DNA from: Sanguibacter sp. HDW7
Lineage (GTDB): Bacteria > Actinomycetota > Actinomycetes > Actinomycetales > Cellulomonadaceae
Direction: 5' to 3'
DNA: 64,000 nucleotides
Assembly (NCBI RefSeq): GCF_011300875.1
Contig: NZ_CP049862.1
Location: 2,108,001 to 2,172,000 of the forward strand
Positions within the stretch are counted from its first letter, which is position 1. Every line of letters starts with the position of its first letter. The position numbers and the translations under genes are program-made. The notes beneath the pieces were generated by a model. The model made no database searches. It worked only from the letters and a program-made list of their open reading frames with translations, and was not told the origin of the DNA. Positions 1 to 64,000 of the stretch are shown piece by piece.

Positions 1-69
1 CGCGCCCGCCGTCGTCGGACGCGCTACCGTCGGCGTCGACGACGCACGCCACGACCCGGAGGCTCCTCC

Positions 70-663
70 ATGACCCGACACCCCGCCGTCACGAGCTTCA
101 CGGCCGAGCAACGGGCTTCGACGCAGACGTTGCGCGTCGTGTGGACGCCCGCGTCGCCAGGTGCCCTCGGCAAGCTGGCCCGGGCTCTCGGGATCACGCG
201 CGGCCACGAGGTCGCGCTGCGCCCGGCAGGCGCGTCGACCCCGTGGCTTCTGTACCGGGTCCCGCAGGGGACGGAGCTCGTCACGCGGCTGACGGGACCG
301 CAGCACACGGTCGTGGACCGCTACGAGGTGCGCGTGCGCACGTCACCGGAGGGCGAGTGGTCGCCCGTCACCAAGGTGCGGGTCGTCGTGCACGACGTGC
401 CCGAACCGGCACGTGCGCCAGCCGCCTCGGCCTGGACGAGCAGCGTCACCGACCGCATCCTCTCGGCCGCGTCGTACCACGCCACGCTGCCGGACCCGAC
501 GGTCCTCGCGACGACCGCGGCCGACCAGAGCCTCGCGGTGGCGTCCGACGCCGCGCGTGCGGATGCGCTCGCGCTGGTCCTCGGGGCCGTCGTCGCGCTC
601 GAGCAGCGACTCACGGCGGGCACGGCCGCGGCGTCGCACGAGGCGGCATCGATCCGACGGTGA
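70..663 (+). CDS. hypothetical protein, 197 aa
   Basis: I do not recognise this protein. The ATG start has GGAGG seven bases upstream, which fixes it. The first ~110 residues look like a small beta-rich domain (alternating hydrophobic strands such as VEVRVRT-like segments, and a WLLYRVPQGTE segment). The last ~70 residues are Ala-rich and helical (SVTDRILSAASYH, then LALVLGAVVALEQRL). There is no signal peptide and no clear membrane segment. It is convergent with the DUF4232 lipoprotein gene, so the two are not co-transcribed. GC-rich codon use matches the neighbours. That it is a real gene is supported by the ribosome binding site and uninterrupted frame; its role is unknown. Confidence 0.7.
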   Translation: MTRHPAVTSFTAEQRASTQTLRVVWTPASPGALGKLARALGITRGHEVALRPAGASTPWLLYRVPQGTELVTRLTGPQHTVVDRYEVRVRTSPEGEWSPVTKVRVVVHDVPEPARAPAASAWTSSVTDRILSAASYHATLPDPTVLATTAADQSLAVASDAARADALALVLGAVVALEQRLTAGTAAASHEAASIRR

Positions 664-676
664 GCACGGGTCGCGG

Positions 677-693
677 GCGACGCTTCGCGTCGC
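677..693. terminator. short hairpin between convergent genes
   Basis: GCGACGC-TTC-GCGTCGC is a perfect 7-bp stem just after the first gene and before the end of the convergent lipoprotein gene. There is no T-tract, so this is only a weak terminator candidate. Confidence 0.35.
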
Positions 694-739
694 GCTGCGC
701 CTGCTCAATCAGCGCCCGATCAGGCGCGCACGGTCCCTC

Positions 740-1447
740 TCACGACAGGGACGTCGCTGGTGCGAGCGGTCCGACGCGGACAGTCGTCTCCATCCCGATG
801 TCGATGCCCACGTCGCGCGTCCCGTGCCCACCGTCGTACGAGACGGGCACGGTCACCGGCGTCGCCCCGGCCGCAAGCTGCACGACGAGCAGCTCGGCAT
901 GCTCGGAATCGGCACCGGCGAGCGCCCCCGTCCACTCGACGTTCGCGACGGCCCGCGCGCCGGGGTCGAGCGGGACGACGCCCTGCTGCGTGCCGCCGTC
1001 GATCGGGTCGCGCTGCTCGAGCGCGAGGACGAACGTCGAGCCCCACGACCCGCGCACGCCGAGGCCCGGGTAGCCGCGCACCTCGCACCGTGCATCGCCC
1101 ACGTTCTCGACGGAGAGGATGCCGTACCGGTGCCCGGTCGCGGCGTCGACGAACGTGAGGTGCACGTCGACATCGGTGCAGGTCGCCGCGCTGACCGGCG
1201 CTGTCGCCGGGAGCCGGAGGATCGAGCTCAGCTGCTCGGCGGTGAGCTCGTCGGCCGGCGTGGGGGTCGGGCCGTCGCCGGGTTCGTCCCACCCCGGGGG
1301 CAGGTCGGACTCCGTCGGTCCGGGCGTGCTCGCCGGGGCGTTCGGCGTCGGCGTCGCGGCGGGGTCGGCGGGGTTCGCACATGCTGCGAGCGTGCCCGAG
1401 GTGAGCGCGAGGAGCCCCGCAACAACTAGCCGGCCGCGTGTCGTCAT
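740..1447 (-). CDS. DUF4232-type lipoprotein
   Basis: A 235-aa secreted lipoprotein. Residues 1-23 form a signal peptide (RGRLVVAGLLALTSGTLAAC) ending in a lipobox LAAC, followed by a Pro/Thr/Ala-rich linker to about residue 65. The rest resembles the actinobacterial DUF4232 domain: a conserved Cys after a short strand (SAATCTDVDVHL), then the typical RYGILSVENVGDARCEVRGYPGL stretch with a Cys-Tyr-Pro-Gly motif. Such proteins sit on the outer face of the membrane; their function is not established. A TACGCT box ends exactly six bases before the ATG, so the mRNA is probably leaderless. The family assignment is fairly sure, the biological role is not. Confidence 0.8.
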   Translation of the reverse strand: MTTRGRLVVAGLLALTSGTLAACANPADPAATPTPNAPASTPGPTESDLPPGWDEPGDGPTPTPADELTAEQLSSILRLPATAPVSAATCTDVDVHLTFVDAATGHRYGILSVENVGDARCEVRGYPGLGVRGSWGSTFVLALEQRDPIDGGTQQGVVPLDPGARAVANVEWTGALAGADSEHAELLVVQLAAGATPVTVPVSYDGGHGTRDVGIDIGMETTVRVGPLAPATSLS

Positions 1448-1453
1448 GCGTCG

Positions 1454-1459
1454 AGCGTA
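1454..1459 (-). promoter_or_regulatory. -10 box of predicted leaderless promoter
   Basis: Minus strand reads TACGCT-CGACGC-ATG: the -10 hexamer ends six bases before the lipoprotein start, placing transcription start at the ATG itself. No Shine-Dalgarno sequence is present. Confidence 0.55.
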
Positions 1460-1634
1460 GGCGGTGAGCCGAGCACCGATACTCGCTCGACGCGGACCGC
1501 TCGTGGGCGCACGTCGTGCTCACCGGGGCGGCCGCGGTCCGACGACGGCCGCGGACGGCATGTGGCCCGGCCCCTGCATTGTCCGCCCCTCCCGTTACGC
1601 TCCCCTCACTGATCGCCGACGACAGGAGACCACC

Positions 1635-4600
1635 GTGACGGCCGAGACCATGAGTCCCGTCCCGCCCGAGCTTGCGCACGCTCCGGCAGCAAAGGTCGCG
1701 CGGGTCCTGCGAGAACTGTGGAAGGTCGACGACGACGCTGTCCTGCCCGTCCTCGCCTTGCGCGGGCCGGCCTTCGCCGAGCAGCTCGTCCGCGAGCTGG
1801 CGCGGAACGGCAACCGCTTCGGTCCCGGCGACCCGACCCGGCACTCGGCTCTCACGCTGCGGCTCCTCGCGACGCTCGACGCGCCGCTCGTCGACCATGC
1901 GCCCCACGTCGAGGACTGGGCGCTCCACACCCGGTCCGTCCTCGAGCGGCTCGCGGACCCCGGGGCGGAGACGGAGCCGTGGACGGCTCTCGACAGCTCC
2001 CTCGAGCCGTCGGCCGTGCTCAGGCACGTGCCCGCGCACGTCCGCGCGGCAGCCGAGCACGGTATCCCCGCGACGGCAGGGATCGCGCACATCGTCCCGG
2101 AGCTCCTCGCACGCGGGGAGCTCGATCGCGACGACACGGTCGAGGTCGCGCTCATGGCGCTCGACACCGTGGGTCGGCCGTCGGACCGTGCGGCGTGGAC
2201 GACGCTCCTGCGCGAGAACCTCGCCATCAGCGACGACGAGGTGCGCGCGGCCGGCGACCGTCTCGTGCCTGTCCTCGGGCACGGCGAGACGCCCCTCGTC
2301 GAGGCGTTCGCGCCCGCACTTCTCGCGTCGACGGACGACGCGCTCGTCGGCGACGTCCTCGCGACGACCCTGCACGTGCGGGCCGCGAAGACCCGACGTG
2401 TGGTGCTCGCCGCGGCGCTCGAGCGCCCCGCGCCGTCGGACCCGGAGGTTCTGGCCCTTGTGGCGGCCCTCGTGGCCCCGCACCTCACGTCGAAGGACCG
2501 GGGCGTGCAGAAGGCCGCGAGCGCGCTCGTCGAGCGGTGGCGACTCAAGGTCACGACCGAGGACGAACCCGCGCCGCAGCCCGTCGTCGGCCGGTGGAAC
2601 GCCACCCCACCTGCGTGGACCCTTCCCCGGTTCGAGCCCGTGGAGCCGACAGCGCGCGCGCTCGAGGCGCTCGTCGCCGAGGTCGCCCAGGGTGCCGAGC
2701 GCACAGTCGACATCGTCTGGGAGCAGCTGCTCGATGCGAAGAACGCCGTCGCGGCGGCAGACCGTGAGGGTGCCCGCTCGGCCCTGGCGGGCGTCCCCCA
2801 TGGTTCGGGCGAGTCGTTCCGCATGGTCGCGGTGCACGTCGAGACGTGGCTCACGGGTCGCCGCCCCCTCGAGCACGAGCTCGACCGGAGCTTCCACGCG
2901 AGCGACCTGGTGCAGGCCCGCGACGCGCACGTCGTCCACCGGCTCGGTGAGCTGCCGTGCCTCCTGTCGACGCCGAGCCACGTCGACCTCAGCATCGTCG
3001 CGTCCGACCTCGTCGAGCGGCTCGACGCCTACGGTCGCGCCGGGGTGGGCGCGTCCGAGGGTGACCTCCAGCTCGCGCTCGCACGCCTCGACCTCACGTC
3101 CGTCAACAGCTCCGTGCGTGAGCGTCTCGCCGGCCTCTCCGCCCACAGCATCCGTCTCCTCGACGAGCGCGGGGTCCCGTGCGCACGCGACGCCGTCGCG
3201 GTCGCGCTCGGCTACCTCGACGACCCCTACGTCCTGCGCGACGCGTCCGCCGACACCGCGCGCAGCAGCCGGCCGTCGGAGCAGGACGTGACGATCCCCG
3301 CCTCGCTGTCCGACCTGCCCCAGCGCGCGCACGCCCGCTGGCCGGTGCCCGACGTCACGGCCTTCCCGACCTGGACCCAGATGCCGGTCGACCGTGTCGT
3401 CCCGGCGGAGACGCCAGGCTCGGGGCTCGCACTGGCCCAGGCCGCGCGGCGCCGTGCACCGCTGCCCCGCGCTGTCGCGACGGCCCTCCTCGTCGAGCCG
3501 TCGACGCTGTTGCCCGTCGCCGTGACGGACGGCACCAGGGCCGTGCGCGACGCGTGGTCGCGTGGCCTGCTCACGCCGGGCGCGGCCGACTCGTCCCTTC
3601 CGTGGCGGGGCACGTCGCCCACGCGCGTCGCGGCGCTCGCCGCGTCGCTCCTCGCTGCGGCCGACGACGGCGCGGCAGCCGCCGTCTGGCCCTTCGCCGA
3701 CGACCTGCTCGCACGTTTCGCCGCGCTGCCCCGCATCCCGGTCGGCACGGCCGAGCTCGTCGGGACGCTCACGGCTCTCGTGCCGGACGCCCTCGATGCG
3801 GTGGGCCGCGGGATCGCGCCGGCCCAGGTTCTCGAGGTTCCCGGCCTGCGCGCGATCGCCGATCGCACGGGCTCGTCGCAGGCCGTCACGGCGGCGCGCG
3901 CCGCCGTGACCCTGCTCTCCACCGTCGCCGACGGCACGAGCACCTCGTCAGCGAACGCCACGTCAGCGAGCCAAGGCGCCACGAGCATCGGCCCCACGCG
4001 GGCCCGTTCCGCAGGCGCCGCACGCGCGGGCCGTTCCGCGCCCGCGCTCCCCGCGCCCGCCGATCTGCTCGACGACGACGCGTTCGCCCGCGCGTGGCCG
4101 CCGGACCTCGGCACCTCGCCGGAGATCGACGACGGCGCGACCCTTGGCGCGGCAGTCGTCGCTGTCGGCACCCATCACCTGTGCTCGCTCGACCTCACGT
4201 TCGCCCATCTCGGGACGTTCCGCGTGTCGAAGTACTGGTTCTACGACCTCGAGGTCGAGGGCCAGTGCGAGGCCGAGCCGTGGGCCGACAGCGCCCCGCC
4301 ACCGGTGTCGCGCCGCCGCACGACGCAGTGGCTCTTCTGGGACGCGACGGCCGGCACTGTCGCCGTCTCCCCCGTCCGCAACCGGCTCGGAGGCAACGAG
4401 GAGCCGCTCGGTGGGGCAGCGCGCACACCGCTCACGGTGTCGATGGTCGCCGTGCTCCTCGCCTCGGCATGCTCCGAGCCCGCAGCCCCGTACTACCTCG
4501 CGTCCGCGCTGCGCGGCGGGGACGTGGGGGCGTCGGCCGTGCGCACCGCCGTGCAGCGTCTCCTGCCTCTCGAGGACGTCAACCCGGGGCTGCTGCTCCG

Positions 4601-4898
4601 CATCCTCGCCCACGAGCCCGAGCTGCTCCCCGTCCTGTGGCCGCTGCTCACGGAGGCCGTCCAGCACGCTGCGACGTGTCCGTCGCCGTCGCGTTGGCTG
4701 CCCCGCGTGCTCGACGCCGCGACGATCCACGCGCCCGCGCTCCGCACGGCGGCACACCGGGGTCTCCTCCCACCCGATGCCGCCGCGTGGCCCGGGCTCC
4801 TCGACCTCGCGGACCGCAAGGGCTCGATGGTCGCGTTCCGCAAGTCCGCCGCGCTCGCCTCGCTCCTCGACCTCACCACGCAGGATGGTGCGGCATGA
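1635..4898 (+). CDS. large HEAT-like protein (DUF6493/DUF7824/DUF7825-like), partner of SWIM protein
   Basis: A 1087-aa cytoplasmic protein. I chose the GTG at 1635 because AGGAGA lies five bases upstream; the open frame continues 171 bases further upstream without a ribosome binding site. The N-terminal ~330 residues are helix after helix with HEAT-like spacing (VARVLRELW, AFAEQLVRELARNG, ALVERWRLKV). A middle segment is Ala/Ser-rich and low complexity (~residues 770-830). The C-terminal ~250 residues hold a strand-rich block with aromatic residues (FRVSKYWFYDLEVEG) and end in a helix-rich segment closing with a DRKGSMVAFRKSAALASLL-like motif. The C-terminus and the neighbouring SWIM gene suggest the DUF6493-type family; I cannot confirm this without a profile search. 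Its stop overlaps the next start (ATGA), so the two proteins are made together. Function unknown. Confidence 0.7.
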   Translation: MTAETMSPVPPELAHAPAAKVARVLRELWKVDDDAVLPVLALRGPAFAEQLVRELARNGNRFGPGDPTRHSALTLRLLATLDAPLVDHAPHVEDWALHTRSVLERLADPGAETEPWTALDSSLEPSAVLRHVPAHVRAAAEHGIPATAGIAHIVPELLARGELDRDDTVEVALMALDTVGRPSDRAAWTTLLRENLAISDDEVRAAGDRLVPVLGHGETPLVEAFAPALLASTDDALVGDVLATTLHVRAAKTRRVVLAAALERPAPSDPEVLALVAALVAPHLTSKDRGVQKAASALVERWRLKVTTEDEPAPQPVVGRWNATPPAWTLPRFEPVEPTARALEALVAEVAQGAERTVDIVWEQLLDAKNAVAAADREGARSALAGVPHGSGESFRMVAVHVETWLTGRRPLEHELDRSFHASDLVQARDAHVVHRLGELPCLLSTPSHVDLSIVASDLVERLDAYGRAGVGASEGDLQLALARLDLTSVNSSVRERLAGLSAHSIRLLDERGVPCARDAVAVALGYLDDPYVLRDASADTARSSRPSEQDVTIPASLSDLPQRAHARWPVPDVTAFPTWTQMPVDRVVPAETPGSGLALAQAARRRAPLPRAVATALLVEPSTLLPVAVTDGTRAVRDAWSRGLLTPGAADSSLPWRGTSPTRVAALAASLLAAADDGAAAAVWPFADDLLARFAALPRIPVGTAELVGTLTALVPDALDAVGRGIAPAQVLEVPGLRAIADRTGSSQAVTAARAAVTLLSTVADGTSTSSANATSASQGATSIGPTRARSAGAARAGRSAPALPAPADLLDDDAFARAWPPDLGTSPEIDDGATLGAAVVAVGTHHLCSLDLTFAHLGTFRVSKYWFYDLEVEGQCEAEPWADSAPPPVSRRRTTQWLFWDATAGTVAVSPVRNRLGGNEEPLGGAARTPLTVSMVAVLLASACSEPAAPYYLASALRGGDVGASAVRTAVQRLLPLEDVNPGLLLRILAHEPELLPVLWPLLTEAVQHAATCPSPSRWLPRVLDAATIHAPALRTAAHRGLLPPDAAAWPGLLDLADRKGSMVAFRKSAALASLLDLTTQDGAA

Positions 4899-6211
4899 GC
4901 GCGCGTGCCTTCGTCGACGCGTCGCGGCTCGACGACGCGGGGCTCGCCCTCGCGCTCGCGCCGGCCCTCACGCCCGAAGGTCTCGTCGAGGCACCGAGCT
5001 TCTTCCACGGCTTCGCCGCGCAGCCGCTCGTCCTCGCGCGTGGGCTGGTGGCGCTCGCCGACATCACGTCGACGCGCTACTACAAGCACGTCCCCGAGTC
5101 GATGCGCGACCCCGTGCTCACGGCCCACGGCGACCGGCTGCGCGCCGAGTGCTTCTCCGCGTGCGCCTCGGTGCACGCGCGCCTCGACCTGCTGCCGGAG
5201 TCGTTCGACTCGGGAGAAATGCGCCACGGCACGACGAACGTCGACATCGGTCCGCAGATGCGCACCGCGCTCACACAGGTGGGACGTGCCGAGCTGCTGC
5301 ACCTCGACATCGGTCGCGAGGGACTGGCCGTCGCGACGCCCGGGGGCACGACGCACGAGCGGCCCGTCGTCATGCCCGACCGCTGGGTCCGCGGCTTCGG
5401 CAACGCCGCCGAGATCCATCACGGGCTGCCGCGTGCCTTCGAGGTCGGGGCTGCACATGCCCGGGCGTTCGTCGCGGGCCTCCCCCCTGCGACCGGCGTC
5501 GACCGGACCGGGTGGCTCGTCGCCGACCGCACGGGGCTGCGCCTGTCGCCCCGACGCGTCGCGGGCGGCGTCCACGTCGCGGGCCTCCACCGCCTCTCGG
5601 CGTTCAAGCGTCTCCTCACGCACGTCACGGGGCTCGTCGTGCACGGCACCGACGAGCAGGGCCCGTCGGTCGTCACGCTGCTGCTGCCCGGGGCGCGGTT
5701 CGCCCTCGGGCTCACGGACGTGCCGTGGCGCGGTTTCTCGGGCGAGGGCTCGCTGCTCGAGCACCTCGCGGGTGGCAGCGCCCTCGAGGACGCCGAGCTG
5801 CTCGCGGCGCTCCTCGCGTTCGAGCCGGTTCTCGACGAGGGCCGCCTCGCCCGCGACTCCGCGCTGAGAGCCGCGCGTGTGCGCGACGGCCTCGGAGTGC
5901 TCGCGGCCTCGGGACGCATCGGTCGCGACGTCGTCGACGACGCGTGGTTCCACCGCGAGCTCCCGCACGACCCGGCGCGCGTCACGAAGGACGCGACCCG
6001 ACTCACCCGCGCACGCCGGCTCCTTGCCGAGGGCGCGGTCGAGTCGCTCGCCGACTCGTGGCGCGTGAGGACGGGCGACGGCCCCGGCTACACGGTGCGC
6101 GACGTCGGTCGGGACGCGACGTGCACGTGCCCCTGGTACCTGCGCCACGGCACGGGCCGCGGCCCGTGCGCGCACATCCTCGCGGTGCAGCTGCTCGTCG
6201 AGGCCGGCTGA
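4895..6211 (+). CDS. SWIM zinc-finger family protein
   Basis: A 438-aa protein whose ATG overlaps the preceding stop (ATGA), so translation is coupled to the large upstream protein. The C-terminus carries a SWIM finger: CTCPWYLRHGTG followed by GPCAHILAVQLL, that is CxC with a downstream CxH. SWIM fingers bind zinc and mediate DNA or protein contacts in many unrelated contexts. The remaining ~390 residues show no catalytic motif I recognise; a motif-like stretch TSTRYYKHVPESMRDP is near residue 50. In other actinobacteria SWIM proteins occur with MoxR-ATPase and VWA genes, but neither is present here. The role of the pair is unknown; a stable two-protein complex is an inference from the overlap. 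Confidence 0.85.
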   Translation: MSARAFVDASRLDDAGLALALAPALTPEGLVEAPSFFHGFAAQPLVLARGLVALADITSTRYYKHVPESMRDPVLTAHGDRLRAECFSACASVHARLDLLPESFDSGEMRHGTTNVDIGPQMRTALTQVGRAELLHLDIGREGLAVATPGGTTHERPVVMPDRWVRGFGNAAEIHHGLPRAFEVGAAHARAFVAGLPPATGVDRTGWLVADRTGLRLSPRRVAGGVHVAGLHRLSAFKRLLTHVTGLVVHGTDEQGPSVVTLLLPGARFALGLTDVPWRGFSGEGSLLEHLAGGSALEDAELLAALLAFEPVLDEGRLARDSALRAARVRDGLGVLAASGRIGRDVVDDAWFHRELPHDPARVTKDATRLTRARRLLAEGAVESLADSWRVRTGDGPGYTVRDVGRDATCTCPWYLRHGTGRGPCAHILAVQLLVEAG

Positions 6212-6342
6212 CGCAGCCGTCGTCAGGACCGTCGGGTCGGCCCGGCCAGCAGCGCGAGCACAGTCCACGCCTGCCTGGACCTGCAAGAACCCTGCCCCAC
6301 GTCTTGACGTCGGGCGCGTACGCCGCAAGACTTCACCCCACA

Positions 6343-6356
6343 TGGGAGCGCTCTCA
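6343..6356. promoter_or_regulatory. CebR/CelR-type operator
   Basis: TGGGAGCGCTCTCA matches 13 of 14 positions of the palindrome TGGGAGCGCTCCCA known for the LacI-family cellulose regulators CebR (Streptomyces) and CelR (Thermobifida). It lies 53 bases upstream of the GH9 start, just after a possible -35 TTGACG at 6304-6309. This predicts repression lifted by cellobiose or cello-oligosaccharides. The regulator gene is not in this window. Confidence 0.85.
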
Positions 6357-6408
6357 CGCACCCTGCGCCCCGCGTCCCTCGCACAGCGTCGTCATGGAGG
6401 ACACCACG

Positions 6409-8805
6409 GTGGACACCGTCGTCACCGCCCCGCCCACCGCCGTCCGGCGACCCCTCACGGCATTCCTCGCCCTGGCGCTCGCCGTCTCCCTCACCGCATG
6501 CGACCGCTCCTCCTCCACGCCACCGCCCACCGTCCCCCCGACCGCGCAGACCTCCACGCCGGCGGACACCGGCACCGAGCTCCTCCCTGCCACCTCGTTC
6601 GCCGACGGACTCGGACCGTGGACCCTCTACGGGACCGACGCCGCACCCCGCACCGCCGACGGCGCGACGTGCGTCGACCTGCCCGGCGGCGCCACGAACC
6701 CGTGGGACGTCGGCCTCACCTACAACGGCCTCGGCATCGACGCGTCGGCCGCCTACCATCTCGCACTCGCCGCGAGCGCCGCTCCCGCGGCGACCGTGCG
6801 CGTCGTCGTCGGCGAGGCCACCGGCGCCTACCGCACCGCAACCGAGCTCTTCGCGCCGCTCACCCCGACGGCGCAGCGGACCGAGCACGACTTCACCGCC
6901 GCGATCGCGCTCTCCGCGACCGACGGCGACGTCGGCCAGGTCGCGATCCAGCTGGGCAACGCCGCTCCCTTCACCTTCTGCATCTCGGAGGCCTCCGTGA
7001 CCACCCGCGACTCCCTGCCCACGGCCGCGTCCGACGCACCCGCCGTCCGCGTCAACCAGGTCGGCTACCTCACGCACGCTGCGAAGGTCGCGACGGTCGT
7101 CACCGACGCCACCGCGCCCCTGCCGTGGACGCTCGACCTCGACGGCACGACCGTCGCGCGCGGCACCACCGAGCCGCGCGGGACGGACCCCTCGGCCGGC
7201 GTCGCCGTCCACACCGTCGACCTCTCCAAGGTCACGACGCCGGGCACCGGCTACACGCTCGCCGTCGACGGTGCGACGAGCGACCCGTTCGCGATCGGCG
7301 ACGACCTCTACCGGGCGATGCGTGTCGACGCCCTCAGCTTCTTCTACCCGCAGCGCTCGGGCGTCGCGATCGACGGCGACGTCGCCGGGGCGGCCTACGC
7401 ACGGCCCGCGGGCCACACGGACGTCGACCCGAACGCGGGCGACGGCGCCGTCGCATGCCTGCCCGCGGGCGCTCTCACGGTCGACGGGAAGGACCTCTAC
7501 GACGGCTGGACGTGCGAGGGGACGATCGACGTCGCGGGCGGCTGGTACGACGCGGGCGACCACGGCAAGTACGTCGTCAACGGCGGCATCTCCGTCGGGC
7601 AGGTCATGAGCACCTACGAGCGGGCGCTCCACGCCGCCACGGGCGACGCGGATGCGCTCGGCGACGGGACGCTGCGCGTCCCCGGCCACGGCGACGGCAT
7701 CCCGGACGTCCTCTCCGAGGCGCGATGGGAGCTCGAGTGGATGCTGAAGATGCAGGTCCCGGCGGGGAAGGACCTTGCCGGCATGGTCCACCACAAGGTG
7801 CACGACGACAGCTGGACGGGCATCCCGCTGCTCCCGTCCGACGACGACCGCACCCGCTACGTCCACCGTCCCTCGACGGCGGCCACGCTCAACCTCGCCG
7901 CGGTGGCTGCCCAGGGGTCTCGTCTCTTCGCACCGTTCGACGACGCCTTCGCGACACGCCTGCTCGACGCCGCGCGGACCGCCTGGGCGGCAGCTGCCGC
8001 CCACCCTGACCTCTTCGCGCCGAACACGAACCTCCACCCCTCCCCCGGCGGCGGCCCCTACGACGACACCGAGCTCGACGACGAGCGCTACTGGGCGGCC
8101 GTGGAGCTCTTCCTCACGACGGGCGACGACGCGTTCGCCGCGGCCCTCCGCTCGAACCCGTACCATGTCGGCGGCACGGCCGAGCCCTTCGGAGCTGCCG
8201 CCTTCGACTGGGGCCACGTCGCGGCGTACGCCCGCACCCAGCTCGCGACGGTGCCGAACGACCTGCCCGACCTCGCCGAGGTCCGCCGCTCGGTCGTCGA
8301 CGCCGCCGAGGCGACCCTCGCCCGGCAGACGACGCAGCCGTTCGGCACCGCGTACGTCCCGGACGGCGGCCGCTACGACTGGGGCTCGAACGGTCTGCTG
8401 CTCAACAACCTTGCCGTCCTCGCCGCGGCGTACGACCTCGGCGGCGAGGACCGCTTCCGCCAGGGCGTCCTCACCGGGCTCGACCACCTCCTCGGCCGCA
8501 ACGCGATGGGCCTGTCCTACGTCACGGGCTACGGGACGCGGTACGCGCAGAATCAGCACTCGCGCTGGTACGCGGCGCAGGCCGACGCCACCCTTCCGCA
8601 CCCGCCGGCCGGAACCGTCTCGGGCGGCCCGAACTCCGACGTGCCCGACCCCGTCTCGTCCTCCCTCGCCGGGTGCGCGCCGCAGCTCTGCTACGTCGAC
8701 GACATCGGCGCGTGGGGCGTCAACGAGCTGACGATCAACTGGAACTCGGCGCTCGCGTACGTCGTGTCGTTCGCGGCCGACCAGGCCGGAGCAGGGCCGG
8801 CCTGA
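6409..8805 (+). CDS. GH9 endoglucanase/cellulase, predicted lipoprotein
   Basis: A 798-aa extracellular glucanase that should hydrolyse beta-1,4-glucan by inversion. GTG 6409 is preferred over ATG 6394 because GGAGG sits eight bases before it. The N-terminus is a signal peptide with lipobox LTAC (Cys31) and a Ser/Pro/Thr linker, so the enzyme is probably membrane-anchored. Next come a CBM4/9-like beta-sandwich (~45-190; TSFADGLGPWTLYG at its start), an Ig-like CelD_N domain (~205-295; VRVNQVGYLTHAAKVA), and the GH9 (alpha/alpha)6 barrel. Catalytic residues are visible: Asp381 and Asp384 in GGWYDAGDHGKY, and Glu773 in NELTINWN. The HSRWYAAQ segment is also typical of GH9. There is no C-terminal cellulose-binding or sorting domain. 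An upstream CebR/CelR operator fits control by cellulose breakdown products. Confidence 0.93.
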   Translation: MDTVVTAPPTAVRRPLTAFLALALAVSLTACDRSSSTPPPTVPPTAQTSTPADTGTELLPATSFADGLGPWTLYGTDAAPRTADGATCVDLPGGATNPWDVGLTYNGLGIDASAAYHLALAASAAPAATVRVVVGEATGAYRTATELFAPLTPTAQRTEHDFTAAIALSATDGDVGQVAIQLGNAAPFTFCISEASVTTRDSLPTAASDAPAVRVNQVGYLTHAAKVATVVTDATAPLPWTLDLDGTTVARGTTEPRGTDPSAGVAVHTVDLSKVTTPGTGYTLAVDGATSDPFAIGDDLYRAMRVDALSFFYPQRSGVAIDGDVAGAAYARPAGHTDVDPNAGDGAVACLPAGALTVDGKDLYDGWTCEGTIDVAGGWYDAGDHGKYVVNGGISVGQVMSTYERALHAATGDADALGDGTLRVPGHGDGIPDVLSEARWELEWMLKMQVPAGKDLAGMVHHKVHDDSWTGIPLLPSDDDRTRYVHRPSTAATLNLAAVAAQGSRLFAPFDDAFATRLLDAARTAWAAAAAHPDLFAPNTNLHPSPGGGPYDDTELDDERYWAAVELFLTTGDDAFAAALRSNPYHVGGTAEPFGAAAFDWGHVAAYARTQLATVPNDLPDLAEVRRSVVDAAEATLARQTTQPFGTAYVPDGGRYDWGSNGLLLNNLAVLAAAYDLGGEDRFRQGVLTGLDHLLGRNAMGLSYVTGYGTRYAQNQHSRWYAAQADATLPHPPAGTVSGGPNSDVPDPVSSSLAGCAPQLCYVDDIGAWGVNELTINWNSALAYVVSFAADQAGAGPA

Positions 8806-8832
8806 CCCGCCGCGCGCGGCCTGGACCGCGTG

Positions 8833-9228
8833 TCAGCCGTCCCGGCGCGGCTCGAACAGCTGCACGAGGTTGCCGCACGTGTCGTCGAAGACCGCGAGCA
8901 GGCCCGAGCCGATGTCGACGGGATCCTGCGTGAAGACGACGCCCGCGGCTCGGAGCCGCTCGTGCTCGGACGCCAGGTCGGCGACCTCGAGCTGCGCGAG
9001 CGGGATGCCGTCGGCCCGCAGCGCTGCCCGGTAGGGGCCGACGGCGGGGTGGCCCGACGGCTCGAGCAGCAGCTCGGTCCCCTCGGGGTCGTCCCGGGAG
9101 ACGACCGTGAGCCACAGGTCGTCGCCGACCGGGACCTCGTTCTTCACGACGAGGCCGAGGACCTCGGTGTAGAACGCGCGTGCCGCGCGCTGGTCGTCGA
9201 CGAAGATGCTTGCGAGCGCGATGCGCAT
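8833..9228 (-). CDS. VOC (glyoxalase/bleomycin resistance) family protein
   Basis: A 131-aa protein of the vicinal-oxygen-chelate superfamily. It has the usual two beta-alpha-beta-beta-beta modules: MRIALASIFVDDQRAARAFY with TEVLGL opening the first, and the second ending in DTCGNLVQLFEP. Glu residues in TELLLEPSG and in the final LFEP are at positions that often bind the metal. Family members range from lyases to antibiotic-binding proteins, so the substrate cannot be named. GGGAGGG lies five bases before the ATG. It is convergent with the GH9 gene (27 bases apart) and is probably transcribed alone. Confidence 0.85.
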   Translation of the reverse strand: MRIALASIFVDDQRAARAFYTEVLGLVVKNEVPVGDDLWLTVVSRDDPEGTELLLEPSGHPAVGPYRAALRADGIPLAQLEVADLASEHERLRAAGVVFTQDPVDIGSGLLAVFDDTCGNLVQLFEPRRDG

Positions 9229-9454
9229 GGGAACCCTCCCGTTCCAGCGGACGGCCGCCGGCGGACGGCCTCAGGTCACGGTACCGTCGCCGACGGTCGC
9301 TCGGACCGCGAACGCAGGCGGCGCAGGCGGCGCGGCACGACCCGACCACCCGTCGGCGAGCCCTTCATCGTCACGTGCTCGGGCACGACGCGCACCCTGC
9401 AGGTCGAGCGGACGCCCGCCCGCACCGGCCAGCGGGCCGTTCTCGTGCGGAACG
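9229..9454. other. non-coding stretch
   Basis: Between the VOC gene and the tRNA-Ala terminator I see no convincing gene. Short frames here lack ribosome binding sites and recognisable protein features. It presumably holds the VOC promoter. Confidence 0.5.
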
Positions 9455-9488
9455 ACGAAGGCCGGGACCATGAGGTCCCGGCCTTCGT
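9455..9488 (-). terminator. tRNA-Ala terminator
   Basis: ACGAAGGCCGGGACC, loop ATGA, then its exact complement: a perfect 15-bp stem directly downstream of the tRNA-Ala gene on the minus strand. Confidence 0.85.
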
Positions 9489-9493
9489 TCTCG

Positions 9494-9568
<75 letters not shown>

Positions 9569-9616
9569 GTGAGGGCGACGCCCTCGCGTGACCCACCGTG
9601 GTGGGCCTCGGTAAGT

Positions 9617-10294
9617 CTACGCAGAGGGCTGCCGAGAAATCCAATCGGGCCCGGCTGCCCAGTGCTCACGTGCGAACGGTGCCCCAGCGTCGTAGCGTGC
9701 GAGCCGCCACGGCGGCGCCGCGTCCGGTCCCCCGGCCCGCAGCTCGGCCCAATGGACGTTCGCGAGCCCGACGAGGCCGCGCCACGCGTCGACGTCGAGG
9801 CCCAGCAGCGCGGTCGTCCCGGTCGAGATCGCGGCGCCGTGCGAGACGACGCACAGGACCTCGTCCCGTGAGAGCCCTGCAGCGTGCTCCTCGACGGCCG
9901 CGGCAAAGCGCTCGGCGACGGCTGCACGCGGCTCGGCGCCGTCGACGGGCTCGCCGCCGTGACGCCAGGACGCGTACTCGTCGGGCCAGCCCTCACGCAT
10001 CTCGGCGGCGGTGAGCCCCTCCCAGGGGCCGAAGCCGCGCTCACGCAGGCGCGCGTCGAGCGTCACGGGCAGGCCCGTGACCTCACCGAGGGCGTACGCG
10101 GTGTCCGCGGCACGGACGAGGTCGGACGCGACGATCCGCGTGACGCGGTGCGACGCGGTGAGCGCCGAGGCGCCCTCGCGCGCCTGCCAGCGCCCGACGT
10201 CGTCGAGCGGGATGTCGACCTGCCCCTGCAGCCGGCCGGAGGCGTTGTACGCCGTCCGGCCGTGCCGCAGCAGCAGGAGCGTCCCGGCTCTCAT
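9617..10294 (-). CDS. histidine phosphatase (phosphoglycerate mutase-like) family protein
   Basis: A 225-aa enzyme with the phosphohistidine signature LLRHGRTAYN near the N-terminus (catalytic His in RHG), a conserved Glu in RERGFGPWEG, and the second His in VVSHGAAI. It removes phosphate from small molecules; this branch includes broad phosphatases, glucosyl-3-phosphoglycerate phosphatases and others, so the substrate is open. Its ATG overlaps the rsfS stop by four bases (ATGA), which places it at the end of the nadD-rsfS operon. That arrangement is common in Actinobacteria. Confidence 0.9.
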   Translation of the reverse strand: MRAGTLLLLRHGRTAYNASGRLQGQVDIPLDDVGRWQAREGASALTASHRVTRIVASDLVRAADTAYALGEVTGLPVTLDARLRERGFGPWEGLTAAEMREGWPDEYASWRHGGEPVDGAEPRAAVAERFAAAVEEHAAGLSRDEVLCVVSHGAAISTGTTALLGLDVDAWRGLVGLANVHWAELRAGGPDAAPPWRLARYDAGAPFAREHWAAGPDWISRQPSA

Positions 10295-10695
10295 GCCTGC
10301 GGGGCGTCCTGGGCGTCGTCGGCCGGCGCGCCGTGGAGGTCGGCCGGAAGCTCGACGACGGGGCAGTCCTTCCAGAGGCGCTCGAGCGCGTAGTAGACGC
10401 GGTCCTCGGCGTGCTGCACGTGCGCGACGACCTCGCCGAAGTCGAGGAGGATCCAGCGGGCCTCGGTGCGGCCCTCGCGGCGGACGAGCTTCGAGCCGGC
10501 CTTGTGCATGGCCTCCTCGATCGCGTCGCTGATCGCGGTGACCTGGCGCTCGTTGCTCGCGGAGGCGATGAGGAAGACGTCGGTGAGCACGAGCTGCTCC
10601 GAGACGTCGAGGGCGATGATCTCTTCGGCCTTGCGGTCTGCGGCCGCGCGGGCGGCGACGACGGCAAGGTCCAGGGCGCGCTGGGTGGCGGGCAC
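10291..10695 (-). CDS. rsfS: ribosomal silencing factor RsfS
   Basis: A 134-aa RsfS/Iojap protein. It binds ribosomal protein L14 (uL14) and blocks subunit joining when nutrients are scarce. Family hallmarks are the DVSEQLVLTDVFLIASASNE stretch, the SKLVRREGRTEARWILLDFG stretch and the final YYALERLW segment. The GTG at 10695 is preceded by AGGAGAACC, a clear ribosome binding site; further upstream the frame is open but unsupported. It lies 44 bases downstream of the Pro/Ala-rich membrane protein and overlaps the phosphatase gene by four bases. Confidence 0.95.
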   Translation of the reverse strand: MPATQRALDLAVVAARAAADRKAEEIIALDVSEQLVLTDVFLIASASNERQVTAISDAIEEAMHKAGSKLVRREGRTEARWILLDFGEVVAHVQHAEDRVYYALERLWKDCPVVELPADLHGAPADDAQDAPQA

Positions 10696-10739
10696 GGTTC
10701 TCCTAGCGGGAGCGGTGGGTTGACACCCCAGTATGACGG

Positions 10740-12272
10740 TCAGAGGCCCCCGGGGGCGCGTGCGTCGACCGTGACGGTCGCGACGTCCGCGCTCGCCTCC
10801 GCCGCGCCGTCGGGCGAGCGCGCTTCGAGGAGGAGCCAGACGAGGACGCCGAGCAGGAGCCCGACGGCGACAAGGATGATGATCTGCGGCCACGACAGGC
10901 CGAGAACTGCGTCCTGCTCGCGCACAGGTACGTCGTCCGCGGGTACGTCGTCGACGCCCTCTGCGGACGGGTCCGCGAGCACCTGGCCCCAGGCGGGGAC
11001 GAGAGGTGCGGCCTCCCCTGCCGCGTCGGTGGCGCCCGGGGCGAACGACGGCGCACCGACCTGCCCGAACCCGCCGGCCTGGGCCGAGGACCCGGCCGGC
11101 GCGGACTGCGGCGCGAACCCCGGCGCAGACGAGGATGCGGGCGTGCCCGCCCCGGTGACGGGACCCCACGGCGTCATGCGCCCTGCGGAGGCGTCCGCGC
11201 CGGAGTCGCTCGCGCCGGAGGCAGCGCCCTGCGGCGCCGCGCCGGCGAAGGCCCCCTGCTGCGCGACGGCGGTCGGGGCGAACGGACCGCGTGCACCTGC
11301 GGCAGGACGTGCGGCCTCGTCGAAGGGCGCCCAGGCGCTCGGCGCCGAGGGCGCGCTCGCGAGCGACGTGCGCTGCGTCTGGATGGGGGCCGCTGCCTGG
11401 GGAGTGACCCCGCCTGACGGGTTGACGGGTGACTGCGACCCGGCCGAGGCCTGGGCGACGGCGTCGCGCACGCCCATGCGCGCAGGCGCGGACGACGCGC
11501 GCGGGTCGCCCGCAGGCGCTCCCGCAGGCGCGACGGTCCGTGGCGCGCCGGCGTACGCCGTCGGGACGGCACCGGTCCGGCCCGTCTGGTCGACGGGGAC
11601 GACGGGCGTGATGCGCCCCGTGTGGTCGACGGTCCGCATGGCGCCCGTGACGGCCGGCGGGACGACGGTCGGTGCGGGGCGCGAGCGCGGCGACGGCTCG
11701 AGATCAGGGACGTGGAGGGTGGCGCGACGCGAGGGGCCCGTCGGAGCCTGCTGGACGGCGGGGACCGGGGCTCGCTGCGGGAGAGTGGCACCGGCCGCCG
11801 GCTGTCGCGTGACCGGTGCGGGACGAGCCTGGCCGGGCTGCGCGGGCGCGGACCACGACGGCCCTGCGGGTGACTGCGGCCGGGCCGTCGTCGCCTGAGC
11901 AGCCGGGGCCTCGGCGGCCGGCCTGGCGGGCACACGCCCCTGCGGCGTCGCGGGCGGGGCCGGGCGAGGCTCCGCGGGCCGGGGTGCGGACGCCTGGGGT
12001 GCCGCGGCCCGGGAGGCGGGTGCGTGGACGGATCGACGCTGCGCCGGAGGAGCCTGCGGCGCGGCTGCCCGCCCCGCGGGAGCCTGAGCGGCCGGCGCCT
12101 GCGGAGCAGAAGGCTGCACCCGCGCAGCAGGAGGCTGCGCCTGGGCACGCAGGGCGCGTTCCCGCGCGTCGGCCTGCTCGGTGCGACTGCGCTCCTCGCG
12201 CTCGGCGATCTCACGCATCTGGCGACGGGTGAGGGGCGCTCCGGCGGACATGGGCTGCTCCGGGGTCGTCAT
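10740..12272 (-). CDS. Pro/Ala-rich single-pass membrane protein between nadD and rsfS
   Basis: A 510-aa protein with no recognisable enzyme domain. Residues ~12-45 form a charged helix ([20 protein letters not shown]), followed by ~390 residues of low-complexity Pro/Ala/Gln sequence, and a single transmembrane helix near the C-terminus ([20 protein letters not shown]) with a short tail. With no signal peptide, the long N-terminal part should be cytoplasmic (inference). The ATG overlaps the nadD stop by four bases (ATGA), so it is part of the operon. Genes of similar layout sit at this spot in other actinobacteria; no function is known to me. Confidence 0.8.
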
Positions 12273-12868
12273 GGCTGGTCCACGTAGAGGTGGTGCTTCT
12301 GGATGTACTGGACGACGCCGTCGGGCACGAGGTACCAGACGGGGCGTCCTGCGCGGGCGCGTTCGCGACAGTCGGTCGAGGAGATCGCGAGCGCGGGGAT
12401 CTCGACCGCGGTGACGCGCGACGCGTCGAGCTCACCGAGGTCGAGGACGTGCCCGGGCCGCGTCACGGCGACGAAGTGCGCCAGGTCGAAGAGCTCGGCG
12501 GAGTCCTTCCACCCCGTGATCTGCGCGATCGCGTCGGCGCCCGTGATGAAGAAGAGGTCGGCGTCGGGCCGTTGCGCACGCAGGTCGCGCAACGTGTCGA
12601 TCGTGTACGTGAGCCCTGGCCGGTCGATGTCGACACGGCTCACGGTGAAACGCGGGTTCGAGGCGGTCGCGACGACCGTCATGAGGTAGCGGTCCTCAGC
12701 CTCGGTCACCTGGTCGTCCTGCTTGAACGTCGGGCGTCCCGTCGGGACGAAGACGACCTCGTCGAGCTCGAACCGCGCGGCAACCTCGCTCGCGGCGACG
12801 AGGTGCCCGTGGTGCACCGGGTCGAAGGTGCCACCCATGACCCCGAGCCGGAACCGCCTGGCCGTCAT
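12269..12868 (-). CDS. nadD: nicotinate-nucleotide adenylyltransferase
   Basis: A 199-aa nucleotidyltransferase that turns nicotinate mononucleotide and ATP into deamido-NAD. The N-terminal [18 protein letters not shown] contains the GxFDPxHxGH phosphate-binding motif. The C-terminal motif [20 protein letters not shown] corresponds to the SSTxxR loop of the family. Length is normal. It heads a group of four overlapping or closely spaced genes (nadD, membrane protein, rsfS, phosphatase). Confidence 0.96.
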
Positions 12869-12901
12869 CCTCTCAGAACCCCTTCGCAGCCTGACCTCGG
12901 G

Positions 12902-13051
12902 TCAGTGGCGCGTGCCCGAGCTCTTGAAGGCGAAGGTCACGAGCAGGAGCGCGAGGAGCGCGCCGAGCGTGAGCAGTCCGTACGCGATCGGCGGGATCGG
13001 CAGCTCGGTGACGACGGTGGACTCCGAGGCACGGAGCACGGACGCGATCAT
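12902..13051 (-). CDS. 49-aa single-pass membrane protein
   Basis: A small protein with a strong ribosome binding site (AGGAGG, seven bases before the ATG). Residues ~18-42 form one hydrophobic helix (IAYGLLTLGALLALLLVTF) followed by a short basic tail (KSSGTRH). No signal cleavage site is evident. It sits between proA and nadD on the same strand, a position where short membrane peptides are often found in actinobacteria. The role is unknown; it could be overlooked because of its size. Confidence 0.75.
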   Translation of the reverse strand: MIASVLRASESTVVTELPIPPIAYGLLTLGALLALLLVTFAFKSSGTRH

Positions 13052-13205
13052 GGAAGGACCTCCTGGTCGGATGCTGTCGTCGGGCGCCCCTGCGCGGAGC
13101 CGCCACGAATGCCCCAGTCTCTCATGGCGAAGGTGCCGGGAGAACCCGTTCCGGGCGTGTCGGGCGCCCTGTCCCCAGGACCTCCACGCCACGCTCAGGT
13201 TCCTC

Positions 13206-14501
13206 TCAGGGACGCGTCTGGCCCTCGCCCTCGACGACCCACTTCGTCGTCGTGAGCTCGGCAAGACCCATGGGGCCGCGCGCGTGGAGCTTCTGGGTCG
13301 AGATGCCGATCTCGGCCCCCAGGCCGAACTGCCCACCGTCCGTGAAGCGCGTCGACGCGTTGACGTTGACGACCGCCGAGTCGACCTCGGCGACGAACCG
13401 CTCGGAACTGCGCAGGTCGTTCGTGAGGATGGCCTCGGTGTGGCCGCTCGACCACGTCTGCACGTGCTCGATCGCGGCATCGAGGTCCGGCACGACGCGC
13501 ACGGCGAGCTCGGGCGCGAGGTACTCGGTCGCCCAGTCCTCGTCGGTCGCCGGGGCGACCTCGACGCCCGCCGGGGCGAGCGCGCGCGTCGCGTCGTCGC
13601 CGTGCAGGACGCAGCCGGCCGACGCGAGAGCGTCGAGCGCACGCGGCAGGAACGCCTGCGCCGCGGCCTCGTGGACGAGCAGCGTCTCGACGGCGTTGCA
13701 CACCCCGACGCGCTGCAGCTTGGCGTTGAGGAGGATCGCGAGCGCGTCGTCGAGGTCGGCGGAGGCGTCGACGACGAGGTGGCAGTTGCCGACGCCCGTC
13801 TCGATGACCGGCACGACGGACTCCGCGACGACCGTGCGGATGAGGTCCGCGCCACCGCGCGGCACGAGCACGTCGACGAGCCCGCGCGCTCGCATGAGCG
13901 CGACGCCGCCAGGACGGCCGTACCTGTCGATCGACTGGACGAGGTCGCGCGGCAGGCCCGCGCTCTCGAGGGCGCGCGCCAGGACGTCGACGATGACCTC
14001 GTTCGACGAGGCCGCTGCCGAGCCGCCGCGCAGGATGACGGCGTTGCCGCTCTTGAGCGCGAGGCCCGCTGCATCGACAGTGACGTTGGGGCGTGCCTCG
14101 TAGATCATGCCGACGACGCCCATGGGCACGCGCAGCTGGCGCAGACGCAGCCCGTTGGGGAGCGTCCAGCCGCGGACGAGCTCGCCGACGGGGTCGGGCA
14201 GCGCGGCGAGCTCCCGCAGGGCGTCGGCGATCGCGGCGATGCGCGCGGGGTCGAGCGCGAGGCGATCGAGCAGACCCGGCTCCATGCCGTTCGCACGGCC
14301 GCGGTCGAGGTCGAGGGCGTTCGCCGCGACAATCTCGTCGGCCGCCTCGACGAGCGCGTCGGCCATCGTGTGGAGGGCCGCGTCCTTGACAGCGCGCGTC
14401 GCTGTCGCGAGCGCGCGCGAGGCCACCTTGGCGCGGCGCGCGATGTCCTGGACGGCGGTCGTCACGTCATCGGCGAGGGGGGCCTGCGTCTCGGTCGTCA
14501 T
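13206..14501 (-). CDS. proA: glutamate-5-semialdehyde dehydrogenase (gamma-glutamyl phosphate reductase)
   Basis: A 431-aa NADPH-dependent aldehyde-dehydrogenase-fold enzyme, second step of proline synthesis: gamma-glutamyl phosphate to glutamate semialdehyde. Signatures include [31 protein letters not shown], the catalytic Cys in [13 protein letters not shown], and the C-terminal [19 protein letters not shown]. Length is typical. It follows proB with an 86-base gap that holds a hairpin. A TACCCT box ends eight bases before the ATG, so proA may have its own promoter with almost no leader. Confidence 0.97.
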
Positions 14502-14541
14502 GCGGCCCGAGGGTAGTCCTCGAGGCTCCGCGTGGCACCAC

Positions 14542-14572
14542 CGGTCCGGGGTGCGGACGCTGCGCCGGACCG
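14542..14572 (-). terminator. hairpin between proB and proA
   Basis: CGGTCCGG and CCGGACCG form an 8-bp stem with a 15-base loop, 16 bases beyond the proB stop. It may end or attenuate the proB message. Confidence 0.45.
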
Positions 14573-14587
14573 CGGACGGACGACCTG

Positions 14588-15745
14588 TCAGCCCGCGTGC
14601 GCGGGCCGGCGCTTGACGAGCACGAGGTCGTCACGGTGCACGACCGTGCGGTCGTAGCCCTCGCCGAACTTCTCCTTGAGCTCCGTGGTCGTTCGTCCGA
14701 GCAGCGCCGGCAGCTCGCCCGCGTCGAAGCTCACGACACCGCGCGCGAGCACGCTCCCGTCGGCCCCGACGAGGTCGACGACCTCCCCCGCGGAGAACTC
14801 CCCCTCGACGGCCGTGATGCCCGCCGCGAGGAGCGACGCCTTGCCACCGAGGACGGCCCGCACGGCACCGTCGTCGAGGACGAGCCGGCCGTGCGCGCGC
14901 GCCGCGTGCGCGAGCCACAGGCTGCGCGCGGTGCCCCGCTCGCCGAAGGCCGAGAACCACGTGCCCGTGTCCTCGCCCGTGAGGGCACCGTGCACGTTCG
15001 CGGCGCTCGTGAGGACGACGGGGATGCCCGCGCTCGTCGCGGTGCGCACCGAGTCGAGCTTCGTGAGCATGCCGCCCGTGCCGACCGCGCTCCCCCGGCC
15101 CGTCACCTCGATGCCTGCGAGGTCCTCCGCGGAGCGCACCTCCGAGATGCGCCGCGCGCCGGGGCGCGACGGGGGTGCGTCGTAGAGTCCGTCGACGTCC
15201 GTGAGGAGGATCATCGCGTCCGCGCGCACGAGGTGGGAGACGAGGGCTGCGAGGCGGTCGTTGTCGCCGAAACGCAGCTCGTCGGTCGTCACCGCGTCGT
15301 TCTCGTTGATGATCGGCACGACGCCGAGGTCGAGCAGCCGCTCGAGCGCGCGCTGCGCGTTGCGGTAGCGCGCGCGGCGGATCGTGTCGTCCGCCGTGAG
15401 CAGCAGCTGGCCGACGCGCAGGCCGTGCGACGCGAACGCCTCCGTGTACCGCGCGACGAGCAGCCCCTGCCCGACGGACGCGGCCGCCTGCGCGGTCGCG
15501 ACGTCCTTGGGCCGGGCCGTGAGCCCGAGCGGGGCGAGCCCCGCCGCGACGGCTCCCGACGTGATGAGGACGACCTCGACACCCGCCCTGCGCCGGCGCG
15601 CGACGACCTCGACGAGCTGCTGGAGCGCGTCGACCGAGAGGTGCCCGTCCGCGCGCGTGAGCGAGGACGAGCCGATCTTCACGACGACACGGCGCGCCGC
15701 GGCGATCGCGGCGCGACCCTCGGCGGCGGAGACGGGCTGGTTCAC
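14588..15745 (-). CDS. proB: glutamate 5-kinase
   Basis: A 385-aa kinase, first and usually feedback-inhibited step of proline synthesis. The N-terminal amino-acid-kinase domain starts [13 protein letters not shown] and contains [15 protein letters not shown] and [19 protein letters not shown]. The C-terminal ~80 residues form a PUA domain ([22 protein letters not shown]). I chose GTG 15745, but GTG 15751 two codons upstream is equally possible because the GGGGG ribosome binding site lies 5 or 11 bases away. It is followed by proA on the same strand. Confidence 0.95.
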
Positions 15746-15798
15746 GCCCACATCATCCCCCGCCCGCGCCCCTGCTGCCTGCACGTCCACGGTGCGGC

Positions 15799-15832
15799 GC
15801 GACCCCGCCCGGCTCGTGCCGGACGGGGTCGC
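15799..15832 (-). terminator. hairpin after obg
   Basis: GCGACCCCGCCCGGC, loop TCGT, GCCGGACGGGGTCGC: a 15-bp stem with a single C-A mismatch, between the obg stop and the proB start. Likely terminator of the rplU-rpmA-obg unit. Confidence 0.75.
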
Positions 15833-15851
15833 AGTGTCGTGCAGGTGTCGC

Positions 15852-17381
15852 TCAGACCTCGGTCGAGTCGTCGTCGGCCGTCCAGTGCCCGGCCTCGCGC
15901 TCGGTCCACAGCTCCGCCCGGGCCTCGGCCTTCGCGTCCATACGGTCCTTGTACACCTCGCGCTTCTGCGCACGTGTCGGACGCTCGCCGCCCTCGAGGC
16001 GCAGGTCCGTGCCACGGGGGCCCGTGAGGAGCTCGGCGCCCGCCATGAGCGTCGGCTCCCAGTCGAAGACGACGGCGCGGTCGCCCTCGCCGATGACGAC
16101 CTCGGCACCCGCGACGGCGCCCGCCCGGAAGAGCTTCGCCTCGACGCCGAGCTTGGCGAGCCGGTCCGCGAGGAAGCCGACGGCCTCGTCGTTCGTGAAG
16201 TCCGTCTGGCGCACCCAACGCTCGGGCTTGGCTCCGCGGATCTGGAAGTACTCGGTCTCGCCCCCGCCGTGACGGGTCACGGTGAAGCCGTCGTCGTCGA
16301 CAGCCTTGGGCCGCAGGACGATGCGCGTGGGCTCGGCCGCGGGCTCGGCCGCACGGGCCGCCGTGACGAGCTCGCCGAGGGCGAACGTCAGCGGGCGCAG
16401 GCCCTCGTGGCTCGCGGTCGAGATCTCGAGGACCTTGAGTCCGCGGGCCTCGAGGTCGGCCTTGACGAAGTCCGCCAGCTCGCGGGCCTCGGGCACGTCG
16501 ATCTTGTTGAGGACGACGATCCGCGGGCGCTCGTTGAGCGGCAGCCGGTTCCCGTCGATGCCCAGGTCGCCCGCGTAGGCCTCGAGCTCCGCCTCGATCG
16601 TCTCGAGGTCCGTGATGGGGTCGCGCCCCGGTTCGAGCGTCGCGCAGTCGAGCACGTGGACGAGCACGGCGCACCGCTCGACGTGGCGGAGGAACTCCAG
16701 GCCGAGGCCCTTGCCCTCGCTCGCGCCCGGGATGAGTCCGGGGACGTCGGCGACCGTGTAGCGGACCTCGCCCGCCTGGACGACGCCGAGGTTCGGCACG
16801 AGCGTCGTGAACGGGTAGTCGGCGATCTTCGGGCGCGCCGCAGAGATCGCGGCGACGAGCGAGGACTTGCCGGCGCTCGGGAAGCCGACGAGCGCGACGT
16901 CCGCGATGGACTTGAGCTCGAGGACGACGGTGGCGTCGTCACCGGGCTCGCCGAGCAGCGCGAAGCCGGGGGCCTTGCGCTTCGCGGACGCGAGCTTGAA
17001 GTTCCCGAGCCCACCCTTGCCGCCCTCGGCGATCGTGTACTCGGCGCCGGGTCCCACGAGGTCCGCGAGGACCTCGCCGTCGGGCGTCTTGACGACCGTG
17101 CCGTCGGGCACGCCGAGGACGAGGTCCTCGCCGTTGGCGCCCCACCGGTAGTCGCCCATGCCCATCGTGCCCTTGGGCGCGCGACGGTGCGGCGAGTGGT
17201 GGTACTCGAGGAGCGTCGTCACCTGCGGGTCGACGACGAGGCGCACGGAGCCGCCGTCGCCGCCGTTGCCGCCGTCGGGGCCCGCGAGGGGCTTGAACTT
17301 CTCGCGACGGATCGACGCGCAGCCGTTGCCGCCGTCACCCCCGAAGGCGTGCAGCACGACACGATCGACGAAGCTGGCCAT
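15852..17381 (-). CDS. obg: GTPase Obg
   Basis: A 509-aa ribosome-assembly GTPase. The Gly-rich Obg fold fills residues 1-158 ([27 protein letters not shown]). The G domain follows: G1 [11 protein letters not shown]2 [13 protein letters not shown]3 DVPGLI, G4 NKID. The C-terminal OCT domain (~residues 345-430: [20 protein letters not shown]) is followed by a charged tail. It is associated with 50S maturation and the stringent response. It follows rplU and rpmA, as in nearly all bacteria. Confidence 0.98.
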
Positions 17382-17468
17382 GGGGAGTCCTTACGTCAGG
17401 GGCCGGTGAGGCCGTGGCGCTCGCGCGCCGGGGTCGGCGGGGTCGGAGACCCCGGCCGGGAACGCCGA

Positions 17469-17496
17469 GAGGGACGCACCGCACGGTGCGCCCCTC
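17469..17496 (-). terminator. hairpin between rpmA and obg
   Basis: GAGGG-A-CGCACC, loop GCAC, GGTGCG-C-CCCTC: eleven pairs with one A-C mismatch, 21 bases beyond the rpmA stop. It probably lowers obg expression relative to the ribosomal proteins. Confidence 0.6.
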
Positions 17497-17516
17497 CCGG
17501 TCATGAGCGTGGAGGC

Positions 17517-17771
17517 TCAGGCAGCCTCGACGATGTCGATGACCTTGCGGCCACGACGCGTGCCGAACTGGACGGCGCCGGCCTCGAGGGCGAACAGCGT
17601 GTCGTCCTTGCCACGACCGACGTTGACGCCGGGGTGGAAGTGGGTGCCGCGCTGGCGCACGATGATCTCGCCGGCCTTGACGACCTGGCCGCCGAAGCGC
17701 TTGACACCGAGACGCTGAGCGTTGGAGTCACGACCGTTGCGCGAGGAGCTCGCGCCCTTCTTATGTGCCAT
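17517..17771 (-). CDS. rpmA: 50S ribosomal protein L27
   Basis: An 84-aa ribosomal protein that reaches into the peptidyl-transferase centre with its N-terminus. [20 protein letters not shown] is the standard mature-type start, without the Firmicutes leader peptide. The central [17 protein letters not shown] block is diagnostic. It lies 75 bases downstream of rplU. Confidence 0.98.
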
Positions 17772-17846
17772 GACGGCAACCTACCTATCTGGGATCGAGA
17801 ACTGGGTGTCGGGGACCCGGGTGGCGTCACCGCCGCCCGAGCGACG

Positions 17847-18167
17847 TCACTTGATGCCGGTGACCTTGAGGCGCGTGAGGGCCTGGCGGTGGCCGATGCG
17901 CTTGCGGTAGCCGGTCTTGTTCTTGTACTTGAGGATGTTGATCTTCGGGCCCTTCTCGTCCCGGACGATCTCGGCGGTGACCTTGACCTTGGCCAGGGCC
18001 TCTGCGTCCGAGGTCACCGTCTCACCGTCCACAAGAAGGAGGGCGGGCAGCTCAACGGTCTCGCCGGCGTTGCCAGCAAGACGGTCGACGACGACGACGT
18101 CGCCAACAGAAACCTTCTCCTGGCGGCCACCGGCCTTGACGATCGCGTACACCACGTTGCTGCTCAT
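17847..18167 (-). CDS. rplU: 50S ribosomal protein L21
   Basis: A 106-aa ribosomal protein binding 23S r[22 protein letters not shown] at the N-terminus and [20 protein letters not shown] at the C-terminus are diagnostic. I chose ATG 18167 ([10 protein letters not shown]), giving the usual length; the frame extends 17 codons further upstream without support. AAGAGAG just before the ATG is only a weak ribosome binding site. The leader carries a clear hairpin (18188-18218), which may take part in control of this ribosomal protein operon. Confidence 0.97.
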
Positions 18168-18187
18168 CTCTCTTAGGTCTTCTCGGC

Positions 18188-18218
18188 GTGCTCGTGAACC
18201 GGAGAGATCCGGGAGCAC
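18188..18218 (-). promoter_or_regulatory. hairpin in the rplU leader
   Basis: GTGCTC and GAGCAC form an outer stem around CCGGA-TCTC-TCCGG, 20-50 bases upstream of rplU. A two-part stem in the leader of an L21 operon resembles a ribosomal-protein autoregulatory element; L21 leaders are described in Firmicutes, but I cannot test homology here. Confidence 0.5.
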
Positions 18219-18449
18219 ACGGGGAACGGCGCGAGTCGATACGCACCGACGTTCAAAGATACGGAATCACGGGCGGCCGGTCAAATGCCGTGCCCCTCCG
18301 CGGGCGCACGTCACATAGCGCACCGCTTCCGCGTGCGGGCCCGGCCGAGGACCGCCGTCCGAGGACGAGGCCCGGTCGTCCGGGAACCACGTACATGCTG
18401 CCCGACGGCGCGGTGCGTTCGCACGCGCCACGCCGCCGGTCGGCATGGT

Positions 18450-18473
18450 GTCGATCGTCACACGACGATCGAC
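18450..18473 (-). terminator. terminator of rne
   Basis: GTCGATCGT, loop CACACG, ACGATCGAC: a perfect 9-bp stem starting eight bases past the rne stop. Confidence 0.6.
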
Positions 18474-18480
18474 GGGTGTC

Positions 18481-21400
18481 TCAGTGCAGGTCCTCGCGGC
18501 GGACCTGCGCCAGCTCGGCGAGGACGTCGAGGCGCGGGCGCGCCTCCTCCCCCGCCGATGCGTCGGTCGCAGGGGCCTTCGCCTCGGTGGCCTTCGCCTC
18601 GCGGTCCGCGGCGCGGCCGCTCGCCGTGACCCGGCGGGAGCCACGACCGCGGGCGGTGCGGGGCTTCGTCGCGGGCTCAGGGAGGTCGAGGACGATCTCC
18701 TCGACGACAGGGGCCTCGACCGGCTCGACGGCTGCGGGGGCCGTCTCCTCGGCCGCAGGGGCCTCGTCCGCGGCGACCTCGGCGACGGGCACCTCGGCCA
18801 CGGGGGCCTCGGCTGCCGGCGCGTCGGCCGTCGGCTCGTCGGTGTGCGCGTGCGCGGCCGCTGCCGCGATCGCGGCGAGCGTCGCGCTCACCTCGGCACG
18901 CGCGGCAGGCAGGACGGGGACGGCGGGCGCCGCGGGCGCCTGCTCCTCCTTCGTCGCGCCGCCACGCTTGCGACGCGACCGCTTCGACTCGCCCTGCTGC
19001 TCGGAGGCCTGCTGGCCGCTGTTGCCGCTGTTGCCGCCGTTGCCGCCGTTGCCCTTCTCGACGGGCTCGGCGTGGACGATGAAGCCACGGCCGTGGCAGT
19101 GCTCGCACGTCGTCGAGAAGGCCTCGACGAGGCCCTGCCCGACGCGCTTGCGCGTCATCTGGACGAGGCCGAGCGACGTGACCTCGGCGACCTGGTGCTT
19201 GGTGCGGTCGCGGCCGAGGCACTCGACGAGGCGACGCAGCACGAGGTCACGGTTGGACTCGAGCACCATGTCGATGAAGTCGATGACGATGATGCCGCCG
19301 ATGTCACGGAGCCTCAGCTGGCGGACGATCTCCTCCGCGGCCTCGAGGTTGTTGCGCGTCACGGTCTCCTCGAGCGTGCCGCCCGAGCCCGTGAACTTGC
19401 CCGTGTTGACGTCGACGACCGTCATGGCCTCGGTGCGGTCGATGACGAGCGAGCCGCCCGACGGCAGCCAGACCTTGCGGTCCATGCCCTTGGCGAGCTG
19501 CTCGTCGATGCGGTGGCCCGCGAAGACGTCGCGCTCCTCGGTCCAGCGCGTGACGCGCTCGGCGAGGTCCGGAGCGAGCTCACCGACGTACGTCGAGATC
19601 GCGTCCCACGCGTCCGTGCCCTGGACGACGAGCGAGGAGAAGTCGTCGTTGAAGATGTCGCGGACGACGCGGATCGCCATGTCGGGCTCACCCTGGAGCA
19701 GGACGGGCGCGTTGCCGCTCTTCGACTTCTTCTCGATCTTCTCCCACTGGTCCTGCAGGCGGGCGATGTCCGCGCGCAGCTCCTCCTCGCTCGCGCCCTC
19801 CGCCGCGGTGCGGACGATGACGCCCGCGGTGTCGGGGACGAGCTCACGCAGGAGCTTCTTGAGACGCGCACGCTCGGTGTCGGGGAGCTTGCGGGAGATG
19901 CCCGTCATGCCGCCGCCGGGGACGTAGACGAGGTAGCGGCCGGCGAGGGTGATCTGCGACGTGAGGCGCGCACCCTTGTGGCCGATGGGGTCCTTCGTCA
20001 CCTGGACGAGCACGGGGTCGCCGGACTTGAGCGCCTGCTCGATGCGGCGCGGCTGGCCCTCGAGGCCCGCGGCGTCCCAGTTGACCTCGCCCGCGTACAG
20101 CACGGCGTTGCGGCCCTTGCCGACGTCGATGAACGCGGCCTCCATGCTCGGCAGCACGTTCTGGACGCGGCCGAGGTAGACGTTGCCGACCATCGAGGCC
20201 TGCTCGGCCTGGGAGACGTAGTGCTCGACGAGGACGCCGTCCTCGAGGACCGCGATCTGCGTGCGACCGTCCTTCTCGCGGACGATCATCGAGCGCTCGA
20301 CGGCCTCGCGGCGCGCGAGGAACTCGGCCTCGGTGATGATCTGGCGGCGACGGCCCGCGTCGCGGCCCTCGCGACGACGCTGGCGCTTCGCCTCGAGGCG
20401 GGTCGAGCCCTTGAGCGCCGTGACCTCGTCGGACGAGGTCGACGAGCCGGACGAGCGGCGCTGGCGCGGCTCGCCGTCGGAGTCGCCCGAGCGGCGACGG
20501 CGACGACGGCGACGGCTCGAGGAGCCCTCGGCCTGCTCGTCGGAGTCCTCGGAGGCCGCCTCGTCGGACGCGTCGGCCGGCTCGGCCGCGCCGTCGTCGA
20601 AGGGCTCCTCGGTGTCACCGTCCTGCTCGGCGTCGCCGTTCTGGCTCGCCTCGCCGTTCTGGCCGGAGCCCGAACGGCGGCGGCCACGGCCGCCACGGCG
20701 GCGTCGGCGGCGCGGAGCGCCACCCTCGTCGTCAGAGCTGTCGTCGGACTCCTCCGACGCGTCCTCGTCCGTGGTGTCGTCGGCGTCGGTCGTCTCGGCG
20801 TCGACGTCCTCGACGACCTCGGTCTCCTCGACCTCGTCCTCGGCCGGGGGCTCGACGACGGGCGCGGGGGCGCCGGAGGTCGACTGCGCGCGGCGGCGGC
20901 GCGGGGCCTTCGACGCGTCGGGCGCCTGGAAGAGCAGCGCGGTCATCGGCAGGCGGGTCGCGGGAGCCTCCTCGACCTCGGCGGCCTCGACCGGCGCAAC
21001 GGCAGTCTTGGCGGCACGCGAGCGCGAGGAGCGCGAACGCGCGGGAGCCTTGGCCGAGGTCTCGGCCTTCTCCTCCTGCGCGGGGGCCTCGGCCGGCGCG
21101 GCCTCGGTCGGAGCGGAAGCCTCGGCGGCCTGCGCCTTCGCGGCGTCGGGTGCACCGGCGGGGCGGCCGGCGGCGCGACGCGAGCGGCGAGCAGGCGTCG
21201 TCGTGGGCACCTCGGCGGCGACCTCGACGACCTCGGGCTCGGCGGCGGGGGCCTCGGCCGGCACGACCTCGGCCGGCGCGGTGCGCGCGGCCTTCGTCGA
21301 GCGGGAGCCCTTGGCGGCGGCGCGGGTCTTCGCAGGCTTCTCGGCGGGGGCCTCGGCCTCAGCAGGAACCTCAGCAGCCGGGACGGCGGGCTCGGTGCCC

Positions 21401-21924
21401 TCGGCGGCAGCAGCGGCACGCGTCGAGCGACGACGCGCGGGCTTCTTCTCGGCCGGAGCCTCGGCGGCAGCCTCGGTGGCCTTCGCGGCAGACTTCTTCG
21501 CGGCGGGCTTCTCCGCGACGACCTTCTCCTCGGCGGGGGCGCTCTCGGCGACCGCGGCGTCGAGCGTCTGCGCGACGCCCTCGGCGGGGCCCGAGGCACG
21601 GCCCGCGCGGCGGCGCGCCGGCTTGGCCGGCTTCTCGGCGGCCGCGGGGGCAGCGTCCGCTGCGGGGGCGTCGGCGACAGGAGCGTCGGCCGTGGTCTTC
21701 TTCGCGGCGGACCGCGTGCGCGTCGAGGTGGCGCGGCGGGGCGCGGGCGCGTCGGCGGCCGAGTCGTCAGCAGCGGGGGCGACCGTGGCCGGAGCGGTCA
21801 CGTCGGCCTGCGGGGCAGCGGTCTCGGCGGCTCCGGGGGCGGCGACCGTACGGGTCGCGCGGCGACGGGTCCGCGGCGCGGGAGCCGATGAGGATCCGGT
21901 GGTCGCGTCGTTGTCGAGAGTCAT
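18481..21924 (-). CDS. rne: RNase E/G with long low-complexity N-terminal extension
   Basis: A 1147-aa endoribonuclease for mRNA decay and rRNA processing. ATG 21924 has GGAG six bases upstream. Residues 1 to ~520 are Ala/Glu/Pro/Arg-rich and without predicted fold, including Arg-rich patches ([14 protein letters not shown]) that may bind RNA. The catalytic part follows: S1 domain (GNVYLGRVQNVLPSMEAAFI), the DNase-I-like segment with VVDVNTGKFTG and IGGIIVIDFIDM (metal-binding Asp residues), and the zinc-link Cys940 and Cys943 in CEHCHGRG. A further ~200-residue Ala/Glu-rich tail ends the protein. This layout with disordered arms on both sides is known for actinobacterial RNase E. It is divergent from cydA, with a long 5' leader. 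Confidence 0.96.
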   Translation of the reverse strand: MTLDNDATTGSSSAPAPRTRRRATRTVAAPGAAETAAPQADVTAPATVAPAADDSAADAPAPRRATSTRTRSAAKKTTADAPVADAPAADAAPAAAEKPAKPARRRAGRASGPAEGVAQTLDAAVAESAPAEEKVVAEKPAAKKSAAKATEAAAEAPAEKKPARRRSTRAAAAAEGTEPAVPAAEVPAEAEAPAEKPAKTRAAAKGSRSTKAARTAPAEVVPAEAPAAEPEVVEVAAEVPTTTPARRSRRAAGRPAGAPDAAKAQAAEASAPTEAAPAEAPAQEEKAETSAKAPARSRSSRSRAAKTAVAPVEAAEVEEAPATRLPMTALLFQAPDASKAPRRRRAQSTSGAPAPVVEPPAEDEVEETEVVEDVDAETTDADDTTDEDASEESDDSSDDEGGAPRRRRRRGGRGRRRSGSGQNGEASQNGDAEQDGDTEEPFDDGAAEPADASDEAASEDSDEQAEGSSSRRRRRRRRSGDSDGEPRQRRSSGSSTSSDEVTALKGSTRLEAKRQRRREGRDAGRRRQIITEAEFLARREAVERSMIVREKDGRTQIAVLEDGVLVEHYVSQAEQASMVGNVYLGRVQNVLPSMEAAFIDVGKGRNAVLYAGEVNWDAAGLEGQPRRIEQALKSGDPVLVQVTKDPIGHKGARLTSQITLAGRYLVYVPGGGMTGISRKLPDTERARLKKLLRELVPDTAGVIVRTAAEGASEEELRADIARLQDQWEKIEKKSKSGNAPVLLQGEPDMAIRVVRDIFNDDFSSLVVQGTDAWDAISTYVGELAPDLAERVTRWTEERDVFAGHRIDEQLAKGMDRKVWLPSGGSLVIDRTEAMTVVDVNTGKFTGSGGTLEETVTRNNLEAAEEIVRQLRLRDIGGIIVIDFIDMVLESNRDLVLRRLVECLGRDRTKHQVAEVTSLGLVQMTRKRVGQGLVEAFSTTCEHCHGRGFIVHAEPVEKGNGGNGGNSGNSGQQASEQQGESKRSRRKRGGATKEEQAPAAPAVPVLPAARAEVSATLAAIAAAAAHAHTDEPTADAPAAEAPVAEVPVAEVAADEAPAAEETAPAAVEPVEAPVVEEIVLDLPEPATKPRTARGRGSRRVTASGRAADREAKATEAKAPATDASAGEEARPRLDVLAELAQVRREDLH

Positions 21925-22364
21925 GGGGTACTCCACACCCCGGGCCCCGTCCGCACCCACGGCCCCGAGGCAGTCAGGTCGTCGCTCGGCAGGAGAACCT
22001 GACCGGCGACGGAAGTCGTCGATGACGGCGCAGCGCTCGCCCCGCGGCGCGCCGTCCGTGAGGACGGCTGCGGACCGCGCTCCCGGTCCCGGTGGGCTAC
22101 GCGCCGCCGGCACGTGCCGGGGCGTCGGTTCCGCAGGACCGGAGCGGCTGTTGCGCGCTCGTCGCGGCGCCCCGGTGCGCGGGACGACGCTCCCCCAAGT
22201 ATCACACAGAGATAACGATGGCGACGGTCGACCCGCCCGGCAGGGTCCGATCCGGGACCAAGGTCCCGGGACCTTCATCCCCCCACCTCTAGGTTCGATG
22301 TGACACGACGCAGCGTCACCTCACGCGCGTCGACAGCCCCCGCACCTCGAACGTGGAGATCCCG
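21925..22364. other. 440-bp intergenic region between rne and cydA
   Basis: No gene seen. It holds divergent promoters. For rne: TGTGTGATACT, an extended -10 at 22198-22203 (minus), implying a leader of about 265 bases. For cydA: TAGGTT at 22290-22295. Two perfect palindromes lie here: CCGGCACGTGCCGG (22107-22120) and CCGGGACCAAGGTCCCGG (22252-22269). Confidence 0.6.
22252..22269. promoter_or_regulatory. 18-bp perfect palindrome upstream of cydA
   Basis: CCGGGACCAAGGTCCCGG is a perfect inverted repeat. It ends 20 bases before a candidate cydA -10 box (TAGGTT, 22290-22295), so it would cover the -35 region: a good repressor site candidate. The two-base centre makes an RNA hairpin with only a CCAAGG-type loop less likely than a DNA operator. 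The bound regulator is unknown. Confidence 0.5.
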
Positions 22365-23906
22365 GTGGAAGTACTCGACCTCGCACGATGGCAGTTCGGT
22401 GTCACCACCGTCTACCACTTCATCTTCGTCCCCCTGACGATCGGTCTCGCACCGATCGTCGCCGGCCTCCAGACGGCCTGGGTGCGCACGGGCGACGAGA
22501 AGTGGCTGCGCCTCACGAAGTTCTTCGGCAAGCTCCTGCTCATCAACTTCGCCATCGGCGTCGTCACGGGCATCGTCCAGGAGTTCCAGTTCGGCATGAA
22601 CTGGTCGGAGTACTCGCGCTTCGTCGGCGACGTCTTCGGCGCTCCGCTCGCGATGGAGGCGCTCGCCGCGTTCTTCGTCGAGTCGACCTTCCTCGGCCTG
22701 TGGATCTTCGGCTGGGGACGCCTCCCCAAGAAGATCCACCTCGCCTGCATCTGGGCCGTCGCGATCGCGACGAACCTCTCGGCCTACTTCATCCTCGCGG
22801 CCAACTCGTGGATGCAGCATCCGGTCGGCACGATCTTCAACCCGGCGACCGGCCGTGCGGAGCTCGTCGACATCTGGGCAGTCCTCACGAACAACACGGT
22901 GCTCGCGGCGTTCCCGCACACCATCACCGCCGCGTTCGTCACGGGTGGCACGTTCGTCGCCGCGATCAGCGCCTGGTGGATGGTCCGCCTCGCCCGCTCG
23001 AAGAAGCCCGAGAACGTCGAGCTCGCACGCACGACGTACCGGTCGGGCCTCCGCGTCGGCGCGTGGGTCATGCTCGTCGCCGGCGTCGGCGTCGCCCTGT
23101 CCGGCCACACGCAGGCCCAGCTGATGTTCGAGCAGCAGCCCGCGAAGATGGCCGCCGCCGAGGGCCTGTGCCAGACGGAGGACGGCGCCGGGTTCTCGAT
23201 CCTCACGATCGGCAACCTCGAGGGCGACTGCGACTCGGTCCACCACGTCCTGCAGGTCCCCGGCCTCACGTCGTTCCTCGCGACCAACACGTTCGACGCG
23301 ACGATCAAGGGCACCGAGCAGCTCCAGGAGGAGATGGCGAAGGTCCACGGCGCGACGAAGGGCGAGCACGCGCAGCTCAACAACCTGCCGGTCCCGACGG
23401 ACGGCACGGCCGACGACCCGCTCGACTACATCCCCAACCTCGCGATCACGTACTGGTCGTTCCGCCTCATGATCGGCTTCGGCGTCTTCTCGGCCCTGCT
23501 CGCCGTGGGCGCGCTGTGGTTCACCCGCAAGGGCGCGATCACCGACAACGTGTGGTTCAAGCGGCTCGCGCTCGTCGCGCTGCCCGCCCCGTTCCTCGCC
23601 TCGGCGTTCGGCTGGATCTTCACCGAGATGGGCCGCCAGCCCTGGGTCGTCTACCCCAACCCCAACCCGTCGGGGGTCGACGGCGTGTGGATGATGACGT
23701 GGCGCGGCGTCTCGAACGTCACGAGCCCCGGCGTCGTCCTCACCTCGCTCATCACGTTCACGCTCGTCTACGGCGGCCTCGCCGTCGTGTGGGGCAAGCT
23801 CATGCACCGGTACACGATCGAGGGCGTGCCCCTCGTCGTGCACGACGAGTCCCCCGAGGCCCGTACGGACGACGACGCGGACGCACCGCTGTCGTTCGCC
23901 TACTGA
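22365..23906 (+). CDS. cydA: cytochrome bd ubiquinol/menaquinol oxidase subunit I
   Basis: A 513-aa integral membrane subunit with the three hemes of cytochrome bd; it oxidises quinol and reduces O2 to water. I chose GTG 22365 (VEVLDLARWQFGVTT) over GTG 22353 because GGAG lies six bases before it and it matches the usual family N-terminus. His18 in TVYHFIFVPLTIG is at the expected heme position. The quinol-binding Q-loop motif GHTQAQLMFEQQPAKMAA is present and short. GWIFTEMGRQPW near the C-terminus is also diagnostic. First gene of cydABDC plus a sensor kinase. Confidence 0.97.
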   Translation: MEVLDLARWQFGVTTVYHFIFVPLTIGLAPIVAGLQTAWVRTGDEKWLRLTKFFGKLLLINFAIGVVTGIVQEFQFGMNWSEYSRFVGDVFGAPLAMEALAAFFVESTFLGLWIFGWGRLPKKIHLACIWAVAIATNLSAYFILAANSWMQHPVGTIFNPATGRAELVDIWAVLTNNTVLAAFPHTITAAFVTGGTFVAAISAWWMVRLARSKKPENVELARTTYRSGLRVGAWVMLVAGVGVALSGHTQAQLMFEQQPAKMAAAEGLCQTEDGAGFSILTIGNLEGDCDSVHHVLQVPGLTSFLATNTFDATIKGTEQLQEEMAKVHGATKGEHAQLNNLPVPTDGTADDPLDYIPNLAITYWSFRLMIGFGVFSALLAVGALWFTRKGAITDNVWFKRLALVALPAPFLASAFGWIFTEMGRQPWVVYPNPNPSGVDGVWMMTWRGVSNVTSPGVVLTSLITFTLVYGGLAVVWGKLMHRYTIEGVPLVVHDESPEARTDDDADAPLSFAY

Positions 23907-23933
23907 GCCGCCACCAGGACAAGGAGAAAACAC

Positions 23934-24968
23934 ATGCTTCCCGAGCTCTGGTTCGTGCTCATCGCGGTCCTCTGGGCCGGCTACCTCGTCCTCGAGGGCT
24001 TCGACTTCGGCGTCGGCATGCTCCTGCCGATCCTCGGCAGGAACGACAAGGAGCGCCGCGTCGTCATCAACACGATCGGCCCCGTGTGGGACGGCAACGA
24101 GGTGTGGCTGCTCACCGCGGGCGGCGCGACCTTCGCGGCGTTCCCCGAGTGGTACGCGACGCTCTTCAGCGGCTTCTACCTGCCGCTGCTGCTCATCCTC
24201 GTCGCGCTCATCATCCGCGGCGTCGCGTTCGAGTACCGCGGCAAGATCGCCGACGCCCGCTGGGCGTCGTGGGCCGATCGCGGCATCATCATCGGCTCGT
24301 GGGTGCCCGCGATCCTCTGGGGCGTCGCGTTCGCGAACCTCGTCGCAGGCGTCAAGCTCGACGCCGACCACGAGTTCGTCGGCGGGTTCTTCTCGCTCCT
24401 CACGCCGTTCACCCTCCTCGGCGGGCTCGTGACGCTCTCGCTCTTCCTCATGCACGGCGCCGTGTTCCTCGCGCTCAAGACCGATGGCGAGATGCGGGTC
24501 CGCGCCGGGCGCCTCGCGCGCACGCTCTCGCTCGTGGCGACCGTGATCGCGGGCGGCTGGGCCGTGTGGGCGCAGCTCGCGTACTCGGTGACGTGGACGT
24601 GGGCCGCGGTCGCGGTCGCCGCCGCGTGCCTCGTCGGCGTCGTCGTCGCGACCCGCAAGGACCGCGAGGGCTGGGCCTTCCTGCTCTCGTCCGTCGCCCT
24701 CGTCGCGGCCGTCGTGCTGATCTTCGGCTCGATGTTCCCCGACGTCATGCCGGCGATCGACCCCGCGAACTCGCTGACGATCCACAACGCGAGCTCGACC
24801 GACTACACGCTCACGGTCATGACGTGGGTCGCCGCGTTCCTCGTCCCCGTCGTCCTGCTCTACCAGGGCTGGACGTACTGGGTCTTCAAGAAGCGCCTCA
24901 CGGTCGAGCACATCCCGGACCCCATCGGGCTCTCGCTCACGAAGACCAACGACATCACGGTCGGCTGA
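23934..24968 (+). CDS. cydB: cytochrome bd oxidase subunit II
   Basis: A 344-aa membrane subunit with eight or so hydrophobic helices, partner of CydA in the bd oxidase. The N-terminus WFVLIAVLWAGYLVLEGFDF, followed by GVGMLLP, is diagnostic, as is GPVWDGNEVWLLTAGGATFA. AAGGAGAAAAC before the ATG is a good ribosome binding site. It lies 27 bases after cydA. Confidence 0.97.
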   Translation: MLPELWFVLIAVLWAGYLVLEGFDFGVGMLLPILGRNDKERRVVINTIGPVWDGNEVWLLTAGGATFAAFPEWYATLFSGFYLPLLLILVALIIRGVAFEYRGKIADARWASWADRGIIIGSWVPAILWGVAFANLVAGVKLDADHEFVGGFFSLLTPFTLLGGLVTLSLFLMHGAVFLALKTDGEMRVRAGRLARTLSLVATVIAGGWAVWAQLAYSVTWTWAAVAVAAACLVGVVVATRKDREGWAFLLSSVALVAAVVLIFGSMFPDVMPAIDPANSLTIHNASSTDYTLTVMTWVAAFLVPVVLLYQGWTYWVFKKRLTVEHIPDPIGLSLTKTNDITVG

Positions 24969-24978
24969 CGCCAGCCCT

Positions 24979-26814
24979 GTGAAGCCTCTCGACCCGCGGC
25001 TCCTCGCGCACGCGCGCGACGCCCGCGGCCACGTCCTCGTGACGGCGGCCGCGGGCGTCGCGACGGCGGGGCTCGTCGTCGCCCAGGCGCTGCTCCTCGC
25101 GGCGATCCTCGCCCCTGCCATCACGTCGGCGCGTCCGCTCGCCGAGGCACGCGGGCTGATCATGTGGCTCGCGGGCGTCATCGTCGTGCGCATGCTCGTC
25201 GTCGGCCTGCAGGAGCGCTATGCGCACCGGGCCGCGACGCGCGTCGTCGCGGACCTGCGCGGGCAGGTCGTCGACGCGGCGCTCGCGCGCGGGCCGCGCT
25301 GGCTCGCTGGGGGCGACGGACCGGCCGTGACGACGCTCGCGACGCGCGGGCTCGACGATCTCGAGCCGTACTTCGTGCGGTACCTGCCACAGCTTCTCCT
25401 CGCGGCGACGCTCACGCCCGCGACGCTCGCCGTCGTGTGGTGGCACGAGTGGGTGTCGGGGGCGATCATCCTCGCGACGATCCCCCTCGTGCCGATCTTC
25501 ATGTGGCTCGTCGGCGTCATGACGCAGGGCGTCTCGGAGCGTCGCCTCGCGACGATGCAGCGCCTCGGCGCGCAGACCCTCGACCTCCTCGCGGGGCTGC
25601 CGACGCTGCGCGCCCTCGGGCGCGAGCGCGGCCCGGCGGCACGCGTCCGTGCGCTCGGTGACGCGCACCGCCGAGCGACGATGGGCACGCTGCGCGTCGC
25701 GTTCCTCTCGGGCATGGTGCTCGAGCTCCTCACGACGCTGTGCGTCGCGCTCGTCGCCGTGACGATCGGCATGCGCCTCGTCCACGGCAACCTCGACCTC
25801 CAGACGGGTCTCGCGGTGCTCGTCCTCGCGCCCGAGGTGTTCCTGCCGCTGCGGCAGGTCGGGCTCCACTTCCACGCGTCGACGGACGGCCTCGCCGCCG
25901 CGGCGGCCGCGTTCGACGTCATCGAGCACCCGGACGCGGCGCCGCGGCCGCGCGGCACCGTCGCGCTGCCGTCCGCCGCACTGTCTTCCGCCGCGCTGTC
26001 TTCCGGCGCGCTGTCCCCGCGGGTGTCGATCCGCGTCGACGGTCTTGACGTCGTCGCCCCTGGCCGTGGCCGCACGGCGCCGGCCGGGCTCTCGCTGAGC
26101 GCCCGGCCGGGCGAGGTGACGGCCCTCGTCGGGCCCAACGGCGCCGGCAAGTCGACCGCGGTCCTCGCGCTGCTCGGGCTCGTCGAGCCCAGCGCCGGCC
26201 GGGTGACGCTCACGGTCGACGACGGCACCCCGCGCACGGACGTCGACCTCACCGACGTCGACCTGTCCGACGTCGACCTCACGACCTGGCACGGCCTCGT
26301 CACCTGGGTCCCCCAGCGCGCGACGCTCACGCCCGGGTCCGTCCTCGCCGCGGTGCGCGGCGTCCGCACGACCGACGGCGCCCCCACGCCCGCCGAGCTC
26401 GACGCCGCGCGCGCCACGGGCCTCGACGCCGTCGTCGCGACGCTGCCCGGCGGCTGGGACTCCCCCGTCGGCCAGGGCGGCGCCGGGCTGAGCCTCGGCC
26501 AGCGCCAGCGTGTCCACCTCACGCGCGCGCTCGTCGCCGCGCGGCCCGTCGTCGTCCTCGACGAGCCCACCGCGCACCTCGACGCGCTGAGCGAGGAGCA
26601 GGTGCTCGCCGCCGTCGAGACGCTGCGCGCGCAGGGCCGGACCGTGCTCGTCGTCGCGCACCGTGCCTCGCTCGTCGCGGCGGCCGACACCGTCGTCGAG
26701 GTCGTCGCGCGCGACGACGCCTCGACCGACGACGGTGCATCCCCCGCCGGCGGTTCTGACGGTGCCCACGCCGACGACGCCTCCGTCCGCGCGTCCGGGA
26801 GGGCCGACGCATGA
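24979..26814 (+). CDS. cydD: ABC exporter subunit CydD
   Basis: A 611-aa half-transporter with an N-terminal six-helix membrane domain (to ~residue 315) and a C-terminal ATPase: Walker A GPNGAGKST, signature LSLGQRQRV, Walker B VVVLDEPTAH. CydDC exports cysteine and glutathione and is required to assemble cytochrome bd in E. coli. The GTG start ten bases after cydB has no good ribosome binding site, suggesting coupling to cydB. The linker before the ATPase contains Ser/Ala repeats (ALPSAALSSAALSSGALS), and an eight-residue stretch is duplicated around DVDLTDVDLSDVDL. Confidence 0.94.
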   Translation: MKPLDPRLLAHARDARGHVLVTAAAGVATAGLVVAQALLLAAILAPAITSARPLAEARGLIMWLAGVIVVRMLVVGLQERYAHRAATRVVADLRGQVVDAALARGPRWLAGGDGPAVTTLATRGLDDLEPYFVRYLPQLLLAATLTPATLAVVWWHEWVSGAIILATIPLVPIFMWLVGVMTQGVSERRLATMQRLGAQTLDLLAGLPTLRALGRERGPAARVRALGDAHRRATMGTLRVAFLSGMVLELLTTLCVALVAVTIGMRLVHGNLDLQTGLAVLVLAPEVFLPLRQVGLHFHASTDGLAAAAAAFDVIEHPDAAPRPRGTVALPSAALSSAALSSGALSPRVSIRVDGLDVVAPGRGRTAPAGLSLSARPGEVTALVGPNGAGKSTAVLALLGLVEPSAGRVTLTVDDGTPRTDVDLTDVDLSDVDLTTWHGLVTWVPQRATLTPGSVLAAVRGVRTTDGAPTPAELDAARATGLDAVVATLPGGWDSPVGQGGAGLSLGQRQRVHLTRALVAARPVVVLDEPTAHLDALSEEQVLAAVETLRAQGRTVLVVAHRASLVAAADTVVEVVARDDASTDDGASPAGGSDGAHADDASVRASGRADA

Positions 26815-28742
26815 CCGCACCCCACGTCGCCCCCACGAGCGCAGCGGCTGCCCGCCCGACGACGCGGCACCGCGACCCCCTCCGCCGGGTCCTGCCGCTG
26901 CTCGAGGTCTCCCCCGCGCGCGCACTCGCCGCGGTCGGCCTCGGCTCGCTCGCCCTCGGCTCAGCGCTCGCCCTCGCAGCCGTCTCGGCATGGCTCATCG
27001 CCCGCGCCTCGCAGATGCCGCCCGTCCTCACGCTCTCCGTCGCGACCGTCGGCGTCCGCACGTTCGGCATCGGGCGCGGCCTCTTCCGCTACCTCGAGCG
27101 AATCGCGTCGCACGAGGTCGCCCTGCGCGGCGTCGCCGCGCTGCGCACCAACCTCTACCGCGTCCTCGCGGGCGGCCGCCTCGACGCGGTCGCGGGGCTG
27201 CGGCGCGGCGACCTGCTCGCCCGCACGGGCCAGGATGCCGACACGGTCGGGGACGTCGTCGTGCGGGCGCTCGTGCCCGCGGGCGTCGCCGTCGTCCTCT
27301 CGTGCGGCGCCGTCGTCACGGTCGGGGTGTTCCTGCCGTCGGCCGCGCTCGTGCTCGCGCTGTGCCTGCTCGTCGCGGGTGTCGTGAGCCCGTGGCTCAC
27401 GGCGCGCGCGACCCGTGCGTCCGAGATCGCGACCGTCGACGCGCGTGCGCGCGTCACCGACGCGTCGCTCACGCTGCTCGAGGACTCGGCATTCCTGCGG
27501 GTCTCAGGGGCCCTGCCCGCCGAGCGTGCGCGCCTGCGCACGGCCGACGCCGAGATGTCCGCGGCCCGCGACCGCACCGCGGCACCGCTCGCGGTCGCCG
27601 CGGCGATCGCCGACGTCGCCGTCGGTGTCGCACTGCTGGGGGCGCTCGTCCTCGGCATCCCGGCGGTCGGCGCGGGCACGCTCGCACCCGTCGAGCTCGC
27701 GGTCGTCGCGCTCGTGCCGCTCGCGGCGTTCGAGGCGACGTCGCTCCTGCCCGCCGCCGCCGTCCAGCTCCACCGCTCGCGCGCGGCCGCCGCCCGCATC
27801 GCGGCGGTGCTCGACGCGAGCGACCCCGACGGCTCCGTGACGGCGCGCGTGCTCGCGACGCCCGCCACGGCCGACGCACCTGCGGTGCCCGGCTCGCCGA
27901 CGACCGAGCCGCGCGACGACGCCGACGTCACCGCGTCCGGAACCACCGCGCCCGACGCCCCCACGAGCACGACAGCCGTGCCCGCCGGCCCGCGCCTGGC
28001 CGCGTCGGCCGCCTCGTGCGCGTGGCCCGGCCGATCCCCCGTCGTCGAGGGGCTCGACCTCGAGGTCGCCCCTGGCCGCGTCGTCGCTCTCGTCGGGCCG
28101 AGCGGCGTCGGCAAGACCACCGCGCTCCTCACGCTCGGCGGGCTCCTCGAGCCGGCCGCCGGAACCGTCGAGAGTCCTGTCGGCGCGAGCATCGTGACGA
28201 CCGAGGACGCGCACGTCTTCGCGACGAGCGTCCTCGAGAACCTTCGCGTCGCCCGCGGCACGGTCTCCGAGGACGAGGCGACCGCTACGCTCGGCATGCT
28301 CGGCCTCGGCCCGTGGCTCGGGGCCCTGCCCGACGGGCTCGGCACCCTCCTCGGCCCGGGCGGCGCAACCGTCTCGGGCGGCGAGCGCCGACGCCTGCTC
28401 CTTGCCCGTGCCGTCCTCGCCGACGCGCCGCTGCTCCTCGTCGACGAGCCCGCCGAGCACGTCGAGCCGACCGCGGCGGACGAGCTCGTCACCGACGTCC
28501 TGCCGCGCCTCGCCGCCGCGGGTCGCGGCGTCGTCGTCGCCACCCACCGGCTCACGCCGCTCGAGGCGGTCGACGAGGTCGTCGTCCTCGCGCTCCCGGA
28601 CCCGGTGCCGGGCACGGCGCCGGGCACGGACGGGACGCGTCCTGCTGCCCGCGTCGTCGCCCGCGGCACGCACGCTTTCCTTCTCGACCACCTGCCCGCG
28701 TACCGTACGGCGTGGGACCTCGAACGAGCGGAGGCCCGGTGA
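26811..28742 (+). CDS. cydC: ABC exporter subunit CydC
   Basis: A 643-aa half-transporter, partner of CydD. The ATG overlaps the cydD stop (ATGA). The membrane domain spans roughly residues 35-330 (LALAAVSAWLIARASQMPP), and a Thr/Pro/Ala linker leads to the ATPase: Walker A GPSGVGKTT, signature VSGGERRRL, Walker B LLLVDEPAEH. The position after Walker B Glu reads PAEH rather than the usual PTAH, a mild variation. Its stop overlaps an alternative GTG of the next gene, so the kinase downstream is likely co-transcribed. Confidence 0.93.
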   Translation: MTAPHVAPTSAAAARPTTRHRDPLRRVLPLLEVSPARALAAVGLGSLALGSALALAAVSAWLIARASQMPPVLTLSVATVGVRTFGIGRGLFRYLERIASHEVALRGVAALRTNLYRVLAGGRLDAVAGLRRGDLLARTGQDADTVGDVVVRALVPAGVAVVLSCGAVVTVGVFLPSAALVLALCLLVAGVVSPWLTARATRASEIATVDARARVTDASLTLLEDSAFLRVSGALPAERARLRTADAEMSAARDRTAAPLAVAAAIADVAVGVALLGALVLGIPAVGAGTLAPVELAVVALVPLAAFEATSLLPAAAVQLHRSRAAAARIAAVLDASDPDGSVTARVLATPATADAPAVPGSPTTEPRDDADVTASGTTAPDAPTSTTAVPAGPRLAASAASCAWPGRSPVVEGLDLEVAPGRVVALVGPSGVGKTTALLTLGGLLEPAAGTVESPVGASIVTTEDAHVFATSVLENLRVARGTVSEDEATATLGMLGLGPWLGALPDGLGTLLGPGGATVSGGERRRLLLARAVLADAPLLLVDEPAEHVEPTAADELVTDVLPRLAAAGRGVVVATHRLTPLEAVDEVVVLALPDPVPGTAPGTDGTRPAARVVARGTHAFLLDHLPAYRTAWDLERAEAR

Positions 28743-28765
28743 CGACGATCCACTGGGAGGACGGC

Positions 28766-30478
28766 ATGGCAGTCAACAGGCCGCACAACATCGACGACGA
28801 GGTCCTCGGGGCCGTCCTCGGGCTCGCATCCGACCTCGACCTGCCGGCGGTCCTGCAGAACTTCGTCGAGACGTGCGCGAGCCTCACGAACTCGCCCTAC
28901 GCCGCGATCAACTCCTTCTCCCAGTCCGGGGACTCGGTCCTCTTCGTCCAGGTCGGTATCGACGAGCGCACCGCGGAGAGCCTGCCGCACCCGCCCGGGT
29001 TCCACGGCGTGCTGCGCACGATCCCGGAGCGCGGCACCCTCATGCTCTTCGACCTCATGAAGGACCCGTCGTTCGAGGGCTTCCCGCCCGGGCACCCGCC
29101 GATGCACCAGTTCCTCGGCACGGCGATCCGCGTGCGCGACAAGATCTTCGGTCACCTCTACCTCGCCGAGAAGGCTGGCGGTTTCACGCGCCGCGACGGA
29201 TACATCGTCGAGGCCCTCGCGGCCGCGGCGGGCGTCGCGATCCAGAACGCGCAGCTCTACGAGCTCGCCGCCCGACGCGAGCGCTGGCTGCGCGCGGGCC
29301 AGGAGCTCACGACGCTCCTGCTCTCGGGCGAGAAGGACGAGGAGGAGATCCTCCAGGAGATCGTCTCGACGTCCCGCTACATCGCCGACGCCGACACGGC
29401 CGCACTCATCCTCCCGGGCGTCGGTGGGCGCCTCTTCATCGAGTTCGCCGAGGGCTGGTCGGACGCCGACATCCTCGGCGTCGAGGTCCCGCCCGACGGC
29501 ATCGCGGGCACGGCGCTCTCGTCCGGCTGGGGGGTGCTGCTCGACCTCTCGACGGCCCCCGGCATCCGCGTCCCCGAGATGCGTCGATTCGGCCCCGCCC
29601 TCTACGCGCCCATGGGTACGCCCGAGGATCCCGTCGGCGTGCTCGTCCTGCTGCGCAAGCCGGGACGCGAGGCGTTCGACGAGACGGATCTCGCGACCGC
29701 CGAGACGTTCGCCGGGCAGGCCGCGATCGCGATGATCCTCGCCTCTGCCCGTCAGTCGCAGGCCGAGGCCGAGCTCGCGGGCGAGCGCGACCGCATCGCG
29801 CGCGACCTGCACGACCTCGCGATCCAGCAGCTCTTCGCGACGGGCATGCAGCTCGAGACCGTCAGGCGCCGAGCGGCGCGCGGCGTCGACGCGACCGAGC
29901 TCGTGAGCATCGTCGAGGAGGCCCTCGACAACGTCGACTCGACCGTCAAGCAGATCCGGGCGATCGTCCACGCCCTGCGCGACCCGGATGCCGCGACGGG
30001 GCTCGTCGAGCGGCTGCGGCGCGAGGCGAGCCTCGCTCGCACCGGCCTGTCGTTCGCGCCGTCGCTCGTCATCACGATCGACGGGCACGTGCTCGGCTCG
30101 GAGTCGCGTGCGGAGCCGTCGCTCGCGGACGACGAGTCGGTCGTCGACGACTTCGTCCTGGACGGGCTCGCTGACGACGTCGTCGCCGTGGTCCGCGAGG
30201 GGCTCGCGAACGCGGCCCGGCACGCCCACGCGTCGTCGGTGCAGGTCACGGTCGCGATCACGTCTCTCGCGACGGACATGATGCCGGGCATCGCAGGCGG
30301 CGGCGAGGTGCTCGTCGAGGTCCGCGACGACGGCGTGGGCCTCGACCAGGTCTCTGGCCGGCGCTCGGGCACGGGAAACCTGGCCTCACGTGCGCGTCAG
30401 CATGGTGGCGACTTCACGCTCGAGCCGAACCCTGAGGGAGCGGGCACGCTCGTCCGCTGGTGGGCCCCGCTCGCCTGA
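28766..30478 (+). CDS. GAF-GAF sensor histidine kinase, DosS/DevS-like
   Basis: A 570-aa soluble two-component sensor. ATG 28766 has GGGAGG five bases upstream; GTG 28739 overlapping the cydC stop is the alternative. GAF domain 1 (~25-165) contains EGFPPGHPPMHQFLG with His110; the matching HPPM segment in mycobacterial DosS/DevS is, to my memory, where the heme-ligand His lies, so heme binding is plausible but unproven. GAF domain 2 covers ~185-325. The HisKA_3 helix carries phospho-acceptor His349 in RDLHDLAIQQLF. The HATPase domain ends the protein (REGLANAARHAHAS as N box, DDGVGL as G1). Location straight after cydDC suggests oxygen or redox sensing for respiration (inference). Confidence 0.9.
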   Translation: MAVNRPHNIDDEVLGAVLGLASDLDLPAVLQNFVETCASLTNSPYAAINSFSQSGDSVLFVQVGIDERTAESLPHPPGFHGVLRTIPERGTLMLFDLMKDPSFEGFPPGHPPMHQFLGTAIRVRDKIFGHLYLAEKAGGFTRRDGYIVEALAAAAGVAIQNAQLYELAARRERWLRAGQELTTLLLSGEKDEEEILQEIVSTSRYIADADTAALILPGVGGRLFIEFAEGWSDADILGVEVPPDGIAGTALSSGWGVLLDLSTAPGIRVPEMRRFGPALYAPMGTPEDPVGVLVLLRKPGREAFDETDLATAETFAGQAAIAMILASARQSQAEAELAGERDRIARDLHDLAIQQLFATGMQLETVRRRAARGVDATELVSIVEEALDNVDSTVKQIRAIVHALRDPDAATGLVERLRREASLARTGLSFAPSLVITIDGHVLGSESRAEPSLADDESVVDDFVLDGLADDVVAVVREGLANAARHAHASSVQVTVAITSLATDMMPGIAGGGEVLVEVRDDGVGLDQVSGRRSGTGNLASRARQHGGDFTLEPNPEGAGTLVRWWAPLA

Positions 30479-30490
30479 CGGTCTCCCCCG

Positions 30491-30547
30491 ACGCAAGAAC
30501 CCGCGGTGCGGGTCACCGAGAGTGACCTGGACCGCGGGTTCCTGCGT
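30491..30547. terminator. bidirectional terminator, nested hairpin
   Basis: ACGCAAGAACCCGCGGT (30491-30507) and ACCGCGGGTTCCTGCGT (30531-30547) pair with one mismatch. An inner stem GGTCAC-CGAGA-GTGACC sits between. It lies between the kinase gene and the convergent peptidase gene. Confidence 0.85.
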
Positions 30548-30564
30548 ACGTGGACGCGCCGGGC

Positions 30565-31932
30565 TCAGCCCGCGAGGCGGAGGAGGAAGAGCGCCTCGCC
30601 GAGGGCGAGCGCCTCGATCTCAGCGGGGTCGACCGACTCGTTGGGTGCGTGGATGAGGCTCGCCGGCTCCTCGCAGCCCATGAGGACGATCTCGGCGCCC
30701 GGGTTGACCTGCTGGAGCACATTGCACAGCGGGATCGAGCCGCCCTGGCCGCTCGTCACGGTTCGCTCGACGCCGTAGGCCTCAGCAAGGGCGTCGGACA
30801 GAGCTGCGAACCCGGGGCCGTCCGTCCGCGCGAGGAACGGCGAGCCGGGGACGTCGCGCACGATCGTCGCGTGCGCGCCCCACGGCACGTGCCGCTCGAG
30901 GTGAGCGACGAGGAGGTCCTGCACCGCGGCCGGATCCATGCCCGGGGGCACCCGGAGGTTGAGGCGCGCGCGGGCCGAGGCCTGCACGGCGTTGACGGCG
31001 TTCGCGACGCTCGGGACGTCGATGCCCGTGATGGTGAGCGCGGGACGCGCCCAGAGGGCGTCGGCGACGGTGCCCGAGCCGGTCACCCGGACGCCGAAGA
31101 GGATCGCCGCGTCGGAGCGGAACGTCGCGACGTCGTAGGGTGCGCCGTCCCACGTGCCCGAGGTGTCGAGGCCGTCGACCGTCACGACGCCGTCGGCGTC
31201 GCGCAGGGTTGCGAGGAGCGCGACGAGGGCCGCGACAGGGTCCGGGGCCGCGCCGCCGTACGCGCCGGAGTGCAGCGGGCCGGCCAGCGTGCGCAGCTCG
31301 ACCTCGACGTCCGCGGTGCCACGCAGGGACACCGTGAGCGTCGGCTGGCCCGCGGCGACGTTGCCCGCGTCCGCGACGAGCACGACGTCGGCCGGGTAGG
31401 CGTCCGGGTGCGCGAGCAGGTGGTGCTCGAGCCCGCCGGTCCCCTGCTCCTCGGAGCCCTCGACGACGACGCGGATCCCCACGGGGATCGGCCGGCCGGT
31501 CGTCTCCGACCAGGTGCGCAGGCCGCGCAGCGCGGTGAGGTGGGCGACGATGTTGCCCTTGCAGTCGGCCGAGCCGCGGCCGTAGAGGCGGCCGTCACGC
31601 TCGGTGAGCTCGAACGGCGGGGTCGTCCACGCGGCCTCGTCGAGCGGCGGCTGGACGTCGTAGTGCGCGTAGAGCAGGACCGTCGGGGCGCCGTCGGGAC
31701 CGGGCAGGTGGCCGATGACCGCGTCGGTGCCGTCGGGCGTCGGGACTAGCTCGCACGGCACGCCCGCCTCCGTGAAGAGGTCGCGCGTGAGCTCGGCGGC
31801 ACGGACGAGAGTCTCGTGCGGGACGAGCGCCTCGTCGGCGACCGACGGGATGGCGACGAGCTGCGCGAGCTCGTCGAGGGCGCGGGGCATGAGCCCCTTG
31901 ATCGTGGGGCGCAGCATGCCGACCTCGCTCAT
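30565..31932 (-). CDS. M20 family metallopeptidase (dipeptidase)
   Basis: A 455-aa zinc-dependent peptidase of the CPG2/carnosinase-like M20 family. Metal-binding motifs: His90 and Asp92 in LLYAHYDVQPP, Asp in GRGSADCKGN, and the Glu-Glu pair in EGSEEQGTGG. A dimerisation insert occupies the middle. M20 members cleave dipeptides or deacylate amino acids; this subgroup is annotated as dipeptidase. ATG 31932 shares one base with the stop of the response regulator (TGATG), so the two are co-transcribed. The functional link between them is unclear. Confidence 0.9.
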   Translation of the reverse strand: MSEVGMLRPTIKGLMPRALDELAQLVAIPSVADEALVPHETLVRAAELTRDLFTEAGVPCELVPTPDGTDAVIGHLPGPDGAPTVLLYAHYDVQPPLDEAAWTTPPFELTERDGRLYGRGSADCKGNIVAHLTALRGLRTWSETTGRPIPVGIRVVVEGSEEQGTGGLEHHLLAHPDAYPADVVLVADAGNVAAGQPTLTVSLRGTADVEVELRTLAGPLHSGAYGGAAPDPVAALVALLATLRDADGVVTVDGLDTSGTWDGAPYDVATFRSDAAILFGVRVTGSGTVADALWARPALTITGIDVPSVANAVNAVQASARARLNLRVPPGMDPAAVQDLLVAHLERHVPWGAHATIVRDVPGSPFLARTDGPGFAALSDALAEAYGVERTVTSGQGGSIPLCNVLQQVNPGAEIVLMGCEEPASLIHAPNESVDPAEIEALALGEALFLLRLAG

Positions 31933-32606
31933 CAGTTCTTGTCCGTCGCCGCCCACTCGCGGTTCTTGCGGCTCGCGGCCCACGCGGCGACCTGCGTGCG
32001 GCGCTGCAGACCCATCTTCGCGAGGAGCGACGTGATGTGGTTCTTCACCGTCTTCTCGGCGACCGAGAGGCGTTCGGCGATCTCGCGGTTGGAGAGGCCC
32101 TCGCCGATGAGGTCGACGACGCGCAGCTCGGACGGCGTGAGGTCGGCGGTCGGGTCCTCGTGCTCGGCACGACGACGCGTCACGGTGCGCTCGTCGAGCA
32201 GCACGCGCCCCGCGGCGACGGCGTGGATGACGTCAGAGATCTCTGCGCCGCGCACGCTCTTGAGGAGATAGGCGGCAGCCCCGGCATCGAGTGCCTCGGC
32301 GAGCGCACGGTCGTCGTCGAACGACGTGAGGATGATGGCGCGCGCCTCGGAGCCGCTTGCGCGCAGCTTCGTGATGAGGTCGATGCCGGTGCCGTCGGGC
32401 AGCTGCAGGTCGACGAGGATCACCTGGGGGCGCACGAGCGCCGCACGGCGCTCGCCCTCGGCGACCGAGCCAGCCTCGGCGACGACGCTCAGCCCCTCCG
32501 ACCTGTCGACGACCTCGGCGATGCCGCGGCGGACGACCTCGTGGTCGTCGACGATCATGACGGTGATGGGCTCACCGGACGTGTCTGTGGCGTTCGTCGC
32601 TCGCAT
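31932..32606 (-). CDS. NarL/LuxR-family response regulator
   Basis: A 224-aa DNA-binding response regulator. Receiver domain residues ~14-130: Asp20 and Asp21 in MIVDDHEVV, phospho-acceptor Asp66 in VILVDLQLPDGTG, Thr/Ser in ILTSFDDD, Lys in YLLKSVRG. The C-terminal LuxR-type helix-turn-helix (~155-215) contains LTPSELRVVDLIGEGLSNRE and ERLSVAEKTVKNHITSLLAK. I chose ATG 32606 because TACGAT ends six bases before it (leaderless); the frame continues nine codons upstream. It is the obvious candidate partner of the GAF kinase, although the two genes are on opposite strands with the peptidase between. Confidence 0.9.
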   Translation of the reverse strand: MRATNATDTSGEPITVMIVDDHEVVRRGIAEVVDRSEGLSVVAEAGSVAEGERRAALVRPQVILVDLQLPDGTGIDLITKLRASGSEARAIILTSFDDDRALAEALDAGAAAYLLKSVRGAEISDVIHAVAAGRVLLDERTVTRRRAEHEDPTADLTPSELRVVDLIGEGLSNREIAERLSVAEKTVKNHITSLLAKMGLQRRTQVAAWAASRKNREWAATDKN

Positions 32607-32612
32607 AGGACC

Positions 32613-32618
32613 ATCGTA
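32613..32618 (-). promoter_or_regulatory. -10 box of predicted leaderless promoter
   Basis: Minus strand TACGAT-GGTCCT-ATG before the response regulator. A possible -35 TGAACA lies 15 bases upstream of the -10, which is short. Confidence 0.55.
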
Positions 32619-32710
32619 CCCAGCGCGTCGCACTGTTCACGACGTACCCCGCGCGCGTCGCGCGCGCGTTCGACCTGCGCGGCCGGTGACACACCACTAC
32701 TGTCATCCAC

Positions 32711-33223
32711 ATGCCACGGAACGGACCTTCTGCACTCCTGCTCGCGTGGGCGTTGCACGACGTCGAGGAGGCCATGGCGTTCCCCGTGGCGTGCGAGCGC
32801 GCCGCGGACGCCACGGGTGTCGAGCACCTGCGGACGGACCACCGGCAGTCGTGGATCGCCGTCGGGCTCATGGGCGTGCTCGTCGCGGCCGCGTGCCGGG
32901 CGGGCGCTGCGCACGGAGGTGGCTCGCGCGTCTACCGCGCGGTCGTCGCGGGCCTCGGGGCGCACGTCGTCACCCATGTCGGAGCGTCCGCGGCACAGCG
33001 CGCGTACACGCCGGGCATCGTCACCGCGCTTCCGATCATGCTCCCGGGCGCGGCTGTCGCGCGCCGCGAGCTCGCGCGCGAGGGCACGCCGCTGTGCCCG
33101 GCCGACTACGTGCGCGGCGCGGCGCTCCTCGTTCCCGCGGCTCTCGCGTGCCACATCCTCGCGCGGCTCGTCCCGGCATCGCGACGACGCCCGGCGGCCG
33201 CCGATGTCCGACGCTGGCGCTAG
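32711..33223 (+). CDS. HXXEE domain membrane protein
   Basis: A 170-aa protein with the HXXEE family motif HDVEEAMAFP near residue 16. The family consists of small membrane proteins with conserved His and Glu residues of unknown function. Hydrophobic segments follow (WIAVGLMGVLVAAACRAG; VVAGLGAHVVTHVGASA; GIVTALPIMLPGAAVA; GAALLVPAALACHILARL), with further conserved His residues (AHVVTHVG). TACTGT ends seven bases before the ATG, so a near-leaderless start is likely. The gene may be co-transcribed with the DUF6434-like gene eleven bases on. Function unknown. Confidence 0.8.
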   Translation: MPRNGPSALLLAWALHDVEEAMAFPVACERAADATGVEHLRTDHRQSWIAVGLMGVLVAAACRAGAAHGGGSRVYRAVVAGLGAHVVTHVGASAAQRAYTPGIVTALPIMLPGAAVARRELAREGTPLCPADYVRGAALLVPAALACHILARLVPASRRRPAAADVRRWR

Positions 33224-33233
33224 CGTTCCCGGA

Positions 33234-33791
33234 ATGGCTGACTCCCGACGCCCCGATCTCTCCCCCGCGCTCAGCGGGGCCGAGCTCGCGCGCTGGTACT
33301 GGCTCGCGGAAGAGCTCGCGGGGCTCGCGCGCACGCTCGGCGTGCGCACGGGCGGCGGCAAGCAGGTGCTCACGCGGCGCCTCGCGGCGGCGCTCGACGG
33401 CGTGCCGTTCGACGAGCCCGCTCCTGCGCGCGCGCCGGGCGGACGCCAGCTGGCCGGCACGCTCACCGCGGCGACGGTCATCCCGGCCGGGCAACGCTGC
33501 AGCCAGCTGGTCCGCGCGTGGTTCGCGGAGCATCTCGGCGCCCCGTTCAGCTTCGACGCGTCGATGCGCGACTTCTTCGCGCGCGCCGACGGCACGACGA
33601 CCCTCGGCGACGCCCTCGCGCACTTCCACGCGACGCGAGGCCTCGGCCCGCAGGAGATCGGCGAGCAGTTCGAGCTCAACCGGTTCACGCGCGCCTGGCA
33701 CGCGCAGCACCCTGACGGCTCACGCGCAGACCTGCTCCGCGCGTGGGAGGCCTACCGCGCGACGCCCGTCGACGAGCGCGAGCGGGCCTGA
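33234..33791 (+). CDS. SAP-like plus DUF6434-like protein
   Basis: A 185-aa protein. The N-terminal ~55 residues look SAP-like (AELARWYWLAEELAGLARTLGV followed by GGGKQVLTRRLAAAL). The C-terminal half resembles DUF6434: a segment ending FELNRFTRAWHAQHPDGSR then ADLLRAWEAYRATP. SAP helices often bind nucleic acids, so a DNA- or RNA-related role is possible but unproven. Start choice: ATG 33234; ATG 33204, which overlaps the upstream gene, is possible. TAGCGT ends seven bases before 33234. Family names are from memory and should be checked with a profile search. Confidence 0.65.
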   Translation: MADSRRPDLSPALSGAELARWYWLAEELAGLARTLGVRTGGGKQVLTRRLAAALDGVPFDEPAPARAPGGRQLAGTLTAATVIPAGQRCSQLVRAWFAEHLGAPFSFDASMRDFFARADGTTTLGDALAHFHATRGLGPQEIGEQFELNRFTRAWHAQHPDGSRADLLRAWEAYRATPVDERERA

Positions 33792-33843
33792 GGGCACGCC
33801 CGGCACTGCGGCAGTTCCGTCACGAGCACGAGCGACCCTTGCA

Positions 33844-33860
33844 GGCGGGCGTCGCCCGCC
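33844..33860. terminator. short hairpin between convergent genes
   Basis: GGCGGG-CGTCG-CCCGCC between the DUF6434-like gene and the convergent DUF1345 gene; possible bidirectional terminator. Confidence 0.5.
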
Positions 33861-33862
33861 GC

Positions 33863-34570
33863 TCACGCCCCCGTGACGAGTCCCGTCATGAGCGAGACCG
33901 CCATGGCGACGACGAGCGCGTTGAACGCGAACGCGACGATCGTCTGCACCCGTACCGCCGTGAGGCCGGCGCGCGTGCGGGGCGTGCCGCCCGAGAGCGC
34001 GCCGACGGCCGAGACCATGACGGCCATCGAGAGGAACTCGCTGAACCCCGGCGGCTCGTCGAGCCCGAAGTCGATCGTCTCGCCCGCGGCGTGCAGCCGC
34101 AGGTAGCGCAGCGCGAACGCATAGACGACCGATGCCCACGTCATCGCGACGGTGACGAGCACGAGCACGGGAAGCAGCAGGCCGCCGTCGCGTGCGCCGA
34201 CGATGGCCGCAGCGATCGAGATGACGAGCGCCGTGGCCGCGGCCGACACGCCCCACTCCTCCGCGGAGCGAAGCCCGAGCATCCGGGAGAGGGCGCTCGC
34301 GCCGCGCCGGTGCTGCACCGCTGCGATCCGCTCGACGCGCTGCGCGTCGGCGCGGTCGTGCAGCAGGTGCGTCCAGACGATGTACACGCCGAAGAACACC
34401 GTGAACGCCCCGCACATCCACGCGAGAGCGGGCCCGAGCCCACCGGCGTCGTGCACCACGACGACGGCCGCAGCGACAGCGAGCGGCGCCGCGACCAGCA
34501 TCGACACTGCCCCGCGGAACCCGTCGTCGAAGCGCAGCGGTATGTCACGAGAGCGGCGGATGCGGGGCAT
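33863..34570 (-). CDS. DUF1345 family membrane protein
   Basis: A 235-aa protein with about five transmembrane helices (AAPLAVAAAVVVVHD; WMCGAFTVFFGVYIVWTHLL; ALVISIAAAIVGA; LVLVTVAMTWASVVYAFALR; IVAFAFNALVVAMAVSLMTG). The YAFALRYLRLHA segment and the ETIDFGLDEPPGFSEFL loop are typical of DUF1345 proteins, whose function is not known. It lies 30 bases downstream of mutM on the same strand and may be the last gene of that operon. Confidence 0.85.
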   Translation of the reverse strand: MPRIRRSRDIPLRFDDGFRGAVSMLVAAPLAVAAAVVVVHDAGGLGPALAWMCGAFTVFFGVYIVWTHLLHDRADAQRVERIAAVQHRRGASALSRMLGLRSAEEWGVSAAATALVISIAAAIVGARDGGLLLPVLVLVTVAMTWASVVYAFALRYLRLHAAGETIDFGLDEPPGFSEFLSMAVMVSAVGALSGGTPRTRAGLTAVRVQTIVAFAFNALVVAMAVSLMTGLVTGA

Positions 34571-34600
34571 GGCGGGGAGTCTATGACGTCGCGCGCGACG

Positions 34601-35497
34601 TCACCGCCGCCGCTGGCACTGCGGGCAGAAGAACGACGAGCGGTTCGTGAACGCCTCGCGTCGCAGCGGCGTGCCGCAGCGCGCGCACGGCTCGCCCTCG
34701 CGCCCGTAGGCGTTGAGACCGCGCGCGAAGTAGCCGGACTCGCCGTTGACGTTGACGTAGAGCGCGTCGAAGCTCGTACCCCCGACGGCAAGAGCTTCCG
34801 TCATGACGTCGTGCGCGGCCCGGAAGAGGTCGGTGAGACGCTCGACGCTCACGGCCTGCGCAGGGCTCGCGTGGTGCACGCGTGCCCGCCACAGGGCCTC
34901 GTCCGCGTAGATGTTGCCGACGCCCGAGACGAACGTCTGGTCGAGCAGCAGCCGCTTGACGGCGGTCCGGCGCGACTTGGCGGCGCGCGCGAGGACGCGC
35001 GCGTCGACCGCGGGGTCGAGGAGGTCGCGTGCGACGTGCCCGACGGGGGCGGGGACGAACGGCGCGTCGGAGCCGAGCCCGCCCGGCAGGCCGTCGGGCG
35101 TCGCGACGAGATCGGTCACCGTGAGGTAGCCGAACATCCGCTGGTCGACGAGGTCGAGCACGCGGTCGCCGTCGTCGAGGTGCAGGCGGGCGCGCAGGTG
35201 GCGGCGCTCAGGCCCGGGCGCGTCGGCCACGAGCAGCTGGCCCGACATGCCGAGGTGCGCGAGCAGCGCCTCCCCCGTCGGGCCTGAGGCGTCGGACAGC
35301 GGCAGCCACAGGAACTTGCCGCGCCGCACCGCGGCGGCGAGATGCAGACCCGCGAGGCGACCGACGAGGTCGGGGCCGCCACCCTCGTGGCGACGCACGC
35401 TCTGGTGGGCGAAGACCTCCGTGCGCGCGACGGTGAGCCCGACGACGTGACGGTCGAGACCGTCACGGACGGTCTCGACCTCGGGGAGCTCAGGCAC
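34601..35497 (-). CDS. mutM: formamidopyrimidine-DNA glycosylase (Fpg/MutM)
   Basis: A 298-aa base-excision repair enzyme removing 8-oxoguanine and formamidopyrimidines. The GTG at 35497 gives PELPEVETVRDGL, with catalytic Pro2 and Glu3 after Met removal; GTGCCTGA overlaps the rnc stop by eight bases. A helix-two-turn-helix region (VKRLLLDQTFVSGVGNIYADE) and the C-terminal zinc finger CARCGT...CPQC complete the fold. Coupling to rnc is the usual actinobacterial arrangement. Confidence 0.97.
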   Translation of the reverse strand: MPELPEVETVRDGLDRHVVGLTVARTEVFAHQSVRRHEGGGPDLVGRLAGLHLAAAVRRGKFLWLPLSDASGPTGEALLAHLGMSGQLLVADAPGPERRHLRARLHLDDGDRVLDLVDQRMFGYLTVTDLVATPDGLPGGLGSDAPFVPAPVGHVARDLLDPAVDARVLARAAKSRRTAVKRLLLDQTFVSGVGNIYADEALWRARVHHASPAQAVSVERLTDLFRAAHDVMTEALAVGGTSFDALYVNVNGESGYFARGLNAYGREGEPCARCGTPLRREAFTNRSSFFCPQCQRRR

Positions 35498-36230
35498 TCG
35501 CTGCGGGCTCCGACGGCTCGGCCGCGGCCACACGCTGCTGGTCGATCCAGACGTAGGCCTCCTCGGCCGCGATCTGCTCCGCGTGCTTCTTCGCGGTCCC
35601 CCGGCCTGTGCCGCGCACGACGCCGGCGAGCAGGACGCGCGACGTGAAGACACGCGCATGGTCCGGCCCCTCGGAGTCCGACTCGTAGCGCGGCGCACCC
35701 AGCCCGGCCTCCGCCGACGCCTCCTGGAGGCTCGTCTTCCAGTCGAGACCGGCACCGAGGCCCGCGGCCGCGTCGAGCAGCGGGTCGACGAGCGTGTGCA
35801 CGAAGCGGCGCGTGCGCTCGAGCCCGTGGGTGAGGTAGACGGCGCCGATGATCGCCTCGACCGTGTCGGAGAGGATCGAGTCCTTCTCACGACCGCCCGT
35901 GCGCCGTTCCCCCTTGCCGAGCAGGATGTACCGGCCGAGGTCGAGCGTCCGAGCGACCTCCGCGAGCGCACGCTGAGAGACGGTCGCCGACCGCATCTTC
36001 GCAAGCTCGCCCTCGGGCTGCGTGCTGTGCCGACGGAAGAGCGACTCCGTGACGATGATGCCGAGCACCGAGTCGCCGAGGAACTCGAGGCGCTCGTTCG
36101 TCGGGATGCCGCCGGCCTCGTGCGCAAAGCTGCGGTGCGTGAGCGCCAGGACGAGAAGCTCCGGGTCGACGTCGACGCCGAGCTGCTCGAGCAGGTCCGC
36201 GGGCGAGAGCGTGCTCTCGGCCGCGCTCAT
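35490..36230 (-). CDS. rnc: ribonuclease III
   Basis: A 246-aa double-strand-specific RNase for rRNA precursors and structured mRNAs. The catalytic domain contains NERLEFLGDSVLG (Glu49 and Asp53 bind metal) and DTVEAIIGAVYL. The C-terminal ~80 residues are a dsRNA-binding domain (WKTSLQEASAEAGLG; GTGRGTAKKHAEQIAAEEAY). Its ATG overlaps the DUF177 stop (ATGA). In most relatives rpmF (L32) lies between DUF177 and rnc; here it is absent. Confidence 0.97.
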   Translation of the reverse strand: MSAAESTLSPADLLEQLGVDVDPELLVLALTHRSFAHEAGGIPTNERLEFLGDSVLGIIVTESLFRRHSTQPEGELAKMRSATVSQRALAEVARTLDLGRYILLGKGERRTGGREKDSILSDTVEAIIGAVYLTHGLERTRRFVHTLVDPLLDAAAGLGAGLDWKTSLQEASAEAGLGAPRYESDSEGPDHARVFTSRVLLAGVVRGTGRGTAKKHAEQIAAEEAYVWIDQQRVAAAEPSEPAASA

Positions 36231-36856
36231 CGCGCGCTCCCGTCGGCAGCGTCGTCGGCATCACCGCCGAGGGCCGCGAGCGCCTTCCAGCGGGGGTCGA
36301 GGATCTCGTGGGAGTGATCGGCATTCTCAGGCTCGTTGAGGTCGGCCCCGCACTCGGAGCACAGACCCTTGCAGCCGGGACGGCACAGGGGCGAGAACGG
36401 AAGCGCCATGACGACGGCGTCGCGCAGCGGCGGCTCGAGGTCGATGAGCTCGTTGTCGACGAGGTAGACCTCGTCGGGGTTCTCGTCCTCCGCCTGCTCC
36501 TCCGCGGCCGCGGCAGCACGCTCGGGGTAGACGAAGAGCTCGGCGACGTCGACGTCCACGTCGATCTCGAGCTCGGTGAGGCAGCGCGCGCACTCGCCGA
36601 CGGCGTCCGCCGTGACGAGGCCGGAGACGTAGACGCCCTCCATGACGGCCTCGAGACGCAGGTCGAGGTGGACCGACGAGCCCTGCGGGACCGTGACGAT
36701 GTCGGTGCCGAAACCGGCCGGGGCCTCGAGCGTCGCCTCGAACGTGCGCATCGAGCCCGGCGAGCGCCCCAGGTCGTGCACGTCGAGGACGAAGGGGTCG
36801 CGAGGGTCGGGCGTGCGGTGGTCCACGGTCGGTGCCTGCTGTTCTCCGGGCCGCAT
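36227..36856 (-). CDS. DUF177/YceD family protein
   Basis: A 209-aa protein of the YceD family, associated with 23S rRNA/50S metabolism and normally next to rpmF. Visible Cys motifs: ECARCLTEL in the middle and CRPGCKGLCSECGADLN near the C-terminus, which may bind zinc. The core starts at DPRDPFVLDVHDLGRSPGSM. Start is uncertain: ATG 36856 lacks a ribosome binding site, and GTG 36826 (VDHRTPD) has GCAGG eight bases upstream and may be the true start. It overlaps rnc by four bases. Confidence 0.9.
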   Translation of the reverse strand: MRPGEQQAPTVDHRTPDPRDPFVLDVHDLGRSPGSMRTFEATLEAPAGFGTDIVTVPQGSSVHLDLRLEAVMEGVYVSGLVTADAVGECARCLTELEIDVDVDVAELFVYPERAAAAAEEQAEDENPDEVYLVDNELIDLEPPLRDAVVMALPFSPLCRPGCKGLCSECGADLNEPENADHSHEILDPRWKALAALGGDADDAADGSAR

Positions 36857-36884
36857 GCTGGGTCAGCGCGGCTATGCCTAGATG

Positions 36885-37391
36885 CTAGTCGCTCGAGGGC
36901 GACGCGCCGTCATCAAGCCGCTCGGCCAGCTTCGCGCGACCGGCCTGGACCTGGAGGACGAGCTTGCCGAGGTCGATCTCGAACTCCGCGAGCCGCCGGT
37001 CGCAGTAGTCGTCGGCCTCCCGCCGCAGCGTGTCCGCCTGCGCGTGCGCCTCCTCGACGATGCGTGCGGCCTCGGCGCGCGACTGGACGACGACCTGCTC
37101 CTCCGCGACGAGCTGTGCGGCACGCGTGCGGGCGGCCGCGATGACGCGCTCAGCCTGCTCCTCGGCGTCCGCGAGCACGCGATCGGCGTCCGAGAGAACC
37201 TCGTCGGCGCGGTCGAGCTGCCCGGGCATCGCGGCACGCAGCTCGTCGACGAGACCGAGCGCCTCGGCACGGTTGACGAGCACGGACGCGGACATCGGCA
37301 TGGCACGCGCGTGCGTGATGAGCGTGTCGAGCTCGTCGACGAGCGCGGGGAGGCTGAGCGCCTCGTCCTCGGTGGGGTGCTGCTCGGTCAT
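36885..37391 (-). CDS. coiled-coil protein (DivIVA/ATP-synthase-b-like)
   Basis: A 168-aa soluble protein dominated by a long charged helix from ~residue 60 to 155 (ADRVLADAEEQAERVIAAAR, QSRAEAARIVEEAHAQADTL), preceded by a short conserved head (LPALVDELDTLITHARAMP). The head plus coiled coil is a known actinobacterial type located beside coaD; relatives have been linked to cell-envelope organisation in some species, but I cannot assign a role here. The ATG overlaps the coaD stop (ATGA). Confidence 0.85.
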   Translation of the reverse strand: MTEQHPTEDEALSLPALVDELDTLITHARAMPMSASVLVNRAEALGLVDELRAAMPGQLDRADEVLSDADRVLADAEEQAERVIAAARTRAAQLVAEEQVVVQSRAEAARIVEEAHAQADTLRREADDYCDRRLAEFEIDLGKLVLQVQAGRAKLAERLDDGASPSSD

Positions 37392-37933
37392 CGGGGCTCC
37401 TCGGTGGGTCGGTCGGTGCTGGTGGGGAGCGGCGCGGCCGCGGCTGCTGCGTCGGCCCGGCGCTCGAGCGCGGCGCGGACGAGGTCGCCGACGCCCGGCG
37501 GGACGAGGTCGTCGATCGGCCCGCCGAAACGGGCGACGTCCTTGACGAGGGACGACGCGACGTGCGCGAGCGATCCGTCGCCGACGACGAAGACTGTCTC
37601 GACGCCCGCGAGGTGACGGTTCATGAGGGCCATCGGCACCTCGGCGTCGTAGTCGGCGCCTCCGCGCAGGCCCTTGACGACGACGGTTGCGCCCTGCTCC
37701 CGGCAGAAGTCGACGAGCAGGCCGGGCACGGGTTCGACGCGCACGCCGTCGAGGTCCGCGACGGCAGCGCGGGCGACGGCAAGACGCTCGTCGAGCGTGA
37801 GGAGCGCCGACTTCGAGGAGTTGCGGGCGACGCCGACGACGACCTCGGGCACGAGGCGGCGGGCGCGCCGGACGACGTCGAGGTGTCCGAGGGTGAAGGG
37901 ATCGAACGAGCCCGGGCAGACGGCGATGGTCAC
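37388..37933 (-). CDS. coaD: phosphopantetheine adenylyltransferase
   Basis: A 181-aa enzyme of coenzyme A synthesis (4'-phosphopantetheine plus ATP to dephospho-CoA). GSFDPFTLGHLDVVRRA holds the TxGH nucleotide-binding motif; VKGLRGGADYDAEVPMALMN and ELVP-like DDLVPPGVGD are conserved. The GTG start has GGAGG only two to three bases away, closer than usual; GTG 37942 is another possibility. The ~20-residue Ala/Pro C-terminal tail is longer than in E. coli CoaD (159 aa). Confidence 0.95.
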   Translation of the reverse strand: MTIAVCPGSFDPFTLGHLDVVRRARRLVPEVVVGVARNSSKSALLTLDERLAVARAAVADLDGVRVEPVPGLLVDFCREQGATVVVKGLRGGADYDAEVPMALMNRHLAGVETVFVVGDGSLAHVASSLVKDVARFGGPIDDLVPPGVGDLVRAALERRADAAAAAAPLPTSTDRPTEEPR

Positions 37934-37977
37934 GTCCTCCACGCTAGACCATGGGCCTGCGCGCGGGCGCTCCGGGC

Positions 37978-38553
37978 TCAGGCGGGTGCGTCCTCGCTGT
38001 CGGGGCCGCCGTACCAGACGCTCGTCTCGCCGTAGTCCTTGTGCGCGACCTCGCTCCAGCCCGCGGGCCACGTGGGCGGCGACGTACGCTTCGACCGCTC
38101 CACGACGACGACGGCGCCGGGCGCGAGCGCCCCGTCGACGGCGAGCGCCTCGAGGAGCGCGTCGACGGTCGCCTCGGGCAGGTCGTACGGCGGGTCGAGA
38201 AGGACGAGGTCCCACGGCCGCGCGGGCGGGTGCGCGACGACGCGCTCGGCGCGGTCGGCGACCACCGTGACGATGTCCGTGAGGCCGGTCGCCGCAGCGT
38301 TCGCGCGGCAGACGTCGGCTGCCTGGCGCGATGCGTCGACGAGGACCACCGCCGCAGCGCCACGGCTCGCGGCCTCGAGCCCGAGCGCGCCCGAGCCCGC
38401 GAAGAGGTCGAGGACGCGCGCCCCGTCGACGACGTCGTAGTGCTCGAGGCGCGAGAACATGGCCTCGCGCACCCGGTCGCTCGTCGGGCGCGTGCCCTTG
38501 GGCGGCACCTTGAGGCTGCGTCCGCCGGCACGTCCGGCCACGATCCGAGTCAC
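37978..38553 (-). CDS. rsmD: 16S rRNA (guanine966-N2)-methyltransferase
   Basis: A 191-aa SAM-dependent methyltransferase. TRIVAGRAGGRSLKVPPKGT at the start, SAM motif I VLDLFAGSGALGLEA, and catalytic LLDPPYDLP are diagnostic of RsmD, which methylates G966 of 16S rRNA in the assembled small subunit. It lies between recG and coaD, the common actinobacterial order recG-rsmD-coaD. Confidence 0.96.
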   Translation of the reverse strand: MTRIVAGRAGGRSLKVPPKGTRPTSDRVREAMFSRLEHYDVVDGARVLDLFAGSGALGLEAASRGAAAVVLVDASRQAADVCRANAAATGLTDIVTVVADRAERVVAHPPARPWDLVLLDPPYDLPEATVDALLEALAVDGALAPGAVVVVERSKRTSPPTWPAGWSEVAHKDYGETSVWYGGPDSEDAPA

Positions 38554-38649
38554 GGGACAAGCCTAGGGCCGCTGCGGGCTCCTCGGCGTCGCTGGGGTCG
38601 GAGTCGCGCCTCGTCGAGGTTGCCCGCCGAGCTGCCGGCCGCGGTCGCT

Positions 38650-38721
38650 GGCCGGGCAGCCAGCCGAGCCGTCAGCCGGGCAGCCAGCCGAGCCGTCAGC
38701 CGGGCAATCAGCCCTACCGCC
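38650..38721. repeat. 24-bp tandem repeat, three copies
   Basis: Unit AGCCGGGCAGCCAGCCGAGC+CGTC: copies at 38650-38673 (one mismatch), 38674-38697 and 38698-38721 (degenerate), with a further partial copy running into the recG stop. It occupies the recG-rsmD gap. Confidence 0.9.
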
Positions 38722-38731
38722 AACCTGGCCG

Positions 38732-41020
38732 TCAGCCGCGGTCGAGGAACGCCGTCTCGACGTCGCGCAGGCGCGCCTCGACCGCGGCCGCGAGCGCGGG
38801 GAACTCGGCGAGCGTCGGGTCGGCGGCGACGAGGTCGGTCGCCTCCTCGCGGGCCTCCGCGATGAGGTCGGCGTCCTTGACGACGCGCAGGAGCCGCAAC
38901 GAGCTGGCTCCGCCCGACTGCGACGCTCCGAGCACGTCGCCCTCGCGGCGCACCGAGAGGTCGAGCAGCGCGAGCTCGAAGCCGTCGGTCGTGCCCGCGA
39001 GGTGCGTGAGCCGCTCGGCGGCGTCCGAGCCCTCCTCGGCGCGCGTCACGAGGAAGCACGTGCCGGGCAGGGTGCCGCGGCCGACGCGTCCGCGGAGCTG
39101 ATGGAGCTGGGAGATGCCGAAGACGTCCGCGTCGAGGATGACCATGACGGTCGCGAGCGGAACGTCGACGCCGACCTCGATGACGGTCGTCGCGACGAGG
39201 ATCTGCGTGCGTCCCTCGAGGAACGCGGCCATCGCGCGGTCGCGGTCCTCCGACGCCATGCGGCCGTGGAGCGTGCCGACGGCGGCGCCGCCGAGGACGG
39301 GCATGGCCTCGAGCTCGCGGACGACGTCCTCGACGGCGCGGCGCGCGGGAGGCGTCGGCCCGCCCGCGCCCTGCGGGGAATCGCCGTGCGCGGAACCACC
39401 GGGCGCGGCGCCGCCGAGCTGCGCGGCGAGGTCGTCGAGCAGGTCGGCGTCGTCGGAGGACGACGCGTCGTCGCCCGTGATGCGCGGGCACACGACGAAC
39501 ACGCGCTCGCCTGCGGCGACGTGGTCGTGCACGACCTGCCAGACGCGCTGCACCCAGGCTGGCCGGTCGGCCCACACGACGTGCGACGTGATGCCGGCGC
39601 GCCCCGCGGGCACCTCGGTGAGCGTCGAGACCTCGAGGTCCCCGAAGACGGTCATCGCGACCGTGCGTGGGATGGGGGTCGCGGTCATGACGAGCATGTG
39701 CGGAACGTCGTCGCCCCGGCTGCGCAGCGCGTCGCGCTGCTCGACGCCGAAGCGGTGCTGCTCGTCGACGACGACGAGACCGAGGTCGGCGAACTGGACC
39801 CTCTCGGAGAGCAGCGCGTGGGTGCCGACGACTATGCCCGCACGGCCGCTCGCGGCGTCGAGGAGCGCCTCGCGCGTCGCGGCAGCGCCGAGGGAGCCCG
39901 TGAGCAGCGCGACGCGCGTCGCGCGCTCGGCGCCGTCCGGGCCGAGGTCGCCGAGCATCCCGGCCTCGGCGAGCGGGCCGAGCAGCGCCGTGAGCGTGCG
40001 GTGGTGCTGCTGCGCGAGGACCTCGGTGGGCGCGAGCAGGACGGCCTGGCCGCCGGCGTCGACGACCTGGAGCATCGCGCGCAGCGCGACGAGCGTCTTG
40101 CCCGAGCCGACGTCGCCCTGCAGGAGCCGCTGCATGGGGTGGGCGCGCGCGAGGTCGGCGGCGATCTCCTCACCGACGGCGACCTGGCCTGCGGTGAGGT
40201 CGAAGGGCAGACGCGCGTCGAGGTCGGCGACGAGCGAGGGGCCCTCGGGCCGCGGGCGCGGCGTCGCGGAGAGCACGAGCGCGGCGTGCCGGCGACGTGC
40301 GAGCTCGGTCTGCAGGACGAGCGCCTCCTCGAAGCGCAGCGTGCGGCGCGCCCGGTAGGCGTCGGCGACCTTCGCGGGCGCGTGCACGGTGCGGATCGCC
40401 TCGGGCAGGGGCATGAGACCGCGGCGCGCGCGGACCTCGACGGGCACGGGCTCGGGCAGGCCGTCGACGAGCGCGGGCAGGACCGCGTGCACGGCGCGGG
40501 CCGTCTTCCACGAGGGCATCTGGGCGGTCGCCGGGTAGATGGGCGTCGGCGGCATCTCGTCGAGCCCCTCGACGTCCTCGATGACCTCGTAGTCGGGGTG
40601 CGTGAGCTGCAGGGTGCCGCGGTACTCGCTCACGGTGCCCGAGAACTGCGCGAGACGGCCCGGCACGAGCCGCGACTCGTGCGGGCGCAGCGCGCCCGCG
40701 TGCCGCGCGAAGAACGACAGGTCGAGGCTGTTGACGCCGTCCGAGACGACGACGGCGAGGATCGCCCCCGAGCGCGCCCGCATGGTGCGGACGGTCGCGC
40801 GCTCGACCTGTGCGACGACGGTGACGTGCGCACCGACCTCGAGGTCAGCGATGCTCGTGCGCTCCCCCGGCTCGACGTAGCGGCGCGGGTAGTGGCGCAG
40901 CAGGTCGCCGACGGTCGCGAGGCCGAGGGTCGCGAGCCCCTTGGCCGTCGGTTTGCCGAGGACGCGCTCGAGCAGCGCGTCGAGCCCCGAGGCGTCGGCG
41001 GGCACCGCGAGGTCGTTCAC
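38732..41020 (-). CDS. recG: ATP-dependent DNA helicase RecG
   Basis: A 762-aa helicase that regresses stalled forks and processes Holliday junctions. The N-terminal wedge/OB part contains LLRHYPRRYVEPGERTSIAD. Helicase motifs: Walker A GDVGSGKT, DExH box DEQHRFG, motif III TATPIPRT, and C-terminal QLRGRVGRG. Between motifs IV and V there is an extra acidic, Ser/Gly-rich loop of ~50 residues (DDASSSDDADLLDDLAAQLG) that makes the protein longer than E. coli RecG (693 aa). GTGA overlap with the upstream DAK2 gene indicates coupling. Confidence 0.96.
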   Translation of the reverse strand: MNDLAVPADASGLDALLERVLGKPTAKGLATLGLATVGDLLRHYPRRYVEPGERTSIADLEVGAHVTVVAQVERATVRTMRARSGAILAVVVSDGVNSLDLSFFARHAGALRPHESRLVPGRLAQFSGTVSEYRGTLQLTHPDYEVIEDVEGLDEMPPTPIYPATAQMPSWKTARAVHAVLPALVDGLPEPVPVEVRARRGLMPLPEAIRTVHAPAKVADAYRARRTLRFEEALVLQTELARRRHAALVLSATPRPRPEGPSLVADLDARLPFDLTAGQVAVGEEIAADLARAHPMQRLLQGDVGSGKTLVALRAMLQVVDAGGQAVLLAPTEVLAQQHHRTLTALLGPLAEAGMLGDLGPDGAERATRVALLTGSLGAAATREALLDAASGRAGIVVGTHALLSERVQFADLGLVVVDEQHRFGVEQRDALRSRGDDVPHMLVMTATPIPRTVAMTVFGDLEVSTLTEVPAGRAGITSHVVWADRPAWVQRVWQVVHDHVAAGERVFVVCPRITGDDASSSDDADLLDDLAAQLGGAAPGGSAHGDSPQGAGGPTPPARRAVEDVVRELEAMPVLGGAAVGTLHGRMASEDRDRAMAAFLEGRTQILVATTVIEVGVDVPLATVMVILDADVFGISQLHQLRGRVGRGTLPGTCFLVTRAEEGSDAAERLTHLAGTTDGFELALLDLSVRREGDVLGASQSGGASSLRLLRVVKDADLIAEAREEATDLVAADPTLAEFPALAAAVEARLRDVETAFLDRG

Positions 41021-42582
41021 AGGAGGCCCACGCGCAGGACGGCGTCGTGGCGGCCCGAGAAGAGCTCGGTGACGTCGAGGCCGAGCGTGCTCCCGAGGTG
41101 CGTGCGGCACGTCATGAGGGTCTCCTGCGGGACGTCGCCGCCGACGAGGACCATCGCGAGCCCGACGTCGCCGGCCTCGCCGAGGCTCGCGAGCCCCGCG
41201 GTGACGTCGTCCGTGCGGACGTCGAGGTCGCACCAGCGCAGCGACGCGACCGCGGCGCGCATGTCCTCGAGCGCACGGTCCTCGTCGCCGTGGCGGCCGA
41301 GCGACTCCTCGCGCGCCGTGAGCGCGGCGACGACGTGGAGGTCGTCGGGCACGACGACGGCCTCGACGCTCACGCCGGGCATGCGGTGCAGCGAGCGGCG
41401 CAGGGTCGCGACCGAGTCCGACCGCAGGACGGTGACGATGCGGTCGCGGCCCGTGTCCTCGAGGACGCGGACGAGTTCCGAGGGCGTCCACGGCCTGTCG
41501 GTGCGGGCGAGGACGACGGCTCCCGTGCCGGCGGCGTCAGCGAGCAGGCCAGGACTGCGCACGCCCGCGACGACGCCGACGTCGCCCGGTGGCACGAGGA
41601 GCGAGCGCACGCACACCTGCCGCAGCCCCGCGCCCTCGGCGGCGCCGAGCGCGTCCGACGGGGCGTCCGTGTGGACGTGGGCCTGCCACACGCCGTCCCC
41701 GCCGACGACGACGACCGACTCCCCGACGGCGCGCAGGCGGGCGCGCAGCCCGTCGGCGAGGTCGCCGCCGTCCGCGTCGGCCTCGACCACGTACATGACC
41801 TCGAACGCACCGTCGGGCTCCCCCGCCGTGACGCCGTGGCCCGGGTGCGGGACGTCCGTCGGGCGCCGGCCACTGGCGGCGGCGAGATCCTCGGGGAGGT
41901 CGACCCCCGGCAGGTCGGCGGAGGCGCGCCCCTCGCCCGGGACGGCGAGCGCGTCGCGCAGCGCCGCGAGGACGAGCGTGAGACCGAAGGCCCCCGCGTC
42001 GAGCACGCCGTGGTGCGCGAGGACGTCGAGCTCGTCGGGCGAGCCGAGCACCGCGAGCCGTGCACCCGCGACGGCCTCGGTGGCGGCATCGGCCGTGCCG
42101 GCTCCCGCGGCGACCGCGCGCTCGGCGGCGTCGGCCGCGGCGTCGGCCGCCGTGAGCATCGTGCCCGGTGCCGGGCGGGCGACCGCGGCGCGCGCGGCGT
42201 CGGCACCGGTCCGCAGAGCGAGCGCGAGGCCGCGGGCTCCTGATCTGCCGTCACTGCCCGCGCCGGACCGCGCCGCGACCACGGCGCGCTCGGCACCGAC
42301 CGCGAGCCCGCGGAGCAGCTCGGAGAGGATGATCCCGGAGTTGCCGCGCGCCGCGAGCAGGGCCCCGCGCGCGAGGTCGTGGAGCGCGCCGACGGCGTCG
42401 TCCTCCGCGTCGTCGACCGCGCGCCGCGCGGCGGCGAGCGTGAGCAGCATGTTCGTGCCCGTGTCCGAGTCCGCGACGGGGAAGACGTTGGCCGCGTCGA
42501 TCCGCTCCCGCGCGCCCTCGAGGGCCGCGACCGCGAGATCGGCCCAACGACGGACCGCGGCAGCGTCGAGGTGGGGTTCCAC
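41017..42582 (-). CDS. DAK2 domain (YloV/FakA-like) protein
   Basis: A 521-aa protein of the YloV type. The N-terminal DhaL-like domain has the ATP/Mg motifs NVFPVADSDTGTNMLLTL and ARGNSGIILSELLRG; then VLDAGAFGLTLVL. The C-terminal half is the DAK1/DegV-related domain. In Firmicutes the homologue FakA is a fatty-acid kinase acting with FakB lipid carriers; no FakB/DegV gene is visible in this window. GTG 42582 has AGGAG eight bases upstream. Being coupled to recG is the standard arrangement in Gram-positives. Confidence 0.9.
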   Translation of the reverse strand: MEPHLDAAAVRRWADLAVAALEGARERIDAANVFPVADSDTGTNMLLTLAAARRAVDDAEDDAVGALHDLARGALLAARGNSGIILSELLRGLAVGAERAVVAARSGAGSDGRSGARGLALALRTGADAARAAVARPAPGTMLTAADAAADAAERAVAAGAGTADAATEAVAGARLAVLGSPDELDVLAHHGVLDAGAFGLTLVLAALRDALAVPGEGRASADLPGVDLPEDLAAASGRRPTDVPHPGHGVTAGEPDGAFEVMYVVEADADGGDLADGLRARLRAVGESVVVVGGDGVWQAHVHTDAPSDALGAAEGAGLRQVCVRSLLVPPGDVGVVAGVRSPGLLADAAGTGAVVLARTDRPWTPSELVRVLEDTGRDRIVTVLRSDSVATLRRSLHRMPGVSVEAVVVPDDLHVVAALTAREESLGRHGDEDRALEDMRAAVASLRWCDLDVRTDDVTAGLASLGEAGDVGLAMVLVGGDVPQETLMTCRTHLGSTLGLDVTELFSGRHDAVLRVGLL

Positions 42583-42926
42583 GGGGCAGTCTCCTAGGCT
42601 GGGTGCGGGCGCCTCCACGATGCCACGGCGATCACGCCGCAGGTCGTCGCGGACAGGCACGTCGGTGAGGTCGCGTCCACGGTACGCGGGACCACCGACA
42701 ACCGGCGAGACGCACGCCACAGGACACGTCGCCCCGTCATGTTTGGGCGTGGCGGGGGCGATCGGGTACGCTGTTCAGGTTGCCCGGGACGACCCGGGCT
42801 CGGCGGTGCGCCCGACGCAGGCCTCACATCCCTCTTCGCAGGGACGGGTCACGTCCAGGAACACCCCGACCTCATGCTTCGGCCGCTACCTCGCGGCCTG
42901 CACGACCGACTATTTCAGGAGAGACA
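42583..42926. other. 344-bp intergenic region with rpmB promoter and structured leader
   Basis: No gene seen. Promoter TTGGGC (42743-42748), 18-base spacer, TACGCT (42767-42772). The resulting ~148-base leader holds three hairpins: GCCCGGG-ACGA-CCCGGGC at 42782-42799, GGACG-GGTCA-CGTCC at 42842-42856, and GGCCGC-TACCTC-GCGGCC at 42881-42898. Confidence 0.65.
42743..42772 (+). promoter_or_regulatory. rpmB promoter
   Basis: TTGGGC and TACGCT separated by 18 bases; transcription would start about 42779. Confidence 0.6.
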
Positions 42927-43118
42927 GTGGCCGCCAACTGCGACGTCTGCGCCAAGGGTCCGAGCTTCGGGCACTCCATCTCGCACTCGCACGTGCGCAC
43001 CAAGCGCCGCTGGAACCCGAACATCCAGCGCATCCGTGCGATCGTCAACGGCACGCCCAAGCGCGTGAACGTGTGCACCTCGTGCCTCAAGGCCGGCAAG
43101 GTCCAGCGCCCCGCCTGA
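42927..43118 (+). CDS. rpmB: 50S ribosomal protein L28
   Basis: A 63-aa ribosomal protein. GTG start with AGGAGA six bases upstream. CDVCAKGPSFGHSISHSH and RRWNPNIQRIR are diagnostic. It keeps both Cys pairs (CDVC and CTSC), the zinc-binding C+ form, so it should need zinc. It is transcribed alone, divergent from the DAK2-recG operon. Confidence 0.98.
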   Translation: MAANCDVCAKGPSFGHSISHSHVRTKRRWNPNIQRIRAIVNGTPKRVNVCTSCLKAGKVQRPA

Positions 43119-43132
43119 GCCCACGGCTCGAC

Positions 43133-43169
43133 CGAAGGCCCGCTTCCCCTCGAGGGACGCGGGCCTTCG
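43133..43169 (+). terminator. rpmB terminator
   Basis: CGAAGGCCCGC and GCGGGCCTTCG form an 11-bp perfect stem 14 bases after rpmB. Confidence 0.8.
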
Positions 43170-43360
43170 TCGTTCCCGACGCCCCTCGCCCGCCGACCAG
43201 GTTGCTCGCCCGACCAGGTCCCGGAACATCGCGGCGCGCAGGTGCGTCCGAGCGGGTGACGTCGAAGTTTGACGGCTCTCTCACCACGCCGTGGTGAACG
43301 ACAGGGGTTCTTTGCCGCTCCCCGGTAGACCCATGACCGTCCCGGTGGCAGTCTTGACAC

Positions 43361-43882
43361 ATGGTGGAGGAGATGAGCGCCCTGACGATCCGGACCGCGA
43401 CGACCGAGGACGCCCAGGCGGTGGCCCGCGTGCACGTCGCGTCGTGGCGGGGAGCCTACGCGGGCATCGTCCCGGACGAGGTCCTTGCGACGCTCGACGT
43501 CGACGCGCGCGAGCAGCGTTGGCACGACAACCTCGCCGACACCACGGTGCACACGTGGGTCGCGGAGGTCGCGGACCGCGCGATCGGCTTCGCGACGCTC
43601 GGCCCGGCGCGGGACGAGGATGCGGACGACGGCGACCTCGAGCTCTACGCCATCTACCTCTCCCCCGAGTCCTGGGGCACGGGCGCGGCCCGCGAGCTCA
43701 TGCGCACTCTGCTCGCCGAGGTCCCGGCGGCGGCCCGCCTCACCCTGTGGGTGTTCGCCGACAACGACCGCGCCCGCCACTTCTACAAGCGTCACGGCCT
43801 CGCGCCGGACGGCGTCGAACGGCTCGAGGAGTTCGGCGGCACGCACCTCACCGAGGTCCGCTACGTCCGGACGGGTGCCTGA
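43361..43882 (+). CDS. GNAT family N-acetyltransferase
   Basis: A 173-aa acetyltransferase. The N-terminal VARVHVASWRGAYAGIVPDE is typical of this subgroup, and ELYAIYLSPESWGTGAARELM carries the acetyl-CoA-binding motif (Q/RxxGxG/A variant). LWVFADNDRARHFYKRHGL is the conserved C-terminal motif B. The substrate is unknown. Start may be ATG 43361 or ATG 43373; CAGTCT ends six bases before 43361, compatible with a leaderless start. Confidence 0.85.
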   Translation: MVEEMSALTIRTATTEDAQAVARVHVASWRGAYAGIVPDEVLATLDVDAREQRWHDNLADTTVHTWVAEVADRAIGFATLGPARDEDADDGDLELYAIYLSPESWGTGAARELMRTLLAEVPAAARLTLWVFADNDRARHFYKRHGLAPDGVERLEEFGGTHLTEVRYVRTGA

Positions 43883-43892
43883 GCGCACCCGT
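43871..43892. terminator. hairpin across the GNAT stop codon
   Basis: ACGGGTGC-CTGAGC-GCACCCGT, an 8-bp stem overlapping the GNAT stop and facing the convergent thiL end; a compact bidirectional terminator. Confidence 0.6.
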
Positions 43893-43903
43893 CGGGCGTC
43901 CGG

Positions 43904-44941
43904 TCAGCCTCGGTCCGCCCCGAAGTGGTCCCAGCCACCCCCGGCACCGGCGGCCACCCCGCCGACGGTGACGCGCGGCGCGTCGTCGGAAGCCTGAGCC
44001 ACCCGGCCGATCGCCCGGAACCCGTCGGGCAGCACGACACCCTGCGGGAACGTCGCGAGCAGCCCGTGGTCCTCGCCACCCGTGAGCACCCAGTCGGTCG
44101 CATCCGCCCCGAGGGCACCTGCGACCGGCGCGAGCAGCGCGAGCTCGTCGGCCAGCACGTCGGCAGGATCGTCGAGCGCAAGCTGCACACCGCTCGCCGC
44201 GGCGATCCGCCCGGCGTCGCGCAGCAGCCCGTCGGAGACGTCGAGCATCGCCGTCGCCCCCGCGAGGGCCGCCGCCCGACCCGCCGGAACAGGCGGGGAC
44301 GGCGCCCGGAATGCCTCGAGCACGAGGGTCCGCAGGTCGACGGGGACGGCGTCGTCGTCCGCACGACCCGCCGCGAGCAGCGCGTAGCCCGCGGCCGAGC
44401 GCCCGCGCACGCCCGCGTGAGCGACGACGTCGCCCGGGCGAGCCCCCGAGCGCAGCACGGGCGCTCGCCCCTCGAGATCGCCGAGGACGGTCACGGCGAG
44501 GACGACGAGCGGGCCGCCCGCGAGGTCCCCGCCGACGACGCCCGCGCCCCAGGGCCGGCACGCGTCGTCGAGCCCTCGAGCGAGGTCCTCGACCCACCGC
44601 GCCGGGAGCGATCCAGGCAGGACGAGCGAGACGACGAGACCCGTCGGCACGGCGCCGACGGCCGCGGCGTCGGCGAGGTTCTGGGCGGCCGCGCGGCGTC
44701 CGACGTCGCGGGCGCTCGACCATGCGTGCCGGAAGTGGACGTCCTCGACGAGGACGTCCGTGCTCACGACGACGCGACCGTCGGGCGCGGCGAGGACGGC
44801 GCAGTCGTCGCCCGGGCCGACGAGCGTCGCCGCGGGAGAGCCGAGCAGCGGGACGAAGCGCGCGAGGAGCTCGGACTCCGAGAGGTCGCCGACGAGAGTG
44901 TCGTCAACGGGGTCCGGGGCGTGGGGCGTCGCACGTGTCAC
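43904..44941 (-). CDS. thiL: thiamine-monophosphate kinase
   Basis: A 345-aa ATP-dependent kinase making thiamine pyrophosphate, the last step of cofactor synthesis. Motifs: GPGDDCAVL, VVVSTDVLVEDVHFRHAW, AAAQNLADAAAVGAVPTGL, and MLDVSDGLLRDAGRIA. Length is typical. GTG start with TAGGTT ending six bases before it: predicted leaderless. It is divergent from the DUF3515 gene with only 39 bases between the start codons. Confidence 0.96.
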   Translation of the reverse strand: MTRATPHAPDPVDDTLVGDLSESELLARFVPLLGSPAATLVGPGDDCAVLAAPDGRVVVSTDVLVEDVHFRHAWSSARDVGRRAAAQNLADAAAVGAVPTGLVVSLVLPGSLPARWVEDLARGLDDACRPWGAGVVGGDLAGGPLVVLAVTVLGDLEGRAPVLRSGARPGDVVAHAGVRGRSAAGYALLAAGRADDDAVPVDLRTLVLEAFRAPSPPVPAGRAAALAGATAMLDVSDGLLRDAGRIAAASGVQLALDDPADVLADELALLAPVAGALGADATDWVLTGGEDHGLLATFPQGVVLPDGFRAIGRVAQASDDAPRVTVGGVAAGAGGGWDHFGADRG

Positions 44942-44947
44942 GGGCCC

Positions 44948-44953
44948 AACCTA
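44948..44953 (-). promoter_or_regulatory. -10 box of predicted leaderless thiL promoter
   Basis: Minus strand TAGGTT-GGGCCC-GTG. A -35 element at normal spacing would overlap the -10 of the opposite gene. Confidence 0.55.
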
Positions 44954-44968
44954 ACGGTGCCGGACGGG

Positions 44969-44974
44969 TAGCGT
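44969..44974 (+). promoter_or_regulatory. -10 box of predicted leaderless DUF3515 promoter
   Basis: Plus strand TAGCGT-GGAGCC-GTG. GGAG is only two bases from the GTG, too close for a normal ribosome binding site. Confidence 0.55.
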
Positions 44975-44980
44975 GGAGCC

Positions 44981-45481
44981 GTGCCCCTCCCCGTCCGCTC
45001 GTCGTCCCGTCCCTCCGCGCGCCGCCGCGCGTTCGGCGCCACGTTCGCTGTCGCGATGCTCGCCGCGCCGCTCGCGGCGTGCGCGCCGTCGATCTCGCTC
45101 ACGGCCGGCCCCTACGCGACCGACCCGGTGTGCGCGTCGATCGTCCTGGCGATGCCGGACCGGCTGGGCAGCCTCGAGCGCATCACGGCCTCTGCCCAGG
45201 CGGCCGCGGCCTGGGGCACGACGTCCTCGGCGGTCACGCTGCGCTGCGGCGTCGAGCCGCCGCCGCCGACGGCCGACCAGTGCCAGGCGATCACGGACGC
45301 GACGGGCGCGAGCGTCGACTGGATCGTCGTCGAGGAGCCCGGCACGGGCGACTGGGTGTTCACGACGTACGGCCGCACGCCGACCACCGAGGTGCGCATC
45401 CCTGCGGGGATGTCCGGCTCGTCGGTCGTCGACCTCAACCGCGCGGTGTCCGCCGCGCCCCAGACGCGCCACTGCCTCTGA
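44981..45481 (+). CDS. DUF3515 lipoprotein
   Basis: A 166-aa secreted lipoprotein: signal peptide with twin Arg residues and hydrophobic core (FGATFAVAMLAAPLAAC), lipobox LAAC. Conserved DUF3515 features include a Cys in TDPVCASIVLAMP, RCGVEPPPPT, and WIVVEEPGTGDWVFTTYGRT. The gene normally sits between ddl and thiL in actinobacteria, as here. Function unknown. Start is divergent from and very close to thiL. Confidence 0.88.
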   Translation: MPLPVRSSSRPSARRRAFGATFAVAMLAAPLAACAPSISLTAGPYATDPVCASIVLAMPDRLGSLERITASAQAAAAWGTTSSAVTLRCGVEPPPPTADQCQAITDATGASVDWIVVEEPGTGDWVFTTYGRTPTTEVRIPAGMSGSSVVDLNRAVSAAPQTRHCL

Positions 45482-45516
45482 CCAGCCGCCACCGCACCTG
45501 ACCCCTTCGCGCACGC

Positions 45517-45550
45517 AGCGAGGCCCGTGCCGAACGGCACGGGCCTCGCT
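45517..45550. terminator. bidirectional terminator
   Basis: AGCGAGGCCCGTGCC, loop GAAC, exact complement: perfect 15-bp stem between DUF3515 and convergent ddl. Confidence 0.9.
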
Positions 45551-45565
45551 CGCGGGAGGAAGCGC

Positions 45566-46711
45566 TCAGCGCAGCCCGGTGGGCCGCTCGAGCGCGAGCG
45601 TCAGCAGCTCGTCGATGAGCTCGGCGTAGCCGAGGCCCGACTCCTGCCACATCCGGGGGTACATCGAGAACGGCGTGAAGCCGGGCATCGTGTTGATCTC
45701 GTTGACGACGACGCGCTCGTCGGGCGTGACGAACACGTCGACGCGCGACAGACCCTCGCAGCCGAGCGCCTCGAACGTGCGCACCGCGACGTCCTGGACG
45801 GCCGCGACGACCTGCGCGGGCAGGTCTGCGGGGCACGAGAGCTCGACGTCGCCCTCGCCGAGGTACTTCGCCTCGAAGTCGTAGAACGCGCGGTCGTCGG
45901 CGCGCACGACGATCTCGCCGGGGAGCGACGCGCGCGGACGGTCACCGCCGTGGCCGCCGAGGACCGCACACTCGATCTCGCGCCCGACGACCCCCTGCTC
46001 GACGAGCACCTTGGGGTCGTGCTCGCGTGCCGCGGCGACCGCCGCGTCGAGATCCGCAAGGTCGTCGACCTTGGAGATGCCGAGGCTCGAGCCCGCGCGG
46101 GCGGGCTTGACGAAGAGAGGCAGCCCGAGCTCAGCGATGCGGGCGAGCAGGTTGTCTCGGTCGGACTCCCAGGTGCCCGGGCGGACGACGACGTACGGCG
46201 CGACCTCGAGCCCCTCGGACTCGCAGACGACCTTCATGTAGTGCTTGTCCATGCCGACGGCCGACGCGAGGACCCCCGCGCCGACGTAGCGGACGTCGGA
46301 CATCTCGAGCATGCCCTGGAGCGTGCCGTCCTCGCCGAAGGGGCCGTGGATGAGCGGCATGACGACGTCGACGTCGCCGATCGCCGTCGGCACCTCGCCG
46401 GGCGTGAGGACCTGGACCTCGCGCGCGTGGGTCGCCATGGGAAGGACGACGTCGGCGTGCGACGCCTCGACCTCCGGCAGGCGGCCGTCGGTGATCTCCC
46501 AGACCGCCGGGTCGTCGGCCGCGACGACCCACTGGCCTGCGCGCGTGATGCCGACGGGGACCGGGTCCCAGCGGTCGCGGTCGATCGCGCGCAGGACTCC
46601 GGCGGCGGTCGCGCAGGAGATGGCGTGCTCGCCCGAGCGGCCTCCGAAGAGGATCATGACGCGGGGGCGGCCTGCGGGGACGGTGGCGTGTGTCGTGCTG
46701 TGCGTGTCCAT
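45566..46711 (-). CDS. ddl: D-alanine--D-alanine ligase
   Basis: A 381-aa ATP-grasp ligase making the D-Ala-D-Ala end of peptidoglycan precursors. N-terminus VMILFGGRSGEHAISCATA; central LIHGPFGEDGTLQGMLEM and VGMDKHYMK; ATP-grasp KPARAGSSLGISKV; C-terminal NEINTMPGFTPFSMYP with metal ligands. Length is usual for actinobacteria. A TAGGCT box lies eight bases before the ATG, giving a leader of at most one or two bases. Confidence 0.97.
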   Translation of the reverse strand: MDTHSTTHATVPAGRPRVMILFGGRSGEHAISCATAAGVLRAIDRDRWDPVPVGITRAGQWVVAADDPAVWEITDGRLPEVEASHADVVLPMATHAREVQVLTPGEVPTAIGDVDVVMPLIHGPFGEDGTLQGMLEMSDVRYVGAGVLASAVGMDKHYMKVVCESEGLEVAPYVVVRPGTWESDRDNLLARIAELGLPLFVKPARAGSSLGISKVDDLADLDAAVAAAREHDPKVLVEQGVVGREIECAVLGGHGGDRPRASLPGEIVVRADDRAFYDFEAKYLGEGDVELSCPADLPAQVVAAVQDVAVRTFEALGCEGLSRVDVFVTPDERVVVNEINTMPGFTPFSMYPRMWQESGLGYAELIDELLTLALERPTGLR

Positions 46712-46785
46712 CGCGGGCAAGCCTACCGTCGGGGACGGCCACGAGACGGTCGCGGAAGCTCCCTGCGTGCGGCAACCTGCGGGCG

Positions 46786-46791
46786 TACCCT
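46786..46791 (+). promoter_or_regulatory. -10 box of predicted leaderless promoter
   Basis: TACCCT-GCGGAC-ATG before the cystathionine gamma-synthase-like gene. No clear -35. Confidence 0.5.
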
Positions 46792-46797
46792 GCGGAC

Positions 46798-47958
46798 ATG
46801 ACGACGCCCGCGCACCCTGACGTCCCGCCCGCCCTCGACCCCGCGACGCTCGCGGTCGTCGCCGGCCGGCCAGCGCCCGTCCAGGGCGCACCGGTCAACC
46901 CGCCGGTCGTCCTCTCCTCGACGTACGTGTCGCAGGGCACTGTCGAGCCCGGCGAGCGCCTCTACACGCGGATGGGCACGGAGACGTGGGAGCCGTTCGA
47001 GGAGGCCGTCGCGGCCCTCGAGGGCGGGGAGCACGGGGCGACGGTGTTCGGCTCGGGCATGGCTGCGGTCGCCGCGGTGCTCGCGATCGTGCCCCTCGGC
47101 GGCGCGGTCGTCGTGCCGCGGCACGCGTACCAGGCGACGCTCGGGCTGCTCGACCAGCTCGCGGTCGACCGCGGCATCGACGTGCGTCGCGTCGACGTCG
47201 CTGACACCGACGCGGTCGTCGCGGCTCTCCACGGCGTCGACCTGCTGTGGGTCGAGACGCCGACGAACCCCATGCTCGAGGTCGCGGACCTCCCCGCTCT
47301 CGTCGAGGCCGCCCACGCGCGCCACGTGCTCGTCGCGGTCGACTCGACGTTCGCGACGCCGCTCGTCCAGCGACCCTTCGAGCACGGCGCGGACATCGTC
47401 GTGCACTCCGCGACGAAGTACCTCGCGGGGCACTCCGACGTCGTGCTCGGCGTCGCTCTCGCCGGGAGCGAGCACCTCGCCGACCACCTGCGCTCCTACC
47501 GCACGTCGCACGGCGCGATCGCCGGCCCGTTCGAGGTGTGGCTCGCGCTGCGTGGCCTGCGGACGCTCGCGCTGCGCGTCGAGCGCGCGCAGGCCAACGC
47601 GCTCGAGCTCGCCCGACGCCTCGCCGAGCACCCGGCCGTCGCCGAGGTGCGGCACCCCGGCCTCCCGACGGACCCCGGCCACGAGCGCGCGACGCGGCTC
47701 ATGGCGGGCTACGGCGCGATCCTCGGTGTCCGTCCGCACGGCGGTCCGGAGGCCGCGGACGCGGTCGTCGCGGCCCTGCGCGTGTGGACGCCCGCGACGA
47801 GCCTCGGCGGGGTCGAGTCCACGCTCGAGCGTCGTCGACGCTTCGGCACGGAGTCCGTCACCGTGCCCGAGGACCTGCTGCGCCTCAGCGTCGGCATCGA
47901 GCACGTCGAGGACCTCTGGGCCGACCTCGACCGGGCGCTGCGCGTCGCGGTGGGCTGA
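46798..47958 (+). CDS. PLP-dependent trans-sulfuration enzyme (cystathionine gamma-synthase/lyase-like)
   Basis: A 386-aa Cys/Met-metabolism PLP enzyme. Conserved blocks: RLYTRMGTETWEPFEEAVAA, FGSGMAAVAAVL, DLLWVETPTNPMLEVADL, DSTFATPLVQRP, and Lys-PLP in VHSATKYLAGHSDV. The C-terminus has the SLGGVESTLE loop. The family includes synthases, beta-lyases and gamma-lyases that sequence alone separates poorly, and there are no sulfur-metabolism neighbours, so I do not pick a symbol. Start ATG 46798 is set by conservation and the -10 box six bases upstream. Confidence 0.9.
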   Translation: MTTPAHPDVPPALDPATLAVVAGRPAPVQGAPVNPPVVLSSTYVSQGTVEPGERLYTRMGTETWEPFEEAVAALEGGEHGATVFGSGMAAVAAVLAIVPLGGAVVVPRHAYQATLGLLDQLAVDRGIDVRRVDVADTDAVVAALHGVDLLWVETPTNPMLEVADLPALVEAAHARHVLVAVDSTFATPLVQRPFEHGADIVVHSATKYLAGHSDVVLGVALAGSEHLADHLRSYRTSHGAIAGPFEVWLALRGLRTLALRVERAQANALELARRLAEHPAVAEVRHPGLPTDPGHERATRLMAGYGAILGVRPHGGPEAADAVVAALRVWTPATSLGGVESTLERRRRFGTESVTVPEDLLRLSVGIEHVEDLWADLDRALRVAVG

Positions 47959-47964
47959 GAGGCG

Positions 47965-48420
47965 TCAGTCCCGGTCCGACGGCGTGCTGTCGGCGCTCTC
48001 GGCGCTCTCGGCGCTCTCGGCGCTCTCGGCGCTCTCGACGGAGCGTCCGACAGCACTGTCGGTGACGCGTCCGCCGGCACCCTCTGCGGCGTCCGTACCT
48101 GTGACCGGTCGGCCCTCCGGTGCTGCCGAAGCGGACGACGAGCCAGGCAGCACCGCGGTGCCCGCGTCGAGGTCGACTCCGAACGGCGGAGCGGCCGACC
48201 CCGCCTGCTGCCGGTCGTGGCGGACGCGCTCGCGCTCCTCGGTGAGCGTCGTCCGCGACGGCTGGAAGATCTCGAGCAGCTCACCGAGCATGCCCGACGC
48301 GACGTCCGAGCCCGTCGAGCTGCGCCGTTCACTGCCGTCCCGACGCCGCGGAGCGGCGACGACGACGAGGATGCTCGCGACGACGCCGAACGCGACGAGG
48401 ATCTGCAGCCAGGGTTCCAC
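47965..48420 (-). CDS. DUF6191-like small membrane-anchored protein
   Basis: A 151-aa protein: an N-terminal transmembrane helix (WLQILVAFGVVASILVVVAA), then a conserved block GMLGELLEIFQPSRTTLTEE with ERERVRHDRQQAG, typical of DUF6191 proteins, and a variable Ser/Glu/Ala tail. The tail holds five Glu-Ser-Ala triplets from a 9-bp tandem repeat. It lies three bases after gpsA and is probably the last gene of the plsC-gpsA unit. Function unknown; the family name is from memory. Confidence 0.75.
   Translation of the reverse strand: MEPWLQILVAFGVVASILVVVAAPRRRDGSERRSSTGSDVASGMLGELLEIFQPSRTTLTEERERVRHDRQQAGSAAPPFGVDLDAGTAVLPGSSSASAAPEGRPVTGTDAAEGAGGRVTDSAVGRSVESAESAESAESAESADSTPSDRD
47992..48036. 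repeat. 9-bp tandem repeat, five copies
   Basis: GGCGCTCTC five times in a row, encoding Glu-Ser-Ala repeats in the tail of the DUF6191-like protein (minus strand). Confidence 0.95.
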
Positions 48421-48423
48421 GCG

Positions 48424-49473
48424 CTAGGACACCTCGGCCTTCTGGGGCCGCGCGAGCAGGGCCCGCGCCATGTCGTCGACCGCGAGGCCCTCGTAGAGCA
48501 CGGCCGCGACGGCCTGCGTGATGGGCATGTCGACGCCGAGCGAGCGCGCGAGCTCGAGCACCGAGCGCGAGGACTTCACACCCTCAGCCGTGCCGCCGGT
48601 CGCGACGATCGCCTCCTCGAGCGTGAGGCCCTCGCCGATGTGCTTGCCGAGCGTGTGGTTGCGCGAGAGCGGCGAGGCGCAGGTCGCCATGAGGTCGCCC
48701 ATGCCCGCGAGGCCCGGGAACGTCTCGGGGTTCGCGCCGAGGGCGCGGCCGAGCCGCGTGATCTCGACGAGACCGCGCGTGATGACGGTCGCCGTCGTGT
48801 TGAGCCCGAAGCCCTTGCCCTGCGCGATGCCGACGGCGATCGCGATGACGTTCTTCACGGCGCCGCACAGCTCCACGCCGACGACGTCCGCGTTCGTGTA
48901 CGGGCGGAAGTAGGTGTTCGTGCAGGCGCGCGTGACGAGCGCTGTCGCGACCGGGTCGGTGCCTGCGACGACGGTCGCGGTCGGCTGCTTCTCGGCGATC
49001 TCGCGCGCGAGGTTGGGACCCGAGACGACGACGACCTGCCGGGCCGGGAGCCCGAGCGCCTCGGCGACGACCTCGCTCATGCGCCGGTCGGTGTCGAGCT
49101 CGACGCCCTTCATGAGCGAGACCGCGACGGCACCCGCGGGCACGTGCTCGCGCAGGGCGCCGAGGGTCGCGCGCGCGGACTGCGACGGGACCGCGACGAC
49201 GACGAGGTCGGCGCCCTCGAGCGCGGCGGCGGCGTCGGTCGTCGCCGTGATCTGCTCGGGCAGGCGCACGCCCGGGAGGTTGCGGGAGTTGCGGTGGTCG
49301 CGGGTGATCTGCGCGCAGACCTCGGGCGAGCGGCCCCACATGTGCACGTCACAACCTGCGTCGGCCATGACGACGGCGAACGTCGTGCCCCAGGCGCCCG
49401 TGCCGAGGACGGTGGCGCGCAGGGGGCGTTCGGCCGCCGCGGCGCCGGCGGTCGTGCTCGCGTCGGTCGTCAT
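48424..49473 (-). CDS. gpsA: glycerol-3-phosphate dehydrogenase [NAD(P)+]
   Basis: A 349-aa enzyme reducing dihydroxyacetone phosphate to sn-glycerol 3-phosphate for lipid synthesis. N-terminal nucleotide-binding VLGTGAWGTTFAVVMADAG; VSGPNLAREIAEKQPTA; catalytic Lys in CGAVKNVIAIAVGIAQG; GLAGMGDLMATCASPLSRNH. The ATG overlaps the plsC stop (ATGA). With plsC directly upstream, it supplies and acylates the glycerol backbone of phospholipids. Confidence 0.97.
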   Translation of the reverse strand: MTTDASTTAGAAAAERPLRATVLGTGAWGTTFAVVMADAGCDVHMWGRSPEVCAQITRDHRNSRNLPGVRLPEQITATTDAAAALEGADLVVVAVPSQSARATLGALREHVPAGAVAVSLMKGVELDTDRRMSEVVAEALGLPARQVVVVSGPNLAREIAEKQPTATVVAGTDPVATALVTRACTNTYFRPYTNADVVGVELCGAVKNVIAIAVGIAQGKGFGLNTTATVITRGLVEITRLGRALGANPETFPGLAGMGDLMATCASPLSRNHTLGKHIGEGLTLEEAIVATGGTAEGVKSSRSVLELARSLGVDMPITQAVAAVLYEGLAVDDMARALLARPQKAEVS

Positions 49474-50411
49474 GCGTCGTCACCCGCCGTCGTCGTGCCG
49501 GGTTCGTTCGCGCTGGGCTCGTCAGCTCGGGGGTCGTCGGCTCGGGGCTCGTTCGCGCTCCCTGCCGTCAGACCCTCGCCCGTCGGGGGCGTCGCGGCGA
49601 TCGTCTCGTCTGACGTCTCCGGACGCGACCGCGGGTCGTCGGCCGGGGTCCCGCGGCTCGGACCCACGGGGGTCTTCGCCGGGTCGGCCTGCGCGGCCCG
49701 CAGGGCCGCGCGCATGTCGTAGCGCACCGCGGGCGGCTCCTCGCCGCGGATGTCGGCGAGGATCGCCGTGATCGCGTCCATGACGCGCTCGGTGGCCTCG
49801 CGGAGCGTCGCCGTGTCGAGCGGACGGCCGTAGAGGTCGTCGAGGTCGACGGGCGGGCCTGCGTGCACCGAGACGTGCTTGCGCGGGAACGGCCGGAAGC
49901 GCTTGGAGTAGCGCGGCAGGATGTCCTGCATGCCCCACTGCGCGACGGGGATGACGGGCACGCGGGCCTCGAGCGCGAGCCGCGCGACACCCGTCTTCGC
50001 GGTCATGGGCCACAGGTCGGGGTCGCGCGTGAGCGTGCCTTCGGGGAAGACGGCGACGCAACGTCCTGCGCGGAGCGAGTCGATGCCGGGGCCGAGGGCG
50101 TCGTGCGCGTGCGTCGAGTTGCGCTCGACGGGGATCTGGCCCGTCGCGCGCAGGAGCGCGCCCAGGACGGGCACCTCGAACAGCGACGCCTTCGCGAGGA
50201 TCCGCGGGGCGAACCCCGCGTCGTAGACGTAGTGCGCGAACGTCAACGGGTCGATGTTCGACATGTGGTTGCCTGCGACGACGAAGCCTCCCGTCGTCGG
50301 CAGGTGCTCCTGGCCCTGCCAGTCCCGACGCGTCATCGAGCGCATGAGGGGGCGCACGAACCGTGCGACGTTGCGGTAGGCGCGGTTGGCGCTGGCTGGA
50401 TGCTTCGGCAC
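49470..50411 (-). CDS. plsC: 1-acyl-sn-glycerol-3-phosphate acyltransferase (PlsC family)
   Basis: A 313-aa acyltransferase. The HX4D motif is in AGNHMSNIDPLTFAH and the EGT(L/R) block in VFPEGTLTRDPDLWPMTAKT; VPVIPVAQWGMQ follows. The last ~80 residues are an acidic Pro/Ala/Asp-rich tail (PRADDPRADEPSANEPG) with short repeats. It should transfer acyl chains to lysophosphatidate. GTG 50411 lies eight bases after a TAGGAT box, suggesting a near-leaderless transcript. Overlap with gpsA supports a phospholipid role. Confidence 0.9.
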   Translation of the reverse strand: MPKHPASANRAYRNVARFVRPLMRSMTRRDWQGQEHLPTTGGFVVAGNHMSNIDPLTFAHYVYDAGFAPRILAKASLFEVPVLGALLRATGQIPVERNSTHAHDALGPGIDSLRAGRCVAVFPEGTLTRDPDLWPMTAKTGVARLALEARVPVIPVAQWGMQDILPRYSKRFRPFPRKHVSVHAGPPVDLDDLYGRPLDTATLREATERVMDAITAILADIRGEEPPAVRYDMRAALRAAQADPAKTPVGPSRGTPADDPRSRPETSDETIAATPPTGEGLTAGSANEPRADDPRADEPSANEPGTTTAGDDA

Positions 50412-50442
50412 GGGACCACATCCTACCGGCGCGGGGACGAAG

Positions 50443-50478
50443 CGACCCCGGTCGCGGCAGGTGCCAGGACCGGGGTCG
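50443..50478 (-). terminator. murA terminator
   Basis: CGACCCCGGTC and GACCGGGGTCG, an 11-bp stem with a 14-base loop between murA and plsC. Confidence 0.75.
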
Positions 50479-50529
50479 TCGTCGTACAGTCCGGTGGCCC
50501 GGCGCTCACGTCGTGAGGAGCGCCCGAGG

Positions 50530-51846
50530 TCAGGGGCGCTCGAAGTCCGCGCCGAGGGCGGTGAGCTTCTCCGTGAAGTTCTCGTAGCCACGATCGATGA
50601 GGCCGATCCCGTGGACGGTCGACGTGCCCTTCGCGGCGAGCGCCGCGATGAGGTGCGAGAAGCCGCCGCGAAGGTCCGGGACGGTGATCTCGCCGGCCTC
50701 GAGGGGGGTCGGGCCCGAGATGACGGCCGAGTGGTGGAAGTTGCGCTGCCCGAAGCGGCACTGCAGGCCGCCGAGGCACTCGCGGTACACCTGGATCGTC
50801 GCACCCATGCCGCGCAGCGCCTCGGTGAAGCCGAAACGGTTCTCGTAGACCGTCTCGTGGACGATCGAGAGGCCCGTGGCCTGCGTGAGGGCGACGACGA
50901 GCGGCTGCTGCCAGTCGGTCATGAAGCCCGGGTGCACATCCGTCTCGAGGACGATCGACCGGAGCTCGCCGCCCGGGTGGTAGAAGCGGATGCCGTCGTC
51001 CTCGACCTCGAACTCGCCGCCGACCTTCCGGAACGTGTTGAGGAACGCGATCATCTCGGGCTGGGTCGCGCCCTCGACGAAGATGTCGCCACGCGTCGCG
51101 AGCGCCGCCGAGGCCCACGATGCCGCCTCGATGCGGTCGCCGAGCGCGGTGTGACGGAATCCACCGAGGCGCTTGACGCCCTCGATGCGGATGACGCGGT
51201 CGGTGTCGACCGAGATGATCGCGCCCATCTTCTGCAGGACGTTGATGAGGTCCATGATCTCGGGCTCGATCGCAGCGTTCGCGAGCTCCGTGACGCCCTC
51301 GGCACGCACGGCCGTGAGGAGGAGCTGCTCGGTCGCGCCGACCGACGGGTAGGGCAGCTCGATCTTCGTGCCGCGCAGGCCGTTGGGTGCCGTGAGGTGG
51401 ATGCCCTGGGGACGCTTGTCCACGACCGCGCCGAACTGGCGCAGGATGTCGAGGTGGTAGTTGATCGGCCGGTCGCCGATGTGGCAGCCACCGAGATCGG
51501 GGATGAACGCCTCGCCGAGGCGGTGCAGGAGGGGTCCGCACAGGAGGATTGGGATGCGGCTCGAGCCCGCGTGCGCGTCGATGTCCGCGACGTGCGCCGA
51601 CTCGACCGCCGTCGAGTCCATGCGCAGGACGCCGCCCTCACGGTCGTGGTCGACGACGACGCCGTGCAGCTCGAGAAGGCCCTTGACGATCTCGACGTCA
51701 CGGATGAGCGGGACGTTCCTCAGCTCGCTGGGCCCGTCGCCGAGGAGCGAGGCGACCATCGCCTTGGAGACGAAGTTCTTGGCCCCGCGGACCCGGATTC
51801 TGCCGTTGAGCGGGGTGCCGCCGGTGACGTGGATGAGATCGGTCAT
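50530..51846 (-). CDS. murA: UDP-N-acetylglucosamine 1-carboxyvinyltransferase
   Basis: A 438-aa enzyme for the first committed step of peptidoglycan synthesis. N-terminus VTGGTPLNGRIRVRGAKN carries the catalytic Lys region; the active-site Cys is in DLGGCHIGDRPINYHL, so the protein should be fosfomycin-sensitive as far as this residue goes (the Asp replacement seen in mycobacteria is absent). The C-terminal DLRGGFSHLIAALAAKG is conserved. GACGAT ends six bases before the ATG, a weak leaderless candidate. Confidence 0.96.
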   Translation of the reverse strand: MTDLIHVTGGTPLNGRIRVRGAKNFVSKAMVASLLGDGPSELRNVPLIRDVEIVKGLLELHGVVVDHDREGGVLRMDSTAVESAHVADIDAHAGSSRIPILLCGPLLHRLGEAFIPDLGGCHIGDRPINYHLDILRQFGAVVDKRPQGIHLTAPNGLRGTKIELPYPSVGATEQLLLTAVRAEGVTELANAAIEPEIMDLINVLQKMGAIISVDTDRVIRIEGVKRLGGFRHTALGDRIEAASWASAALATRGDIFVEGATQPEMIAFLNTFRKVGGEFEVEDDGIRFYHPGGELRSIVLETDVHPGFMTDWQQPLVVALTQATGLSIVHETVYENRFGFTEALRGMGATIQVYRECLGGLQCRFGQRNFHHSAVISGPTPLEAGEITVPDLRGGFSHLIAALAAKGTSTVHGIGLIDRGYENFTEKLTALGADFERP

Positions 51847-52018
51847 GTGTCTATCGTCGCCTATCGCTGGGGGCCAGGGGGCCAGATGCGCCGCGCGCGG
51901 TGTGTGGACTTCGTGGGAGGGCGGGGTGATCCCGGGGTCAGGTCGCCGGCATCGGGCTCTCCGAGGGTCGAACGCGCCGCGCCGCGCACGGTATTCCCTC
52001 GTGGCGCTCCCCGGACGA

Positions 52019-52055
52019 CGACGCCGGGACGCCGCATCGCGGCGTCCCGGCGTCG
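52019..52055 (-). terminator. leuCD terminator
   Basis: A 17-bp perfect inverted repeat around ATC (CGACGCCGGGACGCCGC and complement), 17 bases after the leuD stop. Confidence 0.85.
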
Positions 52056-52071
52056 GGTCGTGCGTGGTCGC

Positions 52072-52713
52072 TCAGGCGTCGATCGGACGCGCGGCGACGA
52101 TGTCCTGCTTGGGCAGGTGCTTCGCGGGGAGCGTCTTCGGGCGCCAGCCCTCACGACGCGCCTCGAAGGCCGTGATCTCGTCCTCGTGCTGGAGGGTGAG
52201 GCCGATGTCGTCGAGGCCCTCCATGAGACGCCAGCGCGTGTAGTCGTCGACGTGGATCTGCACGACGACGTCGCCCGCGGTCGCGGTGCGCTCGACGAGG
52301 TCGACCGTCACCTCGGTGCCGGGCTCGTTCTCGAGGACCTTCCACAGGAGCTCGATGTCCTCCTGCGCGACCTGCGCCGCGAGGAGACCCTGCTTGCCCG
52401 AGTTGCCGCGGAAGATGTCAGCGAAGCGCGAGGCGAGGACGGCCTTGAAGCCGTAGTCCTTGAGCGCCCAGACGGCGTGCTCGCGGGACGAGCCGGTGCC
52501 GAAGTCGGGGCCCGCGACGAGCACGGAGCCCGTCGTGTACGCCGGCTGGTTGAGGACGAAGGACTCGTCGCCACGCCAGGCGGCGAAGAGCGCGTCCTCG
52601 AAGCCCGTGCGGGTCACGCGCTTGAGGTAGACGGCGGGGATGATCTGGTCGGTGTCGACGTTGCTGCGGCGCAGCGGCACCCCGACACCGGTGTGGGTGG
52701 TGAACTTCTCCAT
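52072..52713 (-). CDS. leuD: 3-isopropylmalate dehydratase small subunit
   Basis: A 213-aa swivel-domain subunit; with LeuC it isomerises 2- to 3-isopropylmalate in leucine synthesis. [20 protein letters not shown] and [20 protein letters not shown] are diagnostic. ATG 52713 has AAGGAG seven bases upstream. It follows leuC by 41 bases. Confidence 0.97.
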
Positions 52714-52754
52714 GACAGGCTCCTTGGATGTGGCTTCGGTGACCGGTGCGGGCG

Positions 52755-54236
52755 TCAGACCTGAACGAGGACGTTCGGGTCGAGCGGCGCGAGCGGCGAG
52801 CCGTCGAAGGTCGTGAGGTCGGTGCCCTCGGGCAGGTCGAGGTCGGAGAGCGACGAGAGCGTGCCGCGGATCGCGGTCGCTGCGGCGACGAGCGGCGAGA
52901 CGAGGTGCGTCCGCCCACCCTTGCCCTGGCGGCCCTCGAAGTTGCGGTTCGACGTCGAGGCGGCGCGCTCCCCCGGGGTGAGCTGGTCGGGGTTCATGCC
53001 GAGGCACATCGAGCAGCCGGCGTTGCGCCACTCGGCTCCGAAGTCGAGGAAGATCTGGTCGAGCCCCTCGGTCTCGGCCTGGAGGCGCACGCGGGCGGAG
53101 GCGGGCACGACGAGGACGCGGGTGTCCGCGGCCTTCTTCTTGCCCTTGAACACCTTGGCGACCGAGCGGAGGTCCTCGATGCGGCCGTTGGTGCACGAGC
53201 CGATGAAGACGGTGTCGATCTTGAGGTCGCGCAGCGGGGCGCCGGGGACGAGACCCATGTACTCGATCGCGCGCTCGGCGGCGACGCGGTCGTTCTCGTC
53301 GGCGATGAGGTCGGGGACGGGGACGGTCGCCGAGATCGGCAGGCCCTGGCCGGGGTTCGTGCCCCACGTGACGAAGGGCTCGAGGTCGGAGGCCTGGAGG
53401 GTGACCTCGGTGTCGAAGACGGCGTCGTCGTCCGAGCGGAGCGTCTTCCAGTACTCGACCGCGGCGTCCCAGTCGTCGCCCTCGGGTGCGTGGGGGCGGC
53501 CCTCGAGGTAGTCGAAGGTCGTCTGGTCGGGGGCGATCATGCCGGCGCGGGCGCCGGCCTCGATCGACATGTTGCAGATCGTCATCCGCGCCTCCATGGA
53601 GAGCGTACGGATGGCCTCCCCGCGGTACTCGAGCACATAGCCCTGACCGCCACCGGTGCCGATCTTCGCGATGATCGCGAGGATGATGTCCTTCGACGTG
53701 GCGCCAGGGGGGAGCTCGCCCTCGACGTTGATCGCCATGGTGCGGAACGGGGCGAGCGGGAGGGTCTGGGTCGCCATGACGTGCTCGACCTCGGACGTGC
53801 CGATGCCGAACGCGAGGGCGCCGAAGGCCCCGTGCGTCGAGGTGTGCGAGTCGCCGCAGACGACGGTGAGGCCGGGCATGGTGAGGCCGAGCTGCGGGCC
53901 CACCTGGTGGACGATGCCCTGGTCGGCGTCGCCGAGGGAGTGGAGGCGGACGCCGAACTCCTTGGCGTTGTTGCGCAGCGTGTCGATCTGCGTGCGGCTC
54001 GTGAGGTCCGCGATCGGCAGGTCGATGTCGAGCGTCGGCGTGTTGTGGTCCTCGGTCGCGATCGTGAGGTCCGTGCGGCGCAGCTTGCGCCCGGCGAGGC
54101 GGAGACCCTCGAAGGCCTGGGGGCTCGTCACCTCGTGGAGCAGGTGGAGGTCGATGTACAGGAGGTCGGGCGCTCCATCGACACCCTGACGCACGAGGTG
54201 TGCGTCCCAGACCTTCTCTGCCAGCGTGCCGGCCAT
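52755..54236 (-). CDS. leuC: 3-isopropylmalate dehydratase large subunit
   Basis: A 493-aa aconitase-family iron-sulfur subunit. [20 protein letters not shown] and the cluster-binding Cys residues in [14 protein letters not shown] and [13 protein letters not shown] are present (the three expected Cys). AGAGGA precedes the ATG. A hairpin CTGCCGC-CGCTTC-GCGGCAG lies just upstream of the ribosome binding site (54259-54278). Divergent from the ndgR-type regulator, the standard actinobacterial arrangement. Confidence 0.97.
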
Positions 54237-54258
54237 GGAGTGTTCCTCTCGTCAAAGA

Positions 54259-54278
54259 CTGCCGCGAAGCGGCGGCAG
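54259..54278 (-). promoter_or_regulatory. hairpin in the leuC leader
   Basis: 7-bp stem five bases upstream of the leuC ribosome binding site. No leucine-rich leader peptide is visible, so classic attenuation is unlikely; it may affect message stability or translation. Confidence 0.4.
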
Positions 54279-54313
54279 GGACTAGAATCGCGACGACACA
54301 CGGTGCGTCGCAC

Positions 54314-54342
54314 TTGCGTCTCAGCCTCCGAGACTGCAATAT
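54314..54342 (+). promoter_or_regulatory. promoter of the IclR regulator gene, leaderless
   Basis: TTGCGT (54314-54319), 17-base spacer, CAATAT (54337-54342), then CGTCCT-ATG. The transcript should start at the ATG. Confidence 0.6.
54318..54334. promoter_or_regulatory. candidate IclR/NdgR operator
   Basis: GTCTCAGCCTCCGAGAC is an imperfect 17-bp palindrome (one mismatched pair) overlapping the -35 of the regulator's own promoter and lying upstream of leuC. Position fits autoregulation and control of leuCD. Confidence 0.5.
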
Positions 54343-54348
54343 CGTCCT

Positions 54349-55068
54349 ATGGACAACTCTAGCGGAGTCGGCGTCCTCGACAAGGCCGCCGCCGTTCTCG
54401 GTGCTCTCGAAGCTGGTCCTGCGACACTCGCCCAGCTCGTCGCAGCCACCCATCTCGCCCGCCCGACGGCACATCGACTGGCCGTCGCCCTCGAGCACCA
54501 CCGTCTCGTCGCCCGCGACATGCAGGGGCGCTTCGTCCTCGGCCCGCGGCTCAACGAGCTCGCGACCGCCGCAGGCGAGGACCGCCTCCTCGCGGCCGCC
54601 AACCCCGTGCTCACGGCCCTCCGTGACCACACGGGCGAGAGCGCGCAGCTCTACCGACGGCAGGGCGACCAGCGCATCTGCGTCGCGGCCGCCGAGCGGC
54701 CCGTCGGCCTGCGCGACTCGATCCCCGTGGGCGCGACCCTCACGATGCTCGCCGGCTCCGCCGCGCAGATCCTTCTCGCGTGGGAGGAGCCCGACCGCCT
54801 CCACCGCGGCCTCCAGGGCGCCAAGTTCACGGCGACGATCCTCTCGGGCGTCCGCCGCCGCGGCTGGGCGCAGTCCGTCTCGGAGCGCGAGGCCGGTGTC
54901 GCCTCGGTGTCCGCGCCCGTGCGCGGCCCGTCCGGGCGCGTCGTCGCTGCGGTCTCGATCTCGGGACCCGTCGAGCGCCTCTCGCGCCAGCCCGGCCGCC
55001 TCCACGCCGGATCTGTCGTCGCTGCCGCGAACCGCCTCACCGAGGTCCTCCGGCGCGCCGCCAGCTGA
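54349..55068 (+). CDS. ndgR: IclR family regulator, NdgR/LtbR-type
   Basis: A 239-aa regulator. The N-terminal helix-turn-helix is in [20 protein letters not shown]; the C-terminal IclR ligand domain includes [40 protein letters not shown] and [10 protein letters not shown]. In Streptomyces (NdgR) and Corynebacterium (LtbR) the gene divergent from leuCD is an IclR protein controlling leucine and related amino-acid synthesis; identity here rests on this synteny and sequence. Predicted leaderless transcript. Confidence 0.9.
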
Positions 55069-55081
55069 CCACCCCGTGCCA

Positions 55082-55115
55082 CGAGGCCCGTCGAGCACCC
55101 GCTCGGCGGGCCTCG
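55082..55115. terminator. bidirectional terminator
   Basis: CGAGGCCCG and CGGGCCTCG enclosing CGAGC-ACCC-GCTCG, between ndgR and the convergent methyltransferase gene. Confidence 0.8.
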
Positions 55116-55148
55116 GTACGTCCGGGCAGGGGTGCCGACGCTCCTCCG

Positions 55149-55982
55149 TCAGCCCCTGCGACCCGCCGCGATCCGCTGCCGCGCCGCCTCGTAGAGCACG
55201 GCTGTCGTGGCGTTCGCCGCGTTGAGCGAGCTCGCGGCCCCCGACATGGGGATGCTCACCGTGAGGTCGCACAGCTCGCGCCACGCGTGCGAGAGGCCCG
55301 ACGTCTCGTTGCCGACGAGCAGGAGCGTCGGACCCGTGAGATCGGCGTCGAACACGTCGACGTCGCCGCGCTCGTCCGTACCGACAAGCTTCACCGGGAC
55401 GCCGCCCACCCGTGCCTGCTCGACCCACGCCATGACCTCGGCCGGACCCGGCACGCGGACCGCGGGGAGGGCGAAGAGGCTGCCCGTCGTCGCACGCACC
55501 GCGCGCGGGTCGTAGACGTCGGCCGCATGGCCCGAGACGATGACACCGTGCGCGCCGAACGCGTCGGCCGAGCGGATGATGCTCCCGATGTTCCCCGGTG
55601 TCGTCGGGCGATCGAACATCACGCCCAGGAGGTCCGGGCCGACGGAGATCCGGCCGAGGTCGTCGTCCGGCAGGCCGACCACCGCGACGAGCTCGGGCAC
55701 GTCGGCGGTCTTCTCCCCCAGCTCTGCGAGGAGCTCGGGCGCCATCGCCACCTGGGTCGCGCCGCTCGACGCGAGCAGGTCGCGCGCCCAGCCTGACAGG
55801 GGCCGGCTCTCGTCGTGGAGCAGGGCATGGACGGACCATCCGTGCTCGACGGCCAGCGTGATGGGGCGGACGCCCTGGACGATCATCTCGCCGAGCTGGT
55901 TGCGCTTGCGGCGGTTGGTGAGCAGCGCCTCCCACAGCTGGAACGTCGCGTTGCGGGTCGTGATCCGCTGGGTCGCGGGCAT
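55149..55982 (-). CDS. TrmH/SpoU family RNA methyltransferase
   Basis: A 277-aa SPOUT-class 2'-O-ribose methyltransferase. The N-terminal ~125 residues are a substrate-binding part ([20 protein letters not shown]). The knot domain has the three motifs: [38 protein letters not shown], and [20 protein letters not shown]. The RNA target is not clear. ATG 55982 has GGAGGA four bases upstream. Confidence 0.9.
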
Positions 55983-56059
55983 GTGGTCCTCCACGGTGAG
56001 CCGGTCGGCGCGGCCCCAGGCTCGCGACGTCTCGCGCAGCAACGCTACCGCCACGCACG

Positions 56060-56096
56060 CGAAAGGCCCGGTCATCGATGATGACCGGGCCTTTCG
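56060..56096 (-). terminator. terminator of tRNA-Glu copy 1
   Basis: CGAAAGGCCCGGTCAT, loop CGATG, exact complement: 16-bp stem. Almost identical to the terminator of the second tRNA-Glu, which lacks one A and the pairing T. Confidence 0.9.
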
Positions 56097-56101
56097 AGAC
56101 G

Positions 56102-56174
56102 TACCCCCGACGGGATTTGAACCCGTGTTACCGCCGTGAGAGGGCGGCGTCCTAGGCCGCTAGACGACGGGGGC
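56102..56174 (-). tRNA. tRNA-Glu(CTC), copy 1
   Basis: 73-base cloverleaf: acceptor GCCCCCG pairs with CGGGGGT (G-U end pair), anticodon arm CCGCC-CTCTCAC-GGCGG giving CTC, T-arm with TTCAAAT. Identical to copy 2 at 57154-57226. TAATGT at 56226-56231 (minus) is a likely -10 box, and a GCCCC-TTCG-GGGGC hairpin lies in the leader. Confidence 0.97.
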
Positions 56175-56323
56175 CGGACGGTGCTCGAGCCGCCCCCGAA
56201 GGGGCCGCTCTCTGCGCCGTCGAGAACATTACACAAAGGGCGGGCGCGCGCGCCAGTTGGACCGACGTGGCCGTCGTCACACCCGGGCTCCGTCGCGTGG
56301 GGTGCCGTCCGGGGGCGGACCCG

Positions 56324-56947
56324 TCAGACCGTGACGTTCGGCGGCGGCGTGGATGTGCCCTCGCGAGCACCGGGCGTGGAGCCGTCCGCCGGCGGTTCGC
56401 CACCCCCGGCCGCTGCACGGAACCTACGGTTGCCGACATGTCCGACGACGACGAGCACCGTCCCGACGGCCGAGAGGGCGAACAGGACGGCGATCCCCGC
56501 GAACACGAGGTCGAAGACCGCCATCGACGCTTCCCACGCGTCACGACCGTCCTCCTGGGAGTGCGACGGGTCCGCGGGGTCGTACGCGACATCGATGGGG
56601 CTGCCGACCGCGAGCCCGCACCACTCGGAGTTCTCGTAGCCCCACCCGCTGGAAGCTGTGCGTTCGGTTCCGGCACCGTCGACGAACGCGTACGTGAGCA
56701 GGCAGCCCTCCCCGGCGGGATCGTGGACGAGAGCCCCCTCGCCCGCGTCGCGCGTGCCGCGCTCGAGCGACGTGACGACGCCGGTGACCCGGGTCCACGA
56801 CTCGGAGGGCAGCGCCGTCACGGACATCCCGAAGAACCCCCACAGCGGCAGGGCGACTCCGAGCAGCGGTACCGCGAGCGTCCCGGGGACGAGCGCGAGC
56901 AGGTAGCGCCAGAGCAGGCGGCGGCGGCGCGGCGGCTTCGACTGCAT
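56324..56947 (-). CDS. DUF3592-type membrane protein
   Basis: A 207-aa membrane protein. Start ATG 56947 (GAGG six bases upstream). A basic N-terminus (PPRRRRLLWRY) leads into a first helix (LLALVPGTLAVPLLGVALPLWGFF), then an extracytoplasmic domain of ~80 residues with two Cys residues (GEGCLLTYAFVDGAG, NSEWCGLAVGSPIDVAYDP), then a second helix (LVFAGIAVLFALSAVGTVLV) and a Pro/Gly tail. The VGSPIDVAYDPADPSHS motif is typical of DUF3592. Function unknown. It lies alone between two identical tRNA-Glu genes. Confidence 0.75.
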   Translation of the reverse strand: MQSKPPRRRRLLWRYLLALVPGTLAVPLLGVALPLWGFFGMSVTALPSESWTRVTGVVTSLERGTRDAGEGALVHDPAGEGCLLTYAFVDGAGTERTASSGWGYENSEWCGLAVGSPIDVAYDPADPSHSQEDGRDAWEASMAVFDLVFAGIAVLFALSAVGTVLVVVGHVGNRRFRAAAGGGEPPADGSTPGAREGTSTPPPNVTV

Positions 56948-57113
56948 GGAGGACCTCACGTTCTGCAGGCCCGTAGACCCTGCGTCGGCGTCGATCGCCC
57001 CGTTCCCGGAGACGTGCCGACACGCTAGCAGAACCGACATCTCGGATGCAGCGATCTGTCCGAGGACAGGAGCGCGTCACGCCCACCCCTCGCCCTCCTC
57101 CCGTCCGGCACGA

Positions 57114-57148
57114 CGAAGGCCCGGTCATCGATGATGACCGGGCCTTCG
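57114..57148 (-). terminator. terminator of tRNA-Glu copy 2
   Basis: CGAAGGCCCGGTCAT, loop CGATG, exact complement: 15-bp stem. Confidence 0.9.
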
Positions 57149-57153
57149 AGACG

Positions 57154-57226
57154 TACCCCCGACGGGATTTGAACCCGTGTTACCGCCGTGAGAGGGCGGC
57201 GTCCTAGGCCGCTAGACGACGGGGGC
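57154..57226 (-). tRNA. tRNA-Glu(CTC), copy 2
   Basis: Identical in all 73 bases to the copy at 56102-56174, with the same anticodon CTC. It lies 97 bases downstream of tRNA-Gln and is probably co-transcribed with it. Confidence 0.97.
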
Positions 57227-57323
57227 AGGACGTGTCAGGAACGAGCGCGAACACTCCACCTGACGGAACAAGATCCTCGGAATCTTGCGGCTGCGAGAGC
57301 CGCGTCGATCCGAAGATCTTGAG

Positions 57324-57395
57324 CTGGGGTACCAGGACTCGAACCTAGAATGACGGTACCAGAAACCGTTGTGTTGCCAATTACACCATACCCCA
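57324..57395 (-). tRNA. tRNA-Gln(CTG)
   Basis: 72-base cloverleaf: acceptor TGGGGTA pairs with TACCCCA, anticodon arm ACGGT-TTCTGGT-ACCGT giving CTG, T-loop TTCGAGT, discriminator G. Confidence 0.97.
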
Positions 57396-57475
57396 AGGGG
57401 GTAACCCACCAGTCCGTCATCGACGCCCTCCGAGGAGGCCGCCAACCCGTTTTCCAGGGGTTGTCCCGAGAAAGA

Positions 57476-57504
57476 ACACTACCCGACGATCGGCCGAGCA
57501 CCAA
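57476..57504 (-). promoter_or_regulatory. promoter of tRNA-Gln/tRNA-Glu
   Basis: Minus strand TTGGTG, 17-base spacer, TAGTGT; predicted start about 75 bases upstream of tRNA-Gln. Confidence 0.6.
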
Positions 57505-57543
57505 AATCCTCAGGACGTCGGGACGGTCACACGGCCCGCTCGC

Positions 57544-57566
57544 GGCCCCGGTACGGCGCCGGGACC
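57544..57566 (-). terminator. hairpin after the gltX-HAD operon
   Basis: GGCCCCGG and CCGGGACC (seven of eight pairs) with a 7-base loop, 13 bases past the HAD gene stop. Confidence 0.5.
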
Positions 57567-57578
57567 TGCGCAGGGATC

Positions 57579-58415
57579 TCAGCGACCCGCAGGCTCTGCA
57601 GCAGGCGCGTCGACGCCGACGAGAGCGAGGACGTCCGTGAGCGACGAGATCACCGCGATGCCGGCCGCACGCGCCGCCTCGGGGTCCTCCGGGTGCGCTC
57701 CTCCACGCCGCGCGCCAGGACGGTCGAGCCACGCACCCTGCAGCCCGGCGCGCACGGCGCCGCCCGCGTCGATGTCGAGCTCGTCGCCCACGTAGAGCGT
57801 CTCGGCCGGGTCCGTTCCGAGCCTGCGCGCAGACTCCAGGAAGACGCGCGGGTCGGGCTTGCCGACGCCGAAGACGTCGACGCCCACGAGCATCGGCACC
57901 CGCTCCCCCAGGCCGACGGCCGCGAGCTTGTGCACCTGGTAGTCCGTCGCAGCGTTCGACAGCGCGCCGACGGGCACGCCGGCGGCGAGCAGCGCGTCGA
58001 CCGCTCCCGCCGACTCCGGGAACGCCCGCCACGCCGCCGCGAACGCCGACTCGAAGACCTCGTCCCACGCGTCGAAGCCCGCGTCGTCGAGCACGGGACC
58101 GCCGAACGCCGCCATGAGCTCGTTCGCCCGCGTGAAGCGCTGCGCTCGGAACGACTCCTCGCCCCGTGTGTACGCGCGGTAGTGGCCGCCCGCGTCACGC
58201 CGCCACATGGCGAGGACCTCGCCCCGTCGCTCGGACGGCAGGTCCGGCAGGTAGACGCGCGCGACCTCCGCCATCGCGTCGGCGAACGCGCCACGCGTGT
58301 CGACGAGCGTGTCGTCGACGTCGAACAGCACGCCCGCGATGCGCGGACGCCCCGCGGCCGGCGCCACGAGGGCGTCGGCGCGGGGCGGCTGCTGGTCGCG
58401 GGGACCGACGGTCAC
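57579..58415 (-). CDS. HAD family hydrolase
   Basis: A 278-aa haloacid-dehalogenase-fold phosphatase. Motif [16 protein letters not shown], motif [10 protein letters not shown], motif III Lys in [10 protein letters not shown], motif [19 protein letters not shown] helical cap of ~90 residues lies between motifs I and II. Small-molecule phosphatase; substrate unknown. The GTG overlaps the gltX stop by four bases, so it is translated from the gltX message. Confidence 0.88.
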
Positions 58416-60040
58416 AGCGCCGCCCGCAGCGCGCGCACGCGCGCGAGCGAGGACTCGCGGCCGAGGATCTCCATCGACTCGAAGAGCGGCGGCGAGACCC
58501 GGCGGCCCGTGATCGCGACACGCAGGGGCGCGAACGCGAACTTCGGCTTGACGCCCATCTCCTCGATGAGCGCGGCCTTGAGCGCATCCTGCGTCGTCTC
58601 CGGGTCGAACGACGCGACGCTCTCGAGCACCTCGAGCGCGCGGTCGAGCATCTCGCGCAGGCGCTCACGCACCTGGGCGACCGACGCGTCGGTCAGCTGC
58701 ATCGCGGTGCCGGGGGCCGCGCCCTCGGGCAGGGCGAGCTCAGCCTGGACGCCTGGCAGGACGCCCTTGAACGTGTTCTTGTCGACGAGGGCCGACATCG
58801 AGTCCTCGTCGAGCACGACCGCGTCGTCCCCGACGAAGAGGAAGCCGAGCATGCCCGCAACCTCGCCGAGAAGCGTCATGCGCTCCTGGACGAGCGGCGC
58901 ACCTGCGTCGAGCAGCGCGCGCTGCGCGTCGGGGAGCGCGTCGTACGCGTCCGCGTCGACGAGGCCCGCGCCGTGGAGGTACGGCACCAGTCGCGCACGG
59001 AAGTCCGCGGGCTCGAGCAGGCGCACGTGCGCGGCGTTGATCGCCTCGGCCTTCTTGAGGTCGAAGCGTGCCGGGTTCGGGTTGACGTCGGCGATGTCGA
59101 ACGCCTGGGTGAGCTCGTCGACCGAGAAGATGTCCCGGTCCGCGGCGATCGACCAGCCGAGCAGCGCGAGGTAGTTGACGAGGCCCTCGCGCGTGAAGCC
59201 GCGGTCGCGGTGGAGGAAGAGGTTCGACTCCGGGTCGCGCTTCGAGAGCTTCTTGTTGCCCTCCCCCATGACGTACGGCAGGTGGCCGAAGGCCGGGAGG
59301 ACCTTGGCGACGCCGAGCTCGAGCAGCGCGCGGTAGAGGACGACCTGGCGGGGCGTCGAGGACAGCAGGTCCTCGCCGCGCAGCACGTGCGTGATCTCCA
59401 TGAGCGCGTCGTCGACCGGGTTGACGAGCGTGTAGAGCGCGTCGCCGTTCGCACGGACGATGACGTAGTCGGGCACCGTGCCGGCCTTGAAGGTGATCTC
59501 GCCGCGCACGAGGTCGGTGAACGACACGTCCTCGTCGGGCATGCGCAGGCGCAGCACGGGCTCGCGGCCCTCGGCGCGGTAGGCGGCCTTCTGCTCGTCC
59601 GTGAGGTCGCGGTCGAAGCCGTCGTAGCCCATGGCCGCGGGCCGACCGGCCGCGGTGTTGCGCGCCTCGATCTCCTCGGGCGTCGAGAACGACTCGTACG
59701 CGTACCCGCCCTCGAGCAGACGGCGAGCGACGTCCGCGTAGAGGTCCTTGCGCTGCGACTGCCGGTACGGGCCGTGCGGGCCGCCCACGTCGATGCCCTC
59801 GTCCCAGTCGAGCCCGAGCCAGCGCAGCGCCTCGAGGATCTGCGCGTAGCTCTCCTCCGAGTCACGCGCAGCGTCCGTGTCCTCGATGCGGAAGACGAAC
59901 GTGCCGCCGACGTGCCGTGCGTACGCCCAGTTGAAGAGGGCGGTGCGGATCATGCCGACGTGCGGCGTGCCCGTCGGCGAGGGGCAGAAGCGGACGCGGA
60001 CGTCGGAGCCGGTGGGCAGGACTGCAGACACGAGGTGCAC
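58412..60040 (-). CDS. gltX: glutamyl-tRNA synthetase
   Basis: A 542-aa class I synthetase. [20 protein letters not shown] carries the HIGH-type motif and [14 protein letters not shown] the KMSKS-type motif. Actinobacteria generally use a non-discriminating enzyme that also charges tRNA-Gln for later amidation (family knowledge; not testable from this window). Start: GTG 60040 or GTG 60031, the latter with AAGG eight bases upstream. tRNA-Gln and both tRNA-Glu genes follow within 2.3 kb. Confidence 0.96.
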
Positions 60041-60118
60041 CTTGTTCCAGTTGGTGGCGGTGAGGCCTGGGAAGAAGCGGCGGGCGGGGGTACGGACGAG
60101 CGGGACGGGCGGACGCGG

Positions 60119-60901
60119 TCAGTCGCGCCGCAGGACGGGGTTGCGCAGGACTCCGACGCCCTCGACCTCGCACTCGACGACGTCGCCGTGGTCGACGATC
60201 CCGACGCCCGCAGGCGTGCCCGTGAGGATGACGTCGCCCGGCAGGAGCGTGAACGCCTGGGAGATGTAGGAGACGAGGAACGCGACGTCGAAGATCATGT
60301 CCGACGTGCGGCCGTCCTGGCGGGGCTCGCCGTTGACGCGCGAGCTCACCGCGAGGTCCTCCGGGTCGAGGCCCGTCGTGATCCACGGACCGAGCGGGCA
60401 CGAGGAGTCGAAACCCTTGGCGCGCGCCCACTGGTCCTCAGCGCGCTGCACGTCACGTGCCGTGACGTCGTTCGCGACGGTGTAGCCGAAGACCTTCGAC
60501 AGCGCGTCCTCGGGCGAGACGTCCTTCGTCACCTTGCCGATGACGACCGCGAGCTCGGACTCGTAGGAGACCTCGCGCGTCCACGACGGCAGGACGATCG
60601 GGTCGTCCGGGCCTACGACCGACGTGTTCGGCTTGAAGAACAGCATCGGCGACGTGGGCAGCTCGTTGCCCATCTCCTTGACGTGGTCCGCGTAGTTGCG
60701 GCCGACCGCGACGATCTTCGAGCGCGGGATGACGGGCGCGAGGAGGCGCACGTCGTCCGTCAGCGGGACGACCTCACCGGTCTGCTGGACCGGCATGTAG
60801 AGCGGGTCCCCCGTGACGACGTGGAGCGTCTCCGCGCCGGGAGCGCCGTCGACGAGCGCGAAACGGGGGTCGGAGCCTTGGGTGAACCTAGCGATACGCA
60901 C
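60119..60901 (-). CDS. fumarylacetoacetate hydrolase family protein
   Basis: A 260-aa protein of the FAH superfamily. Metal-binding Glu residues are in REVSYESELAVVIGK, Asp in YTVANDVTARDVQ; VAVGRNYADHVKEMG and LLPGDVILTGTPAGVGI are conserved. Members hydrolyse, decarboxylate or isomerise beta-diketo acids (for example oxaloacetate decarboxylase or 2-hydroxyhepta-2,4-diene-dioate isomerase types), so the reaction is open. It often precedes gltX in actinobacteria. Predicted leaderless: TAGGCT ends six bases before the GTG. Confidence 0.9.
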   Translation of the reverse strand: MRIARFTQGSDPRFALVDGAPGAETLHVVTGDPLYMPVQQTGEVVPLTDDVRLLAPVIPRSKIVAVGRNYADHVKEMGNELPTSPMLFFKPNTSVVGPDDPIVLPSWTREVSYESELAVVIGKVTKDVSPEDALSKVFGYTVANDVTARDVQRAEDQWARAKGFDSSCPLGPWITTGLDPEDLAVSSRVNGEPRQDGRTSDMIFDVAFLVSYISQAFTLLPGDVILTGTPAGVGIVDHGDVVECEVEGVGVLRNPVLRRD

Positions 60902-60907
60902 GGGCCA

Positions 60908-60913
60908 AGCCTA
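60908..60913 (-). promoter_or_regulatory. -10 box of predicted leaderless promoter
   Basis: Minus strand TAGGCT-TGGCCC-GTG before the FAH-family gene, possibly also driving gltX. Confidence 0.55.
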
Positions 60914-60936
60914 CGCGGGACCTCCGACACCCGGGC

Positions 60937-61794
60937 TCACGCCCGCGCGAGCACCTCGCCGTGCGTGATGGAGAACCAGCCGTCCTCGTCCTGCGCCCAC
61001 TGGCGCCAGCCACGCGCGATCTCCTCGAGCGCGACGTCGTCCGCGAGGCCCGTCGCCCGCGCCTGCAGCCCGAACTGCGACGAGAGGCAGCGCTCCGCCC
61101 ACAGGTCGCCCCACCACGCGCGGTCGGCCTCGGACGCGTAGCACCACACGCCCGCCGACGCCGTGATCGCCTCGTCCGCGAAGCCGGCGGCCCGCACCCA
61201 CGACACGAGACGACGGCCCGCGTCCGGCTGCGCGCCGTTCGCCGCCGCGACCTCGTGGTAGAGCTCGTTCCACTCCGTGAGCTCCTGCAGCTCGGGGTAC
61301 CAGGCCATCGCCGCGTAGTCGGCGTCGCGCACCGCGACAAGTCCGCCCGGACGCGTGACGCGGCGGATCTCGCGCAGCGCCGCAACCGGGTCCGAGAGGT
61401 GCTGGAGCACCTGGTGCGCGTGCACGATGTCGAACGAGCCGTCCTCGAACGGCAGGTCGTAGACGTCGGCCTCGACGAACTCGACGTTGCGCACACCCTG
61501 GTTCGCAGCCGTCGCGCGCGCCTGCTCGAGGACCGCGGTCGACGTGTCGATCCCCGTGACGACGCCCGGGCCGACCGTGCGCGCGAGGTCGACCGTGATG
61601 GTGCCCGGGCCGCAGCCGACGTCGAGCACCGAAAGTCCCTCACGCAGGTGCGGCAGGAGGTACGACGCGGAGTTCTCCGCTGTGCGCCAGCGGTGCGAGC
61701 GCAGCACGGAGTCGTGGTGCCCGTGCGTGTAGGAGTCCTTGGGGTGGGGCTTGGAGCCGTCGGTCACGGCGTCGGTCCCGGTGGTCGTCGACAT
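60937..61794 (-). CDS. class I SAM-dependent methyltransferase
   Basis: A 285-aa methyltransferase. Motif I VLDVGCGPGTITVDLA, the acidic residue after strand 2 in TGIDTSTAVLEQA, VEADVYDLPFEDGSFDIVHA (motif II), and VTRPGGLVAVRDADY (motif III) are the UbiE/COQ5-like set. The substrate is unknown. Leaderless start predicted (TAGCGT six bases upstream). Divergent from the acetyltransferase gene. Confidence 0.9.
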   Translation of the reverse strand: MSTTTGTDAVTDGSKPHPKDSYTHGHHDSVLRSHRWRTAENSASYLLPHLREGLSVLDVGCGPGTITVDLARTVGPGVVTGIDTSTAVLEQARATAANQGVRNVEFVEADVYDLPFEDGSFDIVHAHQVLQHLSDPVAALREIRRVTRPGGLVAVRDADYAAMAWYPELQELTEWNELYHEVAAANGAQPDAGRRLVSWVRAAGFADEAITASAGVWCYASEADRAWWGDLWAERCLSSQFGLQARATGLADDVALEEIARGWRQWAQDEDGWFSITHGEVLARA

Positions 61795-61800
61795 GGGCTC

Positions 61801-61806
61801 ACGCTA
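61801..61806 (-). promoter_or_regulatory. -10 box of predicted leaderless promoter
   Basis: Minus strand TAGCGT-GAGCCC-ATG before the methyltransferase gene. Confidence 0.55.
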
Positions 61807-61835
61807 ACCACGGGCCTCGCGGCCCGGGACCTCCT

Positions 61836-61850
61836 GACCACATCGTGGTC
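61836..61850. promoter_or_regulatory. palindrome in divergent promoter region
   Basis: GACCAC-ATC-GTGGTC, a perfect 15-bp inverted repeat near the -35 position of the acetyltransferase promoter. A second repeat CGGGCC-TCGC-GGCCCG lies at 61811-61826. Possible operators. Confidence 0.4.
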
Positions 61851-61862
61851 CCGCGACACACG

Positions 61863-61868
61863 TACGCT
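61863..61868 (+). promoter_or_regulatory. -10 box of predicted leaderless promoter
   Basis: TACGCT-CGGACG-ATG before the acetyltransferase gene. Confidence 0.55.
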
Positions 61869-61874
61869 CGGACG

Positions 61875-62468
61875 ATGCGCGACATGCCGGCTCCCGACCC
61901 GACCGACCCTCGCAGCGAGCACGACCGCATGGTCGCGGGCGACTGGTACCGGTACCGGCTCGACCCGGCCCTCGCGGAGATGACGACGGGCACGCAGGCC
62001 GCCTGCCGCCGGATCACCGCGCTCTACGACACGGACCGGCCCACGGCCGAGGCGCTCTTCCGCGACCTGCTCGGTTCTGTCGGCGAGGGCGTCGACTTCC
62101 GGCCGCCCCTCTACCTCGACTACGGCAGCCGCCTCCACGTCGGCGACGGGTCGTTCCTCAACGCCGACCTCCTCGTCCTGGGCGGCGGCCTCGTGACGAT
62201 CGGCCGTCACGTGCTCGTCGGCCCGTCCGTGCGGATCTACACGCCGCAGCACGCGCTCGACGTCGCAGACCGCCGCGCCGGCTGGGAGCGTGTCGAGCCC
62301 GTGACGATCGAGGACGACGTGTGGCTCGGCGGCAACGTCGTCGTGCTGCCCGGCGTGACGATCGGCGCACGCTCGGTCGTCGGCGCGGGGTCGGTCGTCG
62401 TCAAGGACGTGCCGCCGGACGTCGTCGTCGTGGGCAACCCCGCACGCGTCGTGCGTGAGCTCGCCTGA
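61875..62468 (+). CDS. hexapeptide-repeat O-acetyltransferase (maltose/galactoside acetyltransferase type)
   Basis: A 197-aa enzyme. The N-terminal Mac domain has RMVAGDWYRYRLDPALAEM. The left-handed beta-helix follows: FRPPLYLDYGSRLHVGDGSF, ADLLVLGGGLVTIGRHVLVG, catalytic His in IYTPQHALD, then VWLGGNVVVLPGVTIGARSV. Such enzymes acetylate maltose, glucose or galactosides, possibly as detoxification of excess sugar; the acceptor here is unknown. Start ATG 61875 is supported by the -10 spacing; GTG further upstream has no support. Confidence 0.92.
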   Translation: MRDMPAPDPTDPRSEHDRMVAGDWYRYRLDPALAEMTTGTQAACRRITALYDTDRPTAEALFRDLLGSVGEGVDFRPPLYLDYGSRLHVGDGSFLNADLLVLGGGLVTIGRHVLVGPSVRIYTPQHALDVADRRAGWERVEPVTIEDDVWLGGNVVVLPGVTIGARSVVGAGSVVVKDVPPDVVVVGNPARVVRELA

Positions 62469-62508
62469 GCGCCTGGCTCCCGCACGGCCCGATGTCCGTG
62501 GCGCGAGG

Positions 62509-62514
62509 TAGCGT
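62509..62514 (+). promoter_or_regulatory. -10 box of predicted leaderless promoter
   Basis: TAGCGT-GACCGC-GTG before the aldo/keto reductase gene. Confidence 0.55.
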
Positions 62515-62520
62515 GACCGC

Positions 62521-63525
62521 GTGACCACCACGCTCCTCTCCTCGCCCGACGCCCCCGCGACCCGCCGGGTCGGCGACTCGGGCCTCGCCGTCTCCGTCGT
62601 CGGCCTCGGCTGCAACAACCTCGGCCGCACGGGCACCGCGACGCTCACCCAGGAGGGCACCGACGCAGTCGTCCACGCGGCGCTCGACGCGGGGATCACG
62701 TTCTTCGACACGGCCGACAACTACGGCCACGAGGGGGGCCTCTCCGAACGGATGCTCGGCGCGGCGCTCGGGCGCCGTCGCGACGAGGTCGTCGTCGCGA
62801 CGAAGTTCGGCATGGCCAACGGCGGCCTGTACGGCGACGACCACGGGGCGCGCGGCTCGCGCCGCTACGTGCGCCGCGCGGTCGAGGGCTCGCTCGCCCG
62901 GCTCGGGACCGACCGCATCGACCTCCTCCAGCTCCACACCCCCGACCCGCTCACGCCGGTCGAGGAGACGCTCTCGGCGCTCGACGACCTCGTGCGCGAG
63001 GGCAAGGTCCTCTACGTCGGGCACTCCAACCGGGCCGGGTGGCAGATCGCCGACGCCGAGCACGTCGCGCGCCGCGCAGGCCTCACGCGCTTCGTCTCCT
63101 CGCAGAGCCACTTCAACCTCCTCGACCGCCGCGCCGAGCTCGAGGTCGTGCCGGCCGCGCAGGCGTACGGGCTCGGCCTCCTCCCCTACTTCCCGCTCGC
63201 CAACGGTCTGCTCTCGGGCAAGTACTCGCGCGGGACGACGCCGTCGGAGGGCCGGCTCTCGCACACCCGTCAGCACATGCTCGTCGAGGCCCCGTGGGAC
63301 GCGCTCGAGGAGCTCACCGAGCTCGGCCGCGACCGCGGGCTCGGGCTGCTCGAGCTCGCGTTCTCGTGGCTCGCGGCTCAGCCGCAGGTCGCGAGCGTCA
63401 TCGCGGGCGCGACGCGCCCCGAGCAGGTGCGGCAGAACGCCGCGGCCGTTCACCCGCTCACGGCCGACGAGCTCGCGCAGATCGATGCGCTCTTCCCGCC
63501 GCCGGCAAAGGTCGCGCTCTTCTAG
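62521..63525 (+). CDS. aldo/keto reductase
   Basis: A 334-aa NADPH-dependent oxidoreductase with TIM-barrel fold. Catalytic tetrad candidates: Asp and Tyr in TFFDTADNYGHEGG, Lys in VVATKFGMAN, His in LLQLHTPDPLTP. C-terminal coenzyme segment VASVIAGATRPEQVRQNAAA is typical. It resembles the YhdN/tas-like subgroup. The substrate is unknown. The last codons and stop are duplicated in an 18-bp tandem repeat. Confidence 0.93.
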   Translation: MTTTLLSSPDAPATRRVGDSGLAVSVVGLGCNNLGRTGTATLTQEGTDAVVHAALDAGITFFDTADNYGHEGGLSERMLGAALGRRRDEVVVATKFGMANGGLYGDDHGARGSRRYVRRAVEGSLARLGTDRIDLLQLHTPDPLTPVEETLSALDDLVREGKVLYVGHSNRAGWQIADAEHVARRAGLTRFVSSQSHFNLLDRRAELEVVPAAQAYGLGLLPYFPLANGLLSGKYSRGTTPSEGRLSHTRQHMLVEAPWDALEELTELGRDRGLGLLELAFSWLAAQPQVASVIAGATRPEQVRQNAAAVHPLTADELAQIDALFPPPAKVALF

Positions 63526-63548
63526 CCGTCCGCGCTCTTCTAGCCGTT
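63513..63548. repeat. 18-bp tandem duplication across a stop codon
   Basis: CGCGCTCTTCTAGCCGTC followed by the same 18 bases with one change. Both carry Ala-Leu-Phe-stop in frame, so a readthrough of the first stop meets a second one 18 bases later. Confidence 0.95.
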
Positions 63549-63624
63549 CGCGCGCTGCGCGGCACCGAGCCCGGCGGGGCCGTCATGACGCGCGCGGTCC
63601 ACGCGGGGGACTGAGGATGGGCGC

Positions 63625-64000
63625 ATGAGAGCCACCGGCATCGCCCTCCTCGCTGTCGGGGTCCTGCTCGTCGTCGTCGGCATCGCCGCGGCACGCGCCG
63701 GGCGGCGGCGCCCCGCGCGGCGCGTCGTCGTCACGGGTCAGATCGTGCGGCAGGTGGGCTGGGGGCGGACACCGCCGTACGAGGTCGCGTACCCGCTGCC
63801 CGACGGCACCTGGACGACGACCGTGACGCGCTCGCCGCTGAGCCCCGGCGGGATCACGACCCTCGGCTGGACGCAGGGCACGTCCGTGCCCGTCCACGTC
63901 AACATCGACGACCCGCGCGACGCACGGCTCACACCCGACGGGTCGCTCGGCGTCGCGGGGTTCGTCGGGCTCGTCCTCGGGGTCGTCGGGCTCATCCTCG
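63625..64000 (+). CDS. DUF3592-type membrane protein, partial (cut by window end)
   Basis: An open frame of 125 codons running off the window. First helix GIALLAVGVLLVVVGIAAAR, basic RRRPARR stretch, then a small extracytoplasmic domain (VTGQIVRQV, YEVAYPLPDGTW, GTSVPVHVNIDDPRDARL), then a second helix starting GVAGFVGLVLGVVGLIL. This is the DUF3592 layout, as in the protein at 56324-56947, though sequence similarity is modest. GAGGA lies seven bases before the ATG. The C-terminus is missing. Confidence 0.7.
   Translation, partial: MRATGIALLAVGVLLVVVGIAAARAGRRRPARRVVVTGQIVRQVGWGRTPPYEVAYPLPDGTWTTTVTRSPLSPGGITTLGWTQGTSVPVHVNIDDPRDARLTPDGSLGVAGFVGLVLGVVGLIL

Follow-up and report, generated by a model that had tools for sequence, protein, structure and literature searches.

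The two tRNA-Glu(CTC) genes that bracket a lone DUF3592 gene in Sanguibacter sp. HDW7 very probably descend from an old tandem pair whose copies have been kept alike by gene conversion; a DUF3592 gene and a SpoU gene were gained in one lineage, and the terminator stem of copy 2 probably later gained a base pair. The window analyzed is a 64,000-nt stretch of contig NZ_CP049862.1 (positions 2,108,001 to 2,172,000), whose relevant features are collected in Table 1. Comparison with relatives establishes the age of the pair, the restriction of the intervening gene to one lineage, concerted evolution of the copies, and replacement of one terminator. The locus is ordinary, the phenomenon is already known, and the case matters little by itself; it is useful as a small, clear-cut case in which a tRNA and its terminator are spread as one block by gene conversion.

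Table 1. Features of the HDW7 tRNA-Glu locus, in minus-strand order (window positions).
Feature	Position	Strand	Basis
tRNA-Gln(CTG), first gene of the conserved tRNA cluster	57323..57395	-	ARAGORN and Rfam
tRNA-Glu(CTC) copy 1, nearest tRNA-Gln	57153..57226	-	ARAGORN and Rfam
Terminator-like hairpin of copy 1, 16 pairs, AAGG/CCTT (probably the older state)	57114..57148	-	Inverted-repeat and folding analysis
DUF3592 gene, 207 aa; ORF reaches 57040, preferred start 56947	56324..56947	-	Pfam PF12158
TGTGTAATGTT, promoter-like motif upstream of copy 2	56225..56235	-	Alignment; same in HDW7, G003, G001, and G004
tRNA-Glu(CTC) copy 2, same sequence as copy 1	56101..56174	-	ARAGORN and Rfam
Terminator-like hairpin of copy 2, 17 pairs, AAAGG/CCTTT (probably derived, pair gained)	56060..56096	-	Inverted-repeat and folding analysis
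SpoU/TrmH-type RNA methyltransferase gene, 3' of the copy-2 hairpin	55149..55983	-	Pfam, synteny

Covariance-model and ARAGORN calls, together with conserved synteny, assign both genes to the tRNA-Glu(CTC) family at the gltX-leuCD locus. Each is 74 nt long, and sequence comparison found no differences between them; the few bases linking tRNA to hairpin are likewise the same in both copies. The duplicated tRNA-Glu(CTC)-hairpin block described in the initial annotation was thus recovered by ARAGORN, Rfam, and inverted-repeat analysis, with identical tRNAs and linkers.

The comparison covered 60 loci of the order plus 80 named loci retrieved by way of GltX. The gltX–(HAD)–tRNA-Gln–tRNA-Glu–IclR–leuCD arrangement is conserved across the order: in most loci tRNA-Gln(CTG) adjoins tRNA-Glu(CTC), the two generally flanked by gltX on one side and by an IclR-type regulator with leuCD on the other, and synteny keeps tRNA-Gln upstream of tRNA-Glu in nearly all relatives compared. 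Two tRNA-Glu(CTC) copies, 19 to 3171 bp apart, are present in 47 of 120 distinct loci (a count that may include, under a few of the 80 named loci, strains already present among our G-numbered genomes), and almost all of these have no DUF3592 gene between the copies. Within the genus, the two copies of Sanguibacter hominis (G001) and of G004 are separated by 170 and 268 bp that contain no gene; in Flavimobilis rhizosphaerae (G003), whose GltX is 95% identical to that of HDW7, an 899-bp interval with a gene for a 187-aa product separates the two copies; and G002 and G005, which are more distant from HDW7, have one copy each. On a LeuC+IclR tree, HDW7+G003 and G001+G004 form sister pairs, all two-copy, nested in a 26-genome clade with 20 two-copy members, and copy number is strongly clustered (5 changes, versus 16.6 in shuffles). 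The two-copy sister lineage and the five-change pattern argue that the tRNA pair is older than the arrival of the DUF3592 gene, and the many pairs that lack this gene argue that its insertion did not create the duplication. On sequence comparison, then, the duplication is an old tandem pair rather than a product of DUF3592 insertion.

The ancestral state would be a tandem tRNA-Glu(CTC) pair, lying in the conserved region that runs from gltX through tRNA-Gln and tRNA-Glu to leuCD; in this genus the pair would have been split into two transcription units, each with a strong hairpin terminator; copy 2 may be driven by its own promoter, TGTGTAATGTT, as suggested by the invariance of this motif in four genomes. 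The spacer between the tRNA-Glu genes of G004 contains a run of ∼17 G, and five Bifidobacterium loci (L146, L161, L163, L164, and L167) have two tRNA-Glu(CTC) copies 239 to 873 bp apart that precede tRNA-Gln, an order different from that of Micrococcales; by eye, the Bifidobacterium intervals look noncoding and partly repetitive.

The tRNA-Glu copies evolve in concert. Copies within a genome differ by a mean of 0.31 nt, compared with 5.48 nt between copy 1 and the copy 2 of other genomes, so that paralogs are closer within genomes than orthologs are between them; none of 2000 shuffles, which ignore relatedness, gave a within-genome value as low. Lineage-specific changes common to both copies point in the same direction: both copies of HDW7, G003, G001, and G004 have a G-C acceptor-stem pair where most others have A-T. 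These values favor the earlier proposal of a tandem duplication kept identical by gene conversion. The same 74-mer is found in all eight copies of these four genomes, and identity of the HDW7 tRNAs is thus not in itself a recent event. As with other tandem tRNA genes, and with rRNA operons, that evolve in concert by gene conversion, for example the E. coli rrn operons (PMC8022953), the copies are near-identical within a genome and divergent between genomes; unlike those cases, the block common to the HDW7 copies also spans the terminator, making a unit of ∼115 bp. Our search of the literature on tRNA concerted evolution found nothing on this locus.

The terminators are more informative than the tRNAs. 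Within a genome, they are alike between copies in HDW7, G003, and G017; likeness of the 45 nt downstream of copies 1 and 2 is 0.89 in HDW7 and 0.80 in G003, but 0.52 in G001 and 0.47 in G004. Copy-2 terminators are alike in all four of these genomes (GGCCCGGTCATC..GATGACCGGGCC), whereas a copy-1 terminator of the copy-2 type is found only in HDW7 and G003, that of G001 and G004 being unrelated. Since this type occurs at copy 1 only in the HDW7/G003 lineage, the most likely event there is a transfer of copy-2 sequence to copy 1; in alignment, HDW7 copy 1 plus its terminator matches G001 copy 2 at 92%. In the common ancestor of HDW7 and F. rhizosphaerae, the copy-2 block, from tRNA to terminator, would have overwritten the copy-1 terminator or founded copy 1 anew. 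Outside the block, the flanks are still orthologous by position (for HDW7 copy 1, the closest is G003 copy 1, at 0.93). HDW7 copy 2 has gtctcga in common with both copy 1s, unlike G003 copy 2, a weak hint of a possible second, later exchange between the HDW7 copies.

While we infer that the block moved by gene conversion, the sequences are also compatible with re-duplication, and an unlikely alternative is a recent segmental tandem duplication in the HDW7/F. rhizosphaerae lineage, in which copy 1 was lost and then remade using the copy-2 block, the same event bringing in the DUF3592 gene. This would explain why, from the tRNA through the terminator, HDW7 copy 1 resembles copy 2 rather than copy 1 of its relatives. 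However, a duplicated segment should carry its flanks, and the likeness ends within a few bases of the tRNA and the hairpin; moreover, the sister lineage (G001+G004) already had a tandem pair.

The HDW7 gene between the copies belongs to Pfam family DUF3592 (PF12158; 28.6 bits against a gathering cutoff of 25.3). Its product is predicted to be a small membrane protein, modeled with low confidence (mean pLDDT 59 over 207 aa) as a helix, a beta domain, and a second helix. At the matching place, strand, and start, the 187-aa gene of G003 is 30% identical to it over 135 residues but scores 15.5 bits, below the same Pfam cutoff. The first residue of the G003 protein aligns with Met32 of the HDW7 ORF, so the HDW7 gene likely starts at 56947 rather than at 57040; with this correction, the lone DUF3592 gene reported between the copies stands. 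A DUF3592 protein match on the opposite strand of G003 contains four stops and was rejected as spurious in favor of the 187-aa ORF, which lies on the tRNA strand and is the likely relative. Flanking genes of HDW7 and G003 are 85 to 100% identical, which, set against 30% for the gene itself, argues that the DUF3592 gene is either fast evolving or was gained twice.

A DUF3592 gene or relative lies between the copies only in HDW7 and G003; of the five other members of the genus, four have none at this site. The TrmH gene that follows copy 2 is similarly confined to HDW7 and G003, the other members of the genus having no TrmH gene there. Under the explanation we favor, the DUF3592 and SpoU methyltransferase genes would have been gained on either side of copy 2 in the ancestor that acquired the new copy-1 terminator. 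A single gain of the DUF3592 gene in the HDW7/G003 lineage is simpler than two; independent gain of two similar genes retains a small probability. Each of the six genomes of the genus contains a DUF3592 match somewhere, which makes a local source of the gene possible. Two such matches (G001 contig C4 and G004 contig C1) lie ∼5.5 kb from matches to a second tRNA-Glu type, a proximity that may be only the shared synteny of close relatives. In the portions of the searched literature available to us, DUF3592 was mentioned only in the characterization of a metallo-beta-lactamase.

Could the interval between the copies be a recurrent landing site for short cargo that is exchanged or expelled by homologous recombination between the identical tRNA units, without an integrase? 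The cargo cases in its favor are the DUF3592 gene of HDW7, a glycoside-hydrolase-like and transporter-like pair in G020, and ∼700 bp in G017, but we regard this as very unlikely. In G020 (L058), the tRNA-Glu(CTC) copies are 3.2 kb apart, and inspection by eye revealed glycoside-hydrolase-like and MFS-transporter-like ORFs between them.

Site-specific integration at the tRNA, with the tRNA-Glu blocks as attL and attR and the DUF3592 gene as the remnant of an element, is highly improbable; the initial annotation had raised a remnant of integration as one possibility. As in tRNA-integrated genomic islands, a lineage-specific gene adjoins a tRNA, here between direct repeats, and the site lacks that gene in most of the genus. 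In HDW7, however, there is neither an integrase nor a partial att repeat, and the repeats are older than the gene. Attachment-site repeats generally span just a portion of the tRNA; both HDW7 copies are full length, with no truncated att copy. Pfam searches found no integrase among the genes neighboring the HDW7 tRNA-Glu copies and no phage genes between the repeats, where the only family-assigned gene is DUF3592, and neither the DUF3592 nor the TrmH gene matched PHROG or PADLOC, which led us to reject defense or phage cargo. The upstream motif of copy 2 is common to relatives without cargo, and the cargo between copies differs among lineages. Pairs without cargo occur in the same genus (G001 and G004) and widely beyond it, including nearly all of the 47 two-copy genomes. 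A site with one tRNA-Glu and no DUF3592 gene had been suggested as the sign of insertion; the cargo-less G001 and G004 keep two tRNA-Glu genes, and the one-copy genomes are the more distant G002 and G005. Conversely, finding two tRNA-Glu genes and the DUF3592 gene in all relatives had been named as grounds for refutation; the former are widespread and the latter is not. The locus thus serves as a warning that direct tRNA repeats flanking a lone gene need not mean integration.

Both HDW7 hairpins are perfectly paired, with 100% complementary arms of 17 nt at copy 2 (56060-56076/56080-56096) and 16 nt at copy 1 (57114-57129/57133-57148), each around a 3-nt loop. Their folding energies are −33.2 and −32.3 kcal/mol (z of −7.3 and −7.6 versus shuffles), and each is a stable GC-rich hairpin downstream of its gene, as expected of an intrinsic terminator. 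No U tract follows either stem; CUUCGUCG and CUUUCGCG come next. Accordingly, a simple terminator scan called neither HDW7 hairpin, because there is no real U tract beyond two or three stem T's. They resemble the intrinsic terminators of high-GC actinobacteria in being strong, GC-rich, low-energy hairpins right after a tRNA, and differ from them in lacking a real U tract. Among relatives, the last tRNA-Glu is followed by a 3' hairpin with z below −2 in 104 of 119 cases. We infer that the HDW7 hairpins would end transcription of each tRNA-Glu unit.

The hairpin core, GGCCCGGTC..GACCGGGCC, occurs at only two sites in the 3.35-Mb HDW7 genome, both of them here, and the search for the same terminator elsewhere that had been suggested at the outset yielded no others. 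The shared hairpin sequence is thus neither chance nor a genome-wide element, and a genome-wide terminator family was rejected for the same reason. Least probable of all is that the hairpins match by convergence or as a generic terminator rather than through descent or conversion: GGCCCGG..CCGGGCC cores are common after the last tRNA-Glu copy in the order (41 of 119), but 27 nt of stem and loop are the same in the two HDW7 hairpins and absent elsewhere in that genome, and in G001 and G004 other sequences serve equally well as the copy-1 terminator.

The stems of copies 1 and 2 do differ, as first described, by a single A/T pair (AAGG/CCTT versus AAAGG/CCTTT), but the direction proposed then, a loss, is probably wrong. 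In G003, the copy-2 stem is AAGG/CCTT and the copy-1 stem is of equal length with a G-T pair; the shorter stem at both copies argues that the 17-pair stem at 56060 is derived, an A and its T having been gained. With polarity taken from this one close relative, the change was probably a gain in HDW7 copy 2, not a loss in copy 1, and would postdate the divergence from F. rhizosphaerae. There are two simplest explanations. In one, template switching at the palindrome would have carried an indel from one arm to the other; this is described as a way of creating and maintaining RNA hairpin pairing (PMC8794818) and could act in one step. In the other, selection to keep the arms paired would have favored an ordinary compensatory mutation. 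Such hairpins usually show paired changes in both arms, and this one illustrates how a hairpin can change pair by pair and stay perfectly paired. In G017 (L083), a second case of paired change, the stems of the two copies differ by an A/T to G/C swap, and the similarity between copies runs past the terminator into downstream sequence.
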